Shown here: positions 1 through 64,000 of the stretch, one piece after another
Numbering within the stretch: position 1 is the first letter of the stretch
How the letters are laid out: every line of letters starts with the position of its first letter
NCBI RefSeq assembly: GCF_001746415.1
Contig: NZ_MEHJ01000001.1
Location: 5,152,501-5,216,500 of the forward strand
DNA length: 64,000 nt
From: Streptomyces agglomeratus
GTDB taxonomy: Bacteria; Actinomycetota; Actinomycetes; Streptomycetales; Streptomycetaceae
Reading direction: 5' to 3'
Translations under genes and position numbers: made by a program
The notes under the pieces: model-generated
Told to the model about the DNA's origin: nothing
Seen by the model: only the letters and a program-made list of their open reading frames with translations
The model's database searches: none

Positions 1-1428
1 AAGGATCAGGGCATTGCTTTCCCGCGGCCGATCGGCCGGGACGGGGACGGCTGGCGCGTCGTGGTCGACCTGCCGTACGGCAAGTCGTTCGCGGATGCTC
101 TGGCCAAACGCAAGGCGCTGGCGTCCGGCATCGACATCGCGGCCACCCAACTGTTCCTGGACCCTGATCTGTCCTCGGAGCGCAGGGTGTCGATGTGGAT
201 TGCCGACCGTGACCCGCTCGCGGTTCCCTCCGGTCGCACACCGCTGCTGGGCGCGACGCGGGTGGACTTCTGGCAGCCGTTCCCGTGGGGCGTGGACGAG
301 CGGGGCAACCCGGTCATGGCATCGATGCTGTGGCTGTCACTGCTGGTCGGAGCGGTTCCCCGGCAGGGCAAGACGTTCTCTGCCCGCACGATCGCCCTCG
401 CTGCGGCGCTGGACCCGCATGTGCGGCTCATTGTCTTCGACGGCAAGGCGTCGCCGGACTGGCGCGCGTTCGCCAAGGTCGCGCACCGCATCGGTTTCGG
501 CATCGTGCCCCGCAACGGCGTCGACCCGGTGGAGCAACTGGTCGCCGCGCTGATGGAGCTGAAGGCCGATGTGGAGGACCGCTACCACCGGCTGTCCGAA
601 CTGCCGCTGCACATCTGCCCCGAGGGCAAGCTCACCCCGGAGATCAGCCGGGACAAGAAGCTGAACATGCCGCTCACGCTGGTCGTCGTGGACGAGGTGC
701 AGGAGTACTTGCAGCACCCCGTGCACGGCAAGACCGTCCTTGAGCTGCTGGTCTACCTCGCCCGCGTGGCGCCGGCCGTCGGCGTCTCGGTCATGAACTC
801 GACGCAGAAGCCGGACGACACCGCCTGCCCGTCGGTCCTGCGCGACCAGCACCAGGCCCGCTTCTCCCTGCGGGTCGGTTCCTGGCAGGTCTCCGACGTG
901 GTGCTCGGTGCGGGCTCCTACAGCGAGGGCCTGGACGCATCCCGGTTGCTCAAGTCCCACAAGGGCGTGGGGCTGCTCAAGGGCATGTCAGATGAGGCGG
1001 GGATCGTCCGCACCTACCTTGCCGACGGCCGCGACGCCGACAGCGTCCTGACCCGCGCCCGCGCCCTGCGGGAGGACGAAGGGACCCTGTCCGGCGACGC
1101 CGCCGGAGAGGTCGCCGCCGTACACAACGGCGACGCGATCCTGACCGACGTGGCCGCGGTGTTGGGCCGCAAAGAAGACAAGGTCTGGTCCGAGACCGTC
1201 GTCGACCGCCTCGCGGACCTGAACCCGGACGCCTACGGCGAGTGGGCCGCGCTGGAGGGCCGCGCCAAGGCCGACCAGCTCGCTGCCGCGCTCAAGCCCT
1301 ACGGCATCAAGACCGACCAGGTGTGGGGCAAGACCGACAGCGGCAAGGGCGCCAACCGCCGCGGCATCGAGCGCCAGCACATCATCGACGCCGTCACGGA
1401 GCGCAACAAGAAGCGAGCCGCGAAGTAG
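1..1428 (+). CDS. FtsK/SpoIIIE-type DNA translocase, TraB/TraSA-like (5' partial)
   Basis: The frame is open from base 1, so the N-terminus lies outside the window; 475 codons are visible. A Walker A motif GAVPRQGKT is near base 350 and a Walker B LVVVDEV near base 680, followed by the STQKPD segment usual in actinobacterial FtsK-like transfer ATPases. The C-terminus (GIERQHIIDAV) looks like the end of a winged-helix DNA-binding domain. In the family, hexameric TraB proteins pump double-stranded plasmid or element DNA from mycelium to mycelium at the membrane after recognising short repeats called clt. It leads the element's transfer module, and a CTAG-rich repeat cluster follows its stop codon. 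Function by family; the assignment to transfer rather than chromosome segregation follows from the mobile-element neighbours. Confidence 0.85.
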   Translation, partial: KDQGIAFPRPIGRDGDGWRVVVDLPYGKSFADALAKRKALASGIDIAATQLFLDPDLSSERRVSMWIADRDPLAVPSGRTPLLGATRVDFWQPFPWGVDERGNPVMASMLWLSLLVGAVPRQGKTFSARTIALAAALDPHVRLIVFDGKASPDWRAFAKVAHRIGFGIVPRNGVDPVEQLVAALMELKADVEDRYHRLSELPLHICPEGKLTPEISRDKKLNMPLTLVVVDEVQEYLQHPVHGKTVLELLVYLARVAPAVGVSVMNSTQKPDDTACPSVLRDQHQARFSLRVGSWQVSDVVLGAGSYSEGLDASRLLKSHKGVGLLKGMSDEAGIVRTYLADGRDADSVLTRARALREDEGTLSGDAAGEVAAVHNGDAILTDVAAVLGRKEDKVWSETVVDRLADLNPDAYGEWAALEGRAKADQLAAALKPYGIKTDQVWGKTDSGKGANRRGIERQHIIDAVTERNKKRAAK

Positions 1429-1436
1429 CCCGCAGA

Positions 1437-1591
1437 GGTTGCTAGGTCTAGCAAGCCCCCTCGCTAGACCTAGCAACCTCGCTAGCGACCCAAACCCACC
1501 CTGATCAGGTCGCTAGCACCTAGCGGCCCACCTGCGGAAACCCCCGAAACTCACCCTGGAGGCCCTTCGTGACCCTTCCCGCGCTCGCTAG
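1437..1591. repeat. CTAG-rich repeat cluster with perfect 16-bp inverted repeat
   Basis: Arms GGTTGCTAGGTCTAGC (1437-1452) and GCTAGACCTAGCAACC (1463-1478) are perfectly complementary around a 10-base loop. The tetranucleotide CTAG, normally scarce in Streptomyces, occurs eight times (starts 1442, 1448, 1464, 1470, 1482, 1513, 1520, 1588). There is no T-run after the hairpin, so a simple terminator is not the obvious reading. Its position just after the translocase gene fits a clt-type transfer site or an operator; this is inference. Confidence 0.6.
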
Positions 1592-1850
1592 CGCCCTCCT
1601 GATCCTTCTCACTCTCTGTTACGCCTGCGTGTGCGCTGCCCAGCCATTCGGTCGCTGCCGCAAGTGCGACGGACTCGGCTTCCAGCTCACCCACGACCGC
1701 AAGGGACGGCCCAAGCGCGGCAAGCACTGCCGCCGCTGCAACGGCCACGGCATCCGCATACGGCGCGGCCGACACCTGTGGAACCAGTGGGCCCGCACCT
1801 ACCGCCAAGGCACCGCCCCCACCCCCAAACACCCCGCCCAGAAGGGATAG
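1569..1850 (+). CDS. Small membrane-anchored zinc-ribbon protein of the element
   Basis: The 93-residue product begins with a hydrophobic helix (about residues 4-24). Two DnaJ-like motifs follow, CRKCDGLG and CRRCNGHG, separated by about 18 residues, so four cysteines could bind one zinc. The C-terminus is basic and proline-rich. The start is GTG, with GGAGG about seven bases upstream. It lies between the translocase and two other small membrane proteins, the usual place for spread (Spd) proteins in Streptomyces elements. The biochemical role is unknown; an adaptor between the membrane and the transfer ATPase or DNA is possible but unproven. Confidence 0.6.
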   Translation: MTLPALASALLILLTLCYACVCAAQPFGRCRKCDGLGFQLTHDRKGRPKRGKHCRRCNGHGIRIRRGRHLWNQWARTYRQGTAPTPKHPAQKG

Positions 1851-1856
1851 CCACCC

Positions 1857-2045
1857 ATGGCCATCACCGTCTCCCTCGTCGCCCTGTTCGGACTCGTCCT
1901 GTTCTTCCTCCTGCGCTCCAAGTCCCTCGGCTACGGGTCCGCCTTCATCGCCATGATGTTCGGCTTCTACCTCGCCTCCACCGGAGCCTCCAAGCCGATG
2001 AACGACCTGACAACCGCCGTCGTCGACGCCCTCGGCAACCTCTAG
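1857..2045 (+). CDS. Small two-helix membrane protein of the element
   Basis: This 62-residue protein is almost entirely hydrophobic, with one helix at about residues 3-20 and another at about 27-44, joined by a short RSKSLGYG turn. The start is six bases after the preceding stop and the stop is ten bases before the next gene, so it belongs to a tightly packed operon. I recognise the pattern, including the FYLASTGAS segment, as common beside spread genes in Streptomyces integrative elements, but no function is established. A role in the membrane complex for intramycelial spread is inferred from position only. Confidence 0.6.
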   Translation: MAITVSLVALFGLVLFFLLRSKSLGYGSAFIAMMFGFYLASTGASKPMNDLTTAVVDALGNL

Positions 2046-2055
2046 GAGGCTGGCC

Positions 2056-2664
2056 ATGAACGAACCCATCGTCGCCCGCCACTGGCTCACCTTCACCGCC
2101 CCCAAAGCGGCCCCCGCCGTAGCCACAACCACCGTTCTGATCCTGGGCAGGATCTGGAACGCCAACGGCGCTGAACACAGCGTCGGCAACGCAGCCTTGA
2201 TGGTCGTGCTCGCCGCCGGGGCTGCGGCGGCCGGCGCCTTCGCCTCTGCCGGACGGGCCGGGGATTCCGTCATTGCCGGTACCGCGTTCGCCGCGTCCGG
2301 CGGGCTGGCTCTGGCCGGGGTTGCCGGATACGCCGACGGCATCTCGCTGCCGCTGTTGCTGTGGGCGCTGGCCACCACGGTCGCGTACGGCATCGCGGCC
2401 CGCTACTGGCGCACCGACCACCGCGAGAGCGTCGCCCACCACCGGCACACCACCGAACGGCGCGAGGAACACGGCCACATCGAGCGCGTCGAAGCCCTGC
2501 GCGCCGGGGCACAGATCCAGGTCGCCCGCGAGGGCGCCGCCTACGCCGAAGCCCTCGCCCAGGCCCTCACCACCCGGGCTGCCCTGCCCGGCTTCGACCC
2601 CACCGTGCTCACCCGCGCCGGACTGCCCGAACTCCCCACCAGCGAGATCACCAAGGAGAACTGA
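2056..2664 (+). CDS. SpdB-like integral membrane protein (plasmid spread candidate)
   Basis: The 202-residue product has three to four predicted membrane segments in its first 120 residues (around 20-35, 50-68, 74-93 and 97-115). A charged, helical, His/Arg/Glu-rich tail follows, and the protein ends in a hydrophilic segment. AGGAGG lies just before the ATG. In Streptomyces conjugative elements, such proteins next to the TraB-type translocase (SpdB class) are needed for spread of the element through the recipient mycelium. The match here is by topology and position, not a diagnostic motif, so the name is tentative. Confidence 0.55.
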   Translation: MNEPIVARHWLTFTAPKAAPAVATTTVLILGRIWNANGAEHSVGNAALMVVLAAGAAAAGAFASAGRAGDSVIAGTAFAASGGLALAGVAGYADGISLPLLLWALATTVAYGIAARYWRTDHRESVAHHRHTTERREEHGHIERVEALRAGAQIQVAREGAAYAEALAQALTTRAALPGFDPTVLTRAGLPELPTSEITKEN

Positions 2665-2667
2665 GCC

Positions 2668-2799
2668 ATGGACGAGGACGACTTCATCGACTGCGAACTT
2701 TGCGCCCCCAGCGACGACAGCGAGCCCTACCCGTACGCCCACTGCTGCGACTGCGGCGCCGACGGCTCCAGCGAAAACCCCGACTGCACCTGCGAGTAG
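2668..2799 (+). CDS. Very small acidic cysteine-rich protein
   Basis: This 43-codon ORF begins three bases after the previous stop and is preceded by AAGGAG within the end of the upstream gene. It encodes an acidic peptide with seven cysteines in CxxC and CCxC arrangements, consistent with a minimal zinc-binding knuckle. Similar tiny Cys/Asp-rich ORFs are frequent between spread and replication genes of actinobacterial elements. No function is known. The ribosome-binding site and operon position support it as real despite its size. Confidence 0.5.
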   Translation: MDEDDFIDCELCAPSDDSEPYPYAHCCDCGADGSSENPDCTCE

Positions 2800-2818
2800 C
2801 AACCCGCCAAGGAGAGCC

Positions 2819-3343
2819 ATGTTCGAGATCCGCGTCATCTGCACCGACTCCGACATCCCCGCCGTCACCGAAGCCCTGTCCATGGTGTTCACCACCGGGG
2901 CCGTACGGCAGAGCAAGACGTTCGACGGCACCAAGACCCGCCTGTACATCACCGCCGAACACCGCCCGCAGGCGTGGCCGACACCCGAGGCCGCGTACGC
3001 GACGGCCCCCAGCATCATCAGCGAAATCGGATGGACCGCAGAGCGCGCCCGCGAGGCGCTGTGGCCGATCGGACCGCAGGACGTCAGGGAGTTCTGGCTC
3101 CGCAAGGCCGCCGTCCTGGACCGCATCGCGCTGAGTGAAGCCGATGGCCGTGGGCTCAACGACCCGTCCGACGCGGCGGAAGTTGCAACCGAGGCGGCCC
3201 GGCGCCTGCTGGACGTCGACAGCGGCGCGGGCCTCGCCTCCAGCGGAACGGGCGGCCCGTACACGCCGGATCACCCGGACAGCATCCGCGACCCGCGCGG
3301 ATACGTCCGCCAGGAATACGCCATCTGGCAGCGGAACCAGTAG
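2819..3343 (+). CDS. Element-encoded protein of unknown function
   Basis: This 174-residue soluble protein starts at ATG 2819, preceded by AAGGAGAG at a good distance. No catalytic motif was recognised. The first 60 residues read as an alternating alpha/beta fold beginning FEIRVICTDSD; the rest is charged and helical and ends in GYVRQEYAIWQRNQ. Genes of this size and position, between the spread genes and the replication module, are common in AICE-type elements and are usually annotated as hypothetical. High GC in third positions supports translation in this frame. Confidence 0.55.
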   Translation: MFEIRVICTDSDIPAVTEALSMVFTTGAVRQSKTFDGTKTRLYITAEHRPQAWPTPEAAYATAPSIISEIGWTAERAREALWPIGPQDVREFWLRKAAVLDRIALSEADGRGLNDPSDAAEVATEAARRLLDVDSGAGLASSGTGGPYTPDHPDSIRDPRGYVRQEYAIWQRNQ

Positions 3344-3431
3344 CGACGCCCGTGGGCGGGTGTCTCCGGCCAAGGAACGGCACCCGCCCACGGTTCTCCC
3401 GTCCCAATCACTGAATCAGGAGAGCTTCAGA

Positions 3432-4268
3432 ATGCCTCACCGCACCCCCGACGGACAGCTCAGGGCAGCGCTTGACGCTGCCGCCCGTGGCTGGCACGTC
3501 TTCCCCCTCACGCCGGGCAGTAAGCGCCCGGCCGTGCGGGCCTGGCAGGACCGCGCCACCATCGAAGCCGAGCGCATCACCCGATGCTGGCGGTCCGGCT
3601 CGTTCAATGTTGGCCTGGCCACCGGCCCTTCTGGCCTGGTTGTCGTCGACCTCGACACCCCCAAGGGGCCGAGTGACCTGCCGCCGGCGGACTGGGCTCT
3701 GCCCGGCATTGCCGACGGCACTGACGTGTTCGCCGCGTTCTGCGAACGCCACGAACAGCCTTATCCGGGAAACACGTTCACCGTGCGGACCCGCAGCGGT
3801 GGGACGCACCTGTACTTCGCCGCTCCTGCCGGATTCGAACTGCGGAACACCGGCGGCAAGATCGGTTGGAAGGTCGACACCCGCGCGGTCGGCGGATATG
3901 TCGTAGCCGCAGGCAGCACGGTCGACGGCCACCCGTACCAGACCGTCCACGACACTCTCCCGGCCGCCCTGCCCGGCTGGCTCGCCGACGTCCTCGCGCC
4001 CAAGCCCACACCAGCGCCGGTCCGGCTTCCCGCACAAGCGCCCGGCCGCCGCGCCGTCGGTCTCGTGAAAACCGTGCTGGACGCGCCTGAGGGCGAGCGA
4101 AACAACCGTCTGTACTGGGCCACCCTGCGCGCCTACGAGCGCGGCAGCGAGGCGGCCGCCGGAATTGCCGCCGCCCTCGTCGACGCGGCCGTCAGCGTGG
4201 GGCTGTCCGAGCGTGAAGCCCGCGCCACCGTGGCATCCGCAGAGCGCAAGATCCGGGGCGGGCGATGA
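3432..4268 (+). CDS. Bifunctional DNA primase/polymerase (Prim-Pol)
   Basis: The 278-residue product matches the Prim-Pol family found in plasmids and integrative elements, which makes primers and extends them with DNA polymerase activity. The N-terminal GWHVFPL entry motif is followed by the metal-binding DLD within GLVVVDLDTP (about residues 72-81), then GGTHLYF and the WKVDTRAVGGYVVAAGS block. The C-terminal quarter is helical. Start ATG 3432 follows AGGAGAG. Its stop overlaps the helicase start (ATGA at 4265-4268), so the two replication proteins are translationally coupled. This pair replaces the RepSA-type initiator of pSAM2. Confidence 0.88.
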   Translation: MPHRTPDGQLRAALDAAARGWHVFPLTPGSKRPAVRAWQDRATIEAERITRCWRSGSFNVGLATGPSGLVVVDLDTPKGPSDLPPADWALPGIADGTDVFAAFCERHEQPYPGNTFTVRTRSGGTHLYFAAPAGFELRNTGGKIGWKVDTRAVGGYVVAAGSTVDGHPYQTVHDTLPAALPGWLADVLAPKPTPAPVRLPAQAPGRRAVGLVKTVLDAPEGERNNRLYWATLRAYERGSEAAAGIAAALVDAAVSVGLSEREARATVASAERKIRGGR

Positions 4269-6118
4269 ACAGCGAGACCAAAGCCAAGGAACTCCTGTCC
4301 AAGAACGGCGTCGACTCTGAGGCATCCGAGCGGGGCAAGGGGCCCTCGCAGGCCTCCCAGCTTGTTGCCCTCGCCCGGGAACGGTTCGACGTCTTCATGT
4401 CCGACGACGGTCGCCCCTACGCCGTGACTCAGGGTGGCCCGAACATCGCCCTGCCATTGCGTGGAAAGGCCGGCCTCCGCTCCCAGCTCGCCCGCCTCTA
4501 CACGGAGGCAACCGGCGGCAATGTGCCCTCACAGTCCGCACTCGCGGACGCGATGACCGTCCTAGAAGGCATCGCGGCCGTCGCCGACCCCTGCACGCCG
4601 CAGCTGCGGACCGCCCGCCACGGGGAGCACATCGTCGTCGACCTCGCCAGCGCTGACGGTCGCTGCGTCCTCATCAGCCCGGACGGCTGGGAGAGGAGCC
4701 CCCGCTCCCCGGTTCTCTTCCGCCGCTCTGGGGCGATGAAGATCCTGCCTATGCCAGTCCGCGAGGGTGACGGCCTGGCCAAGCTCCGTGACCTGATGAA
4801 CACCAGCGAGGAAGGCTTTCACCTGCTTGTTGCATGGCTGGTGGCGTCGTTCATCCCGGACCTGCCGCACCCGATCCTCACCTTCCGAGGGGAACAGGGC
4901 ACCGGAAAGTCGAAGGGTGCGGCGATGGTCATCGGGATTGTCGACCCGTCCGGCGCGCCGAAGCGCACCGCGCCCCGGGATGTGAAGTCGTGGGCGACGC
5001 AGGCCTTCAACTCGTGGGCGCTGTGCATCGACAACGTCTCGTACATCCCGGACTGGTTCTCCGACGCACTGTGCCGCGCGGTCACGGGTGACGGCATTGT
5101 CGACCGCGCCCTCTACACCGACGACGACGTCGTCGTCCTCGAATTCCGGCGGGTGCTGGCCATGACCACTATCGACGCCGGGGCCCTCGCGGGCGACCTC
5201 GCCGAACGTCTCCTGACCATTGAGCTGCACACCATCCCCGACCGGAACCGGCGTGAGGAAGCCGAGCTGGATCGCGCCTATCGCGACGCTCACCCCAGCA
5301 TCCTGGCCTCGCTGTTCGACCTTCTGTCACGGGTCCTGCGGGCACTGCCCGACGTCCAGCTCACCGCCCGGCCGCGCATGGCCGACTTCGCCCGTGTACT
5401 CGCGGCCGTCGACCATGTCACGGGGTGGGACACCCAGGGCAGCTATCGGGCGACCGCCGCCGACGCGGTCGCCGACGTCCTCGAAGGCGAGCCTTTCGCC
5501 CGCGCCGTTGTCGACCTCGTACGGGCCGCCGGCCCTGCCGGGGTCTGCATGACAGCCGCCGACATCCTCGGCAAGGTCGTCATACCCGAGAAGCTGCCGA
5601 AGAAGTGGCCCAAGGACGCCACCCGCGCGGGTGGCCAACTCAAGCGCCTTGCCCCCGCCCTGCGGGCCATCGGCATTGACGTCGACGACACGCAGCGTGA
5701 GCCCACCGGCAACCGCTCGCGTCTCTACCGGCTGACCTCAGTGGAGACAAGCTGCATTCCAGCACCCGGAGCGCCCACAGCGCCCGGGGCTACCACTGAC
5801 CAGCACAAACGCCGGGGTGCTGCGGAAGCGCACAGCACCCGGACAGCGCCCACCAGCACCCGCGAGCGCCCGCCCTCGGGTGCTGCCGGTGCTGAACCGG
5901 GTGCTGTGAACGCGACAGCGCCCGCATCCCCCGCCCCGCTTGAACAGGGCGAGCTCGACCTGTCGGGTGCTGCGGGCGCTCCGGGCGCTGCGTTGCAGCA
6001 CATCTCTACATCCACCGTCCTTTGCGACGGCTGCCACACGCCCATCGACCCGGCACTCGTCACAGCGGGTGAAACAACTCACCCCTGCTGCGACCCGATT
6101 GAGAGGTCTGTCCAGTGA
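4265..6118 (+). CDS. Replication helicase / ATPase of the element
   Basis: The 617-residue product has a P-loop GEQGTGKSK near residue 215, a probable Walker B segment ALCIDNVSYIP and a downstream sensor region, as in the D5/phage-type primase-helicase ATPases paired with Prim-Pol genes. The N-terminal 200 residues are a non-catalytic domain. From about residue 498 the protein becomes low-complexity (Ala/Pro/Gly/Thr) and ends with a four-cysteine tail (CDGC ... CC). The DNA encoding the low-complexity part is a dense 9-bp repeat array, described separately. The gene overlaps Prim-Pol upstream and xis downstream, so replication and excision genes form one transcript. Confidence 0.8.
   Translation: MNSETKAKELLSKNGVDSEASERGKGPSQASQLVALARERFDVFMSDDGRPYAVTQGGPNIALPLRGKAGLRSQLARLYTEATGGNVPSQSALADAMTVLEGIAAVADPCTPQLRTARHGEHIVVDLASADGRCVLISPDGWERSPRSPVLFRRSGAMKILPMPVREGDGLAKLRDLMNTSEEGFHLLVAWLVASFIPDLPHPILTFRGEQGTGKSKGAAMVIGIVDPSGAPKRTAPRDVKSWATQAFNSWALCIDNVSYIPDWFSDALCRAVTGDGIVDRALYTDDDVVVLEFRRVLAMTTIDAGALAGDLAERLLTIELHTIPDRNRREEAELDRAYRDAHPSILASLFDLLSRVLRALPDVQLTARPRMADFARVLAAVDHVTGWDTQGSYRATAADAVADVLEGEPFARAVVDLVRAAGPAGVCMTAADILGKVVIPEKLPKKWPKDATRAGGQLKRLAPALRAIGIDVDDTQREPTGNRSRLYRLTSVETSCIPAPGAPTAPGATTDQHKRRGAAEAHSTRTAPTSTRERPPSGAAGAEPGAVNATAPASPAPLEQGELDLSGAAGAPGAALQHISTSTVLCDGCHTPIDPALVTAGETTHPCCDPIERSVQ
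5761..5989. repeat. Iteron-like array of AGCRCCC repeats inside the helicase gene
   Basis: The heptamer AGCRCCC occurs on the plus strand at 5761, 5770, 5779, 5834, 5845, 5855, 5865 and 5917. Its complement GGGYGCT occurs at 5815, 5878, 5899, 5965, 5974 and 5983, giving fourteen exact copies in 229 bp. The first three and last three copies are spaced exactly 9 bp apart and point in opposite directions, framing the array. The DNA also encodes the Ala/Pro/Gly-rich tail of the helicase. An iteron-type replication origin is my inference; codon-level low complexity is the alternative. Confidence 0.6.
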
Positions 6119-6315
6119 CGACTTCCACCATCGGGACACGGGCGATGCTCACGCTGACCGAGCTCTGCCAAGAGCTCCAGATCTCCCGATCGACCTTCTA
6201 CGACTGGCGTCAGAAGGGGCGCGCACCACGCTGCATCAAGCTCCCGAACGGTGACCTCCGCATCCGCCGTGGCGACTTGAACAACTGGCTTGATGACCGG
6301 GAGGACAGGGACTGA
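6115..6315 (+). CDS. xis: Excisionase / MerR-like helix-turn-helix protein
   Basis: The 66-residue protein contains a winged-helix segment LTLTELCQELQISRSTFYDW followed by a short wing (KLPNGDLRIRRGDLNNWL), the layout of actinobacterial Xis proteins that bend att DNA and direct the integrase towards excision. GTG start overlaps the helicase stop (GTGA), and its TGA overlaps the integrase ATG (TGATG), so the three genes are translationally coupled. Identification rests on size, fold pattern and the invariable position just upstream of int. Confidence 0.85.
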   Translation: MTTSTIGTRAMLTLTELCQELQISRSTFYDWRQKGRAPRCIKLPNGDLRIRRGDLNNWLDDREDRD

Positions 6316-7703
6316 TGGACAGCACGTACAACGTCAAGGTCTGGAAGACCGCGACGTACAAGGGCGCCAGAGGAACCACGTACACGGTCCGGTGGACGCT
6401 CGACGGGCAGGAGAAGCGGGCGCCCTTTGCCACCCGGGCGCTAGCGGACGCCTTCCGCTCGGAGCTGGTCAGCGCCACCCGCCGGGGTGAGGCCTTCAGC
6501 CTCGCCACGGGGCGGCCGGTCTCACACACGTCCGGGGCTAGCGCGACGAACTGGTACGAATTCGCGATTCAGTTCGTCGACGCCAAGTGGTTACACACGT
6601 CTGGGAACAACCGAAAGAACGTAGCCAAGGCGTTCATGACGGCGACCATCGCGCTGCTGCGTACGGAGCCGACTGGGTTCAAGCCCATCGACGTACGCAC
6701 GGCTCTGCGTGAATGGGCCTTCAACACGAAGCGACGCAACGACGCACCCCCGGACGTGGCTGCGATTCTTCGATGGGTTGAGCGCAACACTCTGACGATG
6801 GCTGCGTGGGAGGATCCGGAGAAGGTCGAAGAGGTCCTGAACGCCCTGGCCACCAAGCTGGATGGCAAGCCCGCAGCAGCGTCGTGCATCAAGCGCCACC
6901 GCCGGATCATGAACGTCGCGATGGAGTACGCGGTGAAGCACAAGGTCCTGAGGTCGAATCCCTTGCCAAAGGGGAGAGGGACGGCCCCGAAGACCTCTTC
7001 TGCGGTGGACAAGCGCAGCCTGATCAACCCCACGCAAGCCGCGGCCTTGCTCGGGTGGGTGCGCCGCCGCACCCGCGGCGGGCGGCGCCTGCACGCATTC
7101 CTCGCCACGATTTATTACGCCGGCCCGCGCCCGGAGGAGGCTGTGGCGATGTACGTACGCGACGCGGTGCTGCCGGACGAAGAGGACGAAGACCAGTGGA
7201 GTGAGCTGTTGTTCCATACGGCCCAACCGGAGGTGGGAAAGCAGTGGACCGACACAGGGGAGGTTCATGAGGAGCGTGGACTCAAAGGGCGGGCCGCAGG
7301 TGACACCCGCAATGTGCCCTGCCGTCCTGCCTTGACTCGGATCCTGCGTGAGCACATCAAGACCGAGAAGCTGAAGCCCGGCGACCTTCTGTTCCCGGGG
7401 GAGAAGGGCGGCCTGCTGGCGGGCTCAGTCTTCCGCCGGGCGTGGGGCACGGCTCGTAAGAAGGTCCTCACTGCCGACGAGTGCGCATCGCCGCTCGGTA
7501 GGCGGGTCTACGACCTGCGGCACACCTGCCTGACCACGTGGCTCAACAACGGGGTCCCGCCGGCGCAGGTCGCAGAGTGGGCGGGCAACAGCGTGCCTGT
7601 GCTGCTCGCCACGTACGCCCGCTGCATCTCTGGGCAGCTCAAGGATCACCAGAAGCGTATCGAGGCCACGCCGGACCTTGAGGAGCGGCACGGGGAAGGC
7701 TGA
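6315..7703 (+). CDS. int: Site-specific tyrosine recombinase (integrase)
   Basis: The 462-residue product has an SAM-like N-terminal arm-binding region and a C-terminal catalytic domain. The first catalytic Arg lies in GPRPEEAVAM, the second Arg with its His neighbour in YDLRHTCLTTWLNNG, and the nucleophile Tyr in LLATYARC near the end. Such integrases insert actinobacterial elements into tRNA 3' ends, and here the gene lies about 180 bp from a tRNA-Arg. Codon 93 (6591-6593) is TTA, the leucine codon read only by the developmentally controlled bldA tRNA in Streptomyces, so production may depend on developmental stage. Start ATG overlaps the xis stop by one base. Confidence 0.93.
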   Translation: MDSTYNVKVWKTATYKGARGTTYTVRWTLDGQEKRAPFATRALADAFRSELVSATRRGEAFSLATGRPVSHTSGASATNWYEFAIQFVDAKWLHTSGNNRKNVAKAFMTATIALLRTEPTGFKPIDVRTALREWAFNTKRRNDAPPDVAAILRWVERNTLTMAAWEDPEKVEEVLNALATKLDGKPAAASCIKRHRRIMNVAMEYAVKHKVLRSNPLPKGRGTAPKTSSAVDKRSLINPTQAAALLGWVRRRTRGGRRLHAFLATIYYAGPRPEEAVAMYVRDAVLPDEEDEDQWSELLFHTAQPEVGKQWTDTGEVHEERGLKGRAAGDTRNVPCRPALTRILREHIKTEKLKPGDLLFPGEKGGLLAGSVFRRAWGTARKKVLTADECASPLGRRVYDLRHTCLTTWLNNGVPPAQVAEWAGNSVPVLLATYARCISGQLKDHQKRIEATPDLEERHGEG

Positions 7704-7849
7704 TCCGGTGGCCACGGAGAACGTCACCGCGCATTCTCCGTGGCCACCCGTAGAAACCCGGTGACAGCCGGATACCGCCGGACCCTCCCCGACGTTGTCG
7801 GCGGGCGGCCCGGCTCTTGCGTGCGTGCTGGGATCGACCGCTGACCAGC

Positions 7850-7875
7850 AAAAAAGCCCTCCACGGGGGAGGGCT
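7850..7875 (-). terminator. Intrinsic terminator of tRNA-Arg
   Basis: On the minus strand AGCCCTCC pairs with GGAGGGCT (plus 7855-7862 and 7868-7875) and is followed by a run of six T, a textbook Rho-independent terminator just past the tRNA 3' end. It lies on the element side of the junction, so the element supplies the tRNA's terminator after integration. Confidence 0.85.
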
Positions 7876-7881
7876 GGGCGG

Positions 7882-7957
7882 TGGTGCCCCCGGCAGGACT
7901 CGAACCTGCGGCCAAGCGCTTAGAAGGCGCCTGCTCTATCCACTGAGCTACGGGGGC
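7882..7957 (-). tRNA. tRNA-Arg (anticodon TCT), probable element attachment site
   Basis: Read on the minus strand, the sequence folds as a standard tRNA. The acceptor stem GCCCCCG/CGGGGGC, D stem GCTC/GAGC, anticodon loop CTTCTAA with anticodon TCT, and T stem GCAGG/CCTGC with loop TTCGAGT are all present. The discriminator A and an encoded CCA end at 7882. Its 3' end faces the integrase gene, as expected when an element has integrated into the tRNA 3' end and restored it. The att core should therefore lie in the 3' half (about 7882-7930); the partner repeat lies left of the window. Confidence 0.93.
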
Positions 7958-8277
7958 CGGATCATGGCCTCGGTGGCCTTGAGCCCCTGGCTGAAAGGGA
8001 CCTGGACCTTGCCGGGGACAAGGATAGGGCTCCGATCGCCTGGGGCCGGTTGCTTCACCTGCGTGGCACGATGTGGAGGTTCAGTGAAGCGAACCTGATA
8101 ATCGCAGGCGAGTGCGAATCTCGCACCGCTTTTGACGTCTCCCGTCCCGGGTGTTGTGCACTCGTTATGCCTGTGCCCCGCTCGTACCGTCCGTTCCTCA
8201 CCGCCAATCGGCGCGCATAAGCGCGCTTAGAAGCCTTTAGGCTTCTAAAAGGCTCCAAAATTGGGCATTCTTCGCAT
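7958..8277. other. Intergenic region upstream of tRNA-Arg and the GTPase operon
   Basis: This 320-bp stretch contains no convincing gene. It must hold the tRNA-Arg promoter (reading left) and the promoter of the GTPase operon (reading right). The right part is unusually AT-rich for this chromosome and carries two adjacent palindromes, described separately. No standard -35/-10 pair was confidently identified. Confidence 0.6.
8211..8248. promoter_or_regulatory. Adjacent palindromes upstream of the GTPase operon
   Basis: GCGCGC-ATAA-GCGCGC (8211-8226) is followed directly by a perfect 22-bp palindrome with arms TTAGAAGCCT and AGGCTTCTAA around TT (8227-8248). The second lies about 30 bp before the GTPase start and is not followed by a T-run. 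A dimeric repressor site overlapping the promoter is the simplest reading; the binding protein is unknown. Confidence 0.5.
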
Positions 8278-9896
8278 GTGGTGACCTTGGACGCACGGCC
8301 TCAGCTGATCGACGCACTTTCCGCCCTGCGCGACCGTGTCGCCGCCGTGCGCCTCCCGCTCCCCCTACCAGGGGCCCCCGCGCGCGGCAGACACGGATCG
8401 AGTTGCTGGCGCAGCTCGACGACTATCTGCTGCCACGGCTGAAACAGCCCGAAGCGCCGCTGCTCGCCGTCATCGGCGGGTCCACCGGAGCCGGGAAGTC
8501 CACCCTCGTCAATTCACTCGTGGGCAGGCGGGTGAGCGAGGCCGGCGTCCTGCGCCCCACGACGCGCACCCCTGTGCTCGTCTGCCACCCGGACGATCAC
8601 CACTGGTTCGCCAACCTGCGGGTTCTTCCGCAGCTCACCCGCGTATGGCTGCCCCGGCAGGAGGGTGAGGAGGAGGCGGTGGGAGGGCCGCCGGGCGCGG
8701 ACAAGGACGCCGACGGCGGCGACACACTGCGGGTCGAGACCGTGGGCACCCTGCCGCGCGGCCTCGCCCTCCTCGACGCCCCCGACATCGACTCACTGGT
8801 CGCCGGGAACCGGGTGCTCGCCGCCGAGCTCATCTGCGCCGCAGACGTGTGGGTGATGGTGACGACCGCTTCCCGGTACGCCGACGCCGTCCCGTGGCAC
8901 CTGCTCCGTACCGCGAAGGAGTACGACGCCACCCTCGTGACCGTTCTCGACCGGGTGCCCCACCAGGTCATCGGCGAGGTGTCGCGGCAGTACGCCGCGC
9001 TGCTCACCAAGGCCGGACTCGGCGACGTACCCCGGTTCACCATCCCCGAGTTGCCGGAGTCCGCGGGCGGCGGAACCGGACTGCTGCCCTCCACCGCCGT
9101 CGAGCCGCTGCGCGCCTGGCTGGCCCACCGTGTGCACGACCCGGCGGCCCGCCAGCAGGCCGTCGGCCGCACCGCGACCGGCGTCATCGAGTCGCTCAAC
9201 GCCCGGATGCCCGAACTCGCCGGGGCCGTCGCCGCGCAGTACGCCGCCTCCGTACGCCTGTCCGGGGACGTGGAGGAGGCGTACGAGAAAGAGGGAACGC
9301 GGGTACGCCGCAGGCTCCAGCGCGGCGCGGTCATGTCCGGCGACGCCCTCACGCGCTGGCGCGGATATCCGCTGGACAGTTCGGCGGGTGAGCTTCTGGA
9401 CTCGCTCGTCGCGAGCCTCACCGCGCTGCTGCAGTGCGCCGTCGCCGCCGCCGACGAAGCCGTCCACGAGGCATGGCGGCGGGAGCCCGCCGCGGGCGCC
9501 GTGGCCTTCCGCACCCCCGACCGCGAGGCGGGCGAGCGGATCGGGATCGCCGCACGGCGCTGGCGCCGGGTGCTCGAAGAGCTCGCGGAGGAAGAGGTAC
9601 GGGACCTGGAGCGGCCGCCCGCGCCCGACGCGGAGACCGTCGCCGCCCTGCTCGCCGCCGCCCTGCTGGGCGGCCGCCGCGCCCGCACCGCCGGGGAACG
9701 GCTCGCCGAGCGGATCGGCGCCGTCGCCGCGACCCGGCTGCGCGACAAGGGCGGGGAGCTCCTCACGACGTACATCCAACGCGTACTCAATGCCGAAAGG
9801 GACCGCCGGCTCGCGCCGATCGACGCCCTCGAAGTGACCCCGGAGCCGCAGGCCGCGCTGATCGCCGCGCTCTCCGTGCTGCAAAAGGAGAAGTGA
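8278..9896 (+). pseudogene. Dynamin-like / YfjP-type GTPase, apparent 5' frameshift
   Basis: The long frame (from TTG 8403) encodes about 497 residues with the G1 motif [17 protein letters not shown], a G3-like LLDAPDIDS and a long helical C-terminus, as in actinobacterial dynamin-family GTPases. The family's N-terminus ([19 protein letters not shown]...) is present just upstream from GTG 8278/8281 but in another frame. Restoring one C in the CCCCC run at 8375-8379 would join the frames as [17 protein letters not shown]. This may be a genuine single-base deletion or a sequencing error. A TTG restart at 8403 would give a protein shortened by about 40 residues with its GTPase domain intact. The canonical NKxD base-recognition motif is not evident. 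Stop overlaps the next GTPase. Confidence 0.65.
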
Positions 9897-11824
9897 TCGC
9901 GAACGTGACTGCTGTGACGGACGGCATGGACGGTATGGACGGCGTGGCGGGTATGGACGGCGCCGCCGACATGGACGGCGCGGCCGGCGAGGACCGTGCA
10001 CAGGGCTTGGACGGCGTGGGAGGGGACGGCGGCGTCACCGGTGTGGAGGGAGCCGCCCCCGGACGGTGGGACGACGGGCTGATCGCCCGCCGGGGCGCCG
10101 CGCGCGCCGCGGCCCGGAGCGAGCAGTCCGGGCAGGCGGCGCCGCCCGTGGTGGCGCCGTCCGACGGGTCGCGGGAGGCCGACGACGAGTACGACGGCCT
10201 GCTGTCCGGCGGGGCCTACGGCGGCCGGCTCCGCGGCCGCCTGGACGCCCTGCGCGAACTGGTCGGCCTCTCCCGTACCCGTCTCGACGCGGCCACCCTC
10301 GCCGAGGCCGGCCGCGTACTCGACGAAGCTGCCGCCCGTCGGCGGCTCTCCGCCCGGCACACCGTCGTCGCCGTCGCCGGCGCCACCGGCAGCGGCAAAT
10401 CCACGCTCTTCAACGCCCTCGCCGGCGTCCAGATCTCCGACACGGGGCTGCGCCGGCCGACCACGTCCTCGCCCATCGCGTGCAGCTGGACGGACGGCGC
10501 CGCGGGACTGCTGGACCGGCTCGGCATCCCCGGACGGCTGCGCCGCAGGCCGGCGCCGCCGGGTTTCCGCGACGAGGCGCTGAACGGGCTCGTACTCGTC
10601 GACCTGCCCGACCACGACTCGGCCGCCACCGCCCACCGGGACCAGGTGGACCGGGTGCTCACCCTCGTGGACGCCGTGATCTGGGTCGTCGACCCGGAGA
10701 AGTACGCCGACGCCGTGCTGCACGAGCGCTACCTGAGGCCGCTCGCCGGGCACGCGGAGGTCACCTTCGTGGTGCTCAACCAGGTGGACCGGCTGCCCGG
10801 CGACGCCGCAGACCTGGTCCTCGACGACCTGCGCAGGCTGCTCGACGACGACGGGATGGCGCTCGGCGAACACGGCGAACCGGGCGCCACGGTCCTCGCC
10901 CTGTCGGCGCTCACGGGGGAGGGCGTCGGGGAATTGCGCGAGATGCTCGGCCAGTTCGTGCAGGAGCGCGGCGCCGCCGCGCGGCGGCTGTCCGCCGACG
11001 TGGACGGCGCCGCGGCCCGGCTGCGCCCCGTCTACGTCGCCGACGGCAGGCGGCCGCCGGAGCTCGGCGAGCGGGCCCGGGCCGACTTCACCGACCGGCT
11101 CGCCGCGGCGGTGGGAGCGGCCGCCGTCGGCGAGGCGGCGGAGCGCGAGTGGCGCAGGAACGCCGGCCAGTCGTGCGGGACGCCCTGGCTGCGGCTGTGG
11201 CGCTGGTACGAGGCCCACCGCGCCCTGGGGTCCGGTATCGACCCGATCTCCGGCCGGCCCCCGGCCGAGGGCCAGGAGGAGGAGATCACCGCCCGGCAGC
11301 GCGTGGAGCAGGCCGTGCGTACGGTCGCCGACGAGGCCGCCGCCGGACTGCCCGCCCCCTGGGCACAGGCGGTACGGGAGTCGGCGGTGCGCGGCGCGGC
11401 CGGGTTGCCGGAGGAACTGGACGTACTGGCGGTACGGGCGGGGGTGCCACGGGGCAGGCCGCCGAAGCCCGCGTGGTGGCCCGCGGCGGTGCTGACCCAG
11501 GCTTCGATGACGTTGCTCCAGCTCTTCGGCGGGCTGTGGCTGGTGGGCCAGATCGTGGGCGTTCTGGAGCCGAGGCTGCTGCCGCCCGTACTGGTGATGC
11601 TCGCCGGCATCGTCGGCGGCCCGCTGGTGGAGTGGGCGTGCTCGGTGGCGGCCAGGGGTCCGGCGCGGCGGTACGGGCAGGACGCCGAGCGGCGGCTTCG
11701 GGAGGCGGCCGCCGCGTGCGGCCGGGCGCGGGTGCTGGACCCGGTGTCGGCGGAGCTGATGCGGTACTGGGAGGTGCGGGAGCAGTACGTGGCGGTGACG
11801 GGCTTGTCCACAACCGGCCGGTAG
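9893..11824 (+). CDS. Dynamin-like GTPase with C-terminal membrane segments
   Basis: This 643-residue protein has G1 [17 protein letters not shown]3-like LVDLPDHDS and G4 LNQVD, then a long helical region and two hydrophobic segments near the C-terminus (about bases 11500-11640), suggesting attachment to the membrane. The N-terminus carries imperfect MDG repeats (bases 9920-10000). The chosen GTG 9893 overlaps the stop of the first GTPase (GTGA), but AAGGAG is only two bases away, so GTG 9905 is a possible start. Paired GTPases of this type beside ssbB suggest a membrane-remodelling or septation complex; the role is inferred. Confidence 0.8.
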
Positions 11825-11937
11825 TCCACAGGCTCCGGCGGGCCCCGCCGCCGCCGGTCCAGCATGGGACCGGTCAGCCGCTCGCTCCGACCGGACGAGG
11901 GCGGCCGGGCGGGACCGGAGCTGGAGGGGGAATCGGG

Positions 11938-12399
11938 ATGAGCGACACCTGGGTGACGCTGGCGGGAAACGCGGCGACAGCCGTGGACTACCGGGATTCG
12001 GTGACGGGCGGTGTGGCGCGTTTCCGGCTCGCGGTGACGGCGCGGTACTAGGACCGGCAGAACGAGACCTGGGCGGACGGGCACTCCAGCTTCTACACGG
12101 TGTGGGCGCGGCGGTCGCTGGCGGCGAATCTGGCGGGCTCGGTGTCCATCGGAGAGCCACTGCTCGTACACGGCCGGCTGAGGGTCCGCGACGAGGAGAA
12201 GAACGGGCAGCGCAGATTCTCGGCGGACATCGAGGCCCTGTCCGTCGGACACGACATGACACTCGGGACGTCGGCCTTCAGACGGGTCGTGAAGGGGGAC
12301 CCGGCACTCGCCCGGCGGCCGGTGACGGAAGGACGCAACTCGGCTGATTCTTACGGTGATTTGTCGACACAGTCGGCCCGGAGAGGTGATGGGGGATAA
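11938..12399 (+). pseudogene. ssbB: ssbB, single-stranded DNA-binding protein with in-frame TAG
   Basis: The frame starts at ATG 11938 after GGAGGGGGAA and encodes an OB-fold SSB resembling Streptomyces SsbB (FRLAVTARY ... TVWARRSLAANLAGSV ... GEPLLVHGRL). Codon 38 (12049-12051) is TAG where the SsbB family, as I recall it, has a tryptophan (ARYWD); a single TGG to TAG change explains it. Downstream the same frame stays open and conserved to TAA 12399, about 153 codons in all. An internal GTG restart at 12100 would lack half of the OB fold. In Streptomyces SsbB supports chromosome segregation in sporulating hyphae, so a true lesion should have a phenotype unless SsbA compensates. A base-call error is possible. 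Confidence 0.75.
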
Positions 12400-12401
12400 C
12401 G

Positions 12402-12416
12402 ATTCCGATTCGGAAT
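12402..12416. promoter_or_regulatory. 15-bp palindrome upstream of the surface-protein gene
   Basis: ATTCCGA-T-TCGGAAT is a perfect 7-1-7 palindrome about 140 bp before the start of the thioester-domain protein and directly after ssbB. It is an AT-rich island in GC-rich DNA and could be an operator. No partner regulator is nearby. Confidence 0.35.
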
Positions 12417-12558
12417 GGCTATCTGACGGTATGACAGGGAACTGTCGTTGCCGCCCTCTCTAGGATTTCCGCATACTCACGGGGCACTTGAGTCTGCCGG
12501 CGAGGCACTCCCCCCACGGTCGCACCACGCGAAAGGGCCTCGCCCGAAGGGGAATTCT

Positions 12559-14007
12559 GTGTTTTCTGCTTTCTCTGCTTTCTCCGCGTTCGCCGTACGC
12601 GGGCGGGGCTCCGCCCGTCTCGCCGTGGCGGCGGTGGCTTCGGGTCTCCTCGCGGCGGGGGCCCTGGCCGCGTCGGGGCCCGCCGCCGCGCAGGAGGCGC
12701 CGCAGCACCAGGGCGGTGCGGCCGCCACGCTCGACGGGCTGAAGACCTTCGACACGGCCGTCCTGCGCACGGCGGACGGCGACCAGCAGATCCCCGCCGG
12801 CCTGTTCGAGATGACCGTCGACGGCGGCGGCACCCTCAAGACGTACAGCGTCGACGCCCACCGGCCGACGCAGGAGCAGGCCAGGTACCTGGAGACGTCC
12901 TGGGACCAGACATCGCTCGGTACCAACCGTGACGCCGGCAAGATCCGCTGGATTCTGGAGCACTCGTACCCGCAGGTCGACGACCTGAGCGCGCTCGCCA
13001 AGCAGGCCGGGGTCGACTCGCTCACCGAGCAGACGGCCGCGGCGGGCACCCAGGTCGCGATCTGGCGGTACTCCGACCACGCCGAGGTCGACGCGCTCGA
13101 CCCGAAGGCGGAGAAGCTCGCCGACTTCCTGGAGAAGAAGGCCCGCGGAGCAGCCGAGCCCAGGGCCTCCCTGACCCTGGAGCCGGGCGCGGTCTCCGGC
13201 AGGGCGGGCGAGAAGCTCGGCCCGGTGACCGTACGCACCAACGCGGGCCGCGTCACCGTGGTCCCGCCCGCGGACGCCGTCGCCAGCGGAGTCAAGGTCG
13301 TCGGCAAGGACGGCAAGCCCCTCACCACGGCCGCCGACGGCAGCCGGCTGTACTTCGACGTCCCCGCCGACGCGGCCGACGGCACTTCCTCACTGACCGT
13401 CCAGGCCACCACGTCGGTGCCGGTCGGCCGGGCCTTCGCCGGGGTCACGCAGAGCCAGACGCAGATCCTCGCCGGTTCCAGCGAATCCACCGTCTCCGCC
13501 GGCGCCACCGCCACCTGGGCGAAGAAGGGCGCCGTCCCGGCGCTGTCCGCCGAGAAGAACTGCGCGAAGGGCGGCGTGGACATCACCGCCACCAACAACG
13601 GCGACGAGCCGTTCAGCTTCGCGCTCCTGGACACCAGGCACACCGTGGCGCCCGGCGCGTCGCGGACCGTGACCGTCCCCGTCCAGGAGGACCAGGCGTA
13701 CGACTTCACGATCGAGGGACCCGGCGGCCTGGAGAAGAACTTCAAGGGCATCCTCGCCTGCAAGACCTCCGGCGCGCCCGCCGCGAGCGCGGGCACCGGC
13801 ACCGGCACCATGGACCAGCCCCGGAACCAGCCCAGCCCCGCCCTGGGTGGTGACGCCCTCACCACCGCCGACGGGCTGGACCTCGCCGAGACCGGCAGCT
13901 CCAACGCCACGCCGATGATCCTCGGTATCGCGGTCGTCTTCATCGTCCTCGGCGTCGCCGCCGTCTTCTTCGTCCGCAAGAAGCAGCCCGCCTCCGACGA
14001 CGAGTGA
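12559..14007 (+). CDS. Sortase-anchored TQXA thioester-domain surface protein
   Basis: From GTG 12559 (AAGGGGA upstream) the 482-residue product begins with a signal peptide rich in Phe/Ala, ending near AAAQEAP. It carries a TQXA domain, an IgG-like middle region and the C-terminal sorting signal LAETG, a hydrophobic helix and the RKK tail expected for class E sortases. The domain's reactive Gln lies in GTQVAIWRY. The partner Cys of the thioester, which I expect in a YC[IV]D context, is Ser in KTYSVDAHRPT, so the internal Cys-Gln bond cannot form as usual. Such proteins attach covalently to surfaces in Gram-positives. A hairpin terminator follows. Confidence 0.82.
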   Translation: MFSAFSAFSAFAVRGRGSARLAVAAVASGLLAAGALAASGPAAAQEAPQHQGGAAATLDGLKTFDTAVLRTADGDQQIPAGLFEMTVDGGGTLKTYSVDAHRPTQEQARYLETSWDQTSLGTNRDAGKIRWILEHSYPQVDDLSALAKQAGVDSLTEQTAAAGTQVAIWRYSDHAEVDALDPKAEKLADFLEKKARGAAEPRASLTLEPGAVSGRAGEKLGPVTVRTNAGRVTVVPPADAVASGVKVVGKDGKPLTTAADGSRLYFDVPADAADGTSSLTVQATTSVPVGRAFAGVTQSQTQILAGSSESTVSAGATATWAKKGAVPALSAEKNCAKGGVDITATNNGDEPFSFALLDTRHTVAPGASRTVTVPVQEDQAYDFTIEGPGGLEKNFKGILACKTSGAPAASAGTGTGTMDQPRNQPSPALGGDALTTADGLDLAETGSSNATPMILGIAVVFIVLGVAAVFFVRKKQPASDDE

Positions 14008-14039
14008 CACCGCACGACCCCCGGTGACCGAACCGTCAC

Positions 14040-14073
14040 ACGGCCCCGTTTCGCCCTGGCGCACCGGGGCCGT
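14040..14073 (+). terminator. GC-rich hairpin after the surface-protein gene
   Basis: ACGGCCCCG (14040-14048) pairs with CGGGGCCGT (14065-14073) followed by TTGCC. It lies 33 bp past the stop codon and separates this gene from ettA. The T-run is weak, as is usual in Streptomyces. Confidence 0.6.
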
Positions 14074-14156
14074 TGCCATACCCGTTTCCGTCGCGGGGTG
14101 GACGTCAGGCAAGATGGGGTGTATCTGCCCACACATCGATTGCCGGACGGTTTCTC

Positions 14157-15821
<1,665 letters not shown>

Positions 15822-15823
15822 TC

Positions 15824-16303
15824 TTGTCGCGTCACATTTACCGCTGCCCTCTGCGCTGGTCGGACATGGATGCCTTCGGGCACGTCAACAACGTCGTCTT
15901 CCTCCGGTACCTGGAGGAAGCGCGGATCGACTTCATGTTCCGGCTGGCGCCGGGGGACGGCTCTCCGTCGTTCGCGGGCGGGTCCGTGGTGGCCCGGCAC
16001 GAGATCGACTACAAGCTGCCGCTGGTCCACCGGCACGAGCCGGTGACCATCGAGTCCTGGGTCACGAAGATCGGCGCGGCGTCGCTGACGATCGCGTACG
16101 AGGTCAAGGACACGGACACCGACGGCTCCGAGCGCGTGTACGTGCGCGCCTCGACGGTCGTCGTGCCGTACGACCTCGAAGCGGCGCGGCCGCGGCGGAT
16201 CTCGGCGGAGGAGAAGGCGTTCCTCCAGGAGTACCTGGACGACGGCGGCGACCGTTCCGCGCGTGCCGGCGGGCGGGCTTCGCGGGGGGCTGTCGCGGCA
16301 TGA
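15824..16303 (+). CDS. 4HBT hotdog-fold acyl-CoA thioesterase
   Basis: The 159-residue product shows the 4-hydroxybenzoyl-CoA thioesterase pattern: RWSDMDAFGHVNNVVFLRYLEEAR with the catalytic Asp-x-x-Gly-His-x-Asn, then the hotdog strand region and RASTVVVPYD. The TTG start 15824 lies two bases after ettA, giving MSRHIYRCPLRW; this matches the family length. The last 20 residues are Gly/Ala/Arg-rich and likely disordered. The physiological acyl-CoA is unknown. Its TGA overlaps the next gene (ATGA). Confidence 0.85.
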   Translation: MSRHIYRCPLRWSDMDAFGHVNNVVFLRYLEEARIDFMFRLAPGDGSPSFAGGSVVARHEIDYKLPLVHRHEPVTIESWVTKIGAASLTIAYEVKDTDTDGSERVYVRASTVVVPYDLEAARPRRISAEEKAFLQEYLDDGGDRSARAGGRASRGAVAA

Positions 16304-17046
16304 CGGCGCTCAGGCGGCGGTTGCTGCTGGCCGATGCGGGGGAGGCGGCGGATCTCGCCGCCTTCCTCGCGCGGCTGATCCATTACGACCGGGCCGCGGC
16401 GGTACGGCTCCAGGCCGGTGCCGGAGCGGTGGCCGTTTTCGGACGCCCGCCGTCGTTCGAGGTGCTGGCCGTGCGGACGTCCCGGCTCGCCGTGGCGGCC
16501 GGGGCGGGAGCCGCCGTGGTCGGTGGCGGGGCGGTTGCGGGGACCGGTGATCGTGATGGCGCCGGTGAGCTGGACGTGACCGTTTCCGCCGGGGAGCTCC
16601 TCGAAGGCATCGAGGAGGCCACCGGGGTGGTCGTGGTGCCCGACGCGGTTACGGGACCGCCGTGGGCCGGGGTGCTGCCGCCGCGTGGCGGCTGGCGGCA
16701 GGTTCCGGGCCTGCCGCATCCGGACGCGATGCGCGGCGTCGTCGCGGCCGCCGTCGCGGAGTTCCGGGCGCGGGACGAGGCGCTGGCGCCGGAGGAGCGG
16801 ACGCGGGTCGCCCGTGACCGCATCGGGCGCGAGATCTGGTCCCGGACACTGGGCGAGACGGAGCTGCCGCTGCGGGCGGTGCACGCGGCCCAGTCGCTGG
16901 GCTTCCTGAGGGCCGGGCGACCGGGCACGGACCCGGGCGCGGTGGCGCTGTTCGCCGCAGGCGGCTGGCTCCGCCTGCGTACGCCGTACGGTTCGATCGC
17001 GGTACGCCGCGCCGGGCTCGGGGTGCTTTCGGTGGCCCCGGTGTAG
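16300..17046 (+). CDS. Conserved actinobacterial hypothetical protein
   Basis: The 248-residue product overlaps the thioesterase stop by four bases, so it is translationally coupled to ettA and the thioesterase. It is Ala/Val/Gly-rich and soluble, with no recognised catalytic motif; the middle part (ELDVTVSAGELLEGIEEA) looks like a mixed alpha/beta fold and the end (PYGSIAVRRAGLGVLSVAPV) is strand-rich. Codon bias is strongly genuine in this frame. I do not recognise a function; the linkage to EttA is probably conserved in Streptomyces. Confidence 0.65.
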   Translation: MTALRRRLLLADAGEAADLAAFLARLIHYDRAAAVRLQAGAGAVAVFGRPPSFEVLAVRTSRLAVAAGAGAAVVGGGAVAGTGDRDGAGELDVTVSAGELLEGIEEATGVVVVPDAVTGPPWAGVLPPRGGWRQVPGLPHPDAMRGVVAAAVAEFRARDEALAPEERTRVARDRIGREIWSRTLGETELPLRAVHAAQSLGFLRAGRPGTDPGAVALFAAGGWLRLRTPYGSIAVRRAGLGVLSVAPV

Positions 17047-17455
17047 GTGCGGACGGTGCAGGCGCGGACGCCGGTGCCGGGACAGACGCGTGATCCCGGC
17101 GCGTCGCCGCGCGATTCCGTCTCAAGAGCCGGGCGGGCTGCGATGGCCCGCCTTCGCCGCATTGGGCCGCCCGGCTGGAACAGCTGGGCCGGAAGAGGCC
17201 CCGGTTGGTGGGCGCCGCGCCCGCCGGCGGCGTTGACGAGCAGGAAGCCTTCGCCGGGCAGCGCCGGTGTGGTGGGGCGCAGGGCCGTGACCCGCACCTC
17301 GAACTGCCCGGCCACCGAAGAGAATCGCGTCGTACCCGGGCCGAGCCGCCCGGCGACGGACGGAGAGGCGGTGGCGTTCGGCCCCCGCGTCCGGTGTGTG
17401 CGTTCCGCCTCGGCGTTCAGCGCCCGTGTTCAGCCCCCGTGTTCAGCGCCCGGGT
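17047..17455. other. 409-bp region without a convincing gene
   Basis: No well-supported ORF covers this stretch. A minus-strand frame starting near 17315 (MAGQFEVRVTALRP...) has good third-position GC for about 35 codons but then runs into the antisense of the upstream gene, so it may be a gene remnant. The right end contains 13-bp tandem repeats that continue into the globin gene. No terminator hairpin for the upstream gene was clear. Confidence 0.4.
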
Positions 17456-17480
17456 TCAGCCCTCGGTGTTCAGCATCGAA
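17415..17480. repeat. 13-bp tandem repeats over the globin stop codon
   Basis: The unit GTTCAGCGCCCGT recurs at 17415, 17428, 17441, 17454 and 17468 with one to few changes per copy. The globin stop codon (minus strand) lies in the fourth copy, so the last codons of the gene are part of the array. A recent slippage expansion is likely. Confidence 0.7.
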
Positions 17481-17860
17481 GCGGCGGCGTACGTCAGGTA
17501 GCTCCACAGCTGCTGCTCGTGCTCCGCGGAGAGCCCGAGTTCGTCGACGGCGACGCGCATGTGCTTGAGCCAGGCGTCGTGGGCGGCCTTGTCGACGGTG
17601 AACGGGGCGTGCCGCATGCGCAGGCGCGGGTGGCCGCGATTGTCGCTGTACGTACGAGGGCCGCCCCAGTACTGCATCAGGAAGAGGGCGAGCCGCTCCT
17701 CGGCGGGGCCCAGGTCCTCCTCCGGATACATGGGCTTCAGCAGCGGGTCCTCCGCGACTCCCTGGTAGAAGCGGTGCACCAGGCGCCGAAAGGTCTCCTC
17801 GCCGCCGACCTGCTCGTAGAAGGTCTGCTCCTGAAGCGTGCCGCGCGGAATCTCTTTCAC
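17456..17860 (-). CDS. glbO: Group II truncated hemoglobin (trHbO)
   Basis: The 134-residue product has the compact two-over-two globin pattern of group II: FYEQVGGEETFRRLVHRFYQG at the start, the proximal His in RLRMRHAPF, and the Trp at G8 in FLMQYWGGP. It also contains the conserved YPEEDLGPAEERL segment. Group II truncated globins bind O2 and peroxide in actinobacteria and are linked to oxidative chemistry and respiration. Full length for the family. The C-terminal TEG is encoded in a tandem repeat. It is transcribed divergently from the methyltransferase. Confidence 0.92.
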   Translation of the reverse strand: MKEIPRGTLQEQTFYEQVGGEETFRRLVHRFYQGVAEDPLLKPMYPEEDLGPAEERLALFLMQYWGGPRTYSDNRGHPRLRMRHAPFTVDKAAHDAWLKHMRVAVDELGLSAEHEQQLWSYLTYAAASMLNTEG

Positions 17861-18010
17861 GCGTCCATCGTCTCAGACGCACCGGCCGACGACCTAAGGA
17901 CTAGGACCCGCCCACCCACGGCCCTCCCACCGCCCCCGTGCGCCCCCGGGTGCCCCGCCCGCGGCCCCCGGGTACTCGCCTCGCGGCGCGCGCCGCGCGA
18001 GAGTGGGCGT

Positions 18011-18979
18011 ATGGGCACACCTCACGTGGAGATGTACGCCGGGGCCCGTGCGGCGCTGGTACGGGAGCTGGCGGCGGCCGGAGCCCTCGGCGACCCCGCC
18101 TGGCGCGCGGCCTTCACGGAGGTCCCGCGGCACCTGTTCGTGCCGTACTACTTCGCGGCCGGCCCGCGGGGCTACCAGCGGCTGTGGGGCGAGGACCCCG
18201 ATCCGCAGCGGCGTGAGCGGTGGCTGCGGGGGGTCTACTCGGACACGCCACTGGCGACCCGCATGAGCGGGGGCGAGCTGGTCTCCTCCAGCAGCCAGCC
18301 GTCGCTGATGGCCGGGATGCTGGAGGAGCTGGACGTACGGGACGGGAACGCCGTGCTGGAGATCGGAGCGGGCACCGGCTACAACGCGGCGCTTCTCTGC
18401 CACCGTCTCGGCGACGAGCGGGTGACCACGGTCGACCTCGATCCGGAGATCACCGAGTCGGCGCGCAGGCACCTGGAGGCGGCCGGATACCGCCCGGCGG
18501 TCGTCACCGGCGACGGGGCGCTCGGCTGCCCGGCGCGGGCGCCCTTCGACCGGATCGTCGCGACCTGCGCCCTGCCGTCGGTGCCGCGCGCCTGGCTCGC
18601 GCAGTGCCGGCCGGGGGCGCGGATCCTGGCGCCGCTGGCGACGGGACTGATCGCGCTCGACGTACGGGACACGTCGCACGCGGAGGGGCATTTCCTGCAC
18701 ACTCCGGCGTACTTCGTCCCCCTGCGCGGCGGGACGGCGGAGCCGGCGCCCAGGCAACTGGGCGGGCTGCCGCGCCGGGCGCTGGAGAACGACCTGTTCC
18801 GGTTCCTCCTCGCCCTGACGGCGGGCAGCCTGGACCCGCACGAGGCGCTCACGCTGTGGCACCGGGAGAAACGGCCGCCCAGGGAGCGGTTCGGTGTCAC
18901 GATCTCCGAAGAGGGGGAGTGGGCGTGGCTGGACGATCCGCAGGGGCCGTACGCGTGGCCGCTGCGGGCAGCTGCCTAG
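18011..18979 (+). CDS. Protein-L-isoaspartate O-methyltransferase-like SAM methyltransferase
   Basis: The 322-residue protein from ATG 18011 has the PIMT-type N-terminus (FTEVPRHLFVPYYFAA), the SSSSQPSLMAGMLEEL segment before motif I, and motif I VLEIGAGTGYNAALL for S-adenosylmethionine. Motif II lies around DRIVATCALPSVP. Actinobacterial members of this size often act in natural-product or peptide modification rather than repair, for example on lanthipeptide Asp, but no peptide precursor is nearby. It is longer than classical PIMT (about 210 residues) because of an extra C-terminal domain. Function beyond methyl transfer is unknown. Confidence 0.82.
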   Translation: MGTPHVEMYAGARAALVRELAAAGALGDPAWRAAFTEVPRHLFVPYYFAAGPRGYQRLWGEDPDPQRRERWLRGVYSDTPLATRMSGGELVSSSSQPSLMAGMLEELDVRDGNAVLEIGAGTGYNAALLCHRLGDERVTTVDLDPEITESARRHLEAAGYRPAVVTGDGALGCPARAPFDRIVATCALPSVPRAWLAQCRPGARILAPLATGLIALDVRDTSHAEGHFLHTPAYFVPLRGGTAEPAPRQLGGLPRRALENDLFRFLLALTAGSLDPHEALTLWHREKRPPRERFGVTISEEGEWAWLDDPQGPYAWPLRAAA

Positions 18980-19034
18980 CGGGCTCCTCGCCCGGCGAGG
19001 AGCCGCCCGGCGCGACCGCCCGGAGGAGGCCGGC

Positions 19035-20246
19035 TCAGCCCCGGCGGACCGTGATCGTCGTCCAGGCGCCCACGTGGACGCGGTCGCCGTCCTGGAGCGG
19101 TACCGGGACGTAGGGCTGGATCGGGTCCTCCGCGCCGTTCACGGTCGTGCCGTTCGTCGAGTTCTGGTCGACGACGGCCCACGAGCCGTCGGGCTGCTGG
19201 ACCAGGACCGCGTGCTGGTGCGACACGCCCGGGTCCTCCGGCGGTACGGACAGGTCGATGTCCGGTGCCTCGCCCGTGCTGTGGCGGCGGCGGCCGATGG
19301 TGACCTGGTTGCCGGTGAGCGGGCGCTGCTGCTCGGGCGAGTACGCGGGCAGGTTGAGGCCAGCGGCGTCGGGGCCGCTGCGCTGCATCATCGCCATGAA
19401 GTACTCGCGGTCGGGACCCACGGTCGCGGTCCATCCGGCAGCCGGAGCGGGGGCCTGGTAGTGCTGCTGCGGGGGCTGCTGCTGTTGGGGCTGCCCCTGC
19501 GGCGGCTGTGACTGCTGATGGGGCGGCTGCTGCTGGTGCTGCTGCGGTGGCTGCTGCTGCGACGGCGGGGGGAGCATCCAGTCGTCGTCACCGCCGCGGT
19601 CCCGCCGCGGGGGCGCCGGCGGTGCGGGCGGTGCCTGCTGCTGGAACGACGGCGGCGGACCCGGCTGCTGCTGGAACGGCGGCTGCTGCTGGAAGGCTTG
19701 CGGCGGCGCCTGCCCGCCGGACTGCTCCGGCGCCAGCGGCTCGGCCGGCCGGTTCATCTGCGACGGGCGCGAGGGCTGGTACTCGTACGGATCCCGGGCC
19801 TGCCCCGCCTGCCCGGGAGGGGCAGGCGGTCCTTGCTGCTGCGCCTGGAAGCCGGGCGGCAGGTTGAGGCCGGCGCCGGGGCCGGGGCCACCGGGACCGG
19901 GGCGGGAGTTCTGCGGGGCGACCGGCGTGTAGGAGGTCGCCGTGTTCGTCAGGTAGTTCCAGCGGCACTCCTCGCAGAACGGGGCCATGGCCTCGCGCGG
20001 GGTGCGGCACTGCGGGCAGATCTCCGCCTGGGCGGTGGCGTCCGGGCCGGGCGGCGGGAAACCGTAGCCCGAGCCGGGGGCGGCTCCCGGGCCCTGGGGG
20101 GCACCCGGGCCGGGGCCCTGCGGGTAGCCGTAGCCGGGGGCGGGCGGCGGCGGGGGAGGCGGCGGCACGGCGCCGGCCATGCGATGGCCGCAGACCTCGC
20201 ACCAGTCGTCGGATCCCGACTGGTGTCCGTTCGGGCAGGTCGGCAT
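19035..20246 (-). CDS. FHA-domain protein with zinc ribbon and Pro/Gln-rich linker
   Basis: The 403-residue product has an N-terminal zinc ribbon (CPNGHQ ... CEVCG), a second CPQC ... CEEC ribbon near residue 75, and a long Pro/Gln/Gly-rich linker encoded partly by CTG/CAG runs. The C-terminal FHA domain (about 310-400) shows VTIGRRRHSTGEAPDI, VSHQHAVLV and NSTNGTTVNG. FHA domains bind phosphothreonine peptides. It is the last gene of the kinase cassette and a likely phospho-target or scaffold, comparable in position logic to GarA of mycobacteria but with a very different N-terminus. GGGGAAG precedes the ATG. Confidence 0.85.
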   Translation of the reverse strand: MPTCPNGHQSGSDDWCEVCGHRMAGAVPPPPPPPPAPGYGYPQGPGPGAPQGPGAAPGSGYGFPPPGPDATAQAEICPQCRTPREAMAPFCEECRWNYLTNTATSYTPVAPQNSRPGPGGPGPGAGLNLPPGFQAQQQGPPAPPGQAGQARDPYEYQPSRPSQMNRPAEPLAPEQSGGQAPPQAFQQQPPFQQQPGPPPSFQQQAPPAPPAPPRRDRGGDDDWMLPPPSQQQPPQQHQQQPPHQQSQPPQGQPQQQQPPQQHYQAPAPAAGWTATVGPDREYFMAMMQRSGPDAAGLNLPAYSPEQQRPLTGNQVTIGRRRHSTGEAPDIDLSVPPEDPGVSHQHAVLVQQPDGSWAVVDQNSTNGTTVNGAEDPIQPYVPVPLQDGDRVHVGAWTTITVRRG

Positions 20247-20312
20247 GTCGGCGCTTCCCCCTCTCTCGTCCGGCCCGAAGGCCGCAAATCGGTACTTCTC
20301 GCAGCTTTTTGG

Positions 20313-21686
20313 TTACTTCTTGACGCGAACTGTCTTGGTCGAGCGCGTTTCGAGGGTCATCTCGTCCGCCTCCGCGACCTTCGCCTTGAGTCGCACAGTA
20401 CCCGTCGTCGCGTCGACGACATCCACCACCTTCGAAAGCAGTTTCGCCGTGTCCGCGTTCCCCGAAGCCGCCGCCAGCTGGACCGCGCGCCCCAGTTTCG
20501 CCGTGGCTCCATCGAAATCACCCGACTTGCGGGCATTAAGACCTTGTTGGATGACCTGTGCCAGTTCCGCCTGACCTGTGTAGTGCGCCACCTGCGGGTT
20601 GATGGACGTGGACGCCACCATGTCGTCCGTCCAGACTGCCCGTACGAGCCCCTGGGAGAGCGTCTGCGGCGTACCGCCCGAAGGGTCGGGGAGGACGAGG
20701 GAGACCCGGGCCGCCAGCATCTCCTGGCCGATACCGGCCTCCGGCACCCGTACGCACACGTGGTAGTCGCGGGACTCGTCGCCCCAGGAGCCCGTCGGGT
20801 AGTCCCCGGCGCGCGGTCCCGCCTCGGTACGGCGCCCGGTCAGGTCCTCGACCACCGGCGCCACCTGCTTGACGAACTTGATCTCCACACCGACGGGCGT
20901 CCACAGCCGCAGCGCCACGTCCGCGACCTCCTTGCCCATCGCGTTCTCCATCATCTGCGTGAAGTCCGCCGCCAGGCCACGCGGGTCGGCGACGATGTCG
21001 GCCGTGCCGAGCAGCGCCGAGGCGATGCCGGTGACCTCCTTGACGTCCCAGTCCGTACCGACGCCCCGCGCGTCACAGGTGAAGCGGCCCGCACACGCTT
21101 CGAGCGCGTTCAGGAGGTGTCTGGGGGACTCGTGCTCGTTGCGTCCGTCGGTCAGCAGGATGCCGTGCCGGATCGGGGCGTCCGACTCGGCGAGCAGCTG
21201 GTCGGCCAGCCGCAGCCAGGTGCTGATCGCCGTGCCGCCGCCCGCGTTCAGCTTGGACAGGGCCTCCTTGGCCTGCGCCCTGGTCACCGCGCTCGCCGTC
21301 GCGAGGCGCCCGTTGCCCGGATAGATGTCCTTGGCCTGGTGCGTACCGCCGACCACCGCGAAGTCGACGCCGTCGCGCAAGGTGTCGACGGCGGCCGCCG
21401 TGGCCTCGCGCGCGTTGCGCATCTTCGTCGGCGGGTACTCCATCGAGCCCGAGCAGTCGACCATGATCACGACCGCGGCGTTCGGCACGCCGGGCTGCTG
21501 TCCCGCCGGTATGTGCGCCGGAGAGGCCCCGGCCCCCGTCAGGAGCGCGGCCGCGCCGCTCGTGCCGCCCCCGGTGGAGGTCACGGTGACGATCGCGTTG
21601 ACGTCACGGCCGCCCTCCGGCAGGTACTCGTTCTGGTACACGTCGACGGAGAACTGCGGCACACGGGACTTGGCGAAGTTGGCCAT
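20313..21686 (-). CDS. von Willebrand factor A (VWA) domain protein
   Basis: From ATG 21686 (GAGGAG upstream) the 457-residue product begins ANFAKSRVPQFSVDVYQNEYL. It carries a VWA domain with an intact MIDAS (VDCSGSM, near residue 75) and T/D residues further on (GGGTAIST, LLTDGRNEH). After the VWA come strand-rich segments and a helical repeat region (GLNARKSGDFDGATAKLGRA). VWA proteins with FHA, kinase and PP2C partners act as metal-dependent scaffolds in bacterial signalling. It is cytoplasmic, with no signal peptide. The 66-bp gap to the FHA gene fits one transcript. Confidence 0.85.
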   Translation of the reverse strand: MANFAKSRVPQFSVDVYQNEYLPEGGRDVNAIVTVTSTGGGTSGAAALLTGAGASPAHIPAGQQPGVPNAAVVIMVDCSGSMEYPPTKMRNAREATAAAVDTLRDGVDFAVVGGTHQAKDIYPGNGRLATASAVTRAQAKEALSKLNAGGGTAISTWLRLADQLLAESDAPIRHGILLTDGRNEHESPRHLLNALEACAGRFTCDARGVGTDWDVKEVTGIASALLGTADIVADPRGLAADFTQMMENAMGKEVADVALRLWTPVGVEIKFVKQVAPVVEDLTGRRTEAGPRAGDYPTGSWGDESRDYHVCVRVPEAGIGQEMLAARVSLVLPDPSGGTPQTLSQGLVRAVWTDDMVASTSINPQVAHYTGQAELAQVIQQGLNARKSGDFDGATAKLGRAVQLAAASGNADTAKLLSKVVDVVDATTGTVRLKAKVAEADEMTLETRSTKTVRVKK

Positions 21687-21830
21687 GGTCAATCGGCTCC
21701 TCGGGACGGACGGTCCCGGCTCCACCCCGTCTGGCGACACGCGGTGAAGTCGGTGCAGTCGGTGCAGTCGGTGAAGTCGGTGAGTCAGTGACGGGTGTGA
21801 AGGTGTGAGGGCGTGATCGGGATGCGGGCC

Positions 21831-23150
21831 TTACGCCGTGCCGTAGGCCGATCCTGCCCTTTGCTCCGGCATGGCGAACGGCAGCACGGCCACTGTTACG
21901 TTGTCGTGGCCCCCGCCGTCGAGCGCGTGCCCCACCAGCACCTGGGCGCAGTGCAGCGGCCGGACGGCGGCATCGGCCGGTGCGGCCCGCGCCATCTCGT
22001 GCGCCGCTTCCGCGTAGTTCCACAGGCCGTCGGTGCACACCACCACGACGCCCGGCCGGTCCGGCTTGAACGACGCGGTGTGCGGCTCCAGTTCGTACGC
22101 GTCGGCGCCGAGCCAGCCCGTGATCGCGTGGGCGCGCTCGTCGGCGTACGCCTCCGCCTCGTTCATCAGGCCCGCGGCCACCATCTGGGCCGCCCACGAA
22201 TCGTCCTCGGTGAGGCGGGCCGGCGGCGCGGTGCGGTCGTCGGGCACCCAGTAGACGCGGCTGTCGCCGACCCAGCCGACGACCAGCAGACCGCTCGCCA
22301 CGATCGCGCCGACCAGGGTGCACGCGGGCGCGTTCGTGTGGCGGTTCGGGTCGGGGTCCGCGGGACCGGTCTCGTCGGCCAGCGAGTTGACCGACTCGGC
22401 CGCCGCGACGATCGCCTCGTGCATCGCCTGCTGCGGGTGCGTGCCGCGCGGCAGGGACTCCAGGAGCGCCTCGTTGGCGGCCGTCGCGGCGGCGGCCGAC
22501 GCCTCGTCGGGGCGGGTCGCCGACGACACGCCGTCGCAGACGATCGCGACGACGGCGGGCGAACCGTCGGGCAGGGCCGCCGCCGAGACCGCGAACGCGT
22601 CCTCGTTGCGGTGGTGGCGCAGCCCGCGGTCGCTCACGGCGGCGACCGCGTCCAGCTCCTGCTCCATGTGGTCGCGCTCGCGGGGCTGGGCGTGGCCGCA
22701 GTTCTCGCAGTAACCGTCCGCGTCGATCCGGCCGGTCCGGCACGCGACGCACACCTTGGCGGCCGTGCCCGGCGCGGGCGCCGGCTCCGGGGCGACGCAG
22801 CGGGGGTCGACGGGCTGCGGCTCCGGCTGGGCGCCGGGCGCGGGTGCGGGCGCGGGTACGGGTGCGGGCGGCGGCACCGGCGCCGCGAGCTCGAAGTCGC
22901 CGATGCCGGGCGCCGCCGGAGGCGGATCGTCGTACCGTACGGCCGCGAGCGGCAGTTCGGGGCCGGGCCCGGCGGAGCCGCCGGCGGCCGGTGGCGCCAC
23001 CGTGATGGCCACCGTGGGGTGGTCCTCCGGCGTCCGGGGGACGGCTGCCAGGTCGTACCCGCAGGCCCCGCAGAACAAGTCGCCGGACTCCACCGGCTCC
23101 ACGCAGCCGGGACAGGTCGGCTCAGCAGGCGGCTGGCGCATCTGCGACAT
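21831..23150 (-). CDS. PP2C-family serine/threonine phosphatase with zinc ribbons
   Basis: The 439-residue product has an N-terminal zinc ribbon (CPGC ... CGACG), a Pro/Ala-rich linker and a second ribbon (CVAC ... CENCG). The C-terminal PP2C domain (about 165-430) shows metal-binding motifs SDRGLRHHRNEDAF, IVCDGVSSATR, VGDSRVYW, CTDGLWN and DNVTV. All catalytic Asp residues are present. Its ATG lies three bases after the PknG-like stop, so kinase and phosphatase are co-translated and it is the probable antagonist of that kinase. Confidence 0.9.
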   Translation of the reverse strand: MSQMRQPPAEPTCPGCVEPVESGDLFCGACGYDLAAVPRTPEDHPTVAITVAPPAAGGSAGPGPELPLAAVRYDDPPPAAPGIGDFELAAPVPPPAPVPAPAPAPGAQPEPQPVDPRCVAPEPAPAPGTAAKVCVACRTGRIDADGYCENCGHAQPRERDHMEQELDAVAAVSDRGLRHHRNEDAFAVSAAALPDGSPAVVAIVCDGVSSATRPDEASAAAATAANEALLESLPRGTHPQQAMHEAIVAAAESVNSLADETGPADPDPNRHTNAPACTLVGAIVASGLLVVGWVGDSRVYWVPDDRTAPPARLTEDDSWAAQMVAAGLMNEAEAYADERAHAITGWLGADAYELEPHTASFKPDRPGVVVVCTDGLWNYAEAAHEMARAAPADAAVRPLHCAQVLVGHALDGGGHDNVTVAVLPFAMPEQRAGSAYGTA

Positions 23151-23153
23151 CTT

Positions 23154-26060
23154 TCACACCCAGGTCCGGGGGCGGAAACGGTTGGCCCGTTCCACCAGGT
23201 CGATCCTCTCCTCGCCGCGCTGGGCGAGCCGGGCAAGTACCCGGTACGAGCGCTCCAGACCGAAGCGCAGGCCACGCTCGTCCAGTTGGCTGCCGAGCAG
23301 CGCGGTCCGCACGGGGCGAGCCCCGTGCCCACCGGAGAGTACCCAGTCCAGCGCCATGCCCAGCACCTCGGTGGACAGCTGCTCCCGGCGGACGGCGTCG
23401 AGTCCGAAGCCTTCCAGGGCCTCCACCTGGGCGGCGGCCGCCGTCAGGTCGTCGACGAGGGTCGCGTCCTGGGGTGCGCGCCGGCGAAGGCGCGCCCGTA
23501 CGGCGGCGACGCGGGCGGCCGTGTAGTGGATCGACGCCTCGGGCACGGACTCCAGCGTCCGTACGGCCCCGGGCCGGTCACCGGCGGCGAGCTGCACCCT
23601 GGCCAGCCCGAAGGCGGCGCTCACGTAACTCGGGTCGGTGGCCCAGACGAGGCGGTAGTACTCGGCGGCGTTGTCGAGCTGACCGAGGACTTCGGCGCAC
23701 ACGGCCAGGGCGAGCTTGGGCGCGGCCTCGCCGGGGAACGCGTCGTAGACCGCGTCGAAAGCCAGCGCGGCGTGCTCGTTGTCGCCCGACACGAGGGAGG
23801 CGATCCCGCGGTACCAGACGACCCGCCAGTCGTCGGGGTGCTCAAGCTCCAGGGTGTGCAACGCCTCGGCGGCGGTCGCCCGTTCGTCCATCTCCAGCCG
23901 GGCCCGCAGCTCGCGCAGCCGGCGCTCGACGGAGTCGCCCGGGGCGGACCGGAGCGCGGTGATGAGCTCCGCGGGCGCGGACGCGAGCAGGCCGGCGAGG
24001 AACCCGGCGTTGGGGTCGTCCGGGTCGACGCGCGGCACCGGCAGCGCGAGCGCGGTCGCCCCGGCCTTCAGCGGCGCCAGGTACGGGGACAGCGCGGGTA
24101 CGCCGCCGGGCCCGACCCCGGGAGCGGCCCCCGGAGGCGCGACGGCTCCCGGCACGGTGACCGGAGCCGGGACGGCCGCCTGGGTGGCGGGGTACGCCAC
24201 ACCGTCCCCGGCGCCGCCGCCCTGCGCCACGGCCCCGGCGCCCGTGGTCCCGTACGCGCCGGGCACACCAGGCCCGGGGACGGCCGCCGCGCCCGGACCG
24301 CCGCCCAGGGGCGCGGGGCCCCCGAAGGCCGGGGCGGCTGCCACCACCATGGGGAACGCGCCGCTCGCCGAGCCCTGGGCCGGGACGGCTGCCAGACCCG
24401 CACGCCCGCCGGGAGCGGGTGGCCCGAGCGGAACGGGCCCCGCGCCCGGGCCGCCACTGGGCGCCGGTACGGCAGGGGTGCCCGCCGCCGCGCGCCGCGC
24501 GCGCCGGCCCGCCGGGACGACCCGGCCGCCCAGCTGCGAGACATCTCCCGTCAGCTCCGCGAACAACTGCGTGTCCGGCACCCGCAGTTCCGGTCCGAAC
24601 AGCGTCGAGAGGGCCGGACGCGGCCGCCCCGTCTGGAGCGCCACGACCTCCCGCAGCACGCCCGTCAGCTGCTCCGCCATCTCCGCCGCCGACGCGAACC
24701 GCCGCGCCGGATCGGGGTCGGTCGCCCGGACCAGCAGCCGGTAGAACGACTCGTACCGCTGGAAGACCTCGATGTGGCCGGGGTCGGGCAGGCTGTCCAC
24801 GAAGACGTTCGTATAGCCCTGGAAGTCGAAGGTCAGCACGGCCAGCGTGCGCGCCACCGTGTAGAGGTCGGAGGCGACGGACGGGCCGACCTCCGCGACC
24901 TCGGGCGCCTGGTAGCCCACCGTGCCGTAGATCGCGCTCTCGTCGTCGTCCATCCGCCGGACCGCGCCCATGTCGATGAGCTTGAGCTGGTCCTGCTGCT
25001 GGATGGCGTTGTCGACCTTGAAGTCGCAGTACAGCAGATTGCGGCTGTGCAGGTGGCCCAGTGCCTCCAGTGCCTCGATGCCGTACGCGCACGCCTGCTC
25101 GACGGGCAGCGGATCGCGCTTGCCCGCCGGGTCGCGTCGCTCGTTGGCGATCTCCTTGAGCGACTTGCCGCCGACGTACTCCATGACGATGTAGCCGTCC
25201 AGGGAGCCGGTGCGCTGGTCGAGGTGCTCGACGAAGTTGTAGATGCGGACGATGTTGGAGTGCTCGATCTCGGCGAGGAAGCGCCGCTCCGAGATCGCCG
25301 CCGCCATCGCGTCCTGGTCACCCGTGTCGAGCAGCCCCTTGAGCACCACCCACCGGTCGGACACCGCGCGGTCGACCGCCAGATAGACCCAGCCGAGGCC
25401 GCCGTGCGCCAGGCAGCCCATGACCTCGTACTGGCCGCGCACGATGTCGCCGGCGGCCAGCTTCGGCACGAAGGAGTACGGGTGGCCGCACTTCGTGCAG
25501 AAGCCTTCCGTACGGCCCTTCCTGTCCCCGCGCGAACGCCCCACCGGAGCACCGCAGTCGGAGCGCGAGCAGAACCGCTTGCGTTCCGGGACCTCGGGGT
25601 TCGTCATCACCGCGGACTGCGGGTCCGGGCGCGGCACGTCCGGGACCGACACCAGCCCCGCGCCCAGCCGGTTGCGCCCGGAGGACCCGGACGGCGCGCC
25701 CGAGCTGCGGACCGAGACCGAACGGGACGCGGAGGTGCCCGACAGGGAGCGGGAGAGGCGCCCGGAGACCGAGCGGCGCGACGTCGAGGACCGCGACGAG
25801 CGGGAGGAGGAACGCGCCGAGGCCCGCGAGCCGCTGCGCGCGGACGAGCTGTCGCCGCCCCCGGCGCTCCGGCCGCCGCCCGCCGCCATCCCGGTCGGCG
25901 GCGACGACAGCATCCCCGCACCGAGGTCTCGACCGCGCTCGGACCGGGACGACCCCGTCGCCGATACGACCGGCGCGAGCCCGCACGTGTCGCAGTAGAA
26001 CTCGCCGCCGCCCATGTCCTCGTACGAGCCCTCGCATCCGGGGCGCTGACACTGGCTCAT
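23154..26060 (-). CDS. pknG: PknG-like serine/threonine protein kinase with TPR region
   Basis: The 968-residue product has two zinc knuckles at the N-terminus (CQRPGCEG...CDTCG and CSRSDCG...CTKCG) separated by a Ser/Arg-rich stretch. The kinase domain (about 210-470) has the ATP Lys in WVVLKGLL and the catalytic loop LYCDFKVDNAI; the DFG position reads DMG (KLIDMGAV), as is usual in PknG. A Pro/Gly/Ala-rich linker follows, then a C-terminal helical TPR region (YYRLVWATDPSYVSAAFGLARVQL). PknG of mycobacteria is soluble and phosphorylates the FHA protein GarA to tune glutamate and TCA metabolism. Start ATG overlaps the upstream stop (ATGA). Its linker is longer than in mycobacterial PknG. Confidence 0.92.
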   Translation of the reverse strand: MSQCQRPGCEGSYEDMGGGEFYCDTCGLAPVVSATGSSRSERGRDLGAGMLSSPPTGMAAGGGRSAGGGDSSSARSGSRASARSSSRSSRSSTSRRSVSGRLSRSLSGTSASRSVSVRSSGAPSGSSGRNRLGAGLVSVPDVPRPDPQSAVMTNPEVPERKRFCSRSDCGAPVGRSRGDRKGRTEGFCTKCGHPYSFVPKLAAGDIVRGQYEVMGCLAHGGLGWVYLAVDRAVSDRWVVLKGLLDTGDQDAMAAAISERRFLAEIEHSNIVRIYNFVEHLDQRTGSLDGYIVMEYVGGKSLKEIANERRDPAGKRDPLPVEQACAYGIEALEALGHLHSRNLLYCDFKVDNAIQQQDQLKLIDMGAVRRMDDDESAIYGTVGYQAPEVAEVGPSVASDLYTVARTLAVLTFDFQGYTNVFVDSLPDPGHIEVFQRYESFYRLLVRATDPDPARRFASAAEMAEQLTGVLREVVALQTGRPRPALSTLFGPELRVPDTQLFAELTGDVSQLGGRVVPAGRRARRAAAGTPAVPAPSGGPGAGPVPLGPPAPGGRAGLAAVPAQGSASGAFPMVVAAAPAFGGPAPLGGGPGAAAVPGPGVPGAYGTTGAGAVAQGGGAGDGVAYPATQAAVPAPVTVPGAVAPPGAAPGVGPGGVPALSPYLAPLKAGATALALPVPRVDPDDPNAGFLAGLLASAPAELITALRSAPGDSVERRLRELRARLEMDERATAAEALHTLELEHPDDWRVVWYRGIASLVSGDNEHAALAFDAVYDAFPGEAAPKLALAVCAEVLGQLDNAAEYYRLVWATDPSYVSAAFGLARVQLAAGDRPGAVRTLESVPEASIHYTAARVAAVRARLRRRAPQDATLVDDLTAAAAQVEALEGFGLDAVRREQLSTEVLGMALDWVLSGGHGARPVRTALLGSQLDERGLRFGLERSYRVLARLAQRGEERIDLVERANRFRPRTWV

Positions 26061-27373
26061 GAGGGATTCCCCGTGTGGTCGCTGGGCTCGGTCCGGCGCG
26101 GGACCAGGACTTCGGCGGCCGCCTGCTGGTACCGCAGCACCGCCTGCTCGGCGACCCGCAGGTCGCACGGCGCGCTCCACAGCATGCGGCGGGCCGCGTC
26201 GTACCGCTCGATCAGCAGCGGGTCCTCCGCCATGCCGTGCCGGGCGACCTTCGCCTTGTACGCGTCGAGCCGGCCGCGCAGCTCGGCCCGGACCGCCAGC
26301 GGCGCGGTGACGGCGGTCAACGACTCGCGCGCCCGCAGCAGTTCGTTCTCCGCCTCGCGCTCCAGGGACTCCAGGAGCGGCGAGAGCCGGTGCCACTGGG
26401 CGTGTCTGCGGTAGTCGGCCGCGAGCACCAGCTGCTCCTGGAGCGCGGTGGGCGGGCCGCCGACGGCCGGCACCTCGGACGCGGCGATCTTCGCCAGCAC
26501 CTCACCGCGCGCCGACCTCGCCTCGGTGAGCGTGCGGTCCGCGCGCGAGAGCACGTCACGCAGCCGGACGAGACGCTGTTCTGCGTCCTGGCGTACGGTC
26601 AGCACGGCGTCGATCTCGCGCCGCACCTCCTCCAGCGCGCGGGCCGCACGGTCGTAGCGCTCGGTGTCGGGGCGGCCGCCGCCCGGCGCCGAACTGCCCA
26701 GGCCGGGACGCCAGAAGGCGAGCGGGTCCGTCACCACCTGGGCGCGCAGTGTCGCCAGCTCGCGGGTGATCGACTCCAGGTCGTCGCCCGACGGGTGCTC
26801 GCCGGGGCGTACGCCGACCGAGTGCGCCAGGGACCGGGTGCGCTGGAGCTCGGCCGCGAGGAGGTCGATCCGGGCGGGCAGCGCCGACCACACCGCGTCG
26901 GCCGTGACGATCATGTCGAGGGACCGTGCGTACAGCTCGTTCATCCGGGACACCAGCTCCGCCAGCGTGAGCCGCTCGGAGAGCTTGGCCGGGCCCGTGA
27001 TCGACGGCGTGGTGCCCCCGGCCGGGCCGCCCGCCACGGTCACGCTCTCGCCGCGCAGGATGTCCGTCAGCTCGGTCAGGTCCTGACGGCTGGGGAAGCG
27101 GCGCCGGGACCGCAGTTCACGGGCGGCGCGCAGGGTGGCGGTGTACGTGTCGAAGTACGACCACAGCAGGGTGATCGCCGGTTCGGTGGCGTTCCAGCGG
27201 TCCAGTGTGGTGCCGGTCAGCTCGGCGCCTTCGAGCAGCCTGCGGCCCGCGTGGTCCTGGAGCGCGAGGAGCGAGCTCTCGATCGCCTCGTACTCCGCGT
27301 CGAGCCGCGCCAGCGCGCGGTCCACCTCGTCCCGGTCCATCACCGGCCCGGTGGCACCCGCCGCCACGCTCAT
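26057..27373 (-). CDS. Coiled-coil protein of the PknG cassette
   Basis: The 438-residue product is soluble and largely helical, with heptad-like stretches near residues 10-45, 210-300 and 320-400. No enzymatic motif was recognised. GGAGAGG lies six bases before the ATG, and its TGA overlaps the pknG ATG, so it is stoichiometrically coupled to the kinase. It has no counterpart in the three-gene mycobacterial operon that I know of. A scaffold or adaptor between membrane sensor and kinase is a reasonable guess and no more. Confidence 0.65.
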   Translation of the reverse strand: MSVAAGATGPVMDRDEVDRALARLDAEYEAIESSLLALQDHAGRRLLEGAELTGTTLDRWNATEPAITLLWSYFDTYTATLRAARELRSRRRFPSRQDLTELTDILRGESVTVAGGPAGGTTPSITGPAKLSERLTLAELVSRMNELYARSLDMIVTADAVWSALPARIDLLAAELQRTRSLAHSVGVRPGEHPSGDDLESITRELATLRAQVVTDPLAFWRPGLGSSAPGGGRPDTERYDRAARALEEVRREIDAVLTVRQDAEQRLVRLRDVLSRADRTLTEARSARGEVLAKIAASEVPAVGGPPTALQEQLVLAADYRRHAQWHRLSPLLESLEREAENELLRARESLTAVTAPLAVRAELRGRLDAYKAKVARHGMAEDPLLIERYDAARRMLWSAPCDLRVAEQAVLRYQQAAAEVLVPRRTEPSDHTGNPS

Positions 27374-27475
27374 CGATCACCTCTCCGCTCTTCCGCTGTT
27401 CCCGCTCTTCCGGCTTCCCCGATGTACTGCCTCGTGCCGTTCTGCCCAGGAATCACTGCCCAGGATCCAACCGGC

Positions 27476-28495
27476 TCAATTGTCCCGGTACTTCGGCTCC
27501 GGCGGCTTCTCTATGCCCGGCAGGTCGTCCTTCAGCCATTTGCCGTACGCCTTCATCCACGGGCCGTCGTCGCCGCCCTCGCGGTAGTCGTCGAGCACGT
27601 GGTTCAGCCGGCGTACGAGGTCGTCGCTGCCGAGCTTCACCGCGATGCCGTAGTACTCCTGAGTAAACGGTTCGCCCTTGAGCTCGACCGCCGGGTCCTG
27701 CGCCGCCTGGCCCGCCGCCAGGGCGTTGTCCGTCACCACCGCGTCGACCTCGCCCAACTGGAGCCGCACCAGGCAGTCCAGCTGGCTGGACACGGTCAGT
27801 CCCTCGAACTTCGCGCCGAACGACTTCGCGGCCAGCGCGTCGTACGCCGTGGAGCCCTTCGCCGTGCAGACCTTCCGGCCGGCCAGCGAGGCGTCGTACC
27901 CCTTGACGGCCGACTTCTTCGGGGCGAGCACCTGCTGGCCCGCCTGGAAGTACGCCGTCGAGAACGCGACGTCCTTGATCCGCGAGCAGTTGACGGTCAT
28001 CGTCCTGACGACGACGTCGACCTTGTCCTCCCGGAGGGCGAGGACGCGCTGATTGGTGGGTATGGCGCGGTAGATGACCTTGTCGGGGTCGCCGAGGATG
28101 TCCTTCGCCACGGCGCGCACCAGGTCGATGTCGAAGCCTTCGAGGTCACCGGTGGCCGGATTGCGGTAGCCCCAGCGGAAGCTGTTCTGGTCGACGCCCG
28201 CGATCAGCTTGCCCCGTGCCTTGATCTTCTCGATCGCGGGACCGTCCGCCGTCGACGGACGCAGACTGCGCTCCGGTTCCTCGCAGGTGTCCGCCCGCGC
28301 GGTCACCGCGCGCGCCACACTCCGCCCCCCGGCCTCGCCCTGACCGTCCCCGGCACCGTGGGACAGCGGCAGCAGGGTCACCGCGGCCGTCAGCGCACAG
28401 GCCGCGGCCATCCCGGCCACGCCGCCCCAGCCGCGCAGCCTGCTGCCCACGCCGGTCCGGGGCCCGGCCCCGGCTCCGCTGCCCGTTCCGCTCAC
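27476..28495 (-). CDS. glnH: GlnH-like amino-acid binding protein of the PknG pathway
   Basis: From GTG 28495 (GGGAGGAGG upstream) the 339-residue product has one N-terminal hydrophobic segment (about 23-45) and then a type 3 extracellular solute-binding domain: IAGVDQNSFRWGYRNP, GFDIDLVRAVAKDI, VVVRTMTVNCSRIKDVAFS and the C-terminal YYGIAVKLGSDDLVRRLNHVL. In mycobacteria GlnH binds Asp/Glu-type amino acids outside the cell and signals through GlnX to PknG. It lies 20 bp after glnX. No transport permease or ATPase accompanies it, which supports a sensor role. Confidence 0.85.
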   Translation of the reverse strand: MSGTGSGAGAGPRTGVGSRLRGWGGVAGMAAACALTAAVTLLPLSHGAGDGQGEAGGRSVARAVTARADTCEEPERSLRPSTADGPAIEKIKARGKLIAGVDQNSFRWGYRNPATGDLEGFDIDLVRAVAKDILGDPDKVIYRAIPTNQRVLALREDKVDVVVRTMTVNCSRIKDVAFSTAYFQAGQQVLAPKKSAVKGYDASLAGRKVCTAKGSTAYDALAAKSFGAKFEGLTVSSQLDCLVRLQLGEVDAVVTDNALAAGQAAQDPAVELKGEPFTQEYYGIAVKLGSDDLVRRLNHVLDDYREGGDDGPWMKAYGKWLKDDLPGIEKPPEPKYRDN

Positions 28496-28515
28496 CGCGC
28501 CTCCTCCCGCCCGTG

Positions 28516-29862
28516 TCACCTGTACTCCGAAAGCCTGCGGCCGATGCCGAGCACGGCGCCGGCGGCGCCCAGCACGGCCAGGATCGCGGCGCCGAGCGGC
28601 AGCCCGGTGAGCGCCCCCCGACCGCTCTCGGCCGCCCGGGTGAACTCCGCCTGCTCGTGGGCGAGCGCCTTCTCCAGCGCCGCGTCCACGCCGTTGAAGC
28701 ACTCCCCGGTGGAGCCCTTGTCACCGATGATCTTCGCCAGGGCGCCTTCGTAGTCGCCACCGTCGTCTGTGGCGCGCGCGGTGGTGTGCCGCTTGCGCCA
28801 CTCGTCGGCCTTGGCGGTCGCGTCGGTCACGGGGCCGCTGCCCTGCGGGTCGTCGGCGAGTGCGCTCGCCCGGGCGAGGCGCTGTCCGAGGGCCTTCATG
28901 CCGTCGGCGTACTGCGACTCGTACAGGTCGCGCTCACCGTCCTCGGCTAGTACGGCGCCGCGCGCGACCAGCGTGAGATTCTCGTTCGCCCGCGCGTTCA
29001 GCGAGTTGATGCGCGCGTCGTTGAGCACTTCGAGGGACTCCTGGCCGTGCGCCATGGCGTCCTCCAGCTCGGCCCGTGCCATGGCGTGGCCCGCGCCGAG
29101 CCACAGCAGGACGACGGCCGAGGCGACGCTCGCGGCGAGCAGCCCGTGGTTGAACACCCGGTTCGTACGCCGGAAATTGCGCCGCTGGGCCCAGCCGAGG
29201 CCGCCCAGCGCGAGGACGCCGAGACCGAGCCCGACGAACGGCCAGACGCGGGCGTCGTCGTAGTCCCTCCCGAGCTTGCTCGTCTCCGCCTTGTAGAGCC
29301 GCTCCGCGGCGGGCAGCAGTTCGGTGGTCATGCGCTCGTTGGCGTACCGCAGATAGGCGCCGCCGAGGGGCAGGCCGAGGCGGTTGTTGGCACGGGCGCG
29401 TTCTATCAGGCCCGTGTACTGGGGAAGGCGGCGGTTGAGCGTGGTGATCTCGCGGCCGGACGCGCTGGTGCTCTCCGTGTTGGAGGCGGCCTTCACGAGC
29501 AGCGCGGAAGCGGTCGCGATGTCGTCCTCGTAGCGCTCGCGCACGTCCTGCGGCTCCTGGGCGCCCGCGAGGAATCCGCTGGCGGCGGCGGAATCGGCGT
29601 CGGCGAGGGAACGGTAGATGTTCGCGGCGTCGGCGCTCAGGGGCTGGCTGCGGCTGACCACGTCGTCGGCGGCCGCTGCCCGGTCCGAGATCTCCCAGGC
29701 GGTCACCGCGCCGAACGCGACGACGAGCGCGGCGACGAGGGCGCCGATGACGCGCAGCCGGCCGGGCTCGGTCGTGGCACCGGCGCGCAGCCGGTCCACG
29801 CCCTCGGACCAGGCGGTGCGCGTGGGCGGTTGCGCCTCGCGCACATTCGGCGGGTGTGCCAC
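28516..29862 (-). CDS. glnX: GlnX-like transmembrane sensor
   Basis: The 448-residue product from GTG 29862 (GGGGGAGG upstream) has four membrane helices, at about 39-60, 195-215, 229-249 and 420-442. They enclose two extracytoplasmic helical regions (about 60-190 and 250-415), the topology of mycobacterial GlnX. No kinase or HAMP signature is present. By analogy GlnH docks to its outer domains and the signal reaches PknG. Upstream in-frame GTGs would add a poorly conserved extension, so the start with the best ribosome site was chosen. It is the first gene of the cassette; the 217 bp upstream should hold the promoter. Confidence 0.8.
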   Translation of the reverse strand: MAHPPNVREAQPPTRTAWSEGVDRLRAGATTEPGRLRVIGALVAALVVAFGAVTAWEISDRAAAADDVVSRSQPLSADAANIYRSLADADSAAASGFLAGAQEPQDVRERYEDDIATASALLVKAASNTESTSASGREITTLNRRLPQYTGLIERARANNRLGLPLGGAYLRYANERMTTELLPAAERLYKAETSKLGRDYDDARVWPFVGLGLGVLALGGLGWAQRRNFRRTNRVFNHGLLAASVASAVVLLWLGAGHAMARAELEDAMAHGQESLEVLNDARINSLNARANENLTLVARGAVLAEDGERDLYESQYADGMKALGQRLARASALADDPQGSGPVTDATAKADEWRKRHTTARATDDGGDYEGALAKIIGDKGSTGECFNGVDAALEKALAHEQAEFTRAAESGRGALTGLPLGAAILAVLGAAGAVLGIGRRLSEYR

Positions 29863-30079
29863 GTGACCTCCCCCTCGGTCATTGACGGTCTGCCGTCGCT
29901 CCGTTCGCACGGGGGACGGTGCCCGGCAAGCAGTATGGCCGCAGCGACCGGTATCCACACCAGGATTGACTGGATCTTGTGCCGATCAAGGCGTGTGCTG
30001 AACTCCCCTTCATGTATACGCAGGGAGGACCGCGCCGGTTCCCCCGCCGGGCCCCTGCCGGCCGCGGTCGCGGCGACGC

Positions 30080-31060
30080 TCACGCGTAATGGGCGCGCAA
30101 TCGCTCATGAGCCCCCGCCGGGGCCCCGGTGCGGTCCAGGCCGAGCAGGGCCGCGCCCAGGACCGGTGGCGCCGTCACCACGCGCAGGACCGCCTTCGGC
30201 GCGCGGTCCGCCATCAGCGCCGTGACGCGGTCGTCCAGCAGCGGGTGGCGGGCCGCCAGGACACTGCCGCCCAGCAGCACCGGCGCCTCCTCCGTGAGCA
30301 GCCCCAGACGCCCGAGCGCCACCGTGGACATCGCCACGACCTCCTCCGCCTGGCGGTACACGACCGACCGGGCGACCCGGTCCCCCTCCGAGGCCACCGC
30401 GAAGAGCACCGGGGCGAGTTCGTGCCGCCGCGCCGGCGCGATCCGCCCCAGATGCAGCGCCTCGATCAGCGCGTACATCGACGGCAGCCCGAAGTGCGCC
30501 GGAAGCGCGTGCGCCAGCTCCGTGCGCTCGCCCCGGCCGTCCTCCGCCCGCGCCGCGAACCAGATCGCCTCGTCCGCCAGACCACCGCCACCGCCCCAGT
30601 CGCCGGACAGCCGGCCGATCGCGGGGAAGCGGGCGGTGCGCCCGTCCGGCAGCATGCCGACGCAGTTGATGCCGGCACCGCACACCACCGCGACACCGCG
30701 CGGCTCGTCCACCCCCGCCCGCAGGATCGCGAAGGTGTCGTTGCGGACCTCCGTCGTACGCCCCCACCCGCGCGCGTGGACCGCTGCCGCCAGTTCCTCC
30801 TCCTCCACCGGCAGGTCGGCGTTGGCGAGGCACGCCGAGACGTGATCGGCGCCCGTCACCCCCGCCTCGGCCAGCGCCCGGCCGACCGTCCGGGCCAGCG
30901 CGTCGACCGCCGCCGCGACCCCCACCACCGGCGGCTGGAAACCTCCGCCGCGAGACGTGGCCAGGACCGAACCGTCCGCCCCGACCACTGCCACGTCCGT
31001 CTTGCTGTTGCCCGCGTCGATGGCGACAACGCCCGTGCTCAAGGCCCCGTTCACGCCCAC
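30080..31060 (-). CDS. BadF/BadG/NagK-type sugar kinase
   Basis: The 326-residue product carries the ASKHA fold: phosphate 1 motif IDAGNSKTDVAVV, VRNDTFAILRAG, adenosine-type GVAVVCGAGINCVG and C-terminal VLLGGSVLAARHPLL. N-acetylglucosamine kinase is the best-known activity of this family. Its GTG lies inside the end of the GH4 gene, so it is translationally coupled as the last gene of the sugar operon. Together with a phospho-glycosidase gene this suggests phosphorylation of imported glycosides or of the released amino sugar. The exact sugar is not shown by sequence. Confidence 0.82.
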   Translation of the reverse strand: MGVNGALSTGVVAIDAGNSKTDVAVVGADGSVLATSRGGGFQPPVVGVAAAVDALARTVGRALAEAGVTGADHVSACLANADLPVEEEELAAAVHARGWGRTTEVRNDTFAILRAGVDEPRGVAVVCGAGINCVGMLPDGRTARFPAIGRLSGDWGGGGGLADEAIWFAARAEDGRGERTELAHALPAHFGLPSMYALIEALHLGRIAPARRHELAPVLFAVASEGDRVARSVVYRQAEEVVAMSTVALGRLGLLTEEAPVLLGGSVLAARHPLLDDRVTALMADRAPKAVLRVVTAPPVLGAALLGLDRTGAPAGAHERLRAHYA

Positions 31061-32334
31061 GCCAGGTGCTCCCGGTTGTGCGCGACCAGCCGGTCGGTGA
31101 GCGCCTCGGCGTACTCGAACTGGCCGATCAGCGGGTGCGCGAGCAGCGCCCTGAAGACGCGGTCGCGTCCGCCGCGCAGCGCCGCGTCCAGCGCCAGGTC
31201 CTCGTACGCCGTCACGTTCGCGATGAGCCCCGCGTACAGCGGGTCCAGCTCCGGCACGGCCAGCGGCGTGGCCCCAGTGCGGTCCACCCGCGCCTGGACC
31301 TCGATGACCGCGTCGTCCGCCAGGAACGGCAGCGTGCCGTTGTTGTACGTGTTGACGACCTGCACCGCGCTGCCGCCGTCGCCCAGCAGGGCAGCCGCCA
31401 GGTCCACCGCCGCCTCCGAGTAGAACGCGCCGCCGCGCCGGGCGAGCAGCGCCGGCTTCTCGTCCAGCGCCGGGTCGCCGTACAGGGAAAGGAGTTCCGC
31501 CTCCATCTTCGCCACCTCCGCCGCCCGCGACGGCTTCGTGCCGAGCTCCCGTACGACCTCGTCGTGCGCGTAGAAATAGCGCAGGTAGTAGGACGGGACG
31601 ACACCGAGCCGGTCGAGCACCGCGCGCGGCAGCCGCAGATCACCGGCGATCGCCTCGCCGTGCTCGGCGAGCAGCTTCGGCAGCACGTCCTCGCCCCCGG
31701 GCCCGCCGAGGCGTACCCCCAGTTCCCAGCTGAGGTGGTTGAGGCCCACGTGGTCCAGGTGTACGTCGGCGGGCGCCACCTCCAGCAGCTTCGCGAACTT
31801 CCGCTGGAAGCCGATCGCGACGTTGCACAGGCCGACCGCCTTGTGGCCGGCCCGGAGCAGCGCCCGGGTGACGATGCCGACCGGGTTGGTGAAGTCGATG
31901 ATCCAGGCGTCCGGGTTGGCGCGGCGTACCCGCTCGGCGATGTCGAGGACGACCGGGACCGTACGCAGCGCCTTCGCCAGACCGCCCGCGCCCGTCGTCT
32001 CCTGCCCGACGCACCCGCACTCCAGCGGCCACGTCTCGTCCTGGTCGCGCGCGGCCTGGCCGCCGACCCGGAGCTGGAGCAGCACCGCGTCGGCGTCCGC
32101 GACGCCCGCGTCCAGGTCAGAGGTGGTCGTGATGCGGCCGGGGTGGCCCTGCTTGGCGAAGATCCGGCGGGCGAGTCCGCCCACCAGGCGGAGGCGGTCG
32201 GCGGCCGGGTCGACCAGGACGAGTTCCGCGATCGGCAGGGTGTCCCGCAGCCGGGCGAATCCGTCGATCAGTTCGGGGGTGTAGGTGGACCCGCCGCCCA
32301 CCACCGCGAGTTTCATGCCGTTCACCGTCGTCAT
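31051..32334 (-). CDS. GH4 family NAD-dependent glycosidase (6-phospho-beta-glucosidase-like)
   Basis: The 427-residue product begins with the NAD-binding motif VVGGGSTYTPEL and has GH4 features: VGGQAARDQDETWPLECG, DFTNPVGIVT, the metal-binding CNVAIG and LNHLSWELG. GH4 enzymes cleave glycosides by an oxidation-elimination mechanism using NAD+ and Mn2+, usually on 6-phospho substrates. Its ATG overlaps the stop of the upstream permease. In Streptomyces lacking a matching PTS in the same operon, the substrate may be unphosphorylated until the adjacent kinase acts, so the phospho-specificity is uncertain. Confidence 0.88.
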   Translation of the reverse strand: MTTVNGMKLAVVGGGSTYTPELIDGFARLRDTLPIAELVLVDPAADRLRLVGGLARRIFAKQGHPGRITTTSDLDAGVADADAVLLQLRVGGQAARDQDETWPLECGCVGQETTGAGGLAKALRTVPVVLDIAERVRRANPDAWIIDFTNPVGIVTRALLRAGHKAVGLCNVAIGFQRKFAKLLEVAPADVHLDHVGLNHLSWELGVRLGGPGGEDVLPKLLAEHGEAIAGDLRLPRAVLDRLGVVPSYYLRYFYAHDEVVRELGTKPSRAAEVAKMEAELLSLYGDPALDEKPALLARRGGAFYSEAAVDLAAALLGDGGSAVQVVNTYNNGTLPFLADDAVIEVQARVDRTGATPLAVPELDPLYAGLIANVTAYEDLALDAALRGGRDRVFRALLAHPLIGQFEYAEALTDRLVAHNREHLAWA

Positions 32335-33242
32335 CAGCCCTTTACTCCGGTCAGTGTGACGCCTTCGACGAACGCCTTCTGGGCGAAGAAGAAGACGGCG
32401 ATCACAGGGGCCATGACCAGTACGGTCGCGGCCATGGTCAGGTTCCAGTCGGTGTGGTGCGCGCCCTTGAAGGATTCGAGTCCGCACGACAGCGTCCAGG
32501 CGGCCGGGTTCTCGGAGGCGTAGATCTGCGGTCCGAAGTAGTCGTTCCAGGCGTAGAAGAACTGGAACAGGGCAACGGCCGCTATGCCCGGCTTCGCCAT
32601 CGGCAGGACGACCCGGATCAGCGTGCGGAACTCGCCGCAGCCGTCGACCTTCGCCGCGTCCAGGTACTCGTCCGGAATCGTCACCAGGAACTGGCGCAGC
32701 AGGAAGATCGAGAAGGCGTCACCGAACGCCATCGGGACGATGAGCGGCCACAGCGTGCCGGACAGATCGAGCTGCTTCGCCCAGAACAGGTACATCGGGA
32801 TGATGATCACCTGTGGCGGCAGCATCATCATGGAGACGACCAGCATCAGGGACAGCTTGCGGCCCCGGAAGCGGAACTTGGCGAGTGCGTACGCCACCGG
32901 TATCGACGAGGCCACCGTCAGCACGGTGCCGAGGCCGGCGTACAGCAGGGTGTTCTTCCACCAGGTCAGGAAGCCCGGCGTCTCGAAGACCCTGACGTAG
33001 TTGCCCCACTCCCAGGTGTTGGGCGTGAGATCGCGGGTCAGCGCCTGCTGGTCGTTCATCAGGGACGTCAGTACGACGAACACGAACGGCAGCACGAAGA
33101 AGAGCGCGGCCGCGATCCCCAGCGCGTGGACGGCGATCCAGTGCAGCAGCGCCCTGCGGTGCGCAGTGCGCCCGGCGGGTGCGGGGGAGGCGGTCGCCGC
33201 CGATTCCACCGGTGTGTCGAGGAGTTGCGTCATGGCGGTCAC
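32334..33242 (-). CDS. Carbohydrate ABC transporter permease (MalG-type)
   Basis: The 302-residue product has six membrane helices and the EAA-type loop DEYLDAAKVDGCGEFRTLIRVVLPMAKPG, typical of MalG/CUT1 permeases. The GTG start overlaps the stop of the other permease (GTGA). Together with that permease and the binding protein it forms a CUT1 importer. No ABC ATPase is encoded in the operon, so the shared Streptomyces ATPase MsiK probably energises it. Confidence 0.9.
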   Translation of the reverse strand: MTAMTQLLDTPVESAATASPAPAGRTAHRRALLHWIAVHALGIAAALFFVLPFVFVVLTSLMNDQQALTRDLTPNTWEWGNYVRVFETPGFLTWWKNTLLYAGLGTVLTVASSIPVAYALAKFRFRGRKLSLMLVVSMMMLPPQVIIIPMYLFWAKQLDLSGTLWPLIVPMAFGDAFSIFLLRQFLVTIPDEYLDAAKVDGCGEFRTLIRVVLPMAKPGIAAVALFQFFYAWNDYFGPQIYASENPAAWTLSCGLESFKGAHHTDWNLTMAATVLVMAPVIAVFFFAQKAFVEGVTLTGVKG

Positions 33243-34213
33243 TCACCTGCCCGGAGGATGCCGCCGCGCCGCATCAGCAGCGCGGTGAAGGCCATGGCCA
33301 GGGCGAAGAGCACGAGGGAGACCACGCACGCCGCCCCGTAGTCGAAGCGCTGGAAGCCGAGGTTGTGGACGAGCTGGGGAAGCGTCAGGGTCGACTTGTC
33401 GGGATAGCCGGGCTCGAACTGCTGGCCCGAGCCGCCGATGACGCCGGAGGCGACCTTCCCGGCCACCAGCGGCTGCGTGTAGTGCTGCATGGTCTGGATC
33501 ACGCCGGTGACGACGGCGAACATCACGATCGGCGAGATGTTCGGCAGCGTGACGAAGCGGAAGCGCTGGAACGCGGACGCACCGTCCAGTTCCGCCGCCT
33601 CGTACTGCTCCTTCGGTACGTCGAGCAGGGCGGCCATGAAGATCACCATCAGGTCCCCGATGCCCCACACGGCGAGCACGGTGAGCGCCGGCTTCGACCA
33701 GGACGGGTCGTTGAACCAGCCGGGGGCCGGCAGTCCCAGGTCCCCGAGGACCGAGTTGACCGGCCCCGTACCCGGGTTGAGGAGGAAGACGAAGGCGAGC
33801 GTCGCGGCGACGGGCGGCGCCAGGAACGGCAGGTAGAAGAGGGTGCGGAAGATCCCCGTACCCGTCTTGATCTTCGTGATCAGCAGGCCGGTGCCCAGCC
33901 CGAAGACGACCCGGCAGGTGACCAGGACCAGTACCAGCCACAGGGTGTTGCCCATCGCGGGCCAGAACATCGGGTAGTCGCGGAAGACATACGTCCAGTT
34001 GTCCAGCCCGTTGAAGGCGGGGGCCGCGAAGCCGTCGTAGTCCATGAAGGAGAAATAGACGGTCGACAGCAGCGGATACGCGAAGAACACGCTGAAGCCG
34101 ATCAGCCACGGCGACATGAAGGCCGCCGTCCGCAGTGCCGCCTTCCGGCGCTTCGCCGCCGGCGTCGGCGGCCTGCGGCGCTCCGGGCGCAGGGGATGGG
34201 TGGTCGTACTCAT
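33239..34213 (-). CDS. Carbohydrate ABC transporter permease (MalF-type)
   Basis: The 324-residue product has a basic cytoplasmic N-terminus, six predicted helices and the EAA loop KEQYEAAELDGASAFQRFRF followed by VTLPNISP. It resembles the MalF-type member of CUT1 sugar importers. The ATG lies seven bases after the binding-protein stop. The variable outer loop between helices (near residues 110-160) should contribute to substrate passage. Substrate unknown; glucosides or amino-sugar oligosaccharides fit the neighbours. Confidence 0.9.
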   Translation of the reverse strand: MSTTTHPLRPERRRPPTPAAKRRKAALRTAAFMSPWLIGFSVFFAYPLLSTVYFSFMDYDGFAAPAFNGLDNWTYVFRDYPMFWPAMGNTLWLVLVLVTCRVVFGLGTGLLITKIKTGTGIFRTLFYLPFLAPPVAATLAFVFLLNPGTGPVNSVLGDLGLPAPGWFNDPSWSKPALTVLAVWGIGDLMVIFMAALLDVPKEQYEAAELDGASAFQRFRFVTLPNISPIVMFAVVTGVIQTMQHYTQPLVAGKVASGVIGGSGQQFEPGYPDKSTLTLPQLVHNLGFQRFDYGAACVVSLVLFALAMAFTALLMRRGGILRAGE

Positions 34214-34220
34214 CGGGCGG

Positions 34221-35600
34221 CTACTTCGCCTTCGCGATGTCGGTGTCGATCTGCGCGGCGGTCTTCTCCAGACCGGCCTTCAGGTCCTTCACCGCGCCCT
34301 TCTCGTACTGGTAGCCGAACTCCTGGAGCGTCAGGAGGTACGTCGCGCCGTTCACCGCCCCCGCCGGGGTACTGGACTTCGGGTGCCGCGCGATGTCCAG
34401 GAACGTCTTGAAGCGCGGGTCGAGCTCGAGGTCCGGCGACTTCAGCGCGGCGAAGGTGGACGGCACGTTGCGGATCGCGTTGGCGAACTGCACGACGGCC
34501 TCCGTGTCGGTGGTCATGAACTTGACCAGCTCCCAGGCCGCGTTCTGCTTGTTGCTCTGCGGGGCGATGCCCATGACCGTGCCCGACAGGAAGCCCTTGC
34601 CGTAACTGCCGGCCTCGTCGTCGGCGACGGGCATCGGCGCCACACCGATCTCGAACGGCACCTTGGCGTCCTCGGCCATGCCGAGCCGCCACTCGCCGTC
34701 GAGCTGCATCGCGACCTGACCGGTGTGGAAGGGGTGCTTGGCGCCCCACTCGTCCCCGAACGTGCCGCGGTACTTCTCCAGCTTCCGGAAACCGCCCAGC
34801 TCGTCGACCAGTTTCTTCTGCTGCGTGAACATGGCGGCGAACGCCGGGTCCCTGGCTATGTTGGACCTGCCCTCCGCGTCGAAGTACGTCTGGTCCCAGC
34901 TGCCCATGTAGTGCTCGACGGTCGTCTCGTAGCCGTGGTAGTTCGGCATGAAGCCGAGCTGCTCGTAGCTGTCACCCCTGGTCTTCGTCAGCTTCTTCGC
35001 GGTCGCCCGCAGCTCGGACATGGTCTTCGGCGGCGTCTTTATGCCGGCCTTCTCGAAGGCGTCCTTGTTGTAGTAGAGGCCGTACGCGTCGGCCAGCAGC
35101 GGCATCGCGCACCGCTTGCCCTCGAACTGTGTGTACTCCAGCGTCACCTTCGGGAAGGTCTTCTCCAGGTCCAGCTTCGACTTCTCGATGAAGGGCCCCA
35201 GGTCGGCGAAGGCGCCCGACGAGCAGAACTTCCCGACGTTCGACGTGGTGAAGGACGACACGACGTCCGGGCCCTTCGAACCGCCCGCCCGCAGCGCCTG
35301 GTTGAGCTTGTCGTCGTTGATGTTGCCGACGACGTCCACCTTGATGTTCCTGTGCCGGGCCTCGAAGCGGTCGACGTTCTCCCGGATCGCCTTCACCTCG
35401 GCAGGGGCGCTCCAGCCGTGCCAGAACGTGATCCTGGTCTTCGCGTTCGGGTCGTCGGTCGCTTGGGACCGGGACTGGCCCGTGCACGCGGTGGCGAGTA
35501 CGGACAGCGCGGCGACGGCGACGGCCGGGGTGACGAGGCGTCGGTCGCGGGTGAGCCGGCTGGTACGGCTGGTTCCGCTGGTACGGCTGTTTTTGCGCAT
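34221..35600 (-). CDS. Sugar ABC transporter substrate-binding lipoprotein
   Basis: The 459-residue product has a basic n-region, a hydrophobic core and a lipobox-like LATAC near residue 39, so it should be a lipoprotein on the outer face of the membrane. The mature part is a family 1 solute-binding protein: ITFWHGWSAPAEVKAI, YGLYYNKDAFEKAG, VAMQLDGEWRLG and NAAWELVKFM. GGGAG lies seven bases before the ATG. It starts only 64 bp after the ROK gene with no separate operator seen, so one autoregulated transcript is likely. Confidence 0.92.
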   Translation of the reverse strand: MRKNSRTSGTSRTSRLTRDRRLVTPAVAVAALSVLATACTGQSRSQATDDPNAKTRITFWHGWSAPAEVKAIRENVDRFEARHRNIKVDVVGNINDDKLNQALRAGGSKGPDVVSSFTTSNVGKFCSSGAFADLGPFIEKSKLDLEKTFPKVTLEYTQFEGKRCAMPLLADAYGLYYNKDAFEKAGIKTPPKTMSELRATAKKLTKTRGDSYEQLGFMPNYHGYETTVEHYMGSWDQTYFDAEGRSNIARDPAFAAMFTQQKKLVDELGGFRKLEKYRGTFGDEWGAKHPFHTGQVAMQLDGEWRLGMAEDAKVPFEIGVAPMPVADDEAGSYGKGFLSGTVMGIAPQSNKQNAAWELVKFMTTDTEAVVQFANAIRNVPSTFAALKSPDLELDPRFKTFLDIARHPKSSTPAGAVNGATYLLTLQEFGYQYEKGAVKDLKAGLEKTAAQIDTDIAKAK

Positions 35601-35664
35601 GGCGAAGCTCCCAGAGACGGGTGAGGGGACAGCGGGAAGGCAGGACCGGAGAAGTGGGGGAGGG

Positions 35665-36885
35665 CTAGCGGGAGGTGGTGTCGAAGACCTCGTCGCGCGT
35701 GATGGCGAGGGCGCTCTGCAACGCGCCGCACAGCACGGGGTCCTCCTGTACGGAACCGACGACGAGCCGCGGCCGGGGAGCTGCCAGCTCGGCCAGCTCG
35801 GCCTGGACCAGGGCGCGCAGCGGTTCGCCGCCGGCGACGAGCACCCCGCCGGACAGCACGATGAGTTCCGGGTCGAGGAGGGCGACCATGGAGGCGAGAC
35901 CGGTCGCCAGCCCGGTCGCGAAGGCGTGGAGGAGTTGCCGGTACGGACCGTCGGTGGCCCGCGACGCCTCGCCGAGCAGCGCGACGGCCTCGTCGATGTA
36001 CGTATCGCCGGGCGGGACCGCGATGCCCAGCTCCCGGGCCAGCCGGGGCACGGCCTGGCCGCCGGCCAGCTCCTGGAAGCCGCCGGAGTTGGCCTTGGTC
36101 ACCCGGCGCACGAGCGGAGTGCCCGGCACCGGCATGAACCCGACCTCTCCGGCGCCGCCGGTCCAGCCGCGGTGCAGCCGGCCGCCGATCACCAGCGCGG
36201 CGCCGAGCCCGCCGTGGTTCCACAGCAGTACGAAGTCCTGGTGTCCCCGGGCCGCGCCCAGCCGCTGCTCGGCCACGGCGGCGAGGTTCACGTCGTTCTC
36301 GTACTCGACGGGCATGGGCAGCGCTGCCGCCAGGTCGTCGAGCAGGGTGGGCGAGTGCCAGCCGGGGAGGTGGGAGGCATACCGCAGGCGCCCGGTGCCG
36401 GGGTCGAAGGCGCCCGGGGTGGCGATGACGACCCGGTGCACGTCGGACCGTACGAGCCCGGCGGCCTTCACGGCGCCGTCGAGCGCCTCGGTGACCCGGT
36501 GCACGACGGACTCGGCGCGGCGGCCCGGGGTCGGCAGTTCGAACTCGCCGGTGGTGCCGCCGGTGATGTCGGCCACGGCGGCGCGGATGCGCTCCGGCGT
36601 GACGTCGAGGCCGGCGACGTGCGCGGCGCGCGGATTGACGGCGTAGAGCTGGGCGTTCGGCCCGGGGCGCCCCTCCGTCGTGCCGGTGGCGACCACGAGA
36701 CCGGCGCTCTCCAGGCGGACGAGCAACTGGGAGGCCGTGGGCTTGGACAGCCCGGTGAGCTTGCCGATCCTCGTACGGGAGAGCGGGCCGTGCTCCAGCA
36801 GCAGGTCGAGGGCGGCACGGTCGTTCATGGCCCGCAGCACGCTCGGCGTGCCCGGCGTGCCCGGTGTGCCCGGTGTCCCGGCCAT
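35665..36885 (-). CDS. ROK family transcriptional repressor
   Basis: The 406-residue product starts with a Gly-Thr-Pro repeat encoded by 9-bp tandem units, then a winged helix (LSRTRIGKLTGLSKPTASQLLVRLE) and a ROK sugar-kinase-like domain (VAGLDVTPERIRAAVAD, YENDVNLAAVAE). The cysteine-rich zinc motif expected after GEVGFMPV in most ROK proteins is absent here; that stretch reads VRRVTKANSGG. It heads the sugar operon and probably controls it together with its own promoter. ATG 36828 (MNDRAALDLLL) is a possible alternative start, removing the repeat. Confidence 0.88.
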   Translation of the reverse strand: MAGTPGTPGTPGTPSVLRAMNDRAALDLLLEHGPLSRTRIGKLTGLSKPTASQLLVRLESAGLVVATGTTEGRPGPNAQLYAVNPRAAHVAGLDVTPERIRAAVADITGGTTGEFELPTPGRRAESVVHRVTEALDGAVKAAGLVRSDVHRVVIATPGAFDPGTGRLRYASHLPGWHSPTLLDDLAAALPMPVEYENDVNLAAVAEQRLGAARGHQDFVLLWNHGGLGAALVIGGRLHRGWTGGAGEVGFMPVPGTPLVRRVTKANSGGFQELAGGQAVPRLARELGIAVPPGDTYIDEAVALLGEASRATDGPYRQLLHAFATGLATGLASMVALLDPELIVLSGGVLVAGGEPLRALVQAELAELAAPRPRLVVGSVQEDPVLCGALQSALAITRDEVFDTTSR

Positions 36886-36957
36886 GGCGATGCACCCACC
36901 TTTCGGCTCCCACTCGGCCAGTCAGTATCTCCCGAGCGCCAGGGCCGGGTCACTGTT

Positions 36958-36970
36958 AGGAAAGTTTCCT
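36958..36970. promoter_or_regulatory. ROK-type operator upstream of the repressor gene
   Basis: AGGAAA-G-TTTCCT is a perfect 13-bp palindrome 73 bp upstream of the repressor start and within its likely promoter. AT-rich palindromes of this sort are typical ROK-family operators. No second copy was seen before the binding-protein gene, so control of the operon would go through this site. Confidence 0.6.
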
Positions 36971-37082
36971 GTTGAGTTGGGACGAAAGTAAGGGCCCGTC
37001 AGCCGGCCGTCAAGGGCGTCCACGCACAGCGCCCCCGCGGCAACCGAAGCGTTACCTGCGGGGGCGCGGTCCGTCGTACGGG

Positions 37083-38150
37083 CTACTTGTGCAGATTCGG
37101 GGTGGGCGGCGGGATGGGGGACGCCGCGAGGGACTGCGGGGACGTCGGGCTGGCCAGTGCGGACGGCGCCGACATGCCGGCCGTCGGGTCGCCCGGAGCG
37201 GCCTCGTCGCCGAGCAGGGCCGGACCGCCGACGATCCTTATGCCGGCCCGGTCGAACGCCTGCTTGATGCGCCAGCGCAGTTCCCGCTCGACCCTGAGGG
37301 CCTTGCCCGGCATCGTCTTCGCCGAGACCCGCACGACCATCGAGTCGAGCAGCACCGAGTCCAGGCCGAGGACCTCCACCGGGCCCCACAGCAGCTCGTT
37401 CCAGGGTTCGCTCTTCGCGAGTTCCTCGGCGGTCTCCACGATGACCTCGCGCACCCGGTCCAGGTCCTCCGTCGGACGTACCTGTACGTCGACCCCGGCC
37501 GTGGCCCAGCCCTGGGACAGGTTGCCGATGCGCTTGATCTCGCCGTTGCGGACGTACCAGATCTCGCCGCTCTCACCGCGCAGCTTCGTCACGCGCAGGC
37601 CGACCTCTATGACCTCGCCGGACGCCACACCCGCGTCGATGCTGTCCCCGACGCCGTACTGGTCCTCAAGGATCATGAAGACGCCGGAGAGGAAGTCGGT
37701 GACCAGGTTGCGGGCGCCGAAACCGAGCGCCACACCCGCGACACCCGCCGAGGCGAGGAGCGGCGCCAGATTGATGTTGAGCGCGCCGAGCACCATCAGG
37801 GCGCCCGTACCCAGGATCAGGAACGACGCGACGGAGCGCAGGACCGACCCGATCGCCTCCGAGCGCTGGCGGCGCCGCTCGGCGTTGACCAGAAGGCCGC
37901 CGAGCGCGGTGCCCTCGACCGCCTGGGCGCTGCGGTTCATCCGGGCTATCAGCTTGGTCAGCGAGCGGCGGATGACCGTACGCAGTACGGCGGCTATCAC
38001 GACGATCAGGAGGATGCGCAGGCCGACGCTCAGCCAGGTGGACCAGTTCTGCTCGACCCAGCTCGCGGCGTCGTTCGCCTGCTGCGCCGCCTCGTCGAGA
38101 GTGACGGGCTCGGGCGACGGATCAACGGCCGACAGGACGGACCAGAGCAC
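37083..38150 (-). CDS. MscS-family small-conductance mechanosensitive channel
   Basis: From GTG 38150 (GGAGG seven bases upstream) the 355-residue protein has a TM segment near residues 37-57, further helices around 90-125, and the MscS pore-lining helix pattern GVAGVALGFGARNLVTDFLSGVFMILEDQYGVGDSI. The cytoplasmic beta and alpha/beta domains follow (YVRNGEIKRIGNLSQGWA). MscS channels open when the membrane is stretched and release solutes in hypo-osmotic shock. The C-terminal 45 residues are Pro/Ala/Ser-rich and disordered. Family length is usual. Confidence 0.9.
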   Translation of the reverse strand: MLWSVLSAVDPSPEPVTLDEAAQQANDAASWVEQNWSTWLSVGLRILLIVVIAAVLRTVIRRSLTKLIARMNRSAQAVEGTALGGLLVNAERRRQRSEAIGSVLRSVASFLILGTGALMVLGALNINLAPLLASAGVAGVALGFGARNLVTDFLSGVFMILEDQYGVGDSIDAGVASGEVIEVGLRVTKLRGESGEIWYVRNGEIKRIGNLSQGWATAGVDVQVRPTEDLDRVREVIVETAEELAKSEPWNELLWGPVEVLGLDSVLLDSMVVRVSAKTMPGKALRVERELRWRIKQAFDRAGIRIVGGPALLGDEAAPGDPTAGMSAPSALASPTSPQSLAASPIPPPTPNLHK

Positions 38151-38390
38151 GGCGGGACCTCCAGGCGGGGTGGGACGACAACAGACCAACCACACTAACG
38201 GGGCATCCCGCATGGTCCGGCGCGGTGTTCGAGGGAGAGACAAGACTCACCAGGGCATGAAGACGGTGTGGTCGAAAACACTCCGAGCCCGTTACCCGGA
38301 CGTGGTGGCGTTTCGACCAGGCATGAGGGGAGACTGAGAGCAGATCGTCCCGGCGCGAGCCACGCGCCGCCGGCGTTATAGGAGGCATCC

Positions 38391-38927
38391 GTGCCGCATG
38401 TCCTGGTCCTCAACGCGTCGTACGAGCCGCTCGGCGTCGTACCGCTCCGCCGCGCGCTCGTCCTCGTCCTGGAGAACAAGGCTCTCTGCCTCGAGGAATC
38501 CGGCGCCTTCATGCACAGCGCGACCCGCGCTGTCCCCGCACCCAGCGTCGTGCGGCTGAAACGGTTCGTGCGGGTCCCCTACCGGGGGCCCGTTCCACTC
38601 ACCCGCCGTGCGCTCTTCGCCAGGGACGGCGGGCGCTGCATGTACTGCGGTGGCGTCGCAACCAGCGTCGACCACGTGGTCCCGCGCAGCCGGGGCGGAC
38701 AGCACGCCTGGGAGAACGTGGTGGCCGCGTGCCGCCGCTGCAACCACGTCAAGGCCGACCGGCACCTCATGGAGCTCGGCTGGCGCCTGCGCCACCAGCC
38801 GGCGCCGCCGTCCGGGCTGGCCTGGCGCATCATCGGGACCGGCCACCGGGACCCGCGCTGGCTGCCGTACTTGCAGCCGTTCGGCGCGGACGACGCGCTG
38901 GCCCGGATCGACGGCATCTCGGCCTGA
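38391..38927 (+). CDS. HNH endonuclease family protein
   Basis: The 178-residue product from GTG 38391 follows a strong TAGGAGG. It has a conserved N-terminus VPHVLVLNASYEPLGVVP and the HNH signature CMYCGG ... SVDHVVPRSRGGQHAWENVVAACRRCNHVK with the catalytic His and two CxxC zinc pairs. This chromosomal HNH type is widespread in Actinobacteria and single-copy beside unrelated genes, so it is not obviously a restriction enzyme or homing nuclease. The cellular role is not established. Confidence 0.9.
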   Translation: MPHVLVLNASYEPLGVVPLRRALVLVLENKALCLEESGAFMHSATRAVPAPSVVRLKRFVRVPYRGPVPLTRRALFARDGGRCMYCGGVATSVDHVVPRSRGGQHAWENVVAACRRCNHVKADRHLMELGWRLRHQPAPPSGLAWRIIGTGHRDPRWLPYLQPFGADDALARIDGISA

Positions 38928-38965
38928 GATCCGGCGGACCCCCTCGGGATGTGTCCTCGATCGCC

Positions 38966-38990
38966 GGACGGGCTCCCTCGGAGCCCGTCC
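38966..38990. terminator. Bidirectional hairpin between HNH and glycosidase genes
   Basis: GGACGGGCTCC (38966-38976) and GGAGCCCGTCC (38980-38990) are perfectly complementary with a three-base loop. The structure lies between convergent genes and should terminate transcription from both sides. Confidence 0.8.
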
Positions 38991-39043
38991 CCCTTCGAGG
39001 AGCGGGGGCCGGGACGGAGCCCCGGCAGCCACCCGCGCCGGGG

Positions 39044-42022
39044 CTAGTCCGCCGCCACCGCGTATGCCTCGACCCCGAACAGCGAGTAGCCGAACGGCAG
39101 CGCCCGCTCGTCGCACTGCACCCGCACGAACCGCGCGTCCTTCGCGTCCATCCGGACCGCCTCGCGCCCGCCCCGCCCTTCCCGGACCGTCGCGGCCGTG
39201 CGCCACGTGCGGCCGTCCTGCGACACCTGGACGCGGTACCTCTTCGCGTACGCCTCCTGCCAGTGCAGTACGACCTGCCCGAGCCGCACCGGCTCCGCGA
39301 ACTCCGCCTGCCACCACGCCGAGGGGCCTATCGGCGAGGTCCACCGGGTCGCGGGGTCGCCGTCGGCGGCGTGCGGCGCCGGGAAGTCGGCGGTCTCGTC
39401 GCCGGACGACGACACCAGCACGCCCGCGCCCCGGACGAGATCGGGCCCGTCCGTGCGCGGGAACGCCCGCACCGTGAGCACACTGTCCTGTCCGTCGAAG
39501 GACACCGGCACCCGGTACTCGCCCGCCCGCACCGCCTTGCCGACCCGGACATCGAGCGGGACCGCGGTCGACGCGCCGCGCGGCACCGTCGTCGCCCTGG
39601 GCGCCCGCACCTCGATGCCCTTCGGCGCCTCGGCCGTCAGCCGGCCCCGCACCTCGCCGGGGCGCTGCCCGGTCAGCCGCACCGTGACGCGCTCCGGCCG
39701 GCTGCCGCCGATCTCCGCGTCCGTCTCGCTGCGCTCAAGACGCAGCCCCGCCCGCGGCTCGTCCCCGAACCAGGGCACCAGCCGGTGCACGACGGGAGCG
39801 CCGCCGCCACTGTCCGCGTCCCAGGTCAGGCGTACGGCGTCCACCCGCGCACCCTCCGCGTCCGTCTGCGTCCACCCGCTGCCGGACAGCGTGCCGACGC
39901 GCCGCCAGCCCTCGCCCGGCACCAGTGCCTCGACGGCCGCGCCCTCACCCGTACCCGGCTCGGTCATGGCGGTCAGCGCCTCGACCGGGCGCGCCCTGTC
40001 CAGCCGTACGGTGTACGAACCGGCGTCCTGCGAGACGCTGCCCGCCTCGCGGTCCGCGCCGGTCCAGGCGTCCGCCGCCTCGACGGCCTTCGTCAGGAAC
40101 GGGTCGAGCACACCCTTGCCGACGGTGACCCGGCTCGCCTCCAGCGAGCCCCGCAGCGCGTCCAGGTCGAGCGACGCGCGCCAAGCGGCCGTGCCGTCGC
40201 CGCGCGCCTGCGCCTGGAGCAGGTCGACGGACAGCTCGCCCGCCCTCCCGTACCGCGACAGTTGCTCGGTCCACGGCCGTACCTCGGCGTCGAAGGCGCC
40301 GCCCGCCGGGCCCCGGAGCCGTGACGGGGCCTCGCGCATCACCGTGAACGCGTCGCGCAGCTTCCGCGCCGCCGCGTCCCGCACCCGCCCGTCGGCGGAC
40401 GCCCGCGTCGCCCAGAAACCGTCGATGAGCGGCCGGAGGTACGCCGACTCCTCGCCGCCCAGTACGGACGACGCGTCGTTGCCCGCCAGGGCGCGCATCG
40501 CCTCGCGGGCCGCCGGGTCGGCGCCCGCCAGGTCGTCCATCGCGGCCTGCCAGGACTCCTGCGGCTGGTAACCACGGGGGTTCCAGGCGTAGTCGGCGGC
40601 CGTGAACAGCGGGATGCGGGAGGCGGACGCCTGCTCCATCGCGTTGGCGAGGAGGGCGGCGGAGCCGCCGGCGACGGCGGGGTCGCGGCCCGTGTAGGGG
40701 CCGAGGAAGATGCGGTCCTGGGCGTAGTCGTTGACCGGGTAGTTGTCCATGGTGACCAGCGGATGCGCGAACGCCGCGCGCGCCCCGGCGAGTTCGCGCC
40801 CGGTGATCGTCTTCGGTACGACGCCGACGCCCGTCCACGCGACCTGCACCCCGCCGTCCAGCTCGGCGGCGAGCGCCTGCCGGTACTCGGTGTCGCCCTC
40901 CTGGTAGAACTCCGTCGGCATCACCGACAGCGGCTCGGACCCCGGGTGCCGTTCCGCGAGGTGCCGCGCCACCGCGTTGGCCACCCGCGCGTGGGCCTTC
41001 GCCGCCGCCTCCGGGCCCGAGCCGAAGGTGTCCGCGTCCGCCTCGCAGTGCCACTCGCTGTAGCTGACGTCCTGGAACTGGAGCTGGAAGGAGCGGACCC
41101 CGAGCGCCCACATCGCGTCGAACTTGCGGTTCAGCGCCCTGATGTCACCGTCGGACGACATGCACATCGCCTGCCCCGGCGCCACGGCCCAGCCGAGCGT
41201 CACATGACTGCTGCGGGCCCGCTCGGCGAGCGCCCGGAAGTCCGCGCGCCGGTCCGCCGGGTACGGGTCGCGCCAGCGGGCCTGGCGGTACGGGTCGTCA
41301 CCGGGGGCGTAGAGGTACCGGTTCTGCTTCGTACGGGCCATGAAGTCGACCTGGTCGAGACGCTGTTCGCGCGTCCACGGCTGCCCGTAGAACCCCTCGG
41401 TCATACCGCGTACGGCCGTCCCCGGCCAGTCGCGGACCAGGGCGCCCGCGATCCGCTTCCCCCGGTCATCCGTCACCAGCTGCCGCAGGGTCTGCGCCGC
41501 GTGGAACAGGCCGTCCTCGCCGACCCCGTCGAGCGCGACCGTGTCCCGCCCGTCGACACTGCCGACGGCTATCCGGTAGCCCCCGGACGGCAGATCGGCG
41601 CGTTCGGGCGCGCGCAGGGCGCGCAGCGCGTCGCTCGCGCCGGTGCCTCCGGCCCGTACGACAAGGCCGCGTGCGGGCAGCGGCTCGTCGGGCCGCACGG
41701 TGTACAGCGTCTGCACGCCCGCGTCGCGCAGCACGTCCCCGAGGGCCTCCAGGGCGTACGGGTCCGTGCCCGCCTCGGCGACGAGCACCGCTTCCGCGCC
41801 CACCGGCACCGGCTGCCCGGCCGCCCGTATCGACTGCGGCCGGGGCCAGACGGCGGGCAGCGCCGCGTCGCTCGCGTTGTCCGGCTTCGTGGCGGCGGGG
41901 GCGCCCGGGTCGGGATCGGAGGGGGCCGCGACCGCTCCGTGCGAACCGCCGAGCAGCCCACCGATCACCGCGACCGCGACAGCGCCCGTACCCCTCGCGC
42001 CCCTCTTGCGCCCCAACTGCAC
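39044..42022 (-). CDS. Secreted GH84-type beta-N-acetylglucosaminidase / hyaluronidase-like
   Basis: From GTG 42022 (GAGGAGA upstream) the 992-residue product has a twin-arginine-poor Sec signal (about 1-30), a GH20b-like N-terminal domain, and a GH84 domain (about 190-490; GMTEGFYGQPW, YLYAPGDDPY). Helical and immunoglobulin-like segments follow, ending in a F5/8 discoidin-type CBM32 (ADGDPATRWTSPIG ... VSQDGRTWRTAAT). GH84 enzymes use two adjacent Asp residues; the equivalent place here, around 41069-41077, reads Phe-Gln-Asp. The enzyme probably acts on GlcNAc-containing glycans outside the cell. Upstream ATG 42100 would precede the signal peptide by a poorly supported extension. Confidence 0.85.
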   Translation of the reverse strand: MQLGRKRGARGTGAVAVAVIGGLLGGSHGAVAAPSDPDPGAPAATKPDNASDAALPAVWPRPQSIRAAGQPVPVGAEAVLVAEAGTDPYALEALGDVLRDAGVQTLYTVRPDEPLPARGLVVRAGGTGASDALRALRAPERADLPSGGYRIAVGSVDGRDTVALDGVGEDGLFHAAQTLRQLVTDDRGKRIAGALVRDWPGTAVRGMTEGFYGQPWTREQRLDQVDFMARTKQNRYLYAPGDDPYRQARWRDPYPADRRADFRALAERARSSHVTLGWAVAPGQAMCMSSDGDIRALNRKFDAMWALGVRSFQLQFQDVSYSEWHCEADADTFGSGPEAAAKAHARVANAVARHLAERHPGSEPLSVMPTEFYQEGDTEYRQALAAELDGGVQVAWTGVGVVPKTITGRELAGARAAFAHPLVTMDNYPVNDYAQDRIFLGPYTGRDPAVAGGSAALLANAMEQASASRIPLFTAADYAWNPRGYQPQESWQAAMDDLAGADPAAREAMRALAGNDASSVLGGEESAYLRPLIDGFWATRASADGRVRDAAARKLRDAFTVMREAPSRLRGPAGGAFDAEVRPWTEQLSRYGRAGELSVDLLQAQARGDGTAAWRASLDLDALRGSLEASRVTVGKGVLDPFLTKAVEAADAWTGADREAGSVSQDAGSYTVRLDRARPVEALTAMTEPGTGEGAAVEALVPGEGWRRVGTLSGSGWTQTDAEGARVDAVRLTWDADSGGGAPVVHRLVPWFGDEPRAGLRLERSETDAEIGGSRPERVTVRLTGQRPGEVRGRLTAEAPKGIEVRAPRATTVPRGASTAVPLDVRVGKAVRAGEYRVPVSFDGQDSVLTVRAFPRTDGPDLVRGAGVLVSSSGDETADFPAPHAADGDPATRWTSPIGPSAWWQAEFAEPVRLGQVVLHWQEAYAKRYRVQVSQDGRTWRTAATVREGRGGREAVRMDAKDARFVRVQCDERALPFGYSLFGVEAYAVAAD

Positions 42023-42210
42023 GGCCGTCTCCTCAGTCGCGTCAGTCTTCCCCTGTGGGCCCCGAGCCCACCACCCGTCCGGCCGGGTGTCAATTTTCAT
42101 ACAGGGAAGCGGGTGTGACGCGGGACACGTTGATGGAACGTATACGTCTGCGGCCGTGTCCTTTGGGTAGGGCTGCTGTGTCCACTTAGCCCCACCGTAG
42201 GGAGGCCCCT

Positions 42211-42471
42211 GTGGCCGCTGCACAGCTTCTCCTCTCAGCCCTGTCCAAACCCGTGCCCGCCCCCCGTGCCCAGCTCGACGACGCGTTCCCCTTCGACGAC
42301 GCGGGCTTCGCGGAGCCGCTGCTCACCTCCGAGCCGCCGCTGACCAGCGAACCCCCCATGGCAGACGCCGCCCCGCTCACCAGTGAGCCGCCGATGGCCG
42401 ACGCCGCCCCCCTGACCAGCGAACCGACCGCCCACGGCACGGCATCGGGCATGGAGCCCACGGGGGTCTAG
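42211..42471 (+). CDS. Small repeat-containing protein directly upstream of malQ
   Basis: The 86-residue product starts at GTG 42211 after GGAGG and stops at the base before the malQ ATG. Its middle is made of repeats LTSEPP, LTSEPPMADAAP, LTSEPPMADAAP and LTSEP. The two full copies are identical as protein but differ at seven synonymous codon positions, including serine AGC/AGT (and TCC in the first partial copy), which argues that the peptide is selected. It has no signal peptide or membrane segment and is acidic. Function unknown; the coupling suggests a link to MalQ or to its translation. Confidence 0.65.
   Translation: MAAAQLLLSALSKPVPAPRAQLDDAFPFDDAGFAEPLLTSEPPLTSEPPMADAAPLTSEPPMADAAPLTSEPTAHGTASGMEPTGV
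42322..42426 (+). repeat. Coding repeats LTSEP(PMADAAP) in the pre-malQ ORF
   Basis: The units start at 42322 (partial), 42340, 42376 and 42412 (partial). The two complete units (36 bp each) have no amino-acid difference but seven synonymous changes. This pattern is unlike fresh slippage repeats, which are near-identical in DNA. Confidence 0.75.
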
Positions 42472-44643
42472 ATGGGCCTTGCCCGGCTTGCGGCCCTTCA
42501 CGGCGTCGCCACGTCCTACCAGCCTTCGGCGCACCGCACGCTCCAGGTCCCCGACGACACGGTGGTGGCCGTTCTGGCCGCCCTCGGCGTCGACGCGCGC
42601 ACGCCCGACGCGGTGCGTACGGCCCTCGAAGCGCACGAGACCGCCGCCCGCCGTCTGCTGCCCGCCACGCTGGTGTCCTGGACGGGCCCGAGCGGCCCCG
42701 AGCCGCCGCCCGCCGTCGCCGGCCTGCCTCCGGGCACACGGCTGCGCGTCGAGACGGAGCAGGGGCCGGCGGTGGAGTGGGAGGCGCTGCCCGCCGGGCC
42801 GCCGCCGGACGACCCGACCCCCGGGGCAGCGCCCCAGGCCGGCGCGGCGCCGCCGCCTCCCGCCCCGCGCGAGGGCTGGGCGGAACTTCCGCTGGGCGTG
42901 CACCGGCTGGGCGTGCGGACTCCGGAGGGCCGCGAGGACTCGGCCACGCTCGTCGTCGCGCCCGCCCGCGTCCCGCAGGCTCCCGGCCGCACCTTCGGGT
43001 TCATGGTCCAGCTCTACTCCCTGCTCTCCCGGCGCTCCTGGGGCATGGGCGACCTCGGCGACCTCGCCGAGCTCGCGGCCTGGTCCGGGCGCTCCCTGGG
43101 CGTCGGATTCGTGCAGATCAACCCGCTGCACGCGGCCGTCCCCGGTACGCCCACCGACCCGTCGCCGTACCGCCCGTCCTCCCGCCGCTTCCCCGACCCC
43201 GTGCACCTGCGGGTCGAGGACGTGCCGGAGTACGCCCACGTACCCCGGGCGGACCGGGCCCGTATCGACGACCTGCTCGACCGAGCCGCCACCCTGCGCG
43301 ACGGTGTTCTGCGCAAGGGCGAGCTGATCGACCGCGACGCGGTGTGGCAGCTGAAGAAGCAGGCCCTGGAGCTCGTACGGTCCGTACCGCTCGGCCCCGG
43401 CCGTCGCGCCGCGTACTGCGACTTCCTGGCCGAGCAGGGCACGGTGCTGGAGGACCACGCCACCTGGTGCGCGCTGGCCGAGGTGCACGGGCCCGACTGG
43501 CACGCCTGGCCGGCCGAGCTGCGCGACGATCCGCGCTCCGCCGCCGTGGAGCGCGCCCGCGACGAGCTGTACGACCGCGTCGACCTGCACGGCTGGCTGG
43601 CCTGGCTCACCGACACCCAGCTGGCCGCCGCGCAGAGCGCCGCCCGCGAGGCCGGCATGCCCGTCGGCATCGTCCACGACCTGGCCGTCGGCGTGCACCC
43701 GGGCGGCGCGGACGCCTGGGCCCAGCAGGACGCGTACGCCCGGGGCATGTCCGTCGGCGCCCCGCCGGACGCCTTCAACGCGCTCGGCCAGGACTGGGGC
43801 CTGCCCCCGTGGCGCCCCGACGTCCTGGCCGCCGGCGGGTACGCCCCCTTCCGGGGCCTGCTGCGGGGCCTCCTGCGCAACGCGGGCGCCCTGCGCATCG
43901 ACCACGTCATGGGGCTGTTCCGGCTCTGGTGGATCCCGGAGGGCCGGGAGCCCACGGAGGGGACGTACGTCCGCTACGACGCGGAAGCGATGCTCGCCGT
44001 ACTCGCCCTGGAGGCACACCTGGCGGGCGCGAGCGTCATAGGGGAGGACCTGGGCACGGTGGAACCCGGCGTCCGGGACGCGCTCGCCGAGCGCGGCGTG
44101 TCCGGCACGTCCGTGCTGTGGTTCGAGCGCGACTGGGCCGGTACGGGCGAACCGCTGCCCCCGGAGAGCTGGCGCGAGAACTGCCTGGCCACGGCCACCA
44201 CACACGATCTGCCGTCCACCGCCGCCCGTCTCACCGGCGAGCACGTGGTGCTGCGCCACCGGCTCGGGCTGCTCACGCGCCCGCTGGAGGAGGAGCGGGC
44301 GGAGGCGGCCGTGGAGGTGGCCGACTGGCTGTCGTACCTGGCCCGGCTCGGGTTGCTGCCGGAAGGCGCGGGCGACGAGGAGGGCGAGATCCGCGCCGTG
44401 TACCGCTTCCTGCTGCGCACCCCCGCCCGGATGGCCGGCATCTGGCTGCCGGACGCCGTCGGCGACCGCCGGCCGCAGAATCTTCCGGGCACCTGGGACC
44501 AGTACCCCAACTGGCGCCTGCCCGTGGCCGACGCCGAGGGGCGCCCCGTAACCCTGGAGGAACTGGCCGCATCCCCCCGCCTGCACGACCTGGTCGCAGC
44601 CTTCCGGACGCGTACGGCACCCCCGGGCGCGCGGCTCTCCTAG
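42472..44643 (+). CDS. malQ: 4-alpha-glucanotransferase (amylomaltase)
   Basis: The 723-residue GH77 protein has the actinobacterial N-terminal extension (ARLAALHGVATSYQPSAHRTL) followed by the catalytic barrel: YSLLSRRSWGMGDLGDL, QINPLHA, the nucleophile region LRIDHVMGLFRLWW, acid/base IGEDLGTVEPGVRDAL and TTHDLPSTAARLTGEH. MalQ transfers glucan segments between maltodextrins in maltose and glycogen metabolism. ATG is adjacent to the preceding repeat ORF stop with no separate ribosome site, so translation is likely coupled. Full length. Confidence 0.94.
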   Translation: MGLARLAALHGVATSYQPSAHRTLQVPDDTVVAVLAALGVDARTPDAVRTALEAHETAARRLLPATLVSWTGPSGPEPPPAVAGLPPGTRLRVETEQGPAVEWEALPAGPPPDDPTPGAAPQAGAAPPPPAPREGWAELPLGVHRLGVRTPEGREDSATLVVAPARVPQAPGRTFGFMVQLYSLLSRRSWGMGDLGDLAELAAWSGRSLGVGFVQINPLHAAVPGTPTDPSPYRPSSRRFPDPVHLRVEDVPEYAHVPRADRARIDDLLDRAATLRDGVLRKGELIDRDAVWQLKKQALELVRSVPLGPGRRAAYCDFLAEQGTVLEDHATWCALAEVHGPDWHAWPAELRDDPRSAAVERARDELYDRVDLHGWLAWLTDTQLAAAQSAAREAGMPVGIVHDLAVGVHPGGADAWAQQDAYARGMSVGAPPDAFNALGQDWGLPPWRPDVLAAGGYAPFRGLLRGLLRNAGALRIDHVMGLFRLWWIPEGREPTEGTYVRYDAEAMLAVLALEAHLAGASVIGEDLGTVEPGVRDALAERGVSGTSVLWFERDWAGTGEPLPPESWRENCLATATTHDLPSTAARLTGEHVVLRHRLGLLTRPLEEERAEAAVEVADWLSYLARLGLLPEGAGDEEGEIRAVYRFLLRTPARMAGIWLPDAVGDRRPQNLPGTWDQYPNWRLPVADAEGRPVTLEELAASPRLHDLVAAFRTRTAPPGARLS

Positions 44644-44663
44644 GCGTTCGCTACGTTTGCACC

Positions 44664-44894
44664 GTGGACAAGAAGAACGCCCTGCGCGCCGGCGCCGTCG
44701 CGGCCGGTACGACGCTGATGATGCTGCTCATGTCGTCCCCCGCGCTCGCGCTCACGCGCGACGACGGTGACGACCCCGGTCCCGGCCTGAGTGTGGCCGA
44801 GACGCTCGGCCTGTACGTCGTGGCCCCGATCGCGCTGTTCCTGGTGATCACGGGTCTCGTCATGGTGCTGGACAAGTCCAAGAAGCAGGTCTGA
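44664..44894 (+). CDS. Small membrane protein
   Basis: The 76-residue product from GTG 44664 has a basic start, a signal-like hydrophobic segment (about 8-30) ending ALA, a short acidic DDGDDPGPG segment, and a second membrane helix (about 48-68) with a Lys-rich end. It lies 20 bp after malQ and before a strong hairpin, so it probably shares the malQ transcript. I recognise the pattern as common in Streptomyces but know no function. Confidence 0.65.
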   Translation: MDKKNALRAGAVAAGTTLMMLLMSSPALALTRDDGDDPGPGLSVAETLGLYVVAPIALFLVITGLVMVLDKSKKQV

Positions 44895-44916
44895 CGCCAC
44901 GCGCCGACACGTCTTG

Positions 44917-44966
44917 GAGGGCGTCCTCGTCCGTACGCGACCACGCGTACGGACGAGGACGCCCTC
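44917..44966. terminator. Perfect 23-bp stem hairpin between convergent genes
   Basis: The 23-base arms (44917-44939 and 44944-44966) are perfectly complementary around a four-base loop ACCA and are followed by GCGTTTT on the plus strand. The element separates the malQ transcript from the convergent marR gene. Its stem is exceptionally long for a chromosomal terminator. Confidence 0.85.
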
Positions 44967-44979
44967 GCGTTTTCCGGAG

Positions 44980-45036
44980 CCGGGTTCCAGGGGCCGCTTC
45001 CGGGCCGGGTTCCAGGGCCGGGTTCTAGGGCCGGGT
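44980..45036. repeat. 13-bp repeats over the marR stop codon
   Basis: CCGGGTTCCAGGG (44980, 45005) and CCGGGTTCTAGGG (45018) recur, with a partial copy at 45031. The marR stop TAG (minus strand) exists only in the third copy, through one base difference from its neighbours. Confidence 0.65.
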
Positions 45037-45549
45037 CGATCCGGCCAGCAGTTGCCGCAGCAGCCCCTGGAGCTGCTCCACCTGCTCGTCGCCGAGCCCC
45101 GCGAGCGCCTCGTGCTGGATCTCCAGGCCCGCCGCCACGGCCTCGTCGACGATCGCCAGGCCGCGCTCGGAGAGCGTGACCCGCAGCCCCCGCCGGTCGT
45201 GCGGATCGGGGCTGCGGCTGAGCAGCCCGGCCCGCTCCAGCTTGTCGAGCCGGCCCGTCATCCCGCCGGTGGTGAGCATCAGCGTCGCGGAGAGCTGGCG
45301 CGGTGAGAGGGTGTACGGCTCACCGGAGCGGCGCAGCGTCGCGAGGACGTCGAACTCGCCCCGGGAGATCCCGAACCGGCCGTACGCCTTCTCGATGCGG
45401 TCGCCCATGGCGCGCGCGATGCGGTAGACGCGGCCGAAGACGGCCATCGGGGCGGTGTCGAGGTCGGGGCGTACCTCGGCCCACTGGGCGGTGATGGCGT
45501 CGACGGGGTCCTTGGGGGTCTGGGTCGCCTTGGTCGCCTTGGTCGTCAT
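45025..45549 (-). CDS. MarR family transcriptional regulator
   Basis: The 174-residue product from ATG 45549 has the MarR winged-helix pattern: GRVYRIARAMGDRIEKAYGRFGISRGEFDVLATL, LSPRQLSATLMLTTGGMTGRLDKLERAGLL and the wing RSPDPHDRRGLRVTLSERG. MarR dimers bind palindromes and are released by small ligands. It is divergent from an EamA transporter gene with a perfect operator-like palindrome between them, so it probably represses itself and the exporter. Its extreme C-terminus lies in 13-bp repeats. Confidence 0.92.
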   Translation of the reverse strand: MTTKATKATQTPKDPVDAITAQWAEVRPDLDTAPMAVFGRVYRIARAMGDRIEKAYGRFGISRGEFDVLATLRRSGEPYTLSPRQLSATLMLTTGGMTGRLDKLERAGLLSRSPDPHDRRGLRVTLSERGLAIVDEAVAAGLEIQHEALAGLGDEQVEQLQGLLRQLLAGSTRP

Positions 45550-45584
45550 GCCCGCAGTATCCGGAGACCTCCGCTCGGCCGCAA

Positions 45585-45627
45585 GAAAGTTGCTTGACGG
45601 AAAGTAGCTTACGAGTAAGCTACTTTC
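45585..45627. promoter_or_regulatory. MarR operator: palindrome plus extra half-site
   Basis: GAAAGTAGCTTAC (45600-45612) and GTAAGCTACTTTC (45615-45627) are perfectly complementary around GA. A related half-site GAAAGTTGCTTGAC begins at 45585, 15 bp upstream in the same orientation. The cluster lies in the divergent intergenic region and fits binding of one or two MarR dimers. Confidence 0.82.
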
Positions 45628-45664
45628 TACCAACCTACCTTCTGGCTTCGGGGGCCGAGCAGTC

Positions 45665-46618
45665 ATGAACCGTGCCGGGACAATCGCTCTCACCGCGCTC
45701 GCCCCCGTTTCGTGGGGCTCGACGTACGCCGTCACCACCGAGTTCCTGCCGCCGGACCGGCCGCTGTTCACCGGACTGATGCGCGCTCTGCCCGCCGGGC
45801 TCGTGCTGCTGGCCGTCGCCAGGACGCTGCCGCGCGGCGTCTGGTGGGGGAAGGCCGTGGCGCTCGGGGCGCTGAACATCGGGGCGTTCTTCCCGCTGCT
45901 CTTCCTCTCCGCGTACCGGCTGCCAGGAGGGATGGCGGCGGTGTTCGGGTCGCTCGGGCCGCTGTGGGTGGCCGGCCTCGCGGTGCTGCTGCTGAGCGAG
46001 AAGCCCACGGTACGCACGCTGTTGACCGGGATCGCGGCGGCGCTCGGCGTGAGCCTGGTGGTGCTGCGCGCGACCGCCGAGCTGGACACGATCGGAGTGC
46101 TGGCGGCGCTGGCGTCGTCCGCCTCGATGGCGGCCGGCACCGTACTGACCAAGCGCTGGGGCCGCCCCGAGGGCGTGGGCCCGCTGGTCATGACCGGCTG
46201 GCAGCTGACCGCGGGCGGGCTGCTCATCGCGCCGGTCGCGTTCCTGGTGGAGGGCGCTCCGCCGGTGCTGGACGGGCGGGCCGTCGCCGGATACCTCTAC
46301 CTGGCGCTGGTGAACACGGCGGTCGCGTACTGGCTGTGGTTCCGGGGCATCGGCCGGCTCACCGCGACGTCGGTGACCTTCCTCGGCCCGCTGTCCCCGC
46401 TGACGGCGGCGGTCATCGGGTGGGCGGCGCTGGGGGAGGCGCTGACGCCCGTGCAGCTGCTGGGGATGGCGATCGCGTTCGGGGCGACGCTGCTGGGTCA
46501 GATGAGGGGGTCGCGGAGGGGGTCCGGCGGTGACACCGGCGACCAAAAGTTCAGTAAAACTGAACGAATTGATCGAAAAGATTCGATGGACCTGATGGAT
46601 AGTGCGGTGCGACGGTAG
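45665..46618 (+). CDS. EamA/DMT family exporter, MarR-linked
   Basis: The 317-residue product has about ten membrane helices in two EamA repeats (e.g. SWGSTYAVTTEFLPP and VAYWLWFRGIGRLTATSVTFLGPLSPL). DMT transporters export metabolites, amino acids or drugs. The last about 30 residues (from GGDTGDQKFSKTERID) are hydrophilic, lower in GC and overlap a palindrome that looks like promoter DNA for the next gene, so the gene appears to have been extended past its ancestral end. Start ATG 45665 is 38 bp from the operator. Confidence 0.88.
   Translation: MNRAGTIALTALAPVSWGSTYAVTTEFLPPDRPLFTGLMRALPAGLVLLAVARTLPRGVWWGKAVALGALNIGAFFPLLFLSAYRLPGGMAAVFGSLGPLWVAGLAVLLLSEKPTVRTLLTGIAAALGVSLVVLRATAELDTIGVLAALASSASMAAGTVLTKRWGRPEGVGPLVMTGWQLTAGGLLIAPVAFLVEGAPPVLDGRAVAGYLYLALVNTAVAYWLWFRGIGRLTATSVTFLGPLSPLTAAVIGWAALGEALTPVQLLGMAIAFGATLLGQMRGSRRGSGGDTGDQKFSKTERIDRKDSMDLMDSAVRR
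46549..46565. promoter_or_regulatory. 17-bp palindrome upstream of the second EamA gene
   Basis: GTTCAGT-AAA-ACTGAAC is a perfect palindrome inside the 3' end of the first EamA reading frame and about 93 bp before the second EamA start. It lies in a locally AT-rich stretch and resembles a dimeric repressor site. The downstream LysR-type gene is a candidate regulator but other classes fit as well. Confidence 0.5.
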
Positions 46619-46657
46619 GTCCCGTAACCGAGTTCGTCCAGGTGGAAGGGATGTTCA

Positions 46658-47620
46658 GTGGCAGTCCGGGACCGCGTCCGCAGCAGCAACGAGCCGGTGG
46701 CCCGAGGAGAGGGCCCCGGCGGCTCCCCCGGCGGCGCCGCGAACGCGGAGAGGGCCGCGGCCCTCGGTCTCGTCCTCGCCGCCGTCGCGACGGTCGTCTG
46801 GTCCGGCAGCTTCGTCGCCTCCCGCGCCCTGCACGACTCCGTCCCGCCGGTCCAGGCCGCCTTCTGGCGCTGGATCGTGGCCATCGTCGCGGTGGCGCCG
46901 TTCGCGGCGCGTGAGGCGTGGCGTCAACGGGCCCTGCTCCGACGTCATCTGGGCTTCGTCACTCTGGCCTCGCTCCTCGGTGTGAGCGTCTACAACACCC
47001 TCGTCAACCAGGCCGGGCTCTCCACGTCGGCCGGCAACATGGGCATGATCATGGCCGCCTCGCCGGTCCTGATGGCCCTGTACGAACGTCTGGGCGGCGC
47101 CCGGCTCGGCGCCCGCCGCACCACCGGGATGCTGGTGGCCTGCGCCGGGGTACTCCTTCTGGTCGGCAAGGGCTCGCTCGCCATGGACTTCGCCGCCGGG
47201 GACCTGTGGATGCTGGCGGCGGCGGTCTGCTTCGCCTCGTACAGCGCGCTGCTGCGCCGCAAGCCGGCCGGGATCGGCGGACCGGCCTTTCTGTTCGCTA
47301 CGTTCGTGCTCGGCGCGCTGATGCTTTTGCCGGCGTACGCCGTCAGCCTCGCGCTCCAGGGCGGCTTCGAGCCGACGGCGGGAACGGTCGGACCGCTGGT
47401 GTACGTGGGTGTCTTCTCGTCGGCGGTCGCCTTCTTCGCCTGGAACAAGGCGATCGCGCTGATCGGTGCGGCGAGGGCGGGCGTCGTCTACTACCTCCAG
47501 CCGGTGTGCGTGGTGCTGCTGTCCTTCGCCCTGCTGGGTGAGACGACGGGCCCGACGCAGATCGTGTGCATGGTGCTGATCCTCGGCGGAGTGATGCTGG
47601 GGGCGGGACGGGGGCGGTGA
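46658..47620 (+). CDS. EamA/DMT family transporter
   Basis: The 320-residue product has a hydrophilic N-terminus of about 30 residues and ten predicted helices in two EamA units (TVVWSGSFVASRALHDSVPPVQAAFWRW; VFSSAVAFFAWNKAIALIGAARAGVVYYLQPV). It is not closely similar to the preceding EamA, so this is not a recent duplication. Start GTG 46658 follows GGAAGGGA. The downstream LysR gene is in the same direction and may share the transcript. Substrate unknown. Confidence 0.88.
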   Translation: MAVRDRVRSSNEPVARGEGPGGSPGGAANAERAAALGLVLAAVATVVWSGSFVASRALHDSVPPVQAAFWRWIVAIVAVAPFAAREAWRQRALLRRHLGFVTLASLLGVSVYNTLVNQAGLSTSAGNMGMIMAASPVLMALYERLGGARLGARRTTGMLVACAGVLLLVGKGSLAMDFAAGDLWMLAAAVCFASYSALLRRKPAGIGGPAFLFATFVLGALMLLPAYAVSLALQGGFEPTAGTVGPLVYVGVFSSAVAFFAWNKAIALIGAARAGVVYYLQPVCVVLLSFALLGETTGPTQIVCMVLILGGVMLGAGRGR

Positions 47621-47673
47621 CGGGAGGGCTTTCCGCCTCCGGCCGGGAAGGGTGCCGGGATACATTCCGTCCC

Positions 47674-48582
47674 ATGATCGAGTGGGACATCAAGAAGCTG
47701 CGGATCCTGCGGACCCTGCGGGACAGGGGGACCGTGACCGCGACGGCCGAGGCGCTGCTGATGACGCCGTCGGCCGTTTCGCAGCAACTGTCGAACCTCG
47801 GCAAACAGCTCGGCGTACCCCTGCTGGAGGCGCACGGGCGGCGGGTGCGGCTGACGGACGCCGCCCACTTGGTGCTGCGGCACGCCGAGGTGGTGTTCGC
47901 CCAACTGGAGCAGGCCGACGCCGAGTTGACGGGCTACGTGCGCGGCGAGGCGGGGGAGGTGCGGGTCGGGGCGTTCTCGACCGCCGTGCCCGCGCTGGTC
48001 GTACCGGCGGTGCAGCGCCTGCGTGCGACGCATCCCGCGCTGGAGGTGCGCGTGCGGGAGGCGGAGGCGGCGGAGGCGTACGAGCTGCTGGCGGGCGGGG
48101 CGGTGGACCTGGCGCTGTCACTCGCGGCGCACGCCCCGACCGCCCGGGACCTCCAGCTGGCCCGCGTCCCGCTGCTGGCGGACCCGATGGACGTGGCGCT
48201 CCCGGCGGGACACCCGCTGGCGGCGGCGCCGGGGCTGAGGCTGGCGGACCTTTCGGGCGAGCCGTGGATCTTCGGCGGGAGCGGGCCGTGGTCGGAGATC
48301 ACCCGCCACGCGTGCGAGGCGGCGGGCTTCGTACCGGAACAGGCGCACAGCGCCGCCGGCTGGACGGCGATCCTGGCCATGGTCGAGGCGGGGATGGGCG
48401 TGGCGCTGGTGCCGCGCATGGCGGCGGCGGAGCGGCGTACGGGCGTGGTGATGCGGGTCCTGAGCGCGGACCAGCCCCAGCGCCACGTCGTGGCGGCGGT
48501 ACGCCGGGGCGCGGAGGCGGGGCCGGCGGTGGCCCGCGTGCTCTCGGCCCTGCGCGAGGTGGCGACCGCGCGGCCGGTGTGA
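47674..48582 (+). CDS. LysR family transcriptional regulator
   Basis: The 302-residue product has a typical N-terminal LysR helix-turn-helix (LRILRTLRDRGTVTATAEALLMTPSAVSQQLSNLGKQLGVPLL) and a C-terminal effector-binding domain (VRVGAFSTAVPALVVPAVQRLRATHPALEVRVREAEAAEA). It lies 53 bp after the EamA gene in the same direction and upstream of allantoicase. Target genes could be the transporter or alc; the sequence alone does not decide. ATG 47674 gives the usual family length. Confidence 0.9.
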   Translation: MIEWDIKKLRILRTLRDRGTVTATAEALLMTPSAVSQQLSNLGKQLGVPLLEAHGRRVRLTDAAHLVLRHAEVVFAQLEQADAELTGYVRGEAGEVRVGAFSTAVPALVVPAVQRLRATHPALEVRVREAEAAEAYELLAGGAVDLALSLAAHAPTARDLQLARVPLLADPMDVALPAGHPLAAAPGLRLADLSGEPWIFGGSGPWSEITRHACEAAGFVPEQAHSAAGWTAILAMVEAGMGVALVPRMAAAERRTGVVMRVLSADQPQRHVVAAVRRGAEAGPAVARVLSALREVATARPV

Positions 48583-48677
48583 GCGGGGGCGGCCGCCGGC
48601 GGCTGTGGGCTTGCGGCGACCGCTGTCGGGCGCACACGCCCCTTCCCCGGTAACCATTCGTTTTTGCTTCAAAGCCT

Positions 48678-48698
48678 GTCCAGAAACTTTCGATGGAC
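48678..48698. promoter_or_regulatory. Nested inverted repeat upstream of allantoicase
   Basis: GTCCA (48678-48682) and TGGAC (48694-48698) flank a central GAAACTTTC palindrome, 32 bp before the allantoicase start. Such a site could bind an IclR-type purine-catabolism regulator or the nearby LysR protein. Evidence is weak. Confidence 0.35.
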
Positions 48699-48729
48699 CT
48701 GACCGTTCCGCTGATGTGACAGTCGACGC

Positions 48730-49872
48730 ATGACGACGACCACCACTGCCGCGCAAGCCGGAGATCCGCACGCCAACGACGCCGCTCCCTACGGGGGAGG
48801 CGACCCGTACGCCGACTACCGGGGTGGGGACTTCCCCTTCACCGAGCTCGTCGACCTGGCCGACCGGCGCCTGGGAGCCGGGGTCGTCGCCGCCAACGAC
48901 GAGTTCTTCGCCGAGCGCGAGAACCTCCTCGTCCGCGAGCGTGCCGTCTTCGACCCGGAGCACTTCGGGCACAAGGGCAAGATCATGGACGGCTGGGAGA
49001 CCCGCCGACGGCGCGGCGCCGACGGGGCGCAGCCCTTTCCGGCGCCCGACGACCACGACTGGGCCATCGTCCGTCTCGGCGCGCCCGGCGTCATCCGCGG
49101 CATCGTCGTCGACACCGCCCACTTCCGCGGCAACTACCCGCAGCGCGTGAGCATTCAGGCCACCGCCGTGGAGGGTTCGCCCAGCCCCGAGCGGCTGCTC
49201 GCGGCTGACGTGAAGTGGGAGGAGATCGTTCCGGTGACGCCCGTGCGCGGACACGCCGCCAACGGGTTCGAGATCAGCAGCGGGCGCCGCTACACGCACA
49301 TCCGGCTCTGCCAGCACCCCGACGGCGGCGTGGCCCGCCTCCGCGTGCACGGCGAAGTCGTGCCCGACCCCGAGTGGCTCGACCTGCTCGGCACCGTCGA
49401 CCTCGTCTCCGTACTCAACGGGGGTGTGTACGAAGACGCTTCCGACAAGTTCTACTCGTCGCCGACGCAGATCATCCTGCCGGGGACCTCGCGGAAGATG
49501 GACGACGGCTGGGAGAACCGGCGCCGCCGTGTCCGCGACACCAACGACTGGGTGCGGTTCCGCCTCGTCGCGCAGGGCGCGATCCGTGCCGTCGAGATCG
49601 ACACGGCGTACCTCAAGGGGAACTCGGCCGGCTGGATCGCGCTGAGCGGGCGCAACGGCGAGAGCGGTGAGTGGTTCGAGATCATCCCGCGCACCAAACT
49701 CCAGCCCGACACGCTGCACCGCTTCAAGCTCCCAGCGCAGGCCGTGGCGACCCACGTCCGCCTCGACGCGTTCCCCGACGGCGGCGTCGCCCGGATGCGG
49801 CTGCACGGGGCGCTCACCGAGCAGGGGGCGGCGGAGCTGCGGGCGCGGTTCGAGGACGTGGCCGGCCAGTAG
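48730..49872 (+). CDS. alc: Allantoicase
   Basis: The 380-residue product is a full-length allantoicase with two tandem beta-sandwich repeats. Matching motifs occur in each: KIMDGWETRRRR...WAIVRLG...IVVDTAHFRGNYP in the first and KMDDGWENRRRR...WVRFRLV...VEIDTAYLKGNSAG in the second. The enzyme hydrolyses allantoate to ureidoglycolate and urea in purine degradation. In streptomycetes I know, it usually follows the allantoinase gene; here the gene before it is a LysR regulator. Start ATG 48730 gives the poly-Thr N-terminus. Confidence 0.94.
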   Translation: MTTTTTAAQAGDPHANDAAPYGGGDPYADYRGGDFPFTELVDLADRRLGAGVVAANDEFFAERENLLVRERAVFDPEHFGHKGKIMDGWETRRRRGADGAQPFPAPDDHDWAIVRLGAPGVIRGIVVDTAHFRGNYPQRVSIQATAVEGSPSPERLLAADVKWEEIVPVTPVRGHAANGFEISSGRRYTHIRLCQHPDGGVARLRVHGEVVPDPEWLDLLGTVDLVSVLNGGVYEDASDKFYSSPTQIILPGTSRKMDDGWENRRRRVRDTNDWVRFRLVAQGAIRAVEIDTAYLKGNSAGWIALSGRNGESGEWFEIIPRTKLQPDTLHRFKLPAQAVATHVRLDAFPDGGVARMRLHGALTEQGAAELRARFEDVAGQ

Positions 49873-49948
49873 TTCCGGCCGTAGACCCCGCCCGGCGGAC
49901 GGCAGCGGCACAGCGCCCGGCCGTCGGGCGGTTTCAACCGGTGCACGA

Positions 49949-49980
49949 GAGGGCGCTCCCGCGTTGGCGGGGGCGCCCTC
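49949..49980. terminator. Hairpin between allantoicase and pepN
   Basis: GAGGGCGCTCCCGC (49949-49962) and GCGGGGGCGCCCTC (49967-49980) pair over 14 positions with one G-T wobble and a four-base loop. It lies between convergent genes and can serve both directions. Confidence 0.75.
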
Positions 49981-50006
49981 CCGTATGCGCCGGAGCGGGG
50001 CGGCAG

Positions 50007-52586
50007 TTACGCTGCCGCCGCGTCCGCTGCCTGGGCCTTCAGGGCGCGTTCGATGCCCGAGCGGGACTCCAGGACCAGGCGGCGCAGAGCCGGGGTCGGG
50101 TCCGCCGAGGCCAGCCAGGCGTCCGTCGCGTCCAGCGTGGCCCGGGAGACCTGGACCGCCGGGTACAGGCCGACCGCGATCTGCTGCGCCATCTCGTGGC
50201 TGCGCGACTCCCAGATGCCCTTGACCGCCGCGAAGTACTTCTCCGTGTACGGCGCCAGCAGCTCACGCTGGTCGGTCTGGACGAAGCCGCCGATCAGCGC
50301 CTCCTGGGTGGAGTTCGGGAGGTTGTCGGAATCGATCACCGACGCCCACGCCTCCGCCTTGGCCTCGGCCGTCGGCCGCGCCGCCCGCGCCGACGCGGCG
50401 TGCAGCTCGCCCGCCGACGTCCGGTCGCGCTCCAGCTCCGCCGCGATCACCTTCTCGTCCGCCCGGCCCGTGGCCGCGAGACGCCCGACGAACGCCCAGC
50501 GCATCTCGGTGTCGACGGCCAGGCCGTCCACCGCCTCCGTACCGTCCAGCAGACCCTGGAGCAGGTCCAGCTGCTCGTCGGTACGGGCCGTCGCGGCGAA
50601 CGCCCGCGCCCACGCCACCTGGTGGTCGCTGCCCGGCTCGGCCGCGCGCAGGTGCTCCAGCGTCGCCGCCGTCCACCGCGCCAGACCCGTCTCGCGCCAC
50701 TGCGGCGCCGCGTAGAGCTCCACCGCCAGCTTCGCCTGGCGGTGCAGGGACTGGACGACGCCGATGTCCGACTCCTTGCCGATGCCCGAGAGCACCAGCG
50801 CCAGGTAGTCGCGGGTGGCGAGCTCGCCGTCGCGCGTCATGTCCCACGCCGCCGACCAGCACAGCGCGCGCGGCAGGGACTCGGCGAAGTCACCGATGTG
50901 GGCCGTGACCATGGCCAGCGAGTCCGCGTCCAGACGCACCTTCGCGTAACTCAGGTCGTCGTCGTTGAGGAGGATCACCGCCGGGCGGGGCGTGCCCGCC
51001 GGGAAGGGGACCTCGGTCAGCTCGGCCGCGTCCACGTCCATCTCGATCCGGTTCGTACGGACCAGCTTGCCCGCGCCGTCCAGGTCGTAGCAGCCGACCG
51101 CGATCCGGTGCGGACGCAGGGTGGAGGTGCCCTTCGCGCCCGCCGGGAGCGCCGGGGCCTCCTGCCGCACCGCGAACGACGTGATGTTGCCGTCCGCGTC
51201 CGTCGCGATCTCCGGGCGGAGAATGTTGATGCCGGCCGTCTCCAGCCACGCCTTCGACCACGTCTTGAGGTCGCGGCCGGACGTCTTCTCCAGCGCGCCG
51301 AGCAGGTCCGGCAGGCGCGTGTTCCCGAACGCGTGCGCCTTGAAGTACGCCTGCACGCCCTTGAAGAACTCGTCCTGGCCGACGTACGCGACGAGCTGCT
51401 TCAGGACGGAGGCGCCCTTCGCGTACGTGATGCCGTCGAAGTTGACCAGCACGTCGTCCAGGTCACGGATCTCGGCCATGATCGGGTGCGTGGAGGGCAG
51501 CTGGTCCTGGCGGTAGGCCCAGGTCTTCTCCGAGTTCGCGAACGTCGTCCACGCGTGCGGCCACTTCGAGCCCTCCGCGTGCGCCTGGCAGGCGACCGAC
51601 GTGTACGTCGCGAACGACTCGTTCAGCCACAGGTCGTTCCACCACTCCATGGTGACCAGGTCGCCGAACCACATGTGCGCCAGCTCGTGCAGGATGGTCT
51701 CGGCGCGCCGCTCGTACGCCGCGTCCGTCGTCCGCGAGCGGAAGATGTACTGGTCGCGGATGGTCACCGCGCCCGCGTTCTCCATCGCGCCCGCGTTGAA
51801 CTCCGGCACGAAGAGCTGGTCGTACTTCGCGAAGGGGTACGCGTAGTCGAACTTCTCCTGGAACCAGTCGAAGCCCTGCCGCGTGACGTCGAAGATGTCG
51901 TCCGCGTCCAGGAACTCGGCGAGCGACGGACGGCAGTAGATGCCCAGCGGCACGCTCTGGCCGTTCGCGTTCTCGTACGAGCTGTGGACGGAGTGGTACG
52001 GACCGACGATCAGCGCGGTGATGTACGTCGAGATGCGCGGCGTCGGCTCGAAGACCCACACGTCGTCCTGCGGCGCCTCGGGCGTCGGAGAGTTCGAGAT
52101 CACCGTCCAGCCGGACGGCGCCTTCACGGTGAACTGGAACGTCGCCTTCAGGTCCGGCTGCTCGAACGACGCGAAGACACGCCGGGCGTCCGGCACCTCG
52201 AACTGGGTGTAGAGGTACGCCTGCTGGTCGACCGGGTCGACGAAGCGGTGCAGGCCCTCACCCGTGTTCGTGTACGCGCAGTCGGCCACCACCTTCAGCT
52301 CGTTCCGGCCGGCTTCGAGGTGCTTGAGGGCGATGCGCGAGTCCCGGAAGACGGCGGCGACGTCGAGCGACTTCCCGTTGAGCACGACCTGGTGCACCGC
52401 CGGCGCCACCAGGTCGATGAAGGTCTCGGCCCCGGCCTTCGCGGACTCGAAGCGCACGGTCGTCACGGACCTGTACGTGCCGCCCTCCTGGGCGCCGCTC
52501 AGGTCGAGCTCGATCTCGTACGCGTCAACAGTGAGCAGGCTCGCCCGCTGCTGGGCCTCTTCGCGGGTCAGATTCGTGCCAGGCAC
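50007..52586 (-). CDS. pepN: Aminopeptidase N
   Basis: The 859-residue M1 metallopeptidase has the substrate motif GAMENAGAVT, the zinc site HELAHMW with the third ligand Glu in NESFATY, and the C-terminal ERAP1-like helical domain. GTG 52586 follows GAGGAG and gives the conserved N-terminus PGTNLTREEAQQRA. PepN trims neutral and basic N-terminal residues from peptides in the cytoplasm. No signal peptide is present. Length matches other Streptomyces PepN. Confidence 0.95.
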   Translation of the reverse strand: MPGTNLTREEAQQRASLLTVDAYEIELDLSGAQEGGTYRSVTTVRFESAKAGAETFIDLVAPAVHQVVLNGKSLDVAAVFRDSRIALKHLEAGRNELKVVADCAYTNTGEGLHRFVDPVDQQAYLYTQFEVPDARRVFASFEQPDLKATFQFTVKAPSGWTVISNSPTPEAPQDDVWVFEPTPRISTYITALIVGPYHSVHSSYENANGQSVPLGIYCRPSLAEFLDADDIFDVTRQGFDWFQEKFDYAYPFAKYDQLFVPEFNAGAMENAGAVTIRDQYIFRSRTTDAAYERRAETILHELAHMWFGDLVTMEWWNDLWLNESFATYTSVACQAHAEGSKWPHAWTTFANSEKTWAYRQDQLPSTHPIMAEIRDLDDVLVNFDGITYAKGASVLKQLVAYVGQDEFFKGVQAYFKAHAFGNTRLPDLLGALEKTSGRDLKTWSKAWLETAGINILRPEIATDADGNITSFAVRQEAPALPAGAKGTSTLRPHRIAVGCYDLDGAGKLVRTNRIEMDVDAAELTEVPFPAGTPRPAVILLNDDDLSYAKVRLDADSLAMVTAHIGDFAESLPRALCWSAAWDMTRDGELATRDYLALVLSGIGKESDIGVVQSLHRQAKLAVELYAAPQWRETGLARWTAATLEHLRAAEPGSDHQVAWARAFAATARTDEQLDLLQGLLDGTEAVDGLAVDTEMRWAFVGRLAATGRADEKVIAAELERDRTSAGELHAASARAARPTAEAKAEAWASVIDSDNLPNSTQEALIGGFVQTDQRELLAPYTEKYFAAVKGIWESRSHEMAQQIAVGLYPAVQVSRATLDATDAWLASADPTPALRRLVLESRSGIERALKAQAADAAAA

Positions 52587-52728
52587 CCGGTCATCTCCTC
52601 AAGGTGGGTCGTTTTTCGCCATCCTTCCACGCCGCTCCTGTAATGACTGCTGAGTCAGCTTGCAGCTGACAGAGTGCGAGGTCCGAAGACCGCCGGTGCG
52701 CCGCCGCGAGGGTGCCGAAGCTGGTCGG

Positions 52729-53232
52729 ATGACGGCCACGACGTACACCGCGCGCCCCATCGGGCCCGCCGCGCTCAAGCAGCTCCGGGACATCGACGAC
52801 GCCGGGCGCGCCTGCGTCCCGTACACCGACCAGGAGGGCGGCGCGCCGCTGCGGTGCTGCCTGCGCCCGAGCGGGGCGGGGGAGCGGATCGCGCTCGTCT
52901 CGTACGCGCCGCTGCGCCGCTGGGCGGCCGAGACGTCGGCCGTGCCCGGGGCGTACGACGAACAGGGTCCCGTCTTCGTCCACGCCGAGGAGTGCGGAGG
53001 CCCGGCGGCAGCAGGCGGGTACCCGTTCGCCCGCTCCGGCGCCCTGCGCGCGGTCCGCCGCTACAGCGCCGACGGGAGGATCGCCGGCGGCCGGCTGCTG
53101 GAACTCCCGGACGACCCGACAGCGGGCTTCGACGCCGCCTTCGCCGACGCCTTCGCCGATCCGGACGTGGCGCTCGTGCACGTCAGGGCCGTGGAGTACG
53201 GCTGCTTCCAGTTCGAGGTGCGCCGGGCGTGA
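52729..53232 (+). CDS. DUF1203 family protein
   Basis: The 167-residue product from ATG 52729 matches the DUF1203 pattern: CRCCLRPSG-type core GGAPLRCCLRPSGAGERIALVSYAPL, GPVFVHAEECGGP and the terminal ALVHVRAVEYGCFQFEVRRA. It is a small soluble protein with conserved Cys and His residues; no biochemical function is known to me. The ribosome-binding site is poor and the gene is divergent from pepN. Convergent asd is separated by a strong hairpin. Confidence 0.8.
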   Translation: MTATTYTARPIGPAALKQLRDIDDAGRACVPYTDQEGGAPLRCCLRPSGAGERIALVSYAPLRRWAAETSAVPGAYDEQGPVFVHAEECGGPAAAGGYPFARSGALRAVRRYSADGRIAGGRLLELPDDPTAGFDAAFADAFADPDVALVHVRAVEYGCFQFEVRRA

Positions 53233-53255
53233 ACCCGGCGGCGGACCGTACGCGG

Positions 53256-53301
53256 ACGCCCGGTGGGGCGGGGCTCCGGAGAACCCCGCCCCACCGGGCG
53301 T
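53256..53301. terminator. Perfect 18-bp stem hairpin between DUF1203 and asd
   Basis: The 18-base arms (53256-53273 and 53284-53301) are perfectly complementary with a ten-base loop. It lies between two converging stop codons and ends 18 bp from the asd stop. Bidirectional termination is likely. Confidence 0.85.
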
Positions 53302-53319
53302 GACGTACGTGCGAAGAGG

Positions 53320-54489
<1,170 letters not shown>

Positions 54490-56583
54490 TCACCGGATCT
54501 CCAGGCTCCACGCTCCACCGGTCCTGATCTGGAGGAATCCGCCCGGCAGGGTGTGCAGACCGGGAGCGGTGGCGATCCGCCGTACCGGCTCCAGCCGCTC
54601 GTCGAGCGCCCAGACGACGGGCAGGTCCAGGGCGCCCTTGGGCTCGTGGGTGATCATCATCCCGGTTTCGGGTCCGGTGTGGTGTACGACGGCGTATCCC
54701 TGCCCGGAGACCTGGCCCCCGGCGGCCCTGTCGAGGGCCGGGGCGGTCGTGGCCGTCATCGGGTCGAGCTGCCAGCCGGTCTCCCCGGAAGCGGTGACCA
54801 GGACGTAGCAGTGGCCCGCCTGCGTCACCCACAGTGGACCGACGACCGGGCGGCGCCTGCCCCGGGTGTCGGCGGAGATCACCGTCTTGCCGTGGGCCTG
54901 GACGGTACGGGTCGAGAGCGGGTCGTCGTCGGAGGTGGTGCGGCGCAGGCCCAGCAGTGCGGGCGGCCCGTCGTAGCGGAAGACCGCGCTGCCGACGCCC
55001 TGCACCGGACCGGTGAGCGCCGGGGCCTGGTCGGCGGGCAGCAGCCGCAGGGACCAGTCGACGGCGTTGTCGACGCGCAGCCGCACCTCTGGCTCGCCCT
55101 TGCGGAAGAGGAGGGTGCGGCCCTGCTCACCGTTGTCGGTGCCGCTCAGGAAGCGGTCCTCGTCGTCGTACTCGTCGAGCATCGTGACGGTGTGACCGAA
55201 CAGCGCGCCGTCGCTGCGGATCGCGTACTCCAGAACGGCCGGCCGGCCCGGGTTCGGGTTCACGAGGGTGAGCGTCGTCCCGCCGCGGCCCTGGTGGACG
55301 CCGGTGGCCCGGGCTACGGCCGCGTCGAAGACGGGCAGCGGGCGTGGGGTGAGCGACCAGGGGCCGTCCGCCTCGACGGTGATCACCATGGGGCCGGTCG
55401 TGAGGGGTACGGTCTGCCGCAGCGGGCCTGTCTCGTTGACGAGGAGGTCGCTGCGGTCCTTGAACCGGTCGGCGCTCCCGCTCCCGCACACGCCGAAGTA
55501 GCCGCCCTCGTCCTCGTCGCCCGCGAACTCCACGTCGAGGTCGGCCACCGGGCCGTTGTAGACGAGGACATCGGGGCCGAAACCGCGGATTCCCTCGGTC
55601 ATGTCGCGTGCGACCGACAGCGGCTGAACCATCAGGGTCCAGTCGTTGTCCGCGTCGATCTTCAGCCGGAGCGGGCGGTCGGCCCGGTTCTGGACGAGCG
55701 CCCGGCCGCGGAAGGTGGTGAGGGTGGTGTTGAAGAGCAGCTCGTCGTCCTTGTTGCGGTGGTCGAGCGTCTCGACGCAGAAGTAGCCGTCCCCCTCGTG
55801 CCACGCCTCGACGATCACCGGGCCGGGCGGGACGGGGCCGTCGACGGTGACGACGTCGTTGCCGTGGCCCCGGCGTACGAAGGGGGAGAACTGGGGGCCG
55901 AAGGAGTGGGGCACGCGATCCCGCACGGGCGCCGCGGGCACCGCGTCCTGGACGACGGGCGCGGACGCGGGTGCCGCTGCCGGTGCCGGAACGGCGGCCT
56001 GGGTGTGGGGCTGGGGCTGGGGCTGGATGTGGGGCTGGGGCGTCTCGGCCCCGTCCACCGCGATGCCGAAGTCGGTCGCGAGCCCGGCCAGCCCCGACGC
56101 GTAACCCTGCCCGACCGCGCGGAACTTCCAGCCGCCGTCGCGCCGGTAGAACTCGCCGACGACGAAGGCGGTCTCGGTCGTCGCGTCGTCCACCGCGTAC
56201 AGGGTGACCGGCGCTCCGGCGCCGGTCAGGACCTGGACGTACAGGCCGGGTACGGAGCCGAAGACACCGCCGTCGCAGGAACCGGCTATCAGCACCCGTT
56301 GCACGGCGGGCTCGACGCGCGGCAGGTCGATCTCCAGCCATTCGGCGAGCTGCCCGTTGCCCTCGTTGGTGCCCAGGTGCCGCACGGTGCCGGACGGATG
56401 CTGCGGCTGGTTGTAGAACACCAGGTCGGCGTCCCCCCGTACCTTGCCGTTCGCGTCCAGCAGGAGGGCCGATGCGTCCACGGCCGGGGCTCCGGCGACG
56501 TTCTGGCGGCACACGGCCACGCGGAGAAGGTCGCTGGGCACAAGGGTGTTGGCCCCCTTGGTGAGGTGCGTCATGGGGACCAT
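54490..56583 (-). CDS. TerD-domain protein with C-terminal beta-sandwich repeats
   Basis: The 697-residue product has an N-terminal TerD domain (about 5-180) with the calcium-type loop DADLVFYNQPQHP and TETAFVVGEFYRRDGGWKFRAVGQGYASGL. A Pro/Gln/Ala-rich linker and about three beta-sandwich units follow, each with a PVIVEAWHEGDGYF-like or PMVITVEADGPWSL-like strand pair. TerD proteins bind Ca2+ and are linked to stress and differentiation in Streptomyces. The second half is not seen in simple TerD proteins. No strong ribosome site precedes ATG 56583; ATG 56574 is an alternative start. Confidence 0.8.
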   Translation of the reverse strand: MVPMTHLTKGANTLVPSDLLRVAVCRQNVAGAPAVDASALLLDANGKVRGDADLVFYNQPQHPSGTVRHLGTNEGNGQLAEWLEIDLPRVEPAVQRVLIAGSCDGGVFGSVPGLYVQVLTGAGAPVTLYAVDDATTETAFVVGEFYRRDGGWKFRAVGQGYASGLAGLATDFGIAVDGAETPQPHIQPQPQPHTQAAVPAPAAAPASAPVVQDAVPAAPVRDRVPHSFGPQFSPFVRRGHGNDVVTVDGPVPPGPVIVEAWHEGDGYFCVETLDHRNKDDELLFNTTLTTFRGRALVQNRADRPLRLKIDADNDWTLMVQPLSVARDMTEGIRGFGPDVLVYNGPVADLDVEFAGDEDEGGYFGVCGSGSADRFKDRSDLLVNETGPLRQTVPLTTGPMVITVEADGPWSLTPRPLPVFDAAVARATGVHQGRGGTTLTLVNPNPGRPAVLEYAIRSDGALFGHTVTMLDEYDDEDRFLSGTDNGEQGRTLLFRKGEPEVRLRVDNAVDWSLRLLPADQAPALTGPVQGVGSAVFRYDGPPALLGLRRTTSDDDPLSTRTVQAHGKTVISADTRGRRRPVVGPLWVTQAGHCYVLVTASGETGWQLDPMTATTAPALDRAAGGQVSGQGYAVVHHTGPETGMMITHEPKGALDLPVVWALDERLEPVRRIATAPGLHTLPGGFLQIRTGGAWSLEIR

Positions 56584-56668
56584 GGTGACAGTGAAGATGA
56601 TGTGAAGTCGATGCGCAGTTCGATGTATTGCGGGTTATTGCGGGGCGGATGCCCGAGGGAAAGGGCGA

Positions 56669-56700
56669 AGGGGCGGGCGCCTGTGCGGGCGCCCGCCCCT
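56669..56700 (-). terminator. GC-rich hairpin downstream of the subtilase gene
   Basis: AGGGGCGGGCGCC (56669-56681) pairs perfectly with GGCGCCCGCCCCT (56688-56700). It lies 33 bp past the subtilase stop in the reading direction and before the TerD gene. Confidence 0.75.
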
Positions 56701-56733
56701 CCTCAGCAACTCATCTCCCCCTGAGGGGAGTTG

Positions 56734-59700
56734 TTACGGCGTGACCTTTTCGATCTGCGCGCTGCCGGAGCCCGCGACCGTGCCGCGCGCGTTGACCAGC
56801 TGCACCTCACCGAAGAACTTGCGCCCCTCGGGAGCCGCGCCGGCCACCACGACCTCGGCCTTGACCTGCGCCGAGGCGCCGTTGGCCAGCTTGACGACCT
56901 GAGCGTCGTCGATCTTGACCTGGCCGAGCGACGGCGCGAAGTACACGTCGCGGTAGTTGTACTCGGTGCCGGCGTCGCCGACCGCGTAACCCACGACCTC
57001 GATGGTGTAGGTGCCGGCGGCGGGCTTCACGAGGCTGACCGCCTCCTCCGAGTCGCCGTCCGCGGCCGAGCCGACCTCGACACCGTCCTTCTTGACCGAC
57101 AGGTCCAGGTCGGCGGCGGTGTCCGAGACTCCGCCGATGGCGACGTCGAGACGCTCGACGCCCTCACCGACGGTGACCGTGGTGGTCTGCGTCTCGCCCT
57201 TCTTGATCGAGGGACGGGCGTCCTTCGACGAGCCGAGCGAACCGGCCTTGAGCTTGCCGTCCAGCGCGGCGAAGCCGTTGGTGACCTTCCACTCGACCGG
57301 GGCCGGCGTGCCGACCTTCGCCTCGGGGATGGTCTGGACGGCCGGCTCGAAGGCGGCGCCGAGCACCGTCACGTCCAGCTTGTACGGGTTGTCGAGCAGC
57401 GGCGACGTACGACGCGACTCGACCTCGACCTCCCACACACCGGCCTGCGGGTTCGGGTACGAACGCACGTCCGGGCGGCAGGTGTTGGCCGGGTTGGGGT
57501 AGTTCGGATAGCAGACGATCGACGAGGTGGAGTCGACCGGCACGCCGTACGGGTGGATCCCGATGAAGCGGGTCTGGCTGTCCTTGCCCAGACCACCGAG
57601 CGCGACCTCCAGGGACTTCGCGCCCTCGGGGACGTTGATGAAGTACGACTTGCTGCTGTTGCGCTGCACCGAGCCGGAGTCCGAGACCGTGTACGACGGC
57701 TTCACCAGGTCCTTGGACACGACCACGGTCGCCAGGATCTGCTTGTCGACGCCCTCGGTGTCCTCGTCGTCCACCTCGAGGGCGGCGCTGTGGACACCGG
57801 CGGAGCCGGGCTTGGCCTGCACCTTGACGGTGACCGGCTGGTTCAGCGGCAGGTCGACGTCGCCGTCGCCCAGCAGCCGGAACGTACCGTCGTTGTACTT
57901 CCAGTCCAGCTCGTGCTCGATCGCGCGGTCCGGGCCGCTCGTACGCGTGATGACCACGTCGTACGTCTTCTTCTGCCCGGCTTTTAGGCCGCCCTCGCGG
58001 TCGTAGAGGCCGGTGCCGAAGCCCGGCGTCTTGAGCGCGTAGTCGATCGCCGTGTCGACCGGGGCCTTGACCCCGTAGGTGTGCGCGGTCGCGCCGTCCT
58101 TGATCGACTGCCAGGCGTCCACGATGTCGATCAGGCCGGAGCCCTGCTCGTGCGCCTGCGTACCGCTGATGCGGTTGGCGGTGCTGGTCAGCGCGGTGCG
58201 CAGCTCGGCCGGCGCCAGGTCGATCTTCTTCTGCTTCGCGGCCGACAGCAGCAGCGCGCTCGCGCCCGCCGCCTGCGGCGAGGCCATCGAAGTGCCCTGG
58301 AGCATCGAGTAACCGGCCGGGAGCTGGTAGCCGGCCTCCTTCACCGGGCCGCCGGGCGACCACGTCTGGGTGGTGTTGATGGCGGAGCCGGGCGCGGAGA
58401 TGGTCGGCGCGAAGCCGCCGTCCTCACGCGGGCCGCGCGAGGAGAACGGCATCATCGCGTACCGCTTCTCCACGACGGAGCCGTAGTTGGCGGCCCAAGT
58501 CTCCTTGGAGATGGACGCGCCGACCGAGACGACCTTGTCGGCCAGGGACGGGTCACCGATGGTGTTCGTTCCCGGGCCGCTGTTGCCGGCCGAGATGACC
58601 AGCTGCACGCCGTAGGTGTCGATGAGGCGCGTGTAGAGCTCGGCGCGCGCGTTGTTGCCGTCGTTCAGCGCGGGCAGGCCGCCGATCGACATGTTGACGA
58701 TGTCGACACCGCGCTTGGTGACGAGGTCGATCATGCCCTCGGTGAGAGCGACGTTGGTGCAGCCGCCGCTCCAGGTGCAGGCGCGCGAGGAGACCAGCTT
58801 GGCGCCGGGGGCGGCGCCGTTCATCCGGCCGCCGAAGAGGCTGTTGGCGGCGGCGATACCGGCGACGTGCGTGCCGTGCGAGCCCTCGATGATGCCGATG
58901 TTGACGTAGTCGGCCTTGGCGCCGGCCGCGTTGTAGACGACGTCCTTGCGGATCTCGGCGACGAACGGGATCTGCTCGACGACGTCGGTCGCCGGGTCGT
59001 CCTTGCCGAAGTACCGGACCTGGTGCCCGTCCTTGTACGGCTTCATCGCCTCTTCGTCGCCGAAGTCGGCGTCGTCGTCGAGGTCGACGCGGACCGTGCC
59101 GGCGGCGGCGTCGTACAGCACGCCCCAGACGTCGGTGGTGTCACCGTCGCGGTTCAGGTCGCCCGCCATGTCGCCACCCTTGGTGGCGTCCTCGCGGAAC
59201 AGGTTGAACTTGTAGCTGCCGGCGGGGGCCGACCACGTGCGGCCCGCGGTCGCGAACGTGGGGCCGTCGACCGTGTCCTTCATCCGGCGCCAGGTGCCGT
59301 CGGCGTCCGCGACCGGGTCGGTGGCCGTCACCCAGTCGACGATCTTGCGCTCGCCGGTAGTGGTCTTCTGGAGCGCCGGGTGGCCGAGGTCGACACCCGA
59401 GTCGAGGATGCCGATGGTGACCCCGCGGCCGTCGGCCTTCGGGTGGTCCTCCACGAACTCGACCGCGCCCGTCTCGAAGGACGGGTTGTACGGGTTCTTC
59501 GCGGGCGTCCGCTTCCCGGGGCCGGCGTACGTGCCGGCGGCGGCGGTCTCCGCGCCCTTGGCGCGGTCGGCGGCCGGCGTCGGGTCGTCCAGCGCGATCT
59601 CGTGCTTGAGGTCGATGCCGTGGACGGAGGAGAGCTTGGCGGCGGCCTTGATGGCCTCGCCCGCCTCACCGGTGGGCAGAGTGGCCCGTACGTAACCGAG

Positions 59701-60018
59701 CTTGTCGTCCGTACGGCCGACCAGGCCGCCCTGTACGGAGTCGAGCTGCCGCGCGACCTGCTCGGTGGCGCCGGGGGCGGTGGCGACCATCAGCGTGATG
59801 CTCTTCGCGCCCTCCGCCTCGGCCTCGGCGAGCAGCTGCGCGTCGGCGGAACCCAGCTTCGCCGCCGCCGATTTGGGCGCGGGCGCGGGGTCGTCGGAAC
59901 CGGCCGCCACGGCGGGCAGCGGTGCGGCCGCACACAGCGCGGCGACCAGACCGGCGGCGAGCGCTATGCGGGCCGCGGGTCTGGCCCCGGGTATGGAGCC
60001 GGATGATTCGAGGGTCAT
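56734..60018 (-). CDS. Secreted S8 subtilisin-like serine protease
   Basis: The 1,094-residue product begins with a signal peptide ending near AVAAGSDD, then an I9-like prodomain (SITLMVATAPG) and the S8 catalytic domain: Asp in GILDSGVDLGHP, His in GSHGTHVAGI and Ser in GTSMASPQAAG, with the oxyanion Asn in ISAGNSGPG. The catalytic domain has a large insertion between Asp and His (about 230-370) resembling a PA-like or tripeptidyl-type insert. The C-terminal half is strand-rich with pre-peptidase-like segments. All triad residues are present. It is likely extracellular and may act in mycelial protein turnover. Confidence 0.92.
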   Translation of the reverse strand: MTLESSGSIPGARPAARIALAAGLVAALCAAAPLPAVAAGSDDPAPAPKSAAAKLGSADAQLLAEAEAEGAKSITLMVATAPGATEQVARQLDSVQGGLVGRTDDKLGYVRATLPTGEAGEAIKAAAKLSSVHGIDLKHEIALDDPTPAADRAKGAETAAAGTYAGPGKRTPAKNPYNPSFETGAVEFVEDHPKADGRGVTIGILDSGVDLGHPALQKTTTGERKIVDWVTATDPVADADGTWRRMKDTVDGPTFATAGRTWSAPAGSYKFNLFREDATKGGDMAGDLNRDGDTTDVWGVLYDAAAGTVRVDLDDDADFGDEEAMKPYKDGHQVRYFGKDDPATDVVEQIPFVAEIRKDVVYNAAGAKADYVNIGIIEGSHGTHVAGIAAANSLFGGRMNGAAPGAKLVSSRACTWSGGCTNVALTEGMIDLVTKRGVDIVNMSIGGLPALNDGNNARAELYTRLIDTYGVQLVISAGNSGPGTNTIGDPSLADKVVSVGASISKETWAANYGSVVEKRYAMMPFSSRGPREDGGFAPTISAPGSAINTTQTWSPGGPVKEAGYQLPAGYSMLQGTSMASPQAAGASALLLSAAKQKKIDLAPAELRTALTSTANRISGTQAHEQGSGLIDIVDAWQSIKDGATAHTYGVKAPVDTAIDYALKTPGFGTGLYDREGGLKAGQKKTYDVVITRTSGPDRAIEHELDWKYNDGTFRLLGDGDVDLPLNQPVTVKVQAKPGSAGVHSAALEVDDEDTEGVDKQILATVVVSKDLVKPSYTVSDSGSVQRNSSKSYFINVPEGAKSLEVALGGLGKDSQTRFIGIHPYGVPVDSTSSIVCYPNYPNPANTCRPDVRSYPNPQAGVWEVEVESRRTSPLLDNPYKLDVTVLGAAFEPAVQTIPEAKVGTPAPVEWKVTNGFAALDGKLKAGSLGSSKDARPSIKKGETQTTTVTVGEGVERLDVAIGGVSDTAADLDLSVKKDGVEVGSAADGDSEEAVSLVKPAAGTYTIEVVGYAVGDAGTEYNYRDVYFAPSLGQVKIDDAQVVKLANGASAQVKAEVVVAGAAPEGRKFFGEVQLVNARGTVAGSGSAQIEKVTP

Positions 60019-60258
60019 GGGCTTCCCTGTATGTGAAGAAGGAGTCGGTCCGGGCTGCCGTTCGCGAGCCTCCGGACTGTCGTCCGGAATACGGTGCCGG
60101 ATGACCGCTCAGCCTTGCCTAAGTGATGGTTGTTTGGGGAGAGTTGCCGGGAACGGAATGCGGTCGTGGCACACATCCGCCACCGCGCGGTATGCGCCAC
60201 CGGGGCCGAATCGCCAGATTCCGGGCGGCCTCGCGGCGTACTCCCATAACCTCACCCA

Positions 60259-60717
60259 ATGAACCGAGAGCTCAGGGTGGCGGCCTACGCCGTGTGCGTG
60301 CGGAACGGGCGGGTGCTCCTGGCCCGCTGGGTGGCGCCCGACGGCGCGAAGCGGTGGACGCTGCCGGGCGGCGGGATGGACCACGGCGAGGACCCCTACG
60401 ACACGGTGATCCGAGAGGTGGAGGAGGAGACGGGTTACGCCGTCGAACCGGTCCGGCTGCTCGGCGTGGACTCCATCACCCGCCGCTACCCGCGCAGGCT
60501 CGGTACGTTCGCCGACTTCCAGGGCCTGCGCGTGGTGTACGAGGGCGAGATCACCGGCGGCGAACTCCGCCACGAGACCACCGGCTCCACGGACCTCGCG
60601 GCCTGGCACCCCCTGGAGGACGTCCCCGGCCTCGACCACGTGGAGCTCGTCGACACGGGCATGGAACTGTGGCGCACGAAGCCGGCGGCGGGGCGGGTGG
60701 CGCTGCGGGGGGTGTGA
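60259..60717 (+). CDS. Nudix hydrolase
   Basis: The 152-residue product has the Nudix box GGGMDHGEDPYDTVIREVEEETGY, split here as GGGMDHGEDPYDTV and REVEEETG, matching Gx5Ex7REUXEEXGU. The fold is otherwise standard (LRVAAYAVCVRNGRVLLARW; LGTFADFQGLRVVYEG). Nudix enzymes hydrolyse nucleoside diphosphate derivatives; the substrate is not identifiable from sequence. It is divergent from the subtilase gene. Confidence 0.92.
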   Translation: MNRELRVAAYAVCVRNGRVLLARWVAPDGAKRWTLPGGGMDHGEDPYDTVIREVEEETGYAVEPVRLLGVDSITRRYPRRLGTFADFQGLRVVYEGEITGGELRHETTGSTDLAAWHPLEDVPGLDHVELVDTGMELWRTKPAAGRVALRGV

Positions 60718-61025
60718 GGGCGGGGCGCGGGTGCGGGGAGGGCGCGGGTTGAGCTTCCTGCCCGGCGGGCAGCCATACCCCGCCGCACACCCGCCCCCAC
60801 CCGCACTCGCGCACCCGAACCCGCGTCCCACAGCCGCACCCGAACCGCACCCGGCACTCCCCACCCCCGGGTGATCCCTGTTCGGTGATCGGCGTTGCGC
60901 GTTGCGGAGCCGTTAACGCTCAGGCCATTCCCGGTGTCAACGATCCAGAGGAGGCAAGGGGTCCCGCCCGCCGGGTCCGCCCCCTGCCCGGCCGATGCGA
61001 CACCGCACCCCGGGGAGACCGCGCC
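60718..61025. other. 308-bp intergenic region, strand-biased C-rich tract
   Basis: No gene is supported here. Bases 60770-60870 are very C-rich with repeated CCCGCAC and GCACCCG words and few G runs. The right end holds the promoter and ribosome site (GGGGAGA) of the phosphoesterase gene. No hairpin terminator for the Nudix gene was clear. Confidence 0.5.
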
Positions 61026-62753
61026 ATGTCACGCCTACGCTCCGCAGCCGAAGCCGCCCTCGATCGCCGTTCCTTCCTCGCCGCGACCGGAGCGGTCGGC
61101 GTGTCCGCCGGCATCGGGCTCGCGCTGCGCCCGGACACCCACGCCCGCACCGTCGCCGCTGCCGGCCCGCCCGGCGCCGCACCGGCCGCCCCCGCCGCCC
61201 CGGGGGCGTCACCGGCCGCACCGCCCCGTGTCCCCGTCCCGGGGTGGTTCCCCACGACCCTGCGTACCGTCGCCACACCGCGCGGCTCCGCCTCCGGCTA
61301 CCGCCGGCTCGGCCCGGGCCCCGGCTGGAAGCGCGTCATACGGACGCAGCTCGCCGCCGCCCGCTCCGGGCGCGCGGAGCGGCGTACCGCCCTCGCCTCG
61401 TTCGTACAGCTCACCGACCTCCACCTCACCGACGTCCAGCACCCCGTACGTACGGAATACCTGCGCGCGCAGGCGGCCGGCGCCTGGCGTCCGCAGGAGG
61501 CCCTCACCGTGCACGGCGCGATCTCGCTCGTCGAGCGCGTCAACGCGCTGCGCGGCGGCCCGGTCACCGGAGCGGACCTCGGCTTCGTGATGACGACCGG
61601 CGACAACACGGACAACAACTGCAAGGCCGAACTCGACTGGTTCCTGCGGACCATGAGCGGCGGCCGCATCACCCCGGACACCGGTGACCCCGCCCGCTAC
61701 GAAGGCGTCCAGGACTCCGGTCTGCCCCTGTACTGGCACCCGGACGCCGCCCTGCGCGACGCCGACAAGCAGCGCGGTTTCCCGCGCCTGGAGGGCTACC
61801 TCGCCGCCGCCCGCCGCCCCGTGACGAGCCCCGGCCTGCGCCTGCCCTGGTACTCTACCGTCGGCAACCACGACGACCTGCCCAGCGGCTGCTTCGCCAA
61901 CGGCAACGGCTCCGGCTACCTCGCCGAGTTCGCCGTCGGCGGCCGGAAACTGCTGTCGCTCCCGGTCGGGGAGGCGCGGGCGCTCGAAGCCGTACTCAGG
62001 AAGGGGACCGACCCGCGCGGCGGCTATTTCACCGACCTCCTGCGCCGCGAGACCCGCCGCATGCGCCGCGTCACCCCGGACGCCTCCCGCGCCCCCTTCA
62101 CCCCGCGCGAGTACGTCGAGGCCCACCTCGACCCGGCCTACGCCGGAGCGGGTCCGGCCGGCCACGGCTACACCCGCGAGAACGCGGACACGGGGAACCT
62201 CCACTACTCCTTCCGCATCTCCGACGGCGTGCTCGGCATCAGTCTCGACACGACCGACAAGGGCGGCCACTTCGCGGGCTCGATCGGCAGAGCCCAGCTC
62301 GACTGGCTGAAGCGCACGCTGCTCGCCCACCGGGACGACCACGTCATCGTCTTCAGCCACCACAACAGCTGGACCTTCGACGACGGCGGCGGCGAGAAGC
62401 TGGTCGCCCTCCTCAAGCGGAACCGTAATGTCGTCGCCTGGATCAACGGACACAGCCACCGCAACGAGATCCTCGCGCACGGCGGCTTCTGGGAGATCTC
62501 CACCGCCTCGCACGTCGAGTTCCCCCAGCTCGCCCGCATCGTCGAACTGACCGACAACCACGACGGCACGCTCTCCCTGTTCACCACGCTGATCGAGTCG
62601 GCCACCCCCCACCGCACGGACTACGACGACCTCTCCCAGACGGGCCTGGCGGCGCTCTACCGCGAGCTGTCCCTCAACGCCCCGGGAGCCCGGCAGAACC
62701 TGGCGGGCCCGCCGGAGGCCCGGAACACGGAACTGCTGCTGAAGAAGCGCTGA
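61026..62753 (+). CDS. Tat-exported metallophosphoesterase (TIGR03767 type)
   Basis: From ATG 61026 the 575-residue product has a twin-arginine signal (DRRSFLAATGAV, then a hydrophobic stretch) and an Ala/Pro linker. The calcineurin-like phosphoesterase fold follows: FVQLTDLHLTDVQ, TTGDNTDNN, TVGNHDDLPSG, VFSHHNSW and INGHSHRNEI, giving the full set of metal ligands. This is an actinobacterial exported family of unknown substrate; phospholipid or nucleotide substrates are plausible. An in-frame start at 60885 would precede the Tat signal by 47 poorly supported residues. Confidence 0.9.
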   Translation: MSRLRSAAEAALDRRSFLAATGAVGVSAGIGLALRPDTHARTVAAAGPPGAAPAAPAAPGASPAAPPRVPVPGWFPTTLRTVATPRGSASGYRRLGPGPGWKRVIRTQLAAARSGRAERRTALASFVQLTDLHLTDVQHPVRTEYLRAQAAGAWRPQEALTVHGAISLVERVNALRGGPVTGADLGFVMTTGDNTDNNCKAELDWFLRTMSGGRITPDTGDPARYEGVQDSGLPLYWHPDAALRDADKQRGFPRLEGYLAAARRPVTSPGLRLPWYSTVGNHDDLPSGCFANGNGSGYLAEFAVGGRKLLSLPVGEARALEAVLRKGTDPRGGYFTDLLRRETRRMRRVTPDASRAPFTPREYVEAHLDPAYAGAGPAGHGYTRENADTGNLHYSFRISDGVLGISLDTTDKGGHFAGSIGRAQLDWLKRTLLAHRDDHVIVFSHHNSWTFDDGGGEKLVALLKRNRNVVAWINGHSHRNEILAHGGFWEISTASHVEFPQLARIVELTDNHDGTLSLFTTLIESATPHRTDYDDLSQTGLAALYRELSLNAPGARQNLAGPPEARNTELLLKKR

Positions 62754-62766
62754 GACGGCCGGACCG

Positions 62767-63846
62767 TCAGCGCGGCAGCACCACCACATAGGCGGGCGGC
62801 TCCCGGTCGCCCGCCGCCATCAGGGCGGTCCGTACGACGGTCGCCTGCTGCTCCGGGGTTTCCCGCAGCTTCTTCGGCGTGATGTGTACGACGGTGATGC
62901 CGAGCCGCTCCAGGTGCTCCCGCTTGCGGGCGTACTCCGACCATTCGCCGAGCTCTCGGCTTCGCTCGGGAGACCCCGGGGCGTCCTCGTTCGGGCGGGG
63001 CGCACGTGTGTCCAGCTCCACGGCCACGGCCTGGTCGGGCCAGTAGATGTCGACACCCCCGAGGTGGGGGCCGCCGGGCAGCCGCAGGTCGACGTTCCAC
63101 AGGGGGTCGGGCAGCCCGTTGTTCCGCACCAGCGCGTACAGCCGGTCCTCGGCGATGGCCCGCCCTTCGGCGAGCAGCGAGTTGACGGCGTCGATGACGT
63201 GCGGCCGGGAGAGCAGCCGCGCGAGGGTGAGCTCCTTGACGACGGCGGCTGGTTCGCAGTGCCCGCCGCGCACCGCCTCGGTGAGCAGGCGGCGTACGGC
63301 GTCGGCGTCGGTCAGGTGCGCGACGGCGTCGGCGAGGGCGCGGGCGACCGGGGCGACGGGCAGGCCACCCGCCTTCTGGGCCGCCGGCATGGCGTGAACC
63401 CGGATCAGCCGCGCGCAGCCGGTGGAGCGCAGCCGCCGGGTGCGCGGCACCAGTACGTCGATCCGCTCCAGGGAGAGCGGGGAGGGAGCGGCGGAGAAGC
63501 GGTGCAGGGCGAGCGCGGCCAGCCCGGTGATCATGACCTCTCCGTACGAGCCGGCCTCGCCCTCCGTCCGGACCTGCGCCGGAACCACCGTGCCGAGGGC
63601 GGACCCGGTGGGCCGCCCCGCGTACAGCAGGGCGGCGTGCAGTCGCTCCTCGCTCGTGGGCGGCCCCGCGTGCAGGACGTAGACGCCGGGCAGGATCTGC
63701 TGCCAGGGCCCGCCGGGCCGGCACTGCGCGGCCGCCTTGGCGGCGGACACGCCGTGGGCCCGCAGCTGCGCGGCGCAGAGCACGCGGCGCCGGGCGTCGG
63801 TGAGGTGGCTGAGGGGGCGGGGGGAGACCGGGGTGTTGTGGTTCAT
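62767..63846 (-). CDS. AbiEi/DUF559-like protein with nuclease-fold C-terminus
   Basis: The 359-residue product has an N-terminal helix-turn-helix-like part with the AbiEi hallmark (GGPWQQILPGVYVLHAGP) and a C-terminal Vsr/DUF559-type PD-(D/E)XK core (GGVDIYWPDQAVAVELDTR, then KREHLERLGITVVHITPKKL). The Asp and Glu of the catalytic core are present. Such proteins are common single genes in Streptomyces and are not clearly toxin-antitoxin partners; no AbiEii-like toxin is adjacent in this window. Its stop lies close to the convergent phosphoesterase stop. Confidence 0.72.
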   Translation of the reverse strand: MNHNTPVSPRPLSHLTDARRRVLCAAQLRAHGVSAAKAAAQCRPGGPWQQILPGVYVLHAGPPTSEERLHAALLYAGRPTGSALGTVVPAQVRTEGEAGSYGEVMITGLAALALHRFSAAPSPLSLERIDVLVPRTRRLRSTGCARLIRVHAMPAAQKAGGLPVAPVARALADAVAHLTDADAVRRLLTEAVRGGHCEPAAVVKELTLARLLSRPHVIDAVNSLLAEGRAIAEDRLYALVRNNGLPDPLWNVDLRLPGGPHLGGVDIYWPDQAVAVELDTRAPRPNEDAPGSPERSRELGEWSEYARKREHLERLGITVVHITPKKLRETPEQQATVVRTALMAAGDREPPAYVVVLPR

Positions 63847-64000
63847 GTCCCGGGGTTTCCCACTGGCCCCCCACCCCCTAACCGCTGTTACACAGCCGTC
63901 GACATTCCGGGACAACCCCGCACTAAAGTACGGCCGTTCGATTGCCGAAACCCCACCCGCCGCACGAGCGGCGCTCAACGCGCCGCCGCGAGCCCGGCCG
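63847..64000. other. Upstream region at the window edge
   Basis: This 154-bp piece precedes the AbiEi-like gene and should hold its promoter. An in-frame extension of that gene to about 63978 is open but lacks a good ribosome site. Nothing else was recognised before the window ends. Confidence 0.4.

Follow-up and report, generated by a model that had tools for sequence, protein, structure and literature searches.

The 3' end of the replication helicase gene in this stretch of Streptomyces agglomeratus DNA is crowded with copies of one heptamer, which raises the question of what is kept there: the Ala/Pro/Gly repeat that the heptamers encode, or the DNA array itself, as an origin placed inside the gene. 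We studied the array in the window (the whole stretch of 64,000 nucleotides, G000:C1:5152501-5216500) and in related helicase loci.

The array inside the helicase gene of an integrative element

The right half of an integrative element fills the first 7.9 kb of the window. The element is about 16.4 kb long and is bounded by a 42-bp perfect direct repeat (Table 1). With an integrase, a tRNA attachment site, a direct repeat at both ends, an FtsK/SpoIIIE-like Tra protein and a Prim-Pol module, it is by gene content an actinomycete integrative and conjugative element (AICE), of which excision, replication and transfer would be expected. TraB had no match in Pfam, and small genes lie between TraB and Prim-Pol. 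A palindromic GCTAG/CTAGC cluster lies directly 3' of traB (window 1441-1597); 8 of the 22 CTAG of the 64-kb window fall in 1442-1591, and this cluster is a candidate clt or operator. Elsewhere in the window, 19341-19581 holds dense CAGCAG repeats, up to 14 per 229 bp (overlapping, both strands).

The helicase showed no family match in Pfam, PHROG or NCBIfam and no match among PDB sequences. Its Walker A motif is GEQGTGKS (residues 209-216), of which positions 209-213, 215 and 216 are invariant in 31 sequences. The AlphaFold2 model contains the winged-helix elements H410-422, H431-437, H452-468, E471-478 and E486-492; by predicted fold and layout the protein is a D5/SaPI-Rep-like initiator, which would bind DNA. 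The Cys-rich C-terminal end after the array (CxxC ... HPCC, window about 6020-6115), present in many, not all, long-tailed relatives, is a possible zinc site.

Table 1. Features of the element and of the array in window coordinates.
Feature	Position	Strand	Remarks
TraB, FtsK/SpoIIIE-like	61-1428		phrog_1358 E 4e-28
Prim-Pol (bifunctional primase/polymerase), partner gene of the helicase	3432-4268	+	PF09250 E 1.1e-46
Replication helicase/initiator, 617 aa	4265-6118	+	D5/SaPI-Rep-like fold (predicted), winged helix, disordered linker, Cys-rich end
C-terminal winged-helix domain, residues 410-492	5492-5740	+	AlphaFold2 model; proposed array reader
Wing tip, residues 479-485	5699-5719	+	site of 4 of the 5 fully discriminating columns between the two main word classes
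Left arm of imperfect inverted repeat (left array end and flank)	5741-5786	+	46 nt, 78% complementary
Array-encoded linker, residues 494-583	5744-6013	+	predicted disordered, pLDDT about 27 (AlphaFold2)
Iteron array, 14 AGCRCCC sites (8 +, 6 -)	5761-5989		exact word search
Second motif, left copy TGACCAGCACAAA	5797-5809	+	in left site-free gap
Second motif, right copy TGAACAGGGCGA, degenerate	5941-5952	+	in right site-free gap
Right arm of the same inverted repeat (right array end and flank)	5964-6009	-	46 nt
HTH_17 excisionase-like gene (Xis)	6115-6315	+	PF12728 E 2.2e-11; TIGR01764 below cut-off
Tyrosine integrase (Int)	6315-7703	+	PF00589 E 8e-5, under curated cut-off; adjoins tRNA
attR core	7886-7927		inside tRNA-Arg (7882-7957); 42-bp perfect direct repeat with G000:C1:5144046-5144087

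The original prediction had claimed 14 exact heptamers on both strands within 229 bp, and a word search gave exactly 14, starting at 5761, 5770, 5779, 5815(-), 5834, 5845, 5855, 5865, 5878(-), 5899(-), 5917, 5965(-), 5974(-) and 5983(-). The end triplets likewise have the 9-bp spacing and opposed orientation described there (5761/5770/5779 on the plus strand, 5965/5974/5983 on the minus strand). The plus-strand sites occupy all three helicase frames (5, 2 and 1 sites), and all minus-strand sites lie in one frame. The repeat unit extends beyond the heptamer to about C-AGCRCCC-G, with G following 11 of the 14 sites. AGCRCCC is mildly common in the whole 64 kb (69 copies vs a shuffled mean of 43) and is clustered in this way only at the array; the next densest 229-bp stretch of the window holds 3 copies.

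We then compared the count with coding-aware nulls for the tail from 5740 to the stop, each with 20,000 draws. When the amino acids were fixed and codons were taken from the element's usage, the mean was 0.84 sites and the maximum 5; permuting synonymous codons inside the tail gave a mean of 1.9 and a maximum of 8, and permuting codon order gave 0.44 and 5. The array, with 14 sites, was thus above chance, as had been estimated by hand. As for an AT-rich tract beside the array, judged by GC content only, none of the 15 lowest-GC 40-mers of 3200-6600 lies within 300 bp of it; by the same measure, lower-GC stretches adjoin the noncoding arrays in distant relatives and plasmids.

Arrays of related helicase genes

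Helicase relatives were collected, as best matches only, from named genomes and from an even sampling of the genus, order and class (392, 391 and 394 genomes), and 20 distant matches were fetched. L007 was left out, its figures being identical to those of L011. L008 and L038 are one partial gene; L038 was omitted from the wing column test and from the 22- and 48-locus repeat tests. L006, whose word is a third type, was omitted from the two-class column test, L024 and L043 from the sister alignment of 25, and L056, which has no detectable word, from the 71-helicase tree and location analysis.

In 22 long-tailed loci (window included), the array occupies the same part of the gene, with the words AGCRCCC, AGCGTCC, AGCGTCA and CGCTGTCC. 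In this long-tailed group (73-93% identical), the window and L004, L005, L010, L011, L039 and L054 carry 12-15 AGCRCCC right after the winged helix. The AGCGTCC loci carry 7-12 sites, with 4 in the decayed L014; L006 has 10 AGCGTCA sites, and L043 (62% identical) has 9 sites of the CGCTGTCC type. The amino acids of the tail change along with the word. In each of the 22 loci, 0 of 2000 synonymous permutations matched the observed site number. Moreover, the 300 bp 3' of the core were more repeated than any 260-bp core stretch in 48 of 48 loci at least 57% identical (mean maximum 7.9 vs 3.4 in the core). L055, L057-L059 and L062 (49-53% identical), also long-tailed and outside the 22-locus set, have 3-7 copies of AGCCTCC or AGTGTCC. 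No cluster of 5 was found in L014, L055, L056 and L058, and a search for one word common to all relatives found none. In L041 (1504-3504), the array is followed by a longer tail with a sequence unlike that of related loci, yet 7 sites are kept; this suggests a frame change inside the array, and the tail seems tolerant of such change.

The layout of the sites was compared in the same way. Counted from 5761, the sites of the window are >0 >9 >18 <54 >73 >84 >94 >104 <117 <138 >156 <204 <213 <222, and L043, with another word, reads >0 <55 >73 >84 >95 <118 <139 >156 <223; most long-tailed AGCGTCC loci have the window's right half, shifted by 15. We matched 13 arrays to the window with 1 bp tolerance and 400 random placements each. 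All 9 sites of L043 matched (random maximum 6), followed by 7/9 in L080 (6), 7/10 in L006 (6), 6/9 in L002 (4), 7/11 in L081 (6), 7/12 in both L020 and L078 (6 each), and 8/15 in L005, which has the window's word (7). The geometry of L016, L061 and L085 was equalled by 1, 3 and 8 of 400 random placements. Shared geometry was not well supported for L027 (5/9, equalled by 12/400) and L083 (3/9, 361/400), and the geometry of the plasmid arrays looks different from that of the window. The original prediction had expected conserved DNA words in relatives; the geometry is indeed largely kept, but the word itself varies and follows the helicase wing. Its reading as an iteron array agrees with the relatives, in which the array keeps a similar layout as word and amino acids vary. 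The outcome named as opposing it, an amino-acid repeat with unrelated codons in relatives, was not the case; the DNA array is kept instead.

The second motif, TGACC[AT]GC, sits in site-free gaps. At least two copies of TGAVCWG occur in 25 of 48 loci (core background 0.04 per 300 bp). Among 26 sister loci, 14 have a noncoding copy of the motif at +104 to +123. The TGA of the motif is the helicase stop codon in L060 and L061, and CTGACCTGC was found inside the array of plasmid pFP11.

The location of the array relative to the gene varies. The helicase ORF of the sister group (58-63% identical) stops early, and the AGCGTCC sites of many members run from about -81 to +171 of the stop; in L024, L048 and L050, every exact site found lies after it. 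A cluster of at least 6 copies follows the stop in 16 of 21 distant loci (34-40% identical), with words such as TGCGTCA or CGTCCCC, and no cluster of at least 6 was found in the fetched flank of the other five (L066, L075, L076, L077 and L084). Three plasmids (pFP11, NBC_01238 unnamed4 and pSTS2) carry GCGTCCC arrays about 0.5 kb downstream of a homologous helicase, with a small YozE-family gene in between and array DNA without an annotated gene. The Ala/Pro/Gly tail had been proposed to be a by-product of an origin, which is consistent with arrays that run past the stop in sister elements or lie beyond it in distant ones. Mapped on a 71-helicase tree, the three locations need 3 changes (minimum possible 2), where the labels inside and straddle denote a tail longer or shorter than 200 nt and not per-site position. 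We take an array outside the gene to be the likelier ancestral state, a choice that depends on the root of this unrooted tree. Judged by these comparisons, the array is one of a family of putative cis-elements attached to one initiator-like helicase family.

Some genomes hold two members of the family. The window's own genome has a second helicase, L002 (G000:C1:4146661-4151043), which is 35% identical and has 11 GCGTCAC sites after the stop. The two elements of G246 (L015, L053) differ in word and wing, and the two of G684 (L058, L062) share one word. Many of L021-L037 and L044-L052 have a second cluster about 400-1200 bp past the helicase stop (CAGGGAG, GCCTCCC, TACTGCC, CTTGTCG), which is perhaps the clt of these sister elements. 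A GC-rich, terminator-like hairpin, CCGGGCCGGGCCGC ... AGCGGCCCGG, is also conserved throughout the sister alignment of 25, between the helicase stop and the right half of the array.

The wing of the helicase and the word of the array

Full separation of 7 AGCRCCC loci from 13 AGCGTCC loci was seen at only 5 of 492 helicase residues (421, 479, 482, 483 and 485). As the model places strands at 471-478 and 486-492, four of these five belong to the wing tip of the winged helix. The base after the heptamer also differs by wing type. It is C at 83 of 85 sites in 10 loci with PKPKKQ-type wings (PSPKKQ in L040, PKPLRQ in L014), A with PAPKRQ wings (11/12 sites in L020, 8/11 in L038) and G with PDAKRK wings (10/12 sites each in L016 and L053). 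In a pairwise regression over 21 loci, in which pairs are not independent and shared ancestry is uncorrected, the strongest same-word effect after core identity fell on the 13-aa segment 474-486 (coefficient 0.38; median over segments -0.001). At a core identity of at least 0.90, the wing was 0.98 identical in pairs with the same word (8 pairs) and 0.59 in pairs with different words (10 pairs), with an overlap that reached up to 0.85 for different words (L041, L020) and down to 0.62 for the same word. In addition, the wing is shortened in L006 (AGCGTCAC) and in 9 distant GCGTCA-type loci, with RY at its end in every case: GRY in L006 and in 4 of the distant loci, ARY in the other 5.

The word therefore appears to track the wing tip of the winged helix encoded just before the array, and this domain may be its reader. 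Because wing and array are adjacent, linkage alone could yield part of the association, and the association by itself is no proof of reading; the shortened RY wing common to L006 and the 9 distant loci is harder to attribute to linkage. Prim-Pol and Xis were rejected as readers. Prim-Pol has 0 discriminating columns, and its identity in same-word loci is 38-39% in L005, L010 and L011 and 68% in L004; no tblastn match was found for it within the 1.5-kb flank of L039 and L054, which is perhaps too short. Of the 66 columns of Xis, only number 60 discriminates, on 6 and 2 sequences. Among same-word loci its identity is 45-63% (L004, L005, L010, L011) and 85% (L039), with no match in L054. TraB, Int and Xis diverge while the word is constant.

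L013 and L041 (AGCGTCC) nest with L010 and L011 (AGCRCCC) with support of 100/99 and 96/90, and this was repeated in the 71-helicase tree. Their DNA is closest to that of L010/L011 over most of residues 21-470; at residues 471-492 the value falls to 0.61-0.67, and the AGCGTCC group averages 0.78-0.81 there. L016 is similar to L018 and L019 both in the core (0.89-0.92) and past the array (0.83-0.84), and is L053-like in the wing (0.88 vs 0.71-0.73 for L018/L019) and in the array (0.87 vs 0.72-0.75). These mosaic patterns suggest that wing and array move together, and they appear to be exchanged as one cassette. Whether the final part of the gene forms a self-contained specificity cassette, in which one recombination would swap reader and site and create a new replication-compatibility type, we regard as evenly balanced. 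The origin would then lie inside its reader's gene, right after the wing; lock and key would thus be inseparable.

A putative origin and its alternatives

We consider it highly probable that the array is the binding platform of the helicase and the iteron-type origin of the 16.4-kb element, read by the element's own D5/SaPI-Rep-like helicase. As in iteron origins, a cluster of short repeats well above chance lies in or adjoins the gene of its putative cognate initiator and is conserved with that gene. We infer binding, melting, loading, priming and origin activity in the following form. The initiator would be the helicase encoded by the array's own gene; its C-terminal winged helix would bind the heptamers, and the wing tip would decide which word is read. 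Copies of the helicase would assemble on the inward-facing site groups, melt nearby DNA and load the D5-like helicase ring. Synthesis would then be primed by the neighbouring Prim-Pol. The array would serve from outside the gene (3') in distant relatives and be translated as codons in the window's clade. Since it is read through as codons, the Ala/Pro/Gly linker would be largely a by-product of the DNA.

The reverse, an Ala/Pro/Gly protein repeat under selection with the DNA repeats as its by-product, could be argued from the low complexity of the tail and from the 11 of 14 sites in one codon phase (5 plus, 6 minus). It is already contradicted, and we give it virtually no credence: the synonymous nulls (20,000 for the window, 2000 per locus in 22 loci), amino acids that vary with the word at constant geometry, the continuation of the array past the stop codon in sister elements and the 7 sites retained in the different, longer tail of L041 all oppose it. 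Partition and incompatibility sites are iterated too, and in the plasmid relatives L063 and L064 a gene for ParA follows the helicase at a distance of about 2 kb. Nevertheless, a site for a segregation protein is very improbable here, as the word follows the helicase wing and 0 of the 7 element proteins scanned, all from the right half of the element, matched a Pfam partition family.

Iterons can regulate as well, and the window array lies directly before xis-int with no AT-rich tract adjoining it. An operator for the helicase, Xis or another regulator, acting in autoregulation or copy control and not as an origin, would fit these points. We find it unlikely; a promoter operator of 14 sites would be oddly placed where the last replication gene ends, Xis varies at constant word, and in distant relatives the array comes after the gene, like the SaPI origin (PMC7581432). 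The remaining possibility is a clt, the docking site of the TraB/FtsK translocase in conjugation, given that Streptomyces clt can be short-repeat clusters and that the clt of pWTY27 contains 7-bp words bound by TraA (PMC3583192). This seems most unlikely to us, because the word is unchanged in L004, where TraB is only 30% identical (one locus; no TraB turned up in the L005 and L007 flanks), because the separate CTAG cluster lies directly after traB, and because related-word arrays lie 3' of the helicase in plasmids such as pFP11.

For linear plasmids of Streptomyces, origins within rep genes have been reported, and lambda O is not known to be a D5-type helicase. pFP11 has a homologous helicase (40%), which we take to be its RepA, and a GCGTCCC array that holds CTGACCTGC. 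Both pFP11 and pWTY27 have a Prim-Pol and a second replication protein, as in the window element, and RepA of pWTY27, likened by description only, binds a both-strand array of 7-8-bp words (PMC3583192). However, their arrays are outside the gene, and the accessible text of that paper describes no wing-word cassette. The D5-like initiator helicases SaPI Rep and SCCmec Cch2 have adjoining iterons, as here, with the origin downstream of the gene, whereas the window array is inside the coding sequence (PMC7581432); structural alignment gives an identity of 8%, and words and hosts differ. In lambdoid O and ori-lambda, iterons lie within the coding sequence of their own initiator, as here (PMC7466680; PMC6022878), but they are mid-gene and fewer (4 to 6), and extra iterons add amino acids to the protein (PMC7466680). 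AICE RepPP modules of the SLP1 SCO4617-SCO4618 type have a Prim-Pol followed by a second putative replication gene, and SLP1-type AICE, likened by description only, resemble the window element in integrating and in their FtsK-like Tra and Int (PMC3218068).

Origins inside initiator genes (lambdoid phages) and iterons adjoining D5-like initiators (SaPIs) are therefore already known. In the literature searched, which was thin on subscription journals, we found no description of this array, nor of an array in a helicase's own 3' end next to a wing that may read it, in which words are interchangeable and the frame is mostly constant. The word "iteron" is absent from the AICE survey, the accessible text of which names no origin for RepPP modules (PMC3218068); our analysis proposes one for the Prim-Pol class of actinobacterial integrative elements. 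It also offers a natural case, like that of lambdoid O, of an origin that may be written into the coding sequence of its initiator, with graded relatives in which the array lies outside, across or inside the gene. The proposed code between reader and site, wing tip residues against heptamer, is testable. If the cassette reading is true, it would give mobile elements a simple route to change their compatibility.
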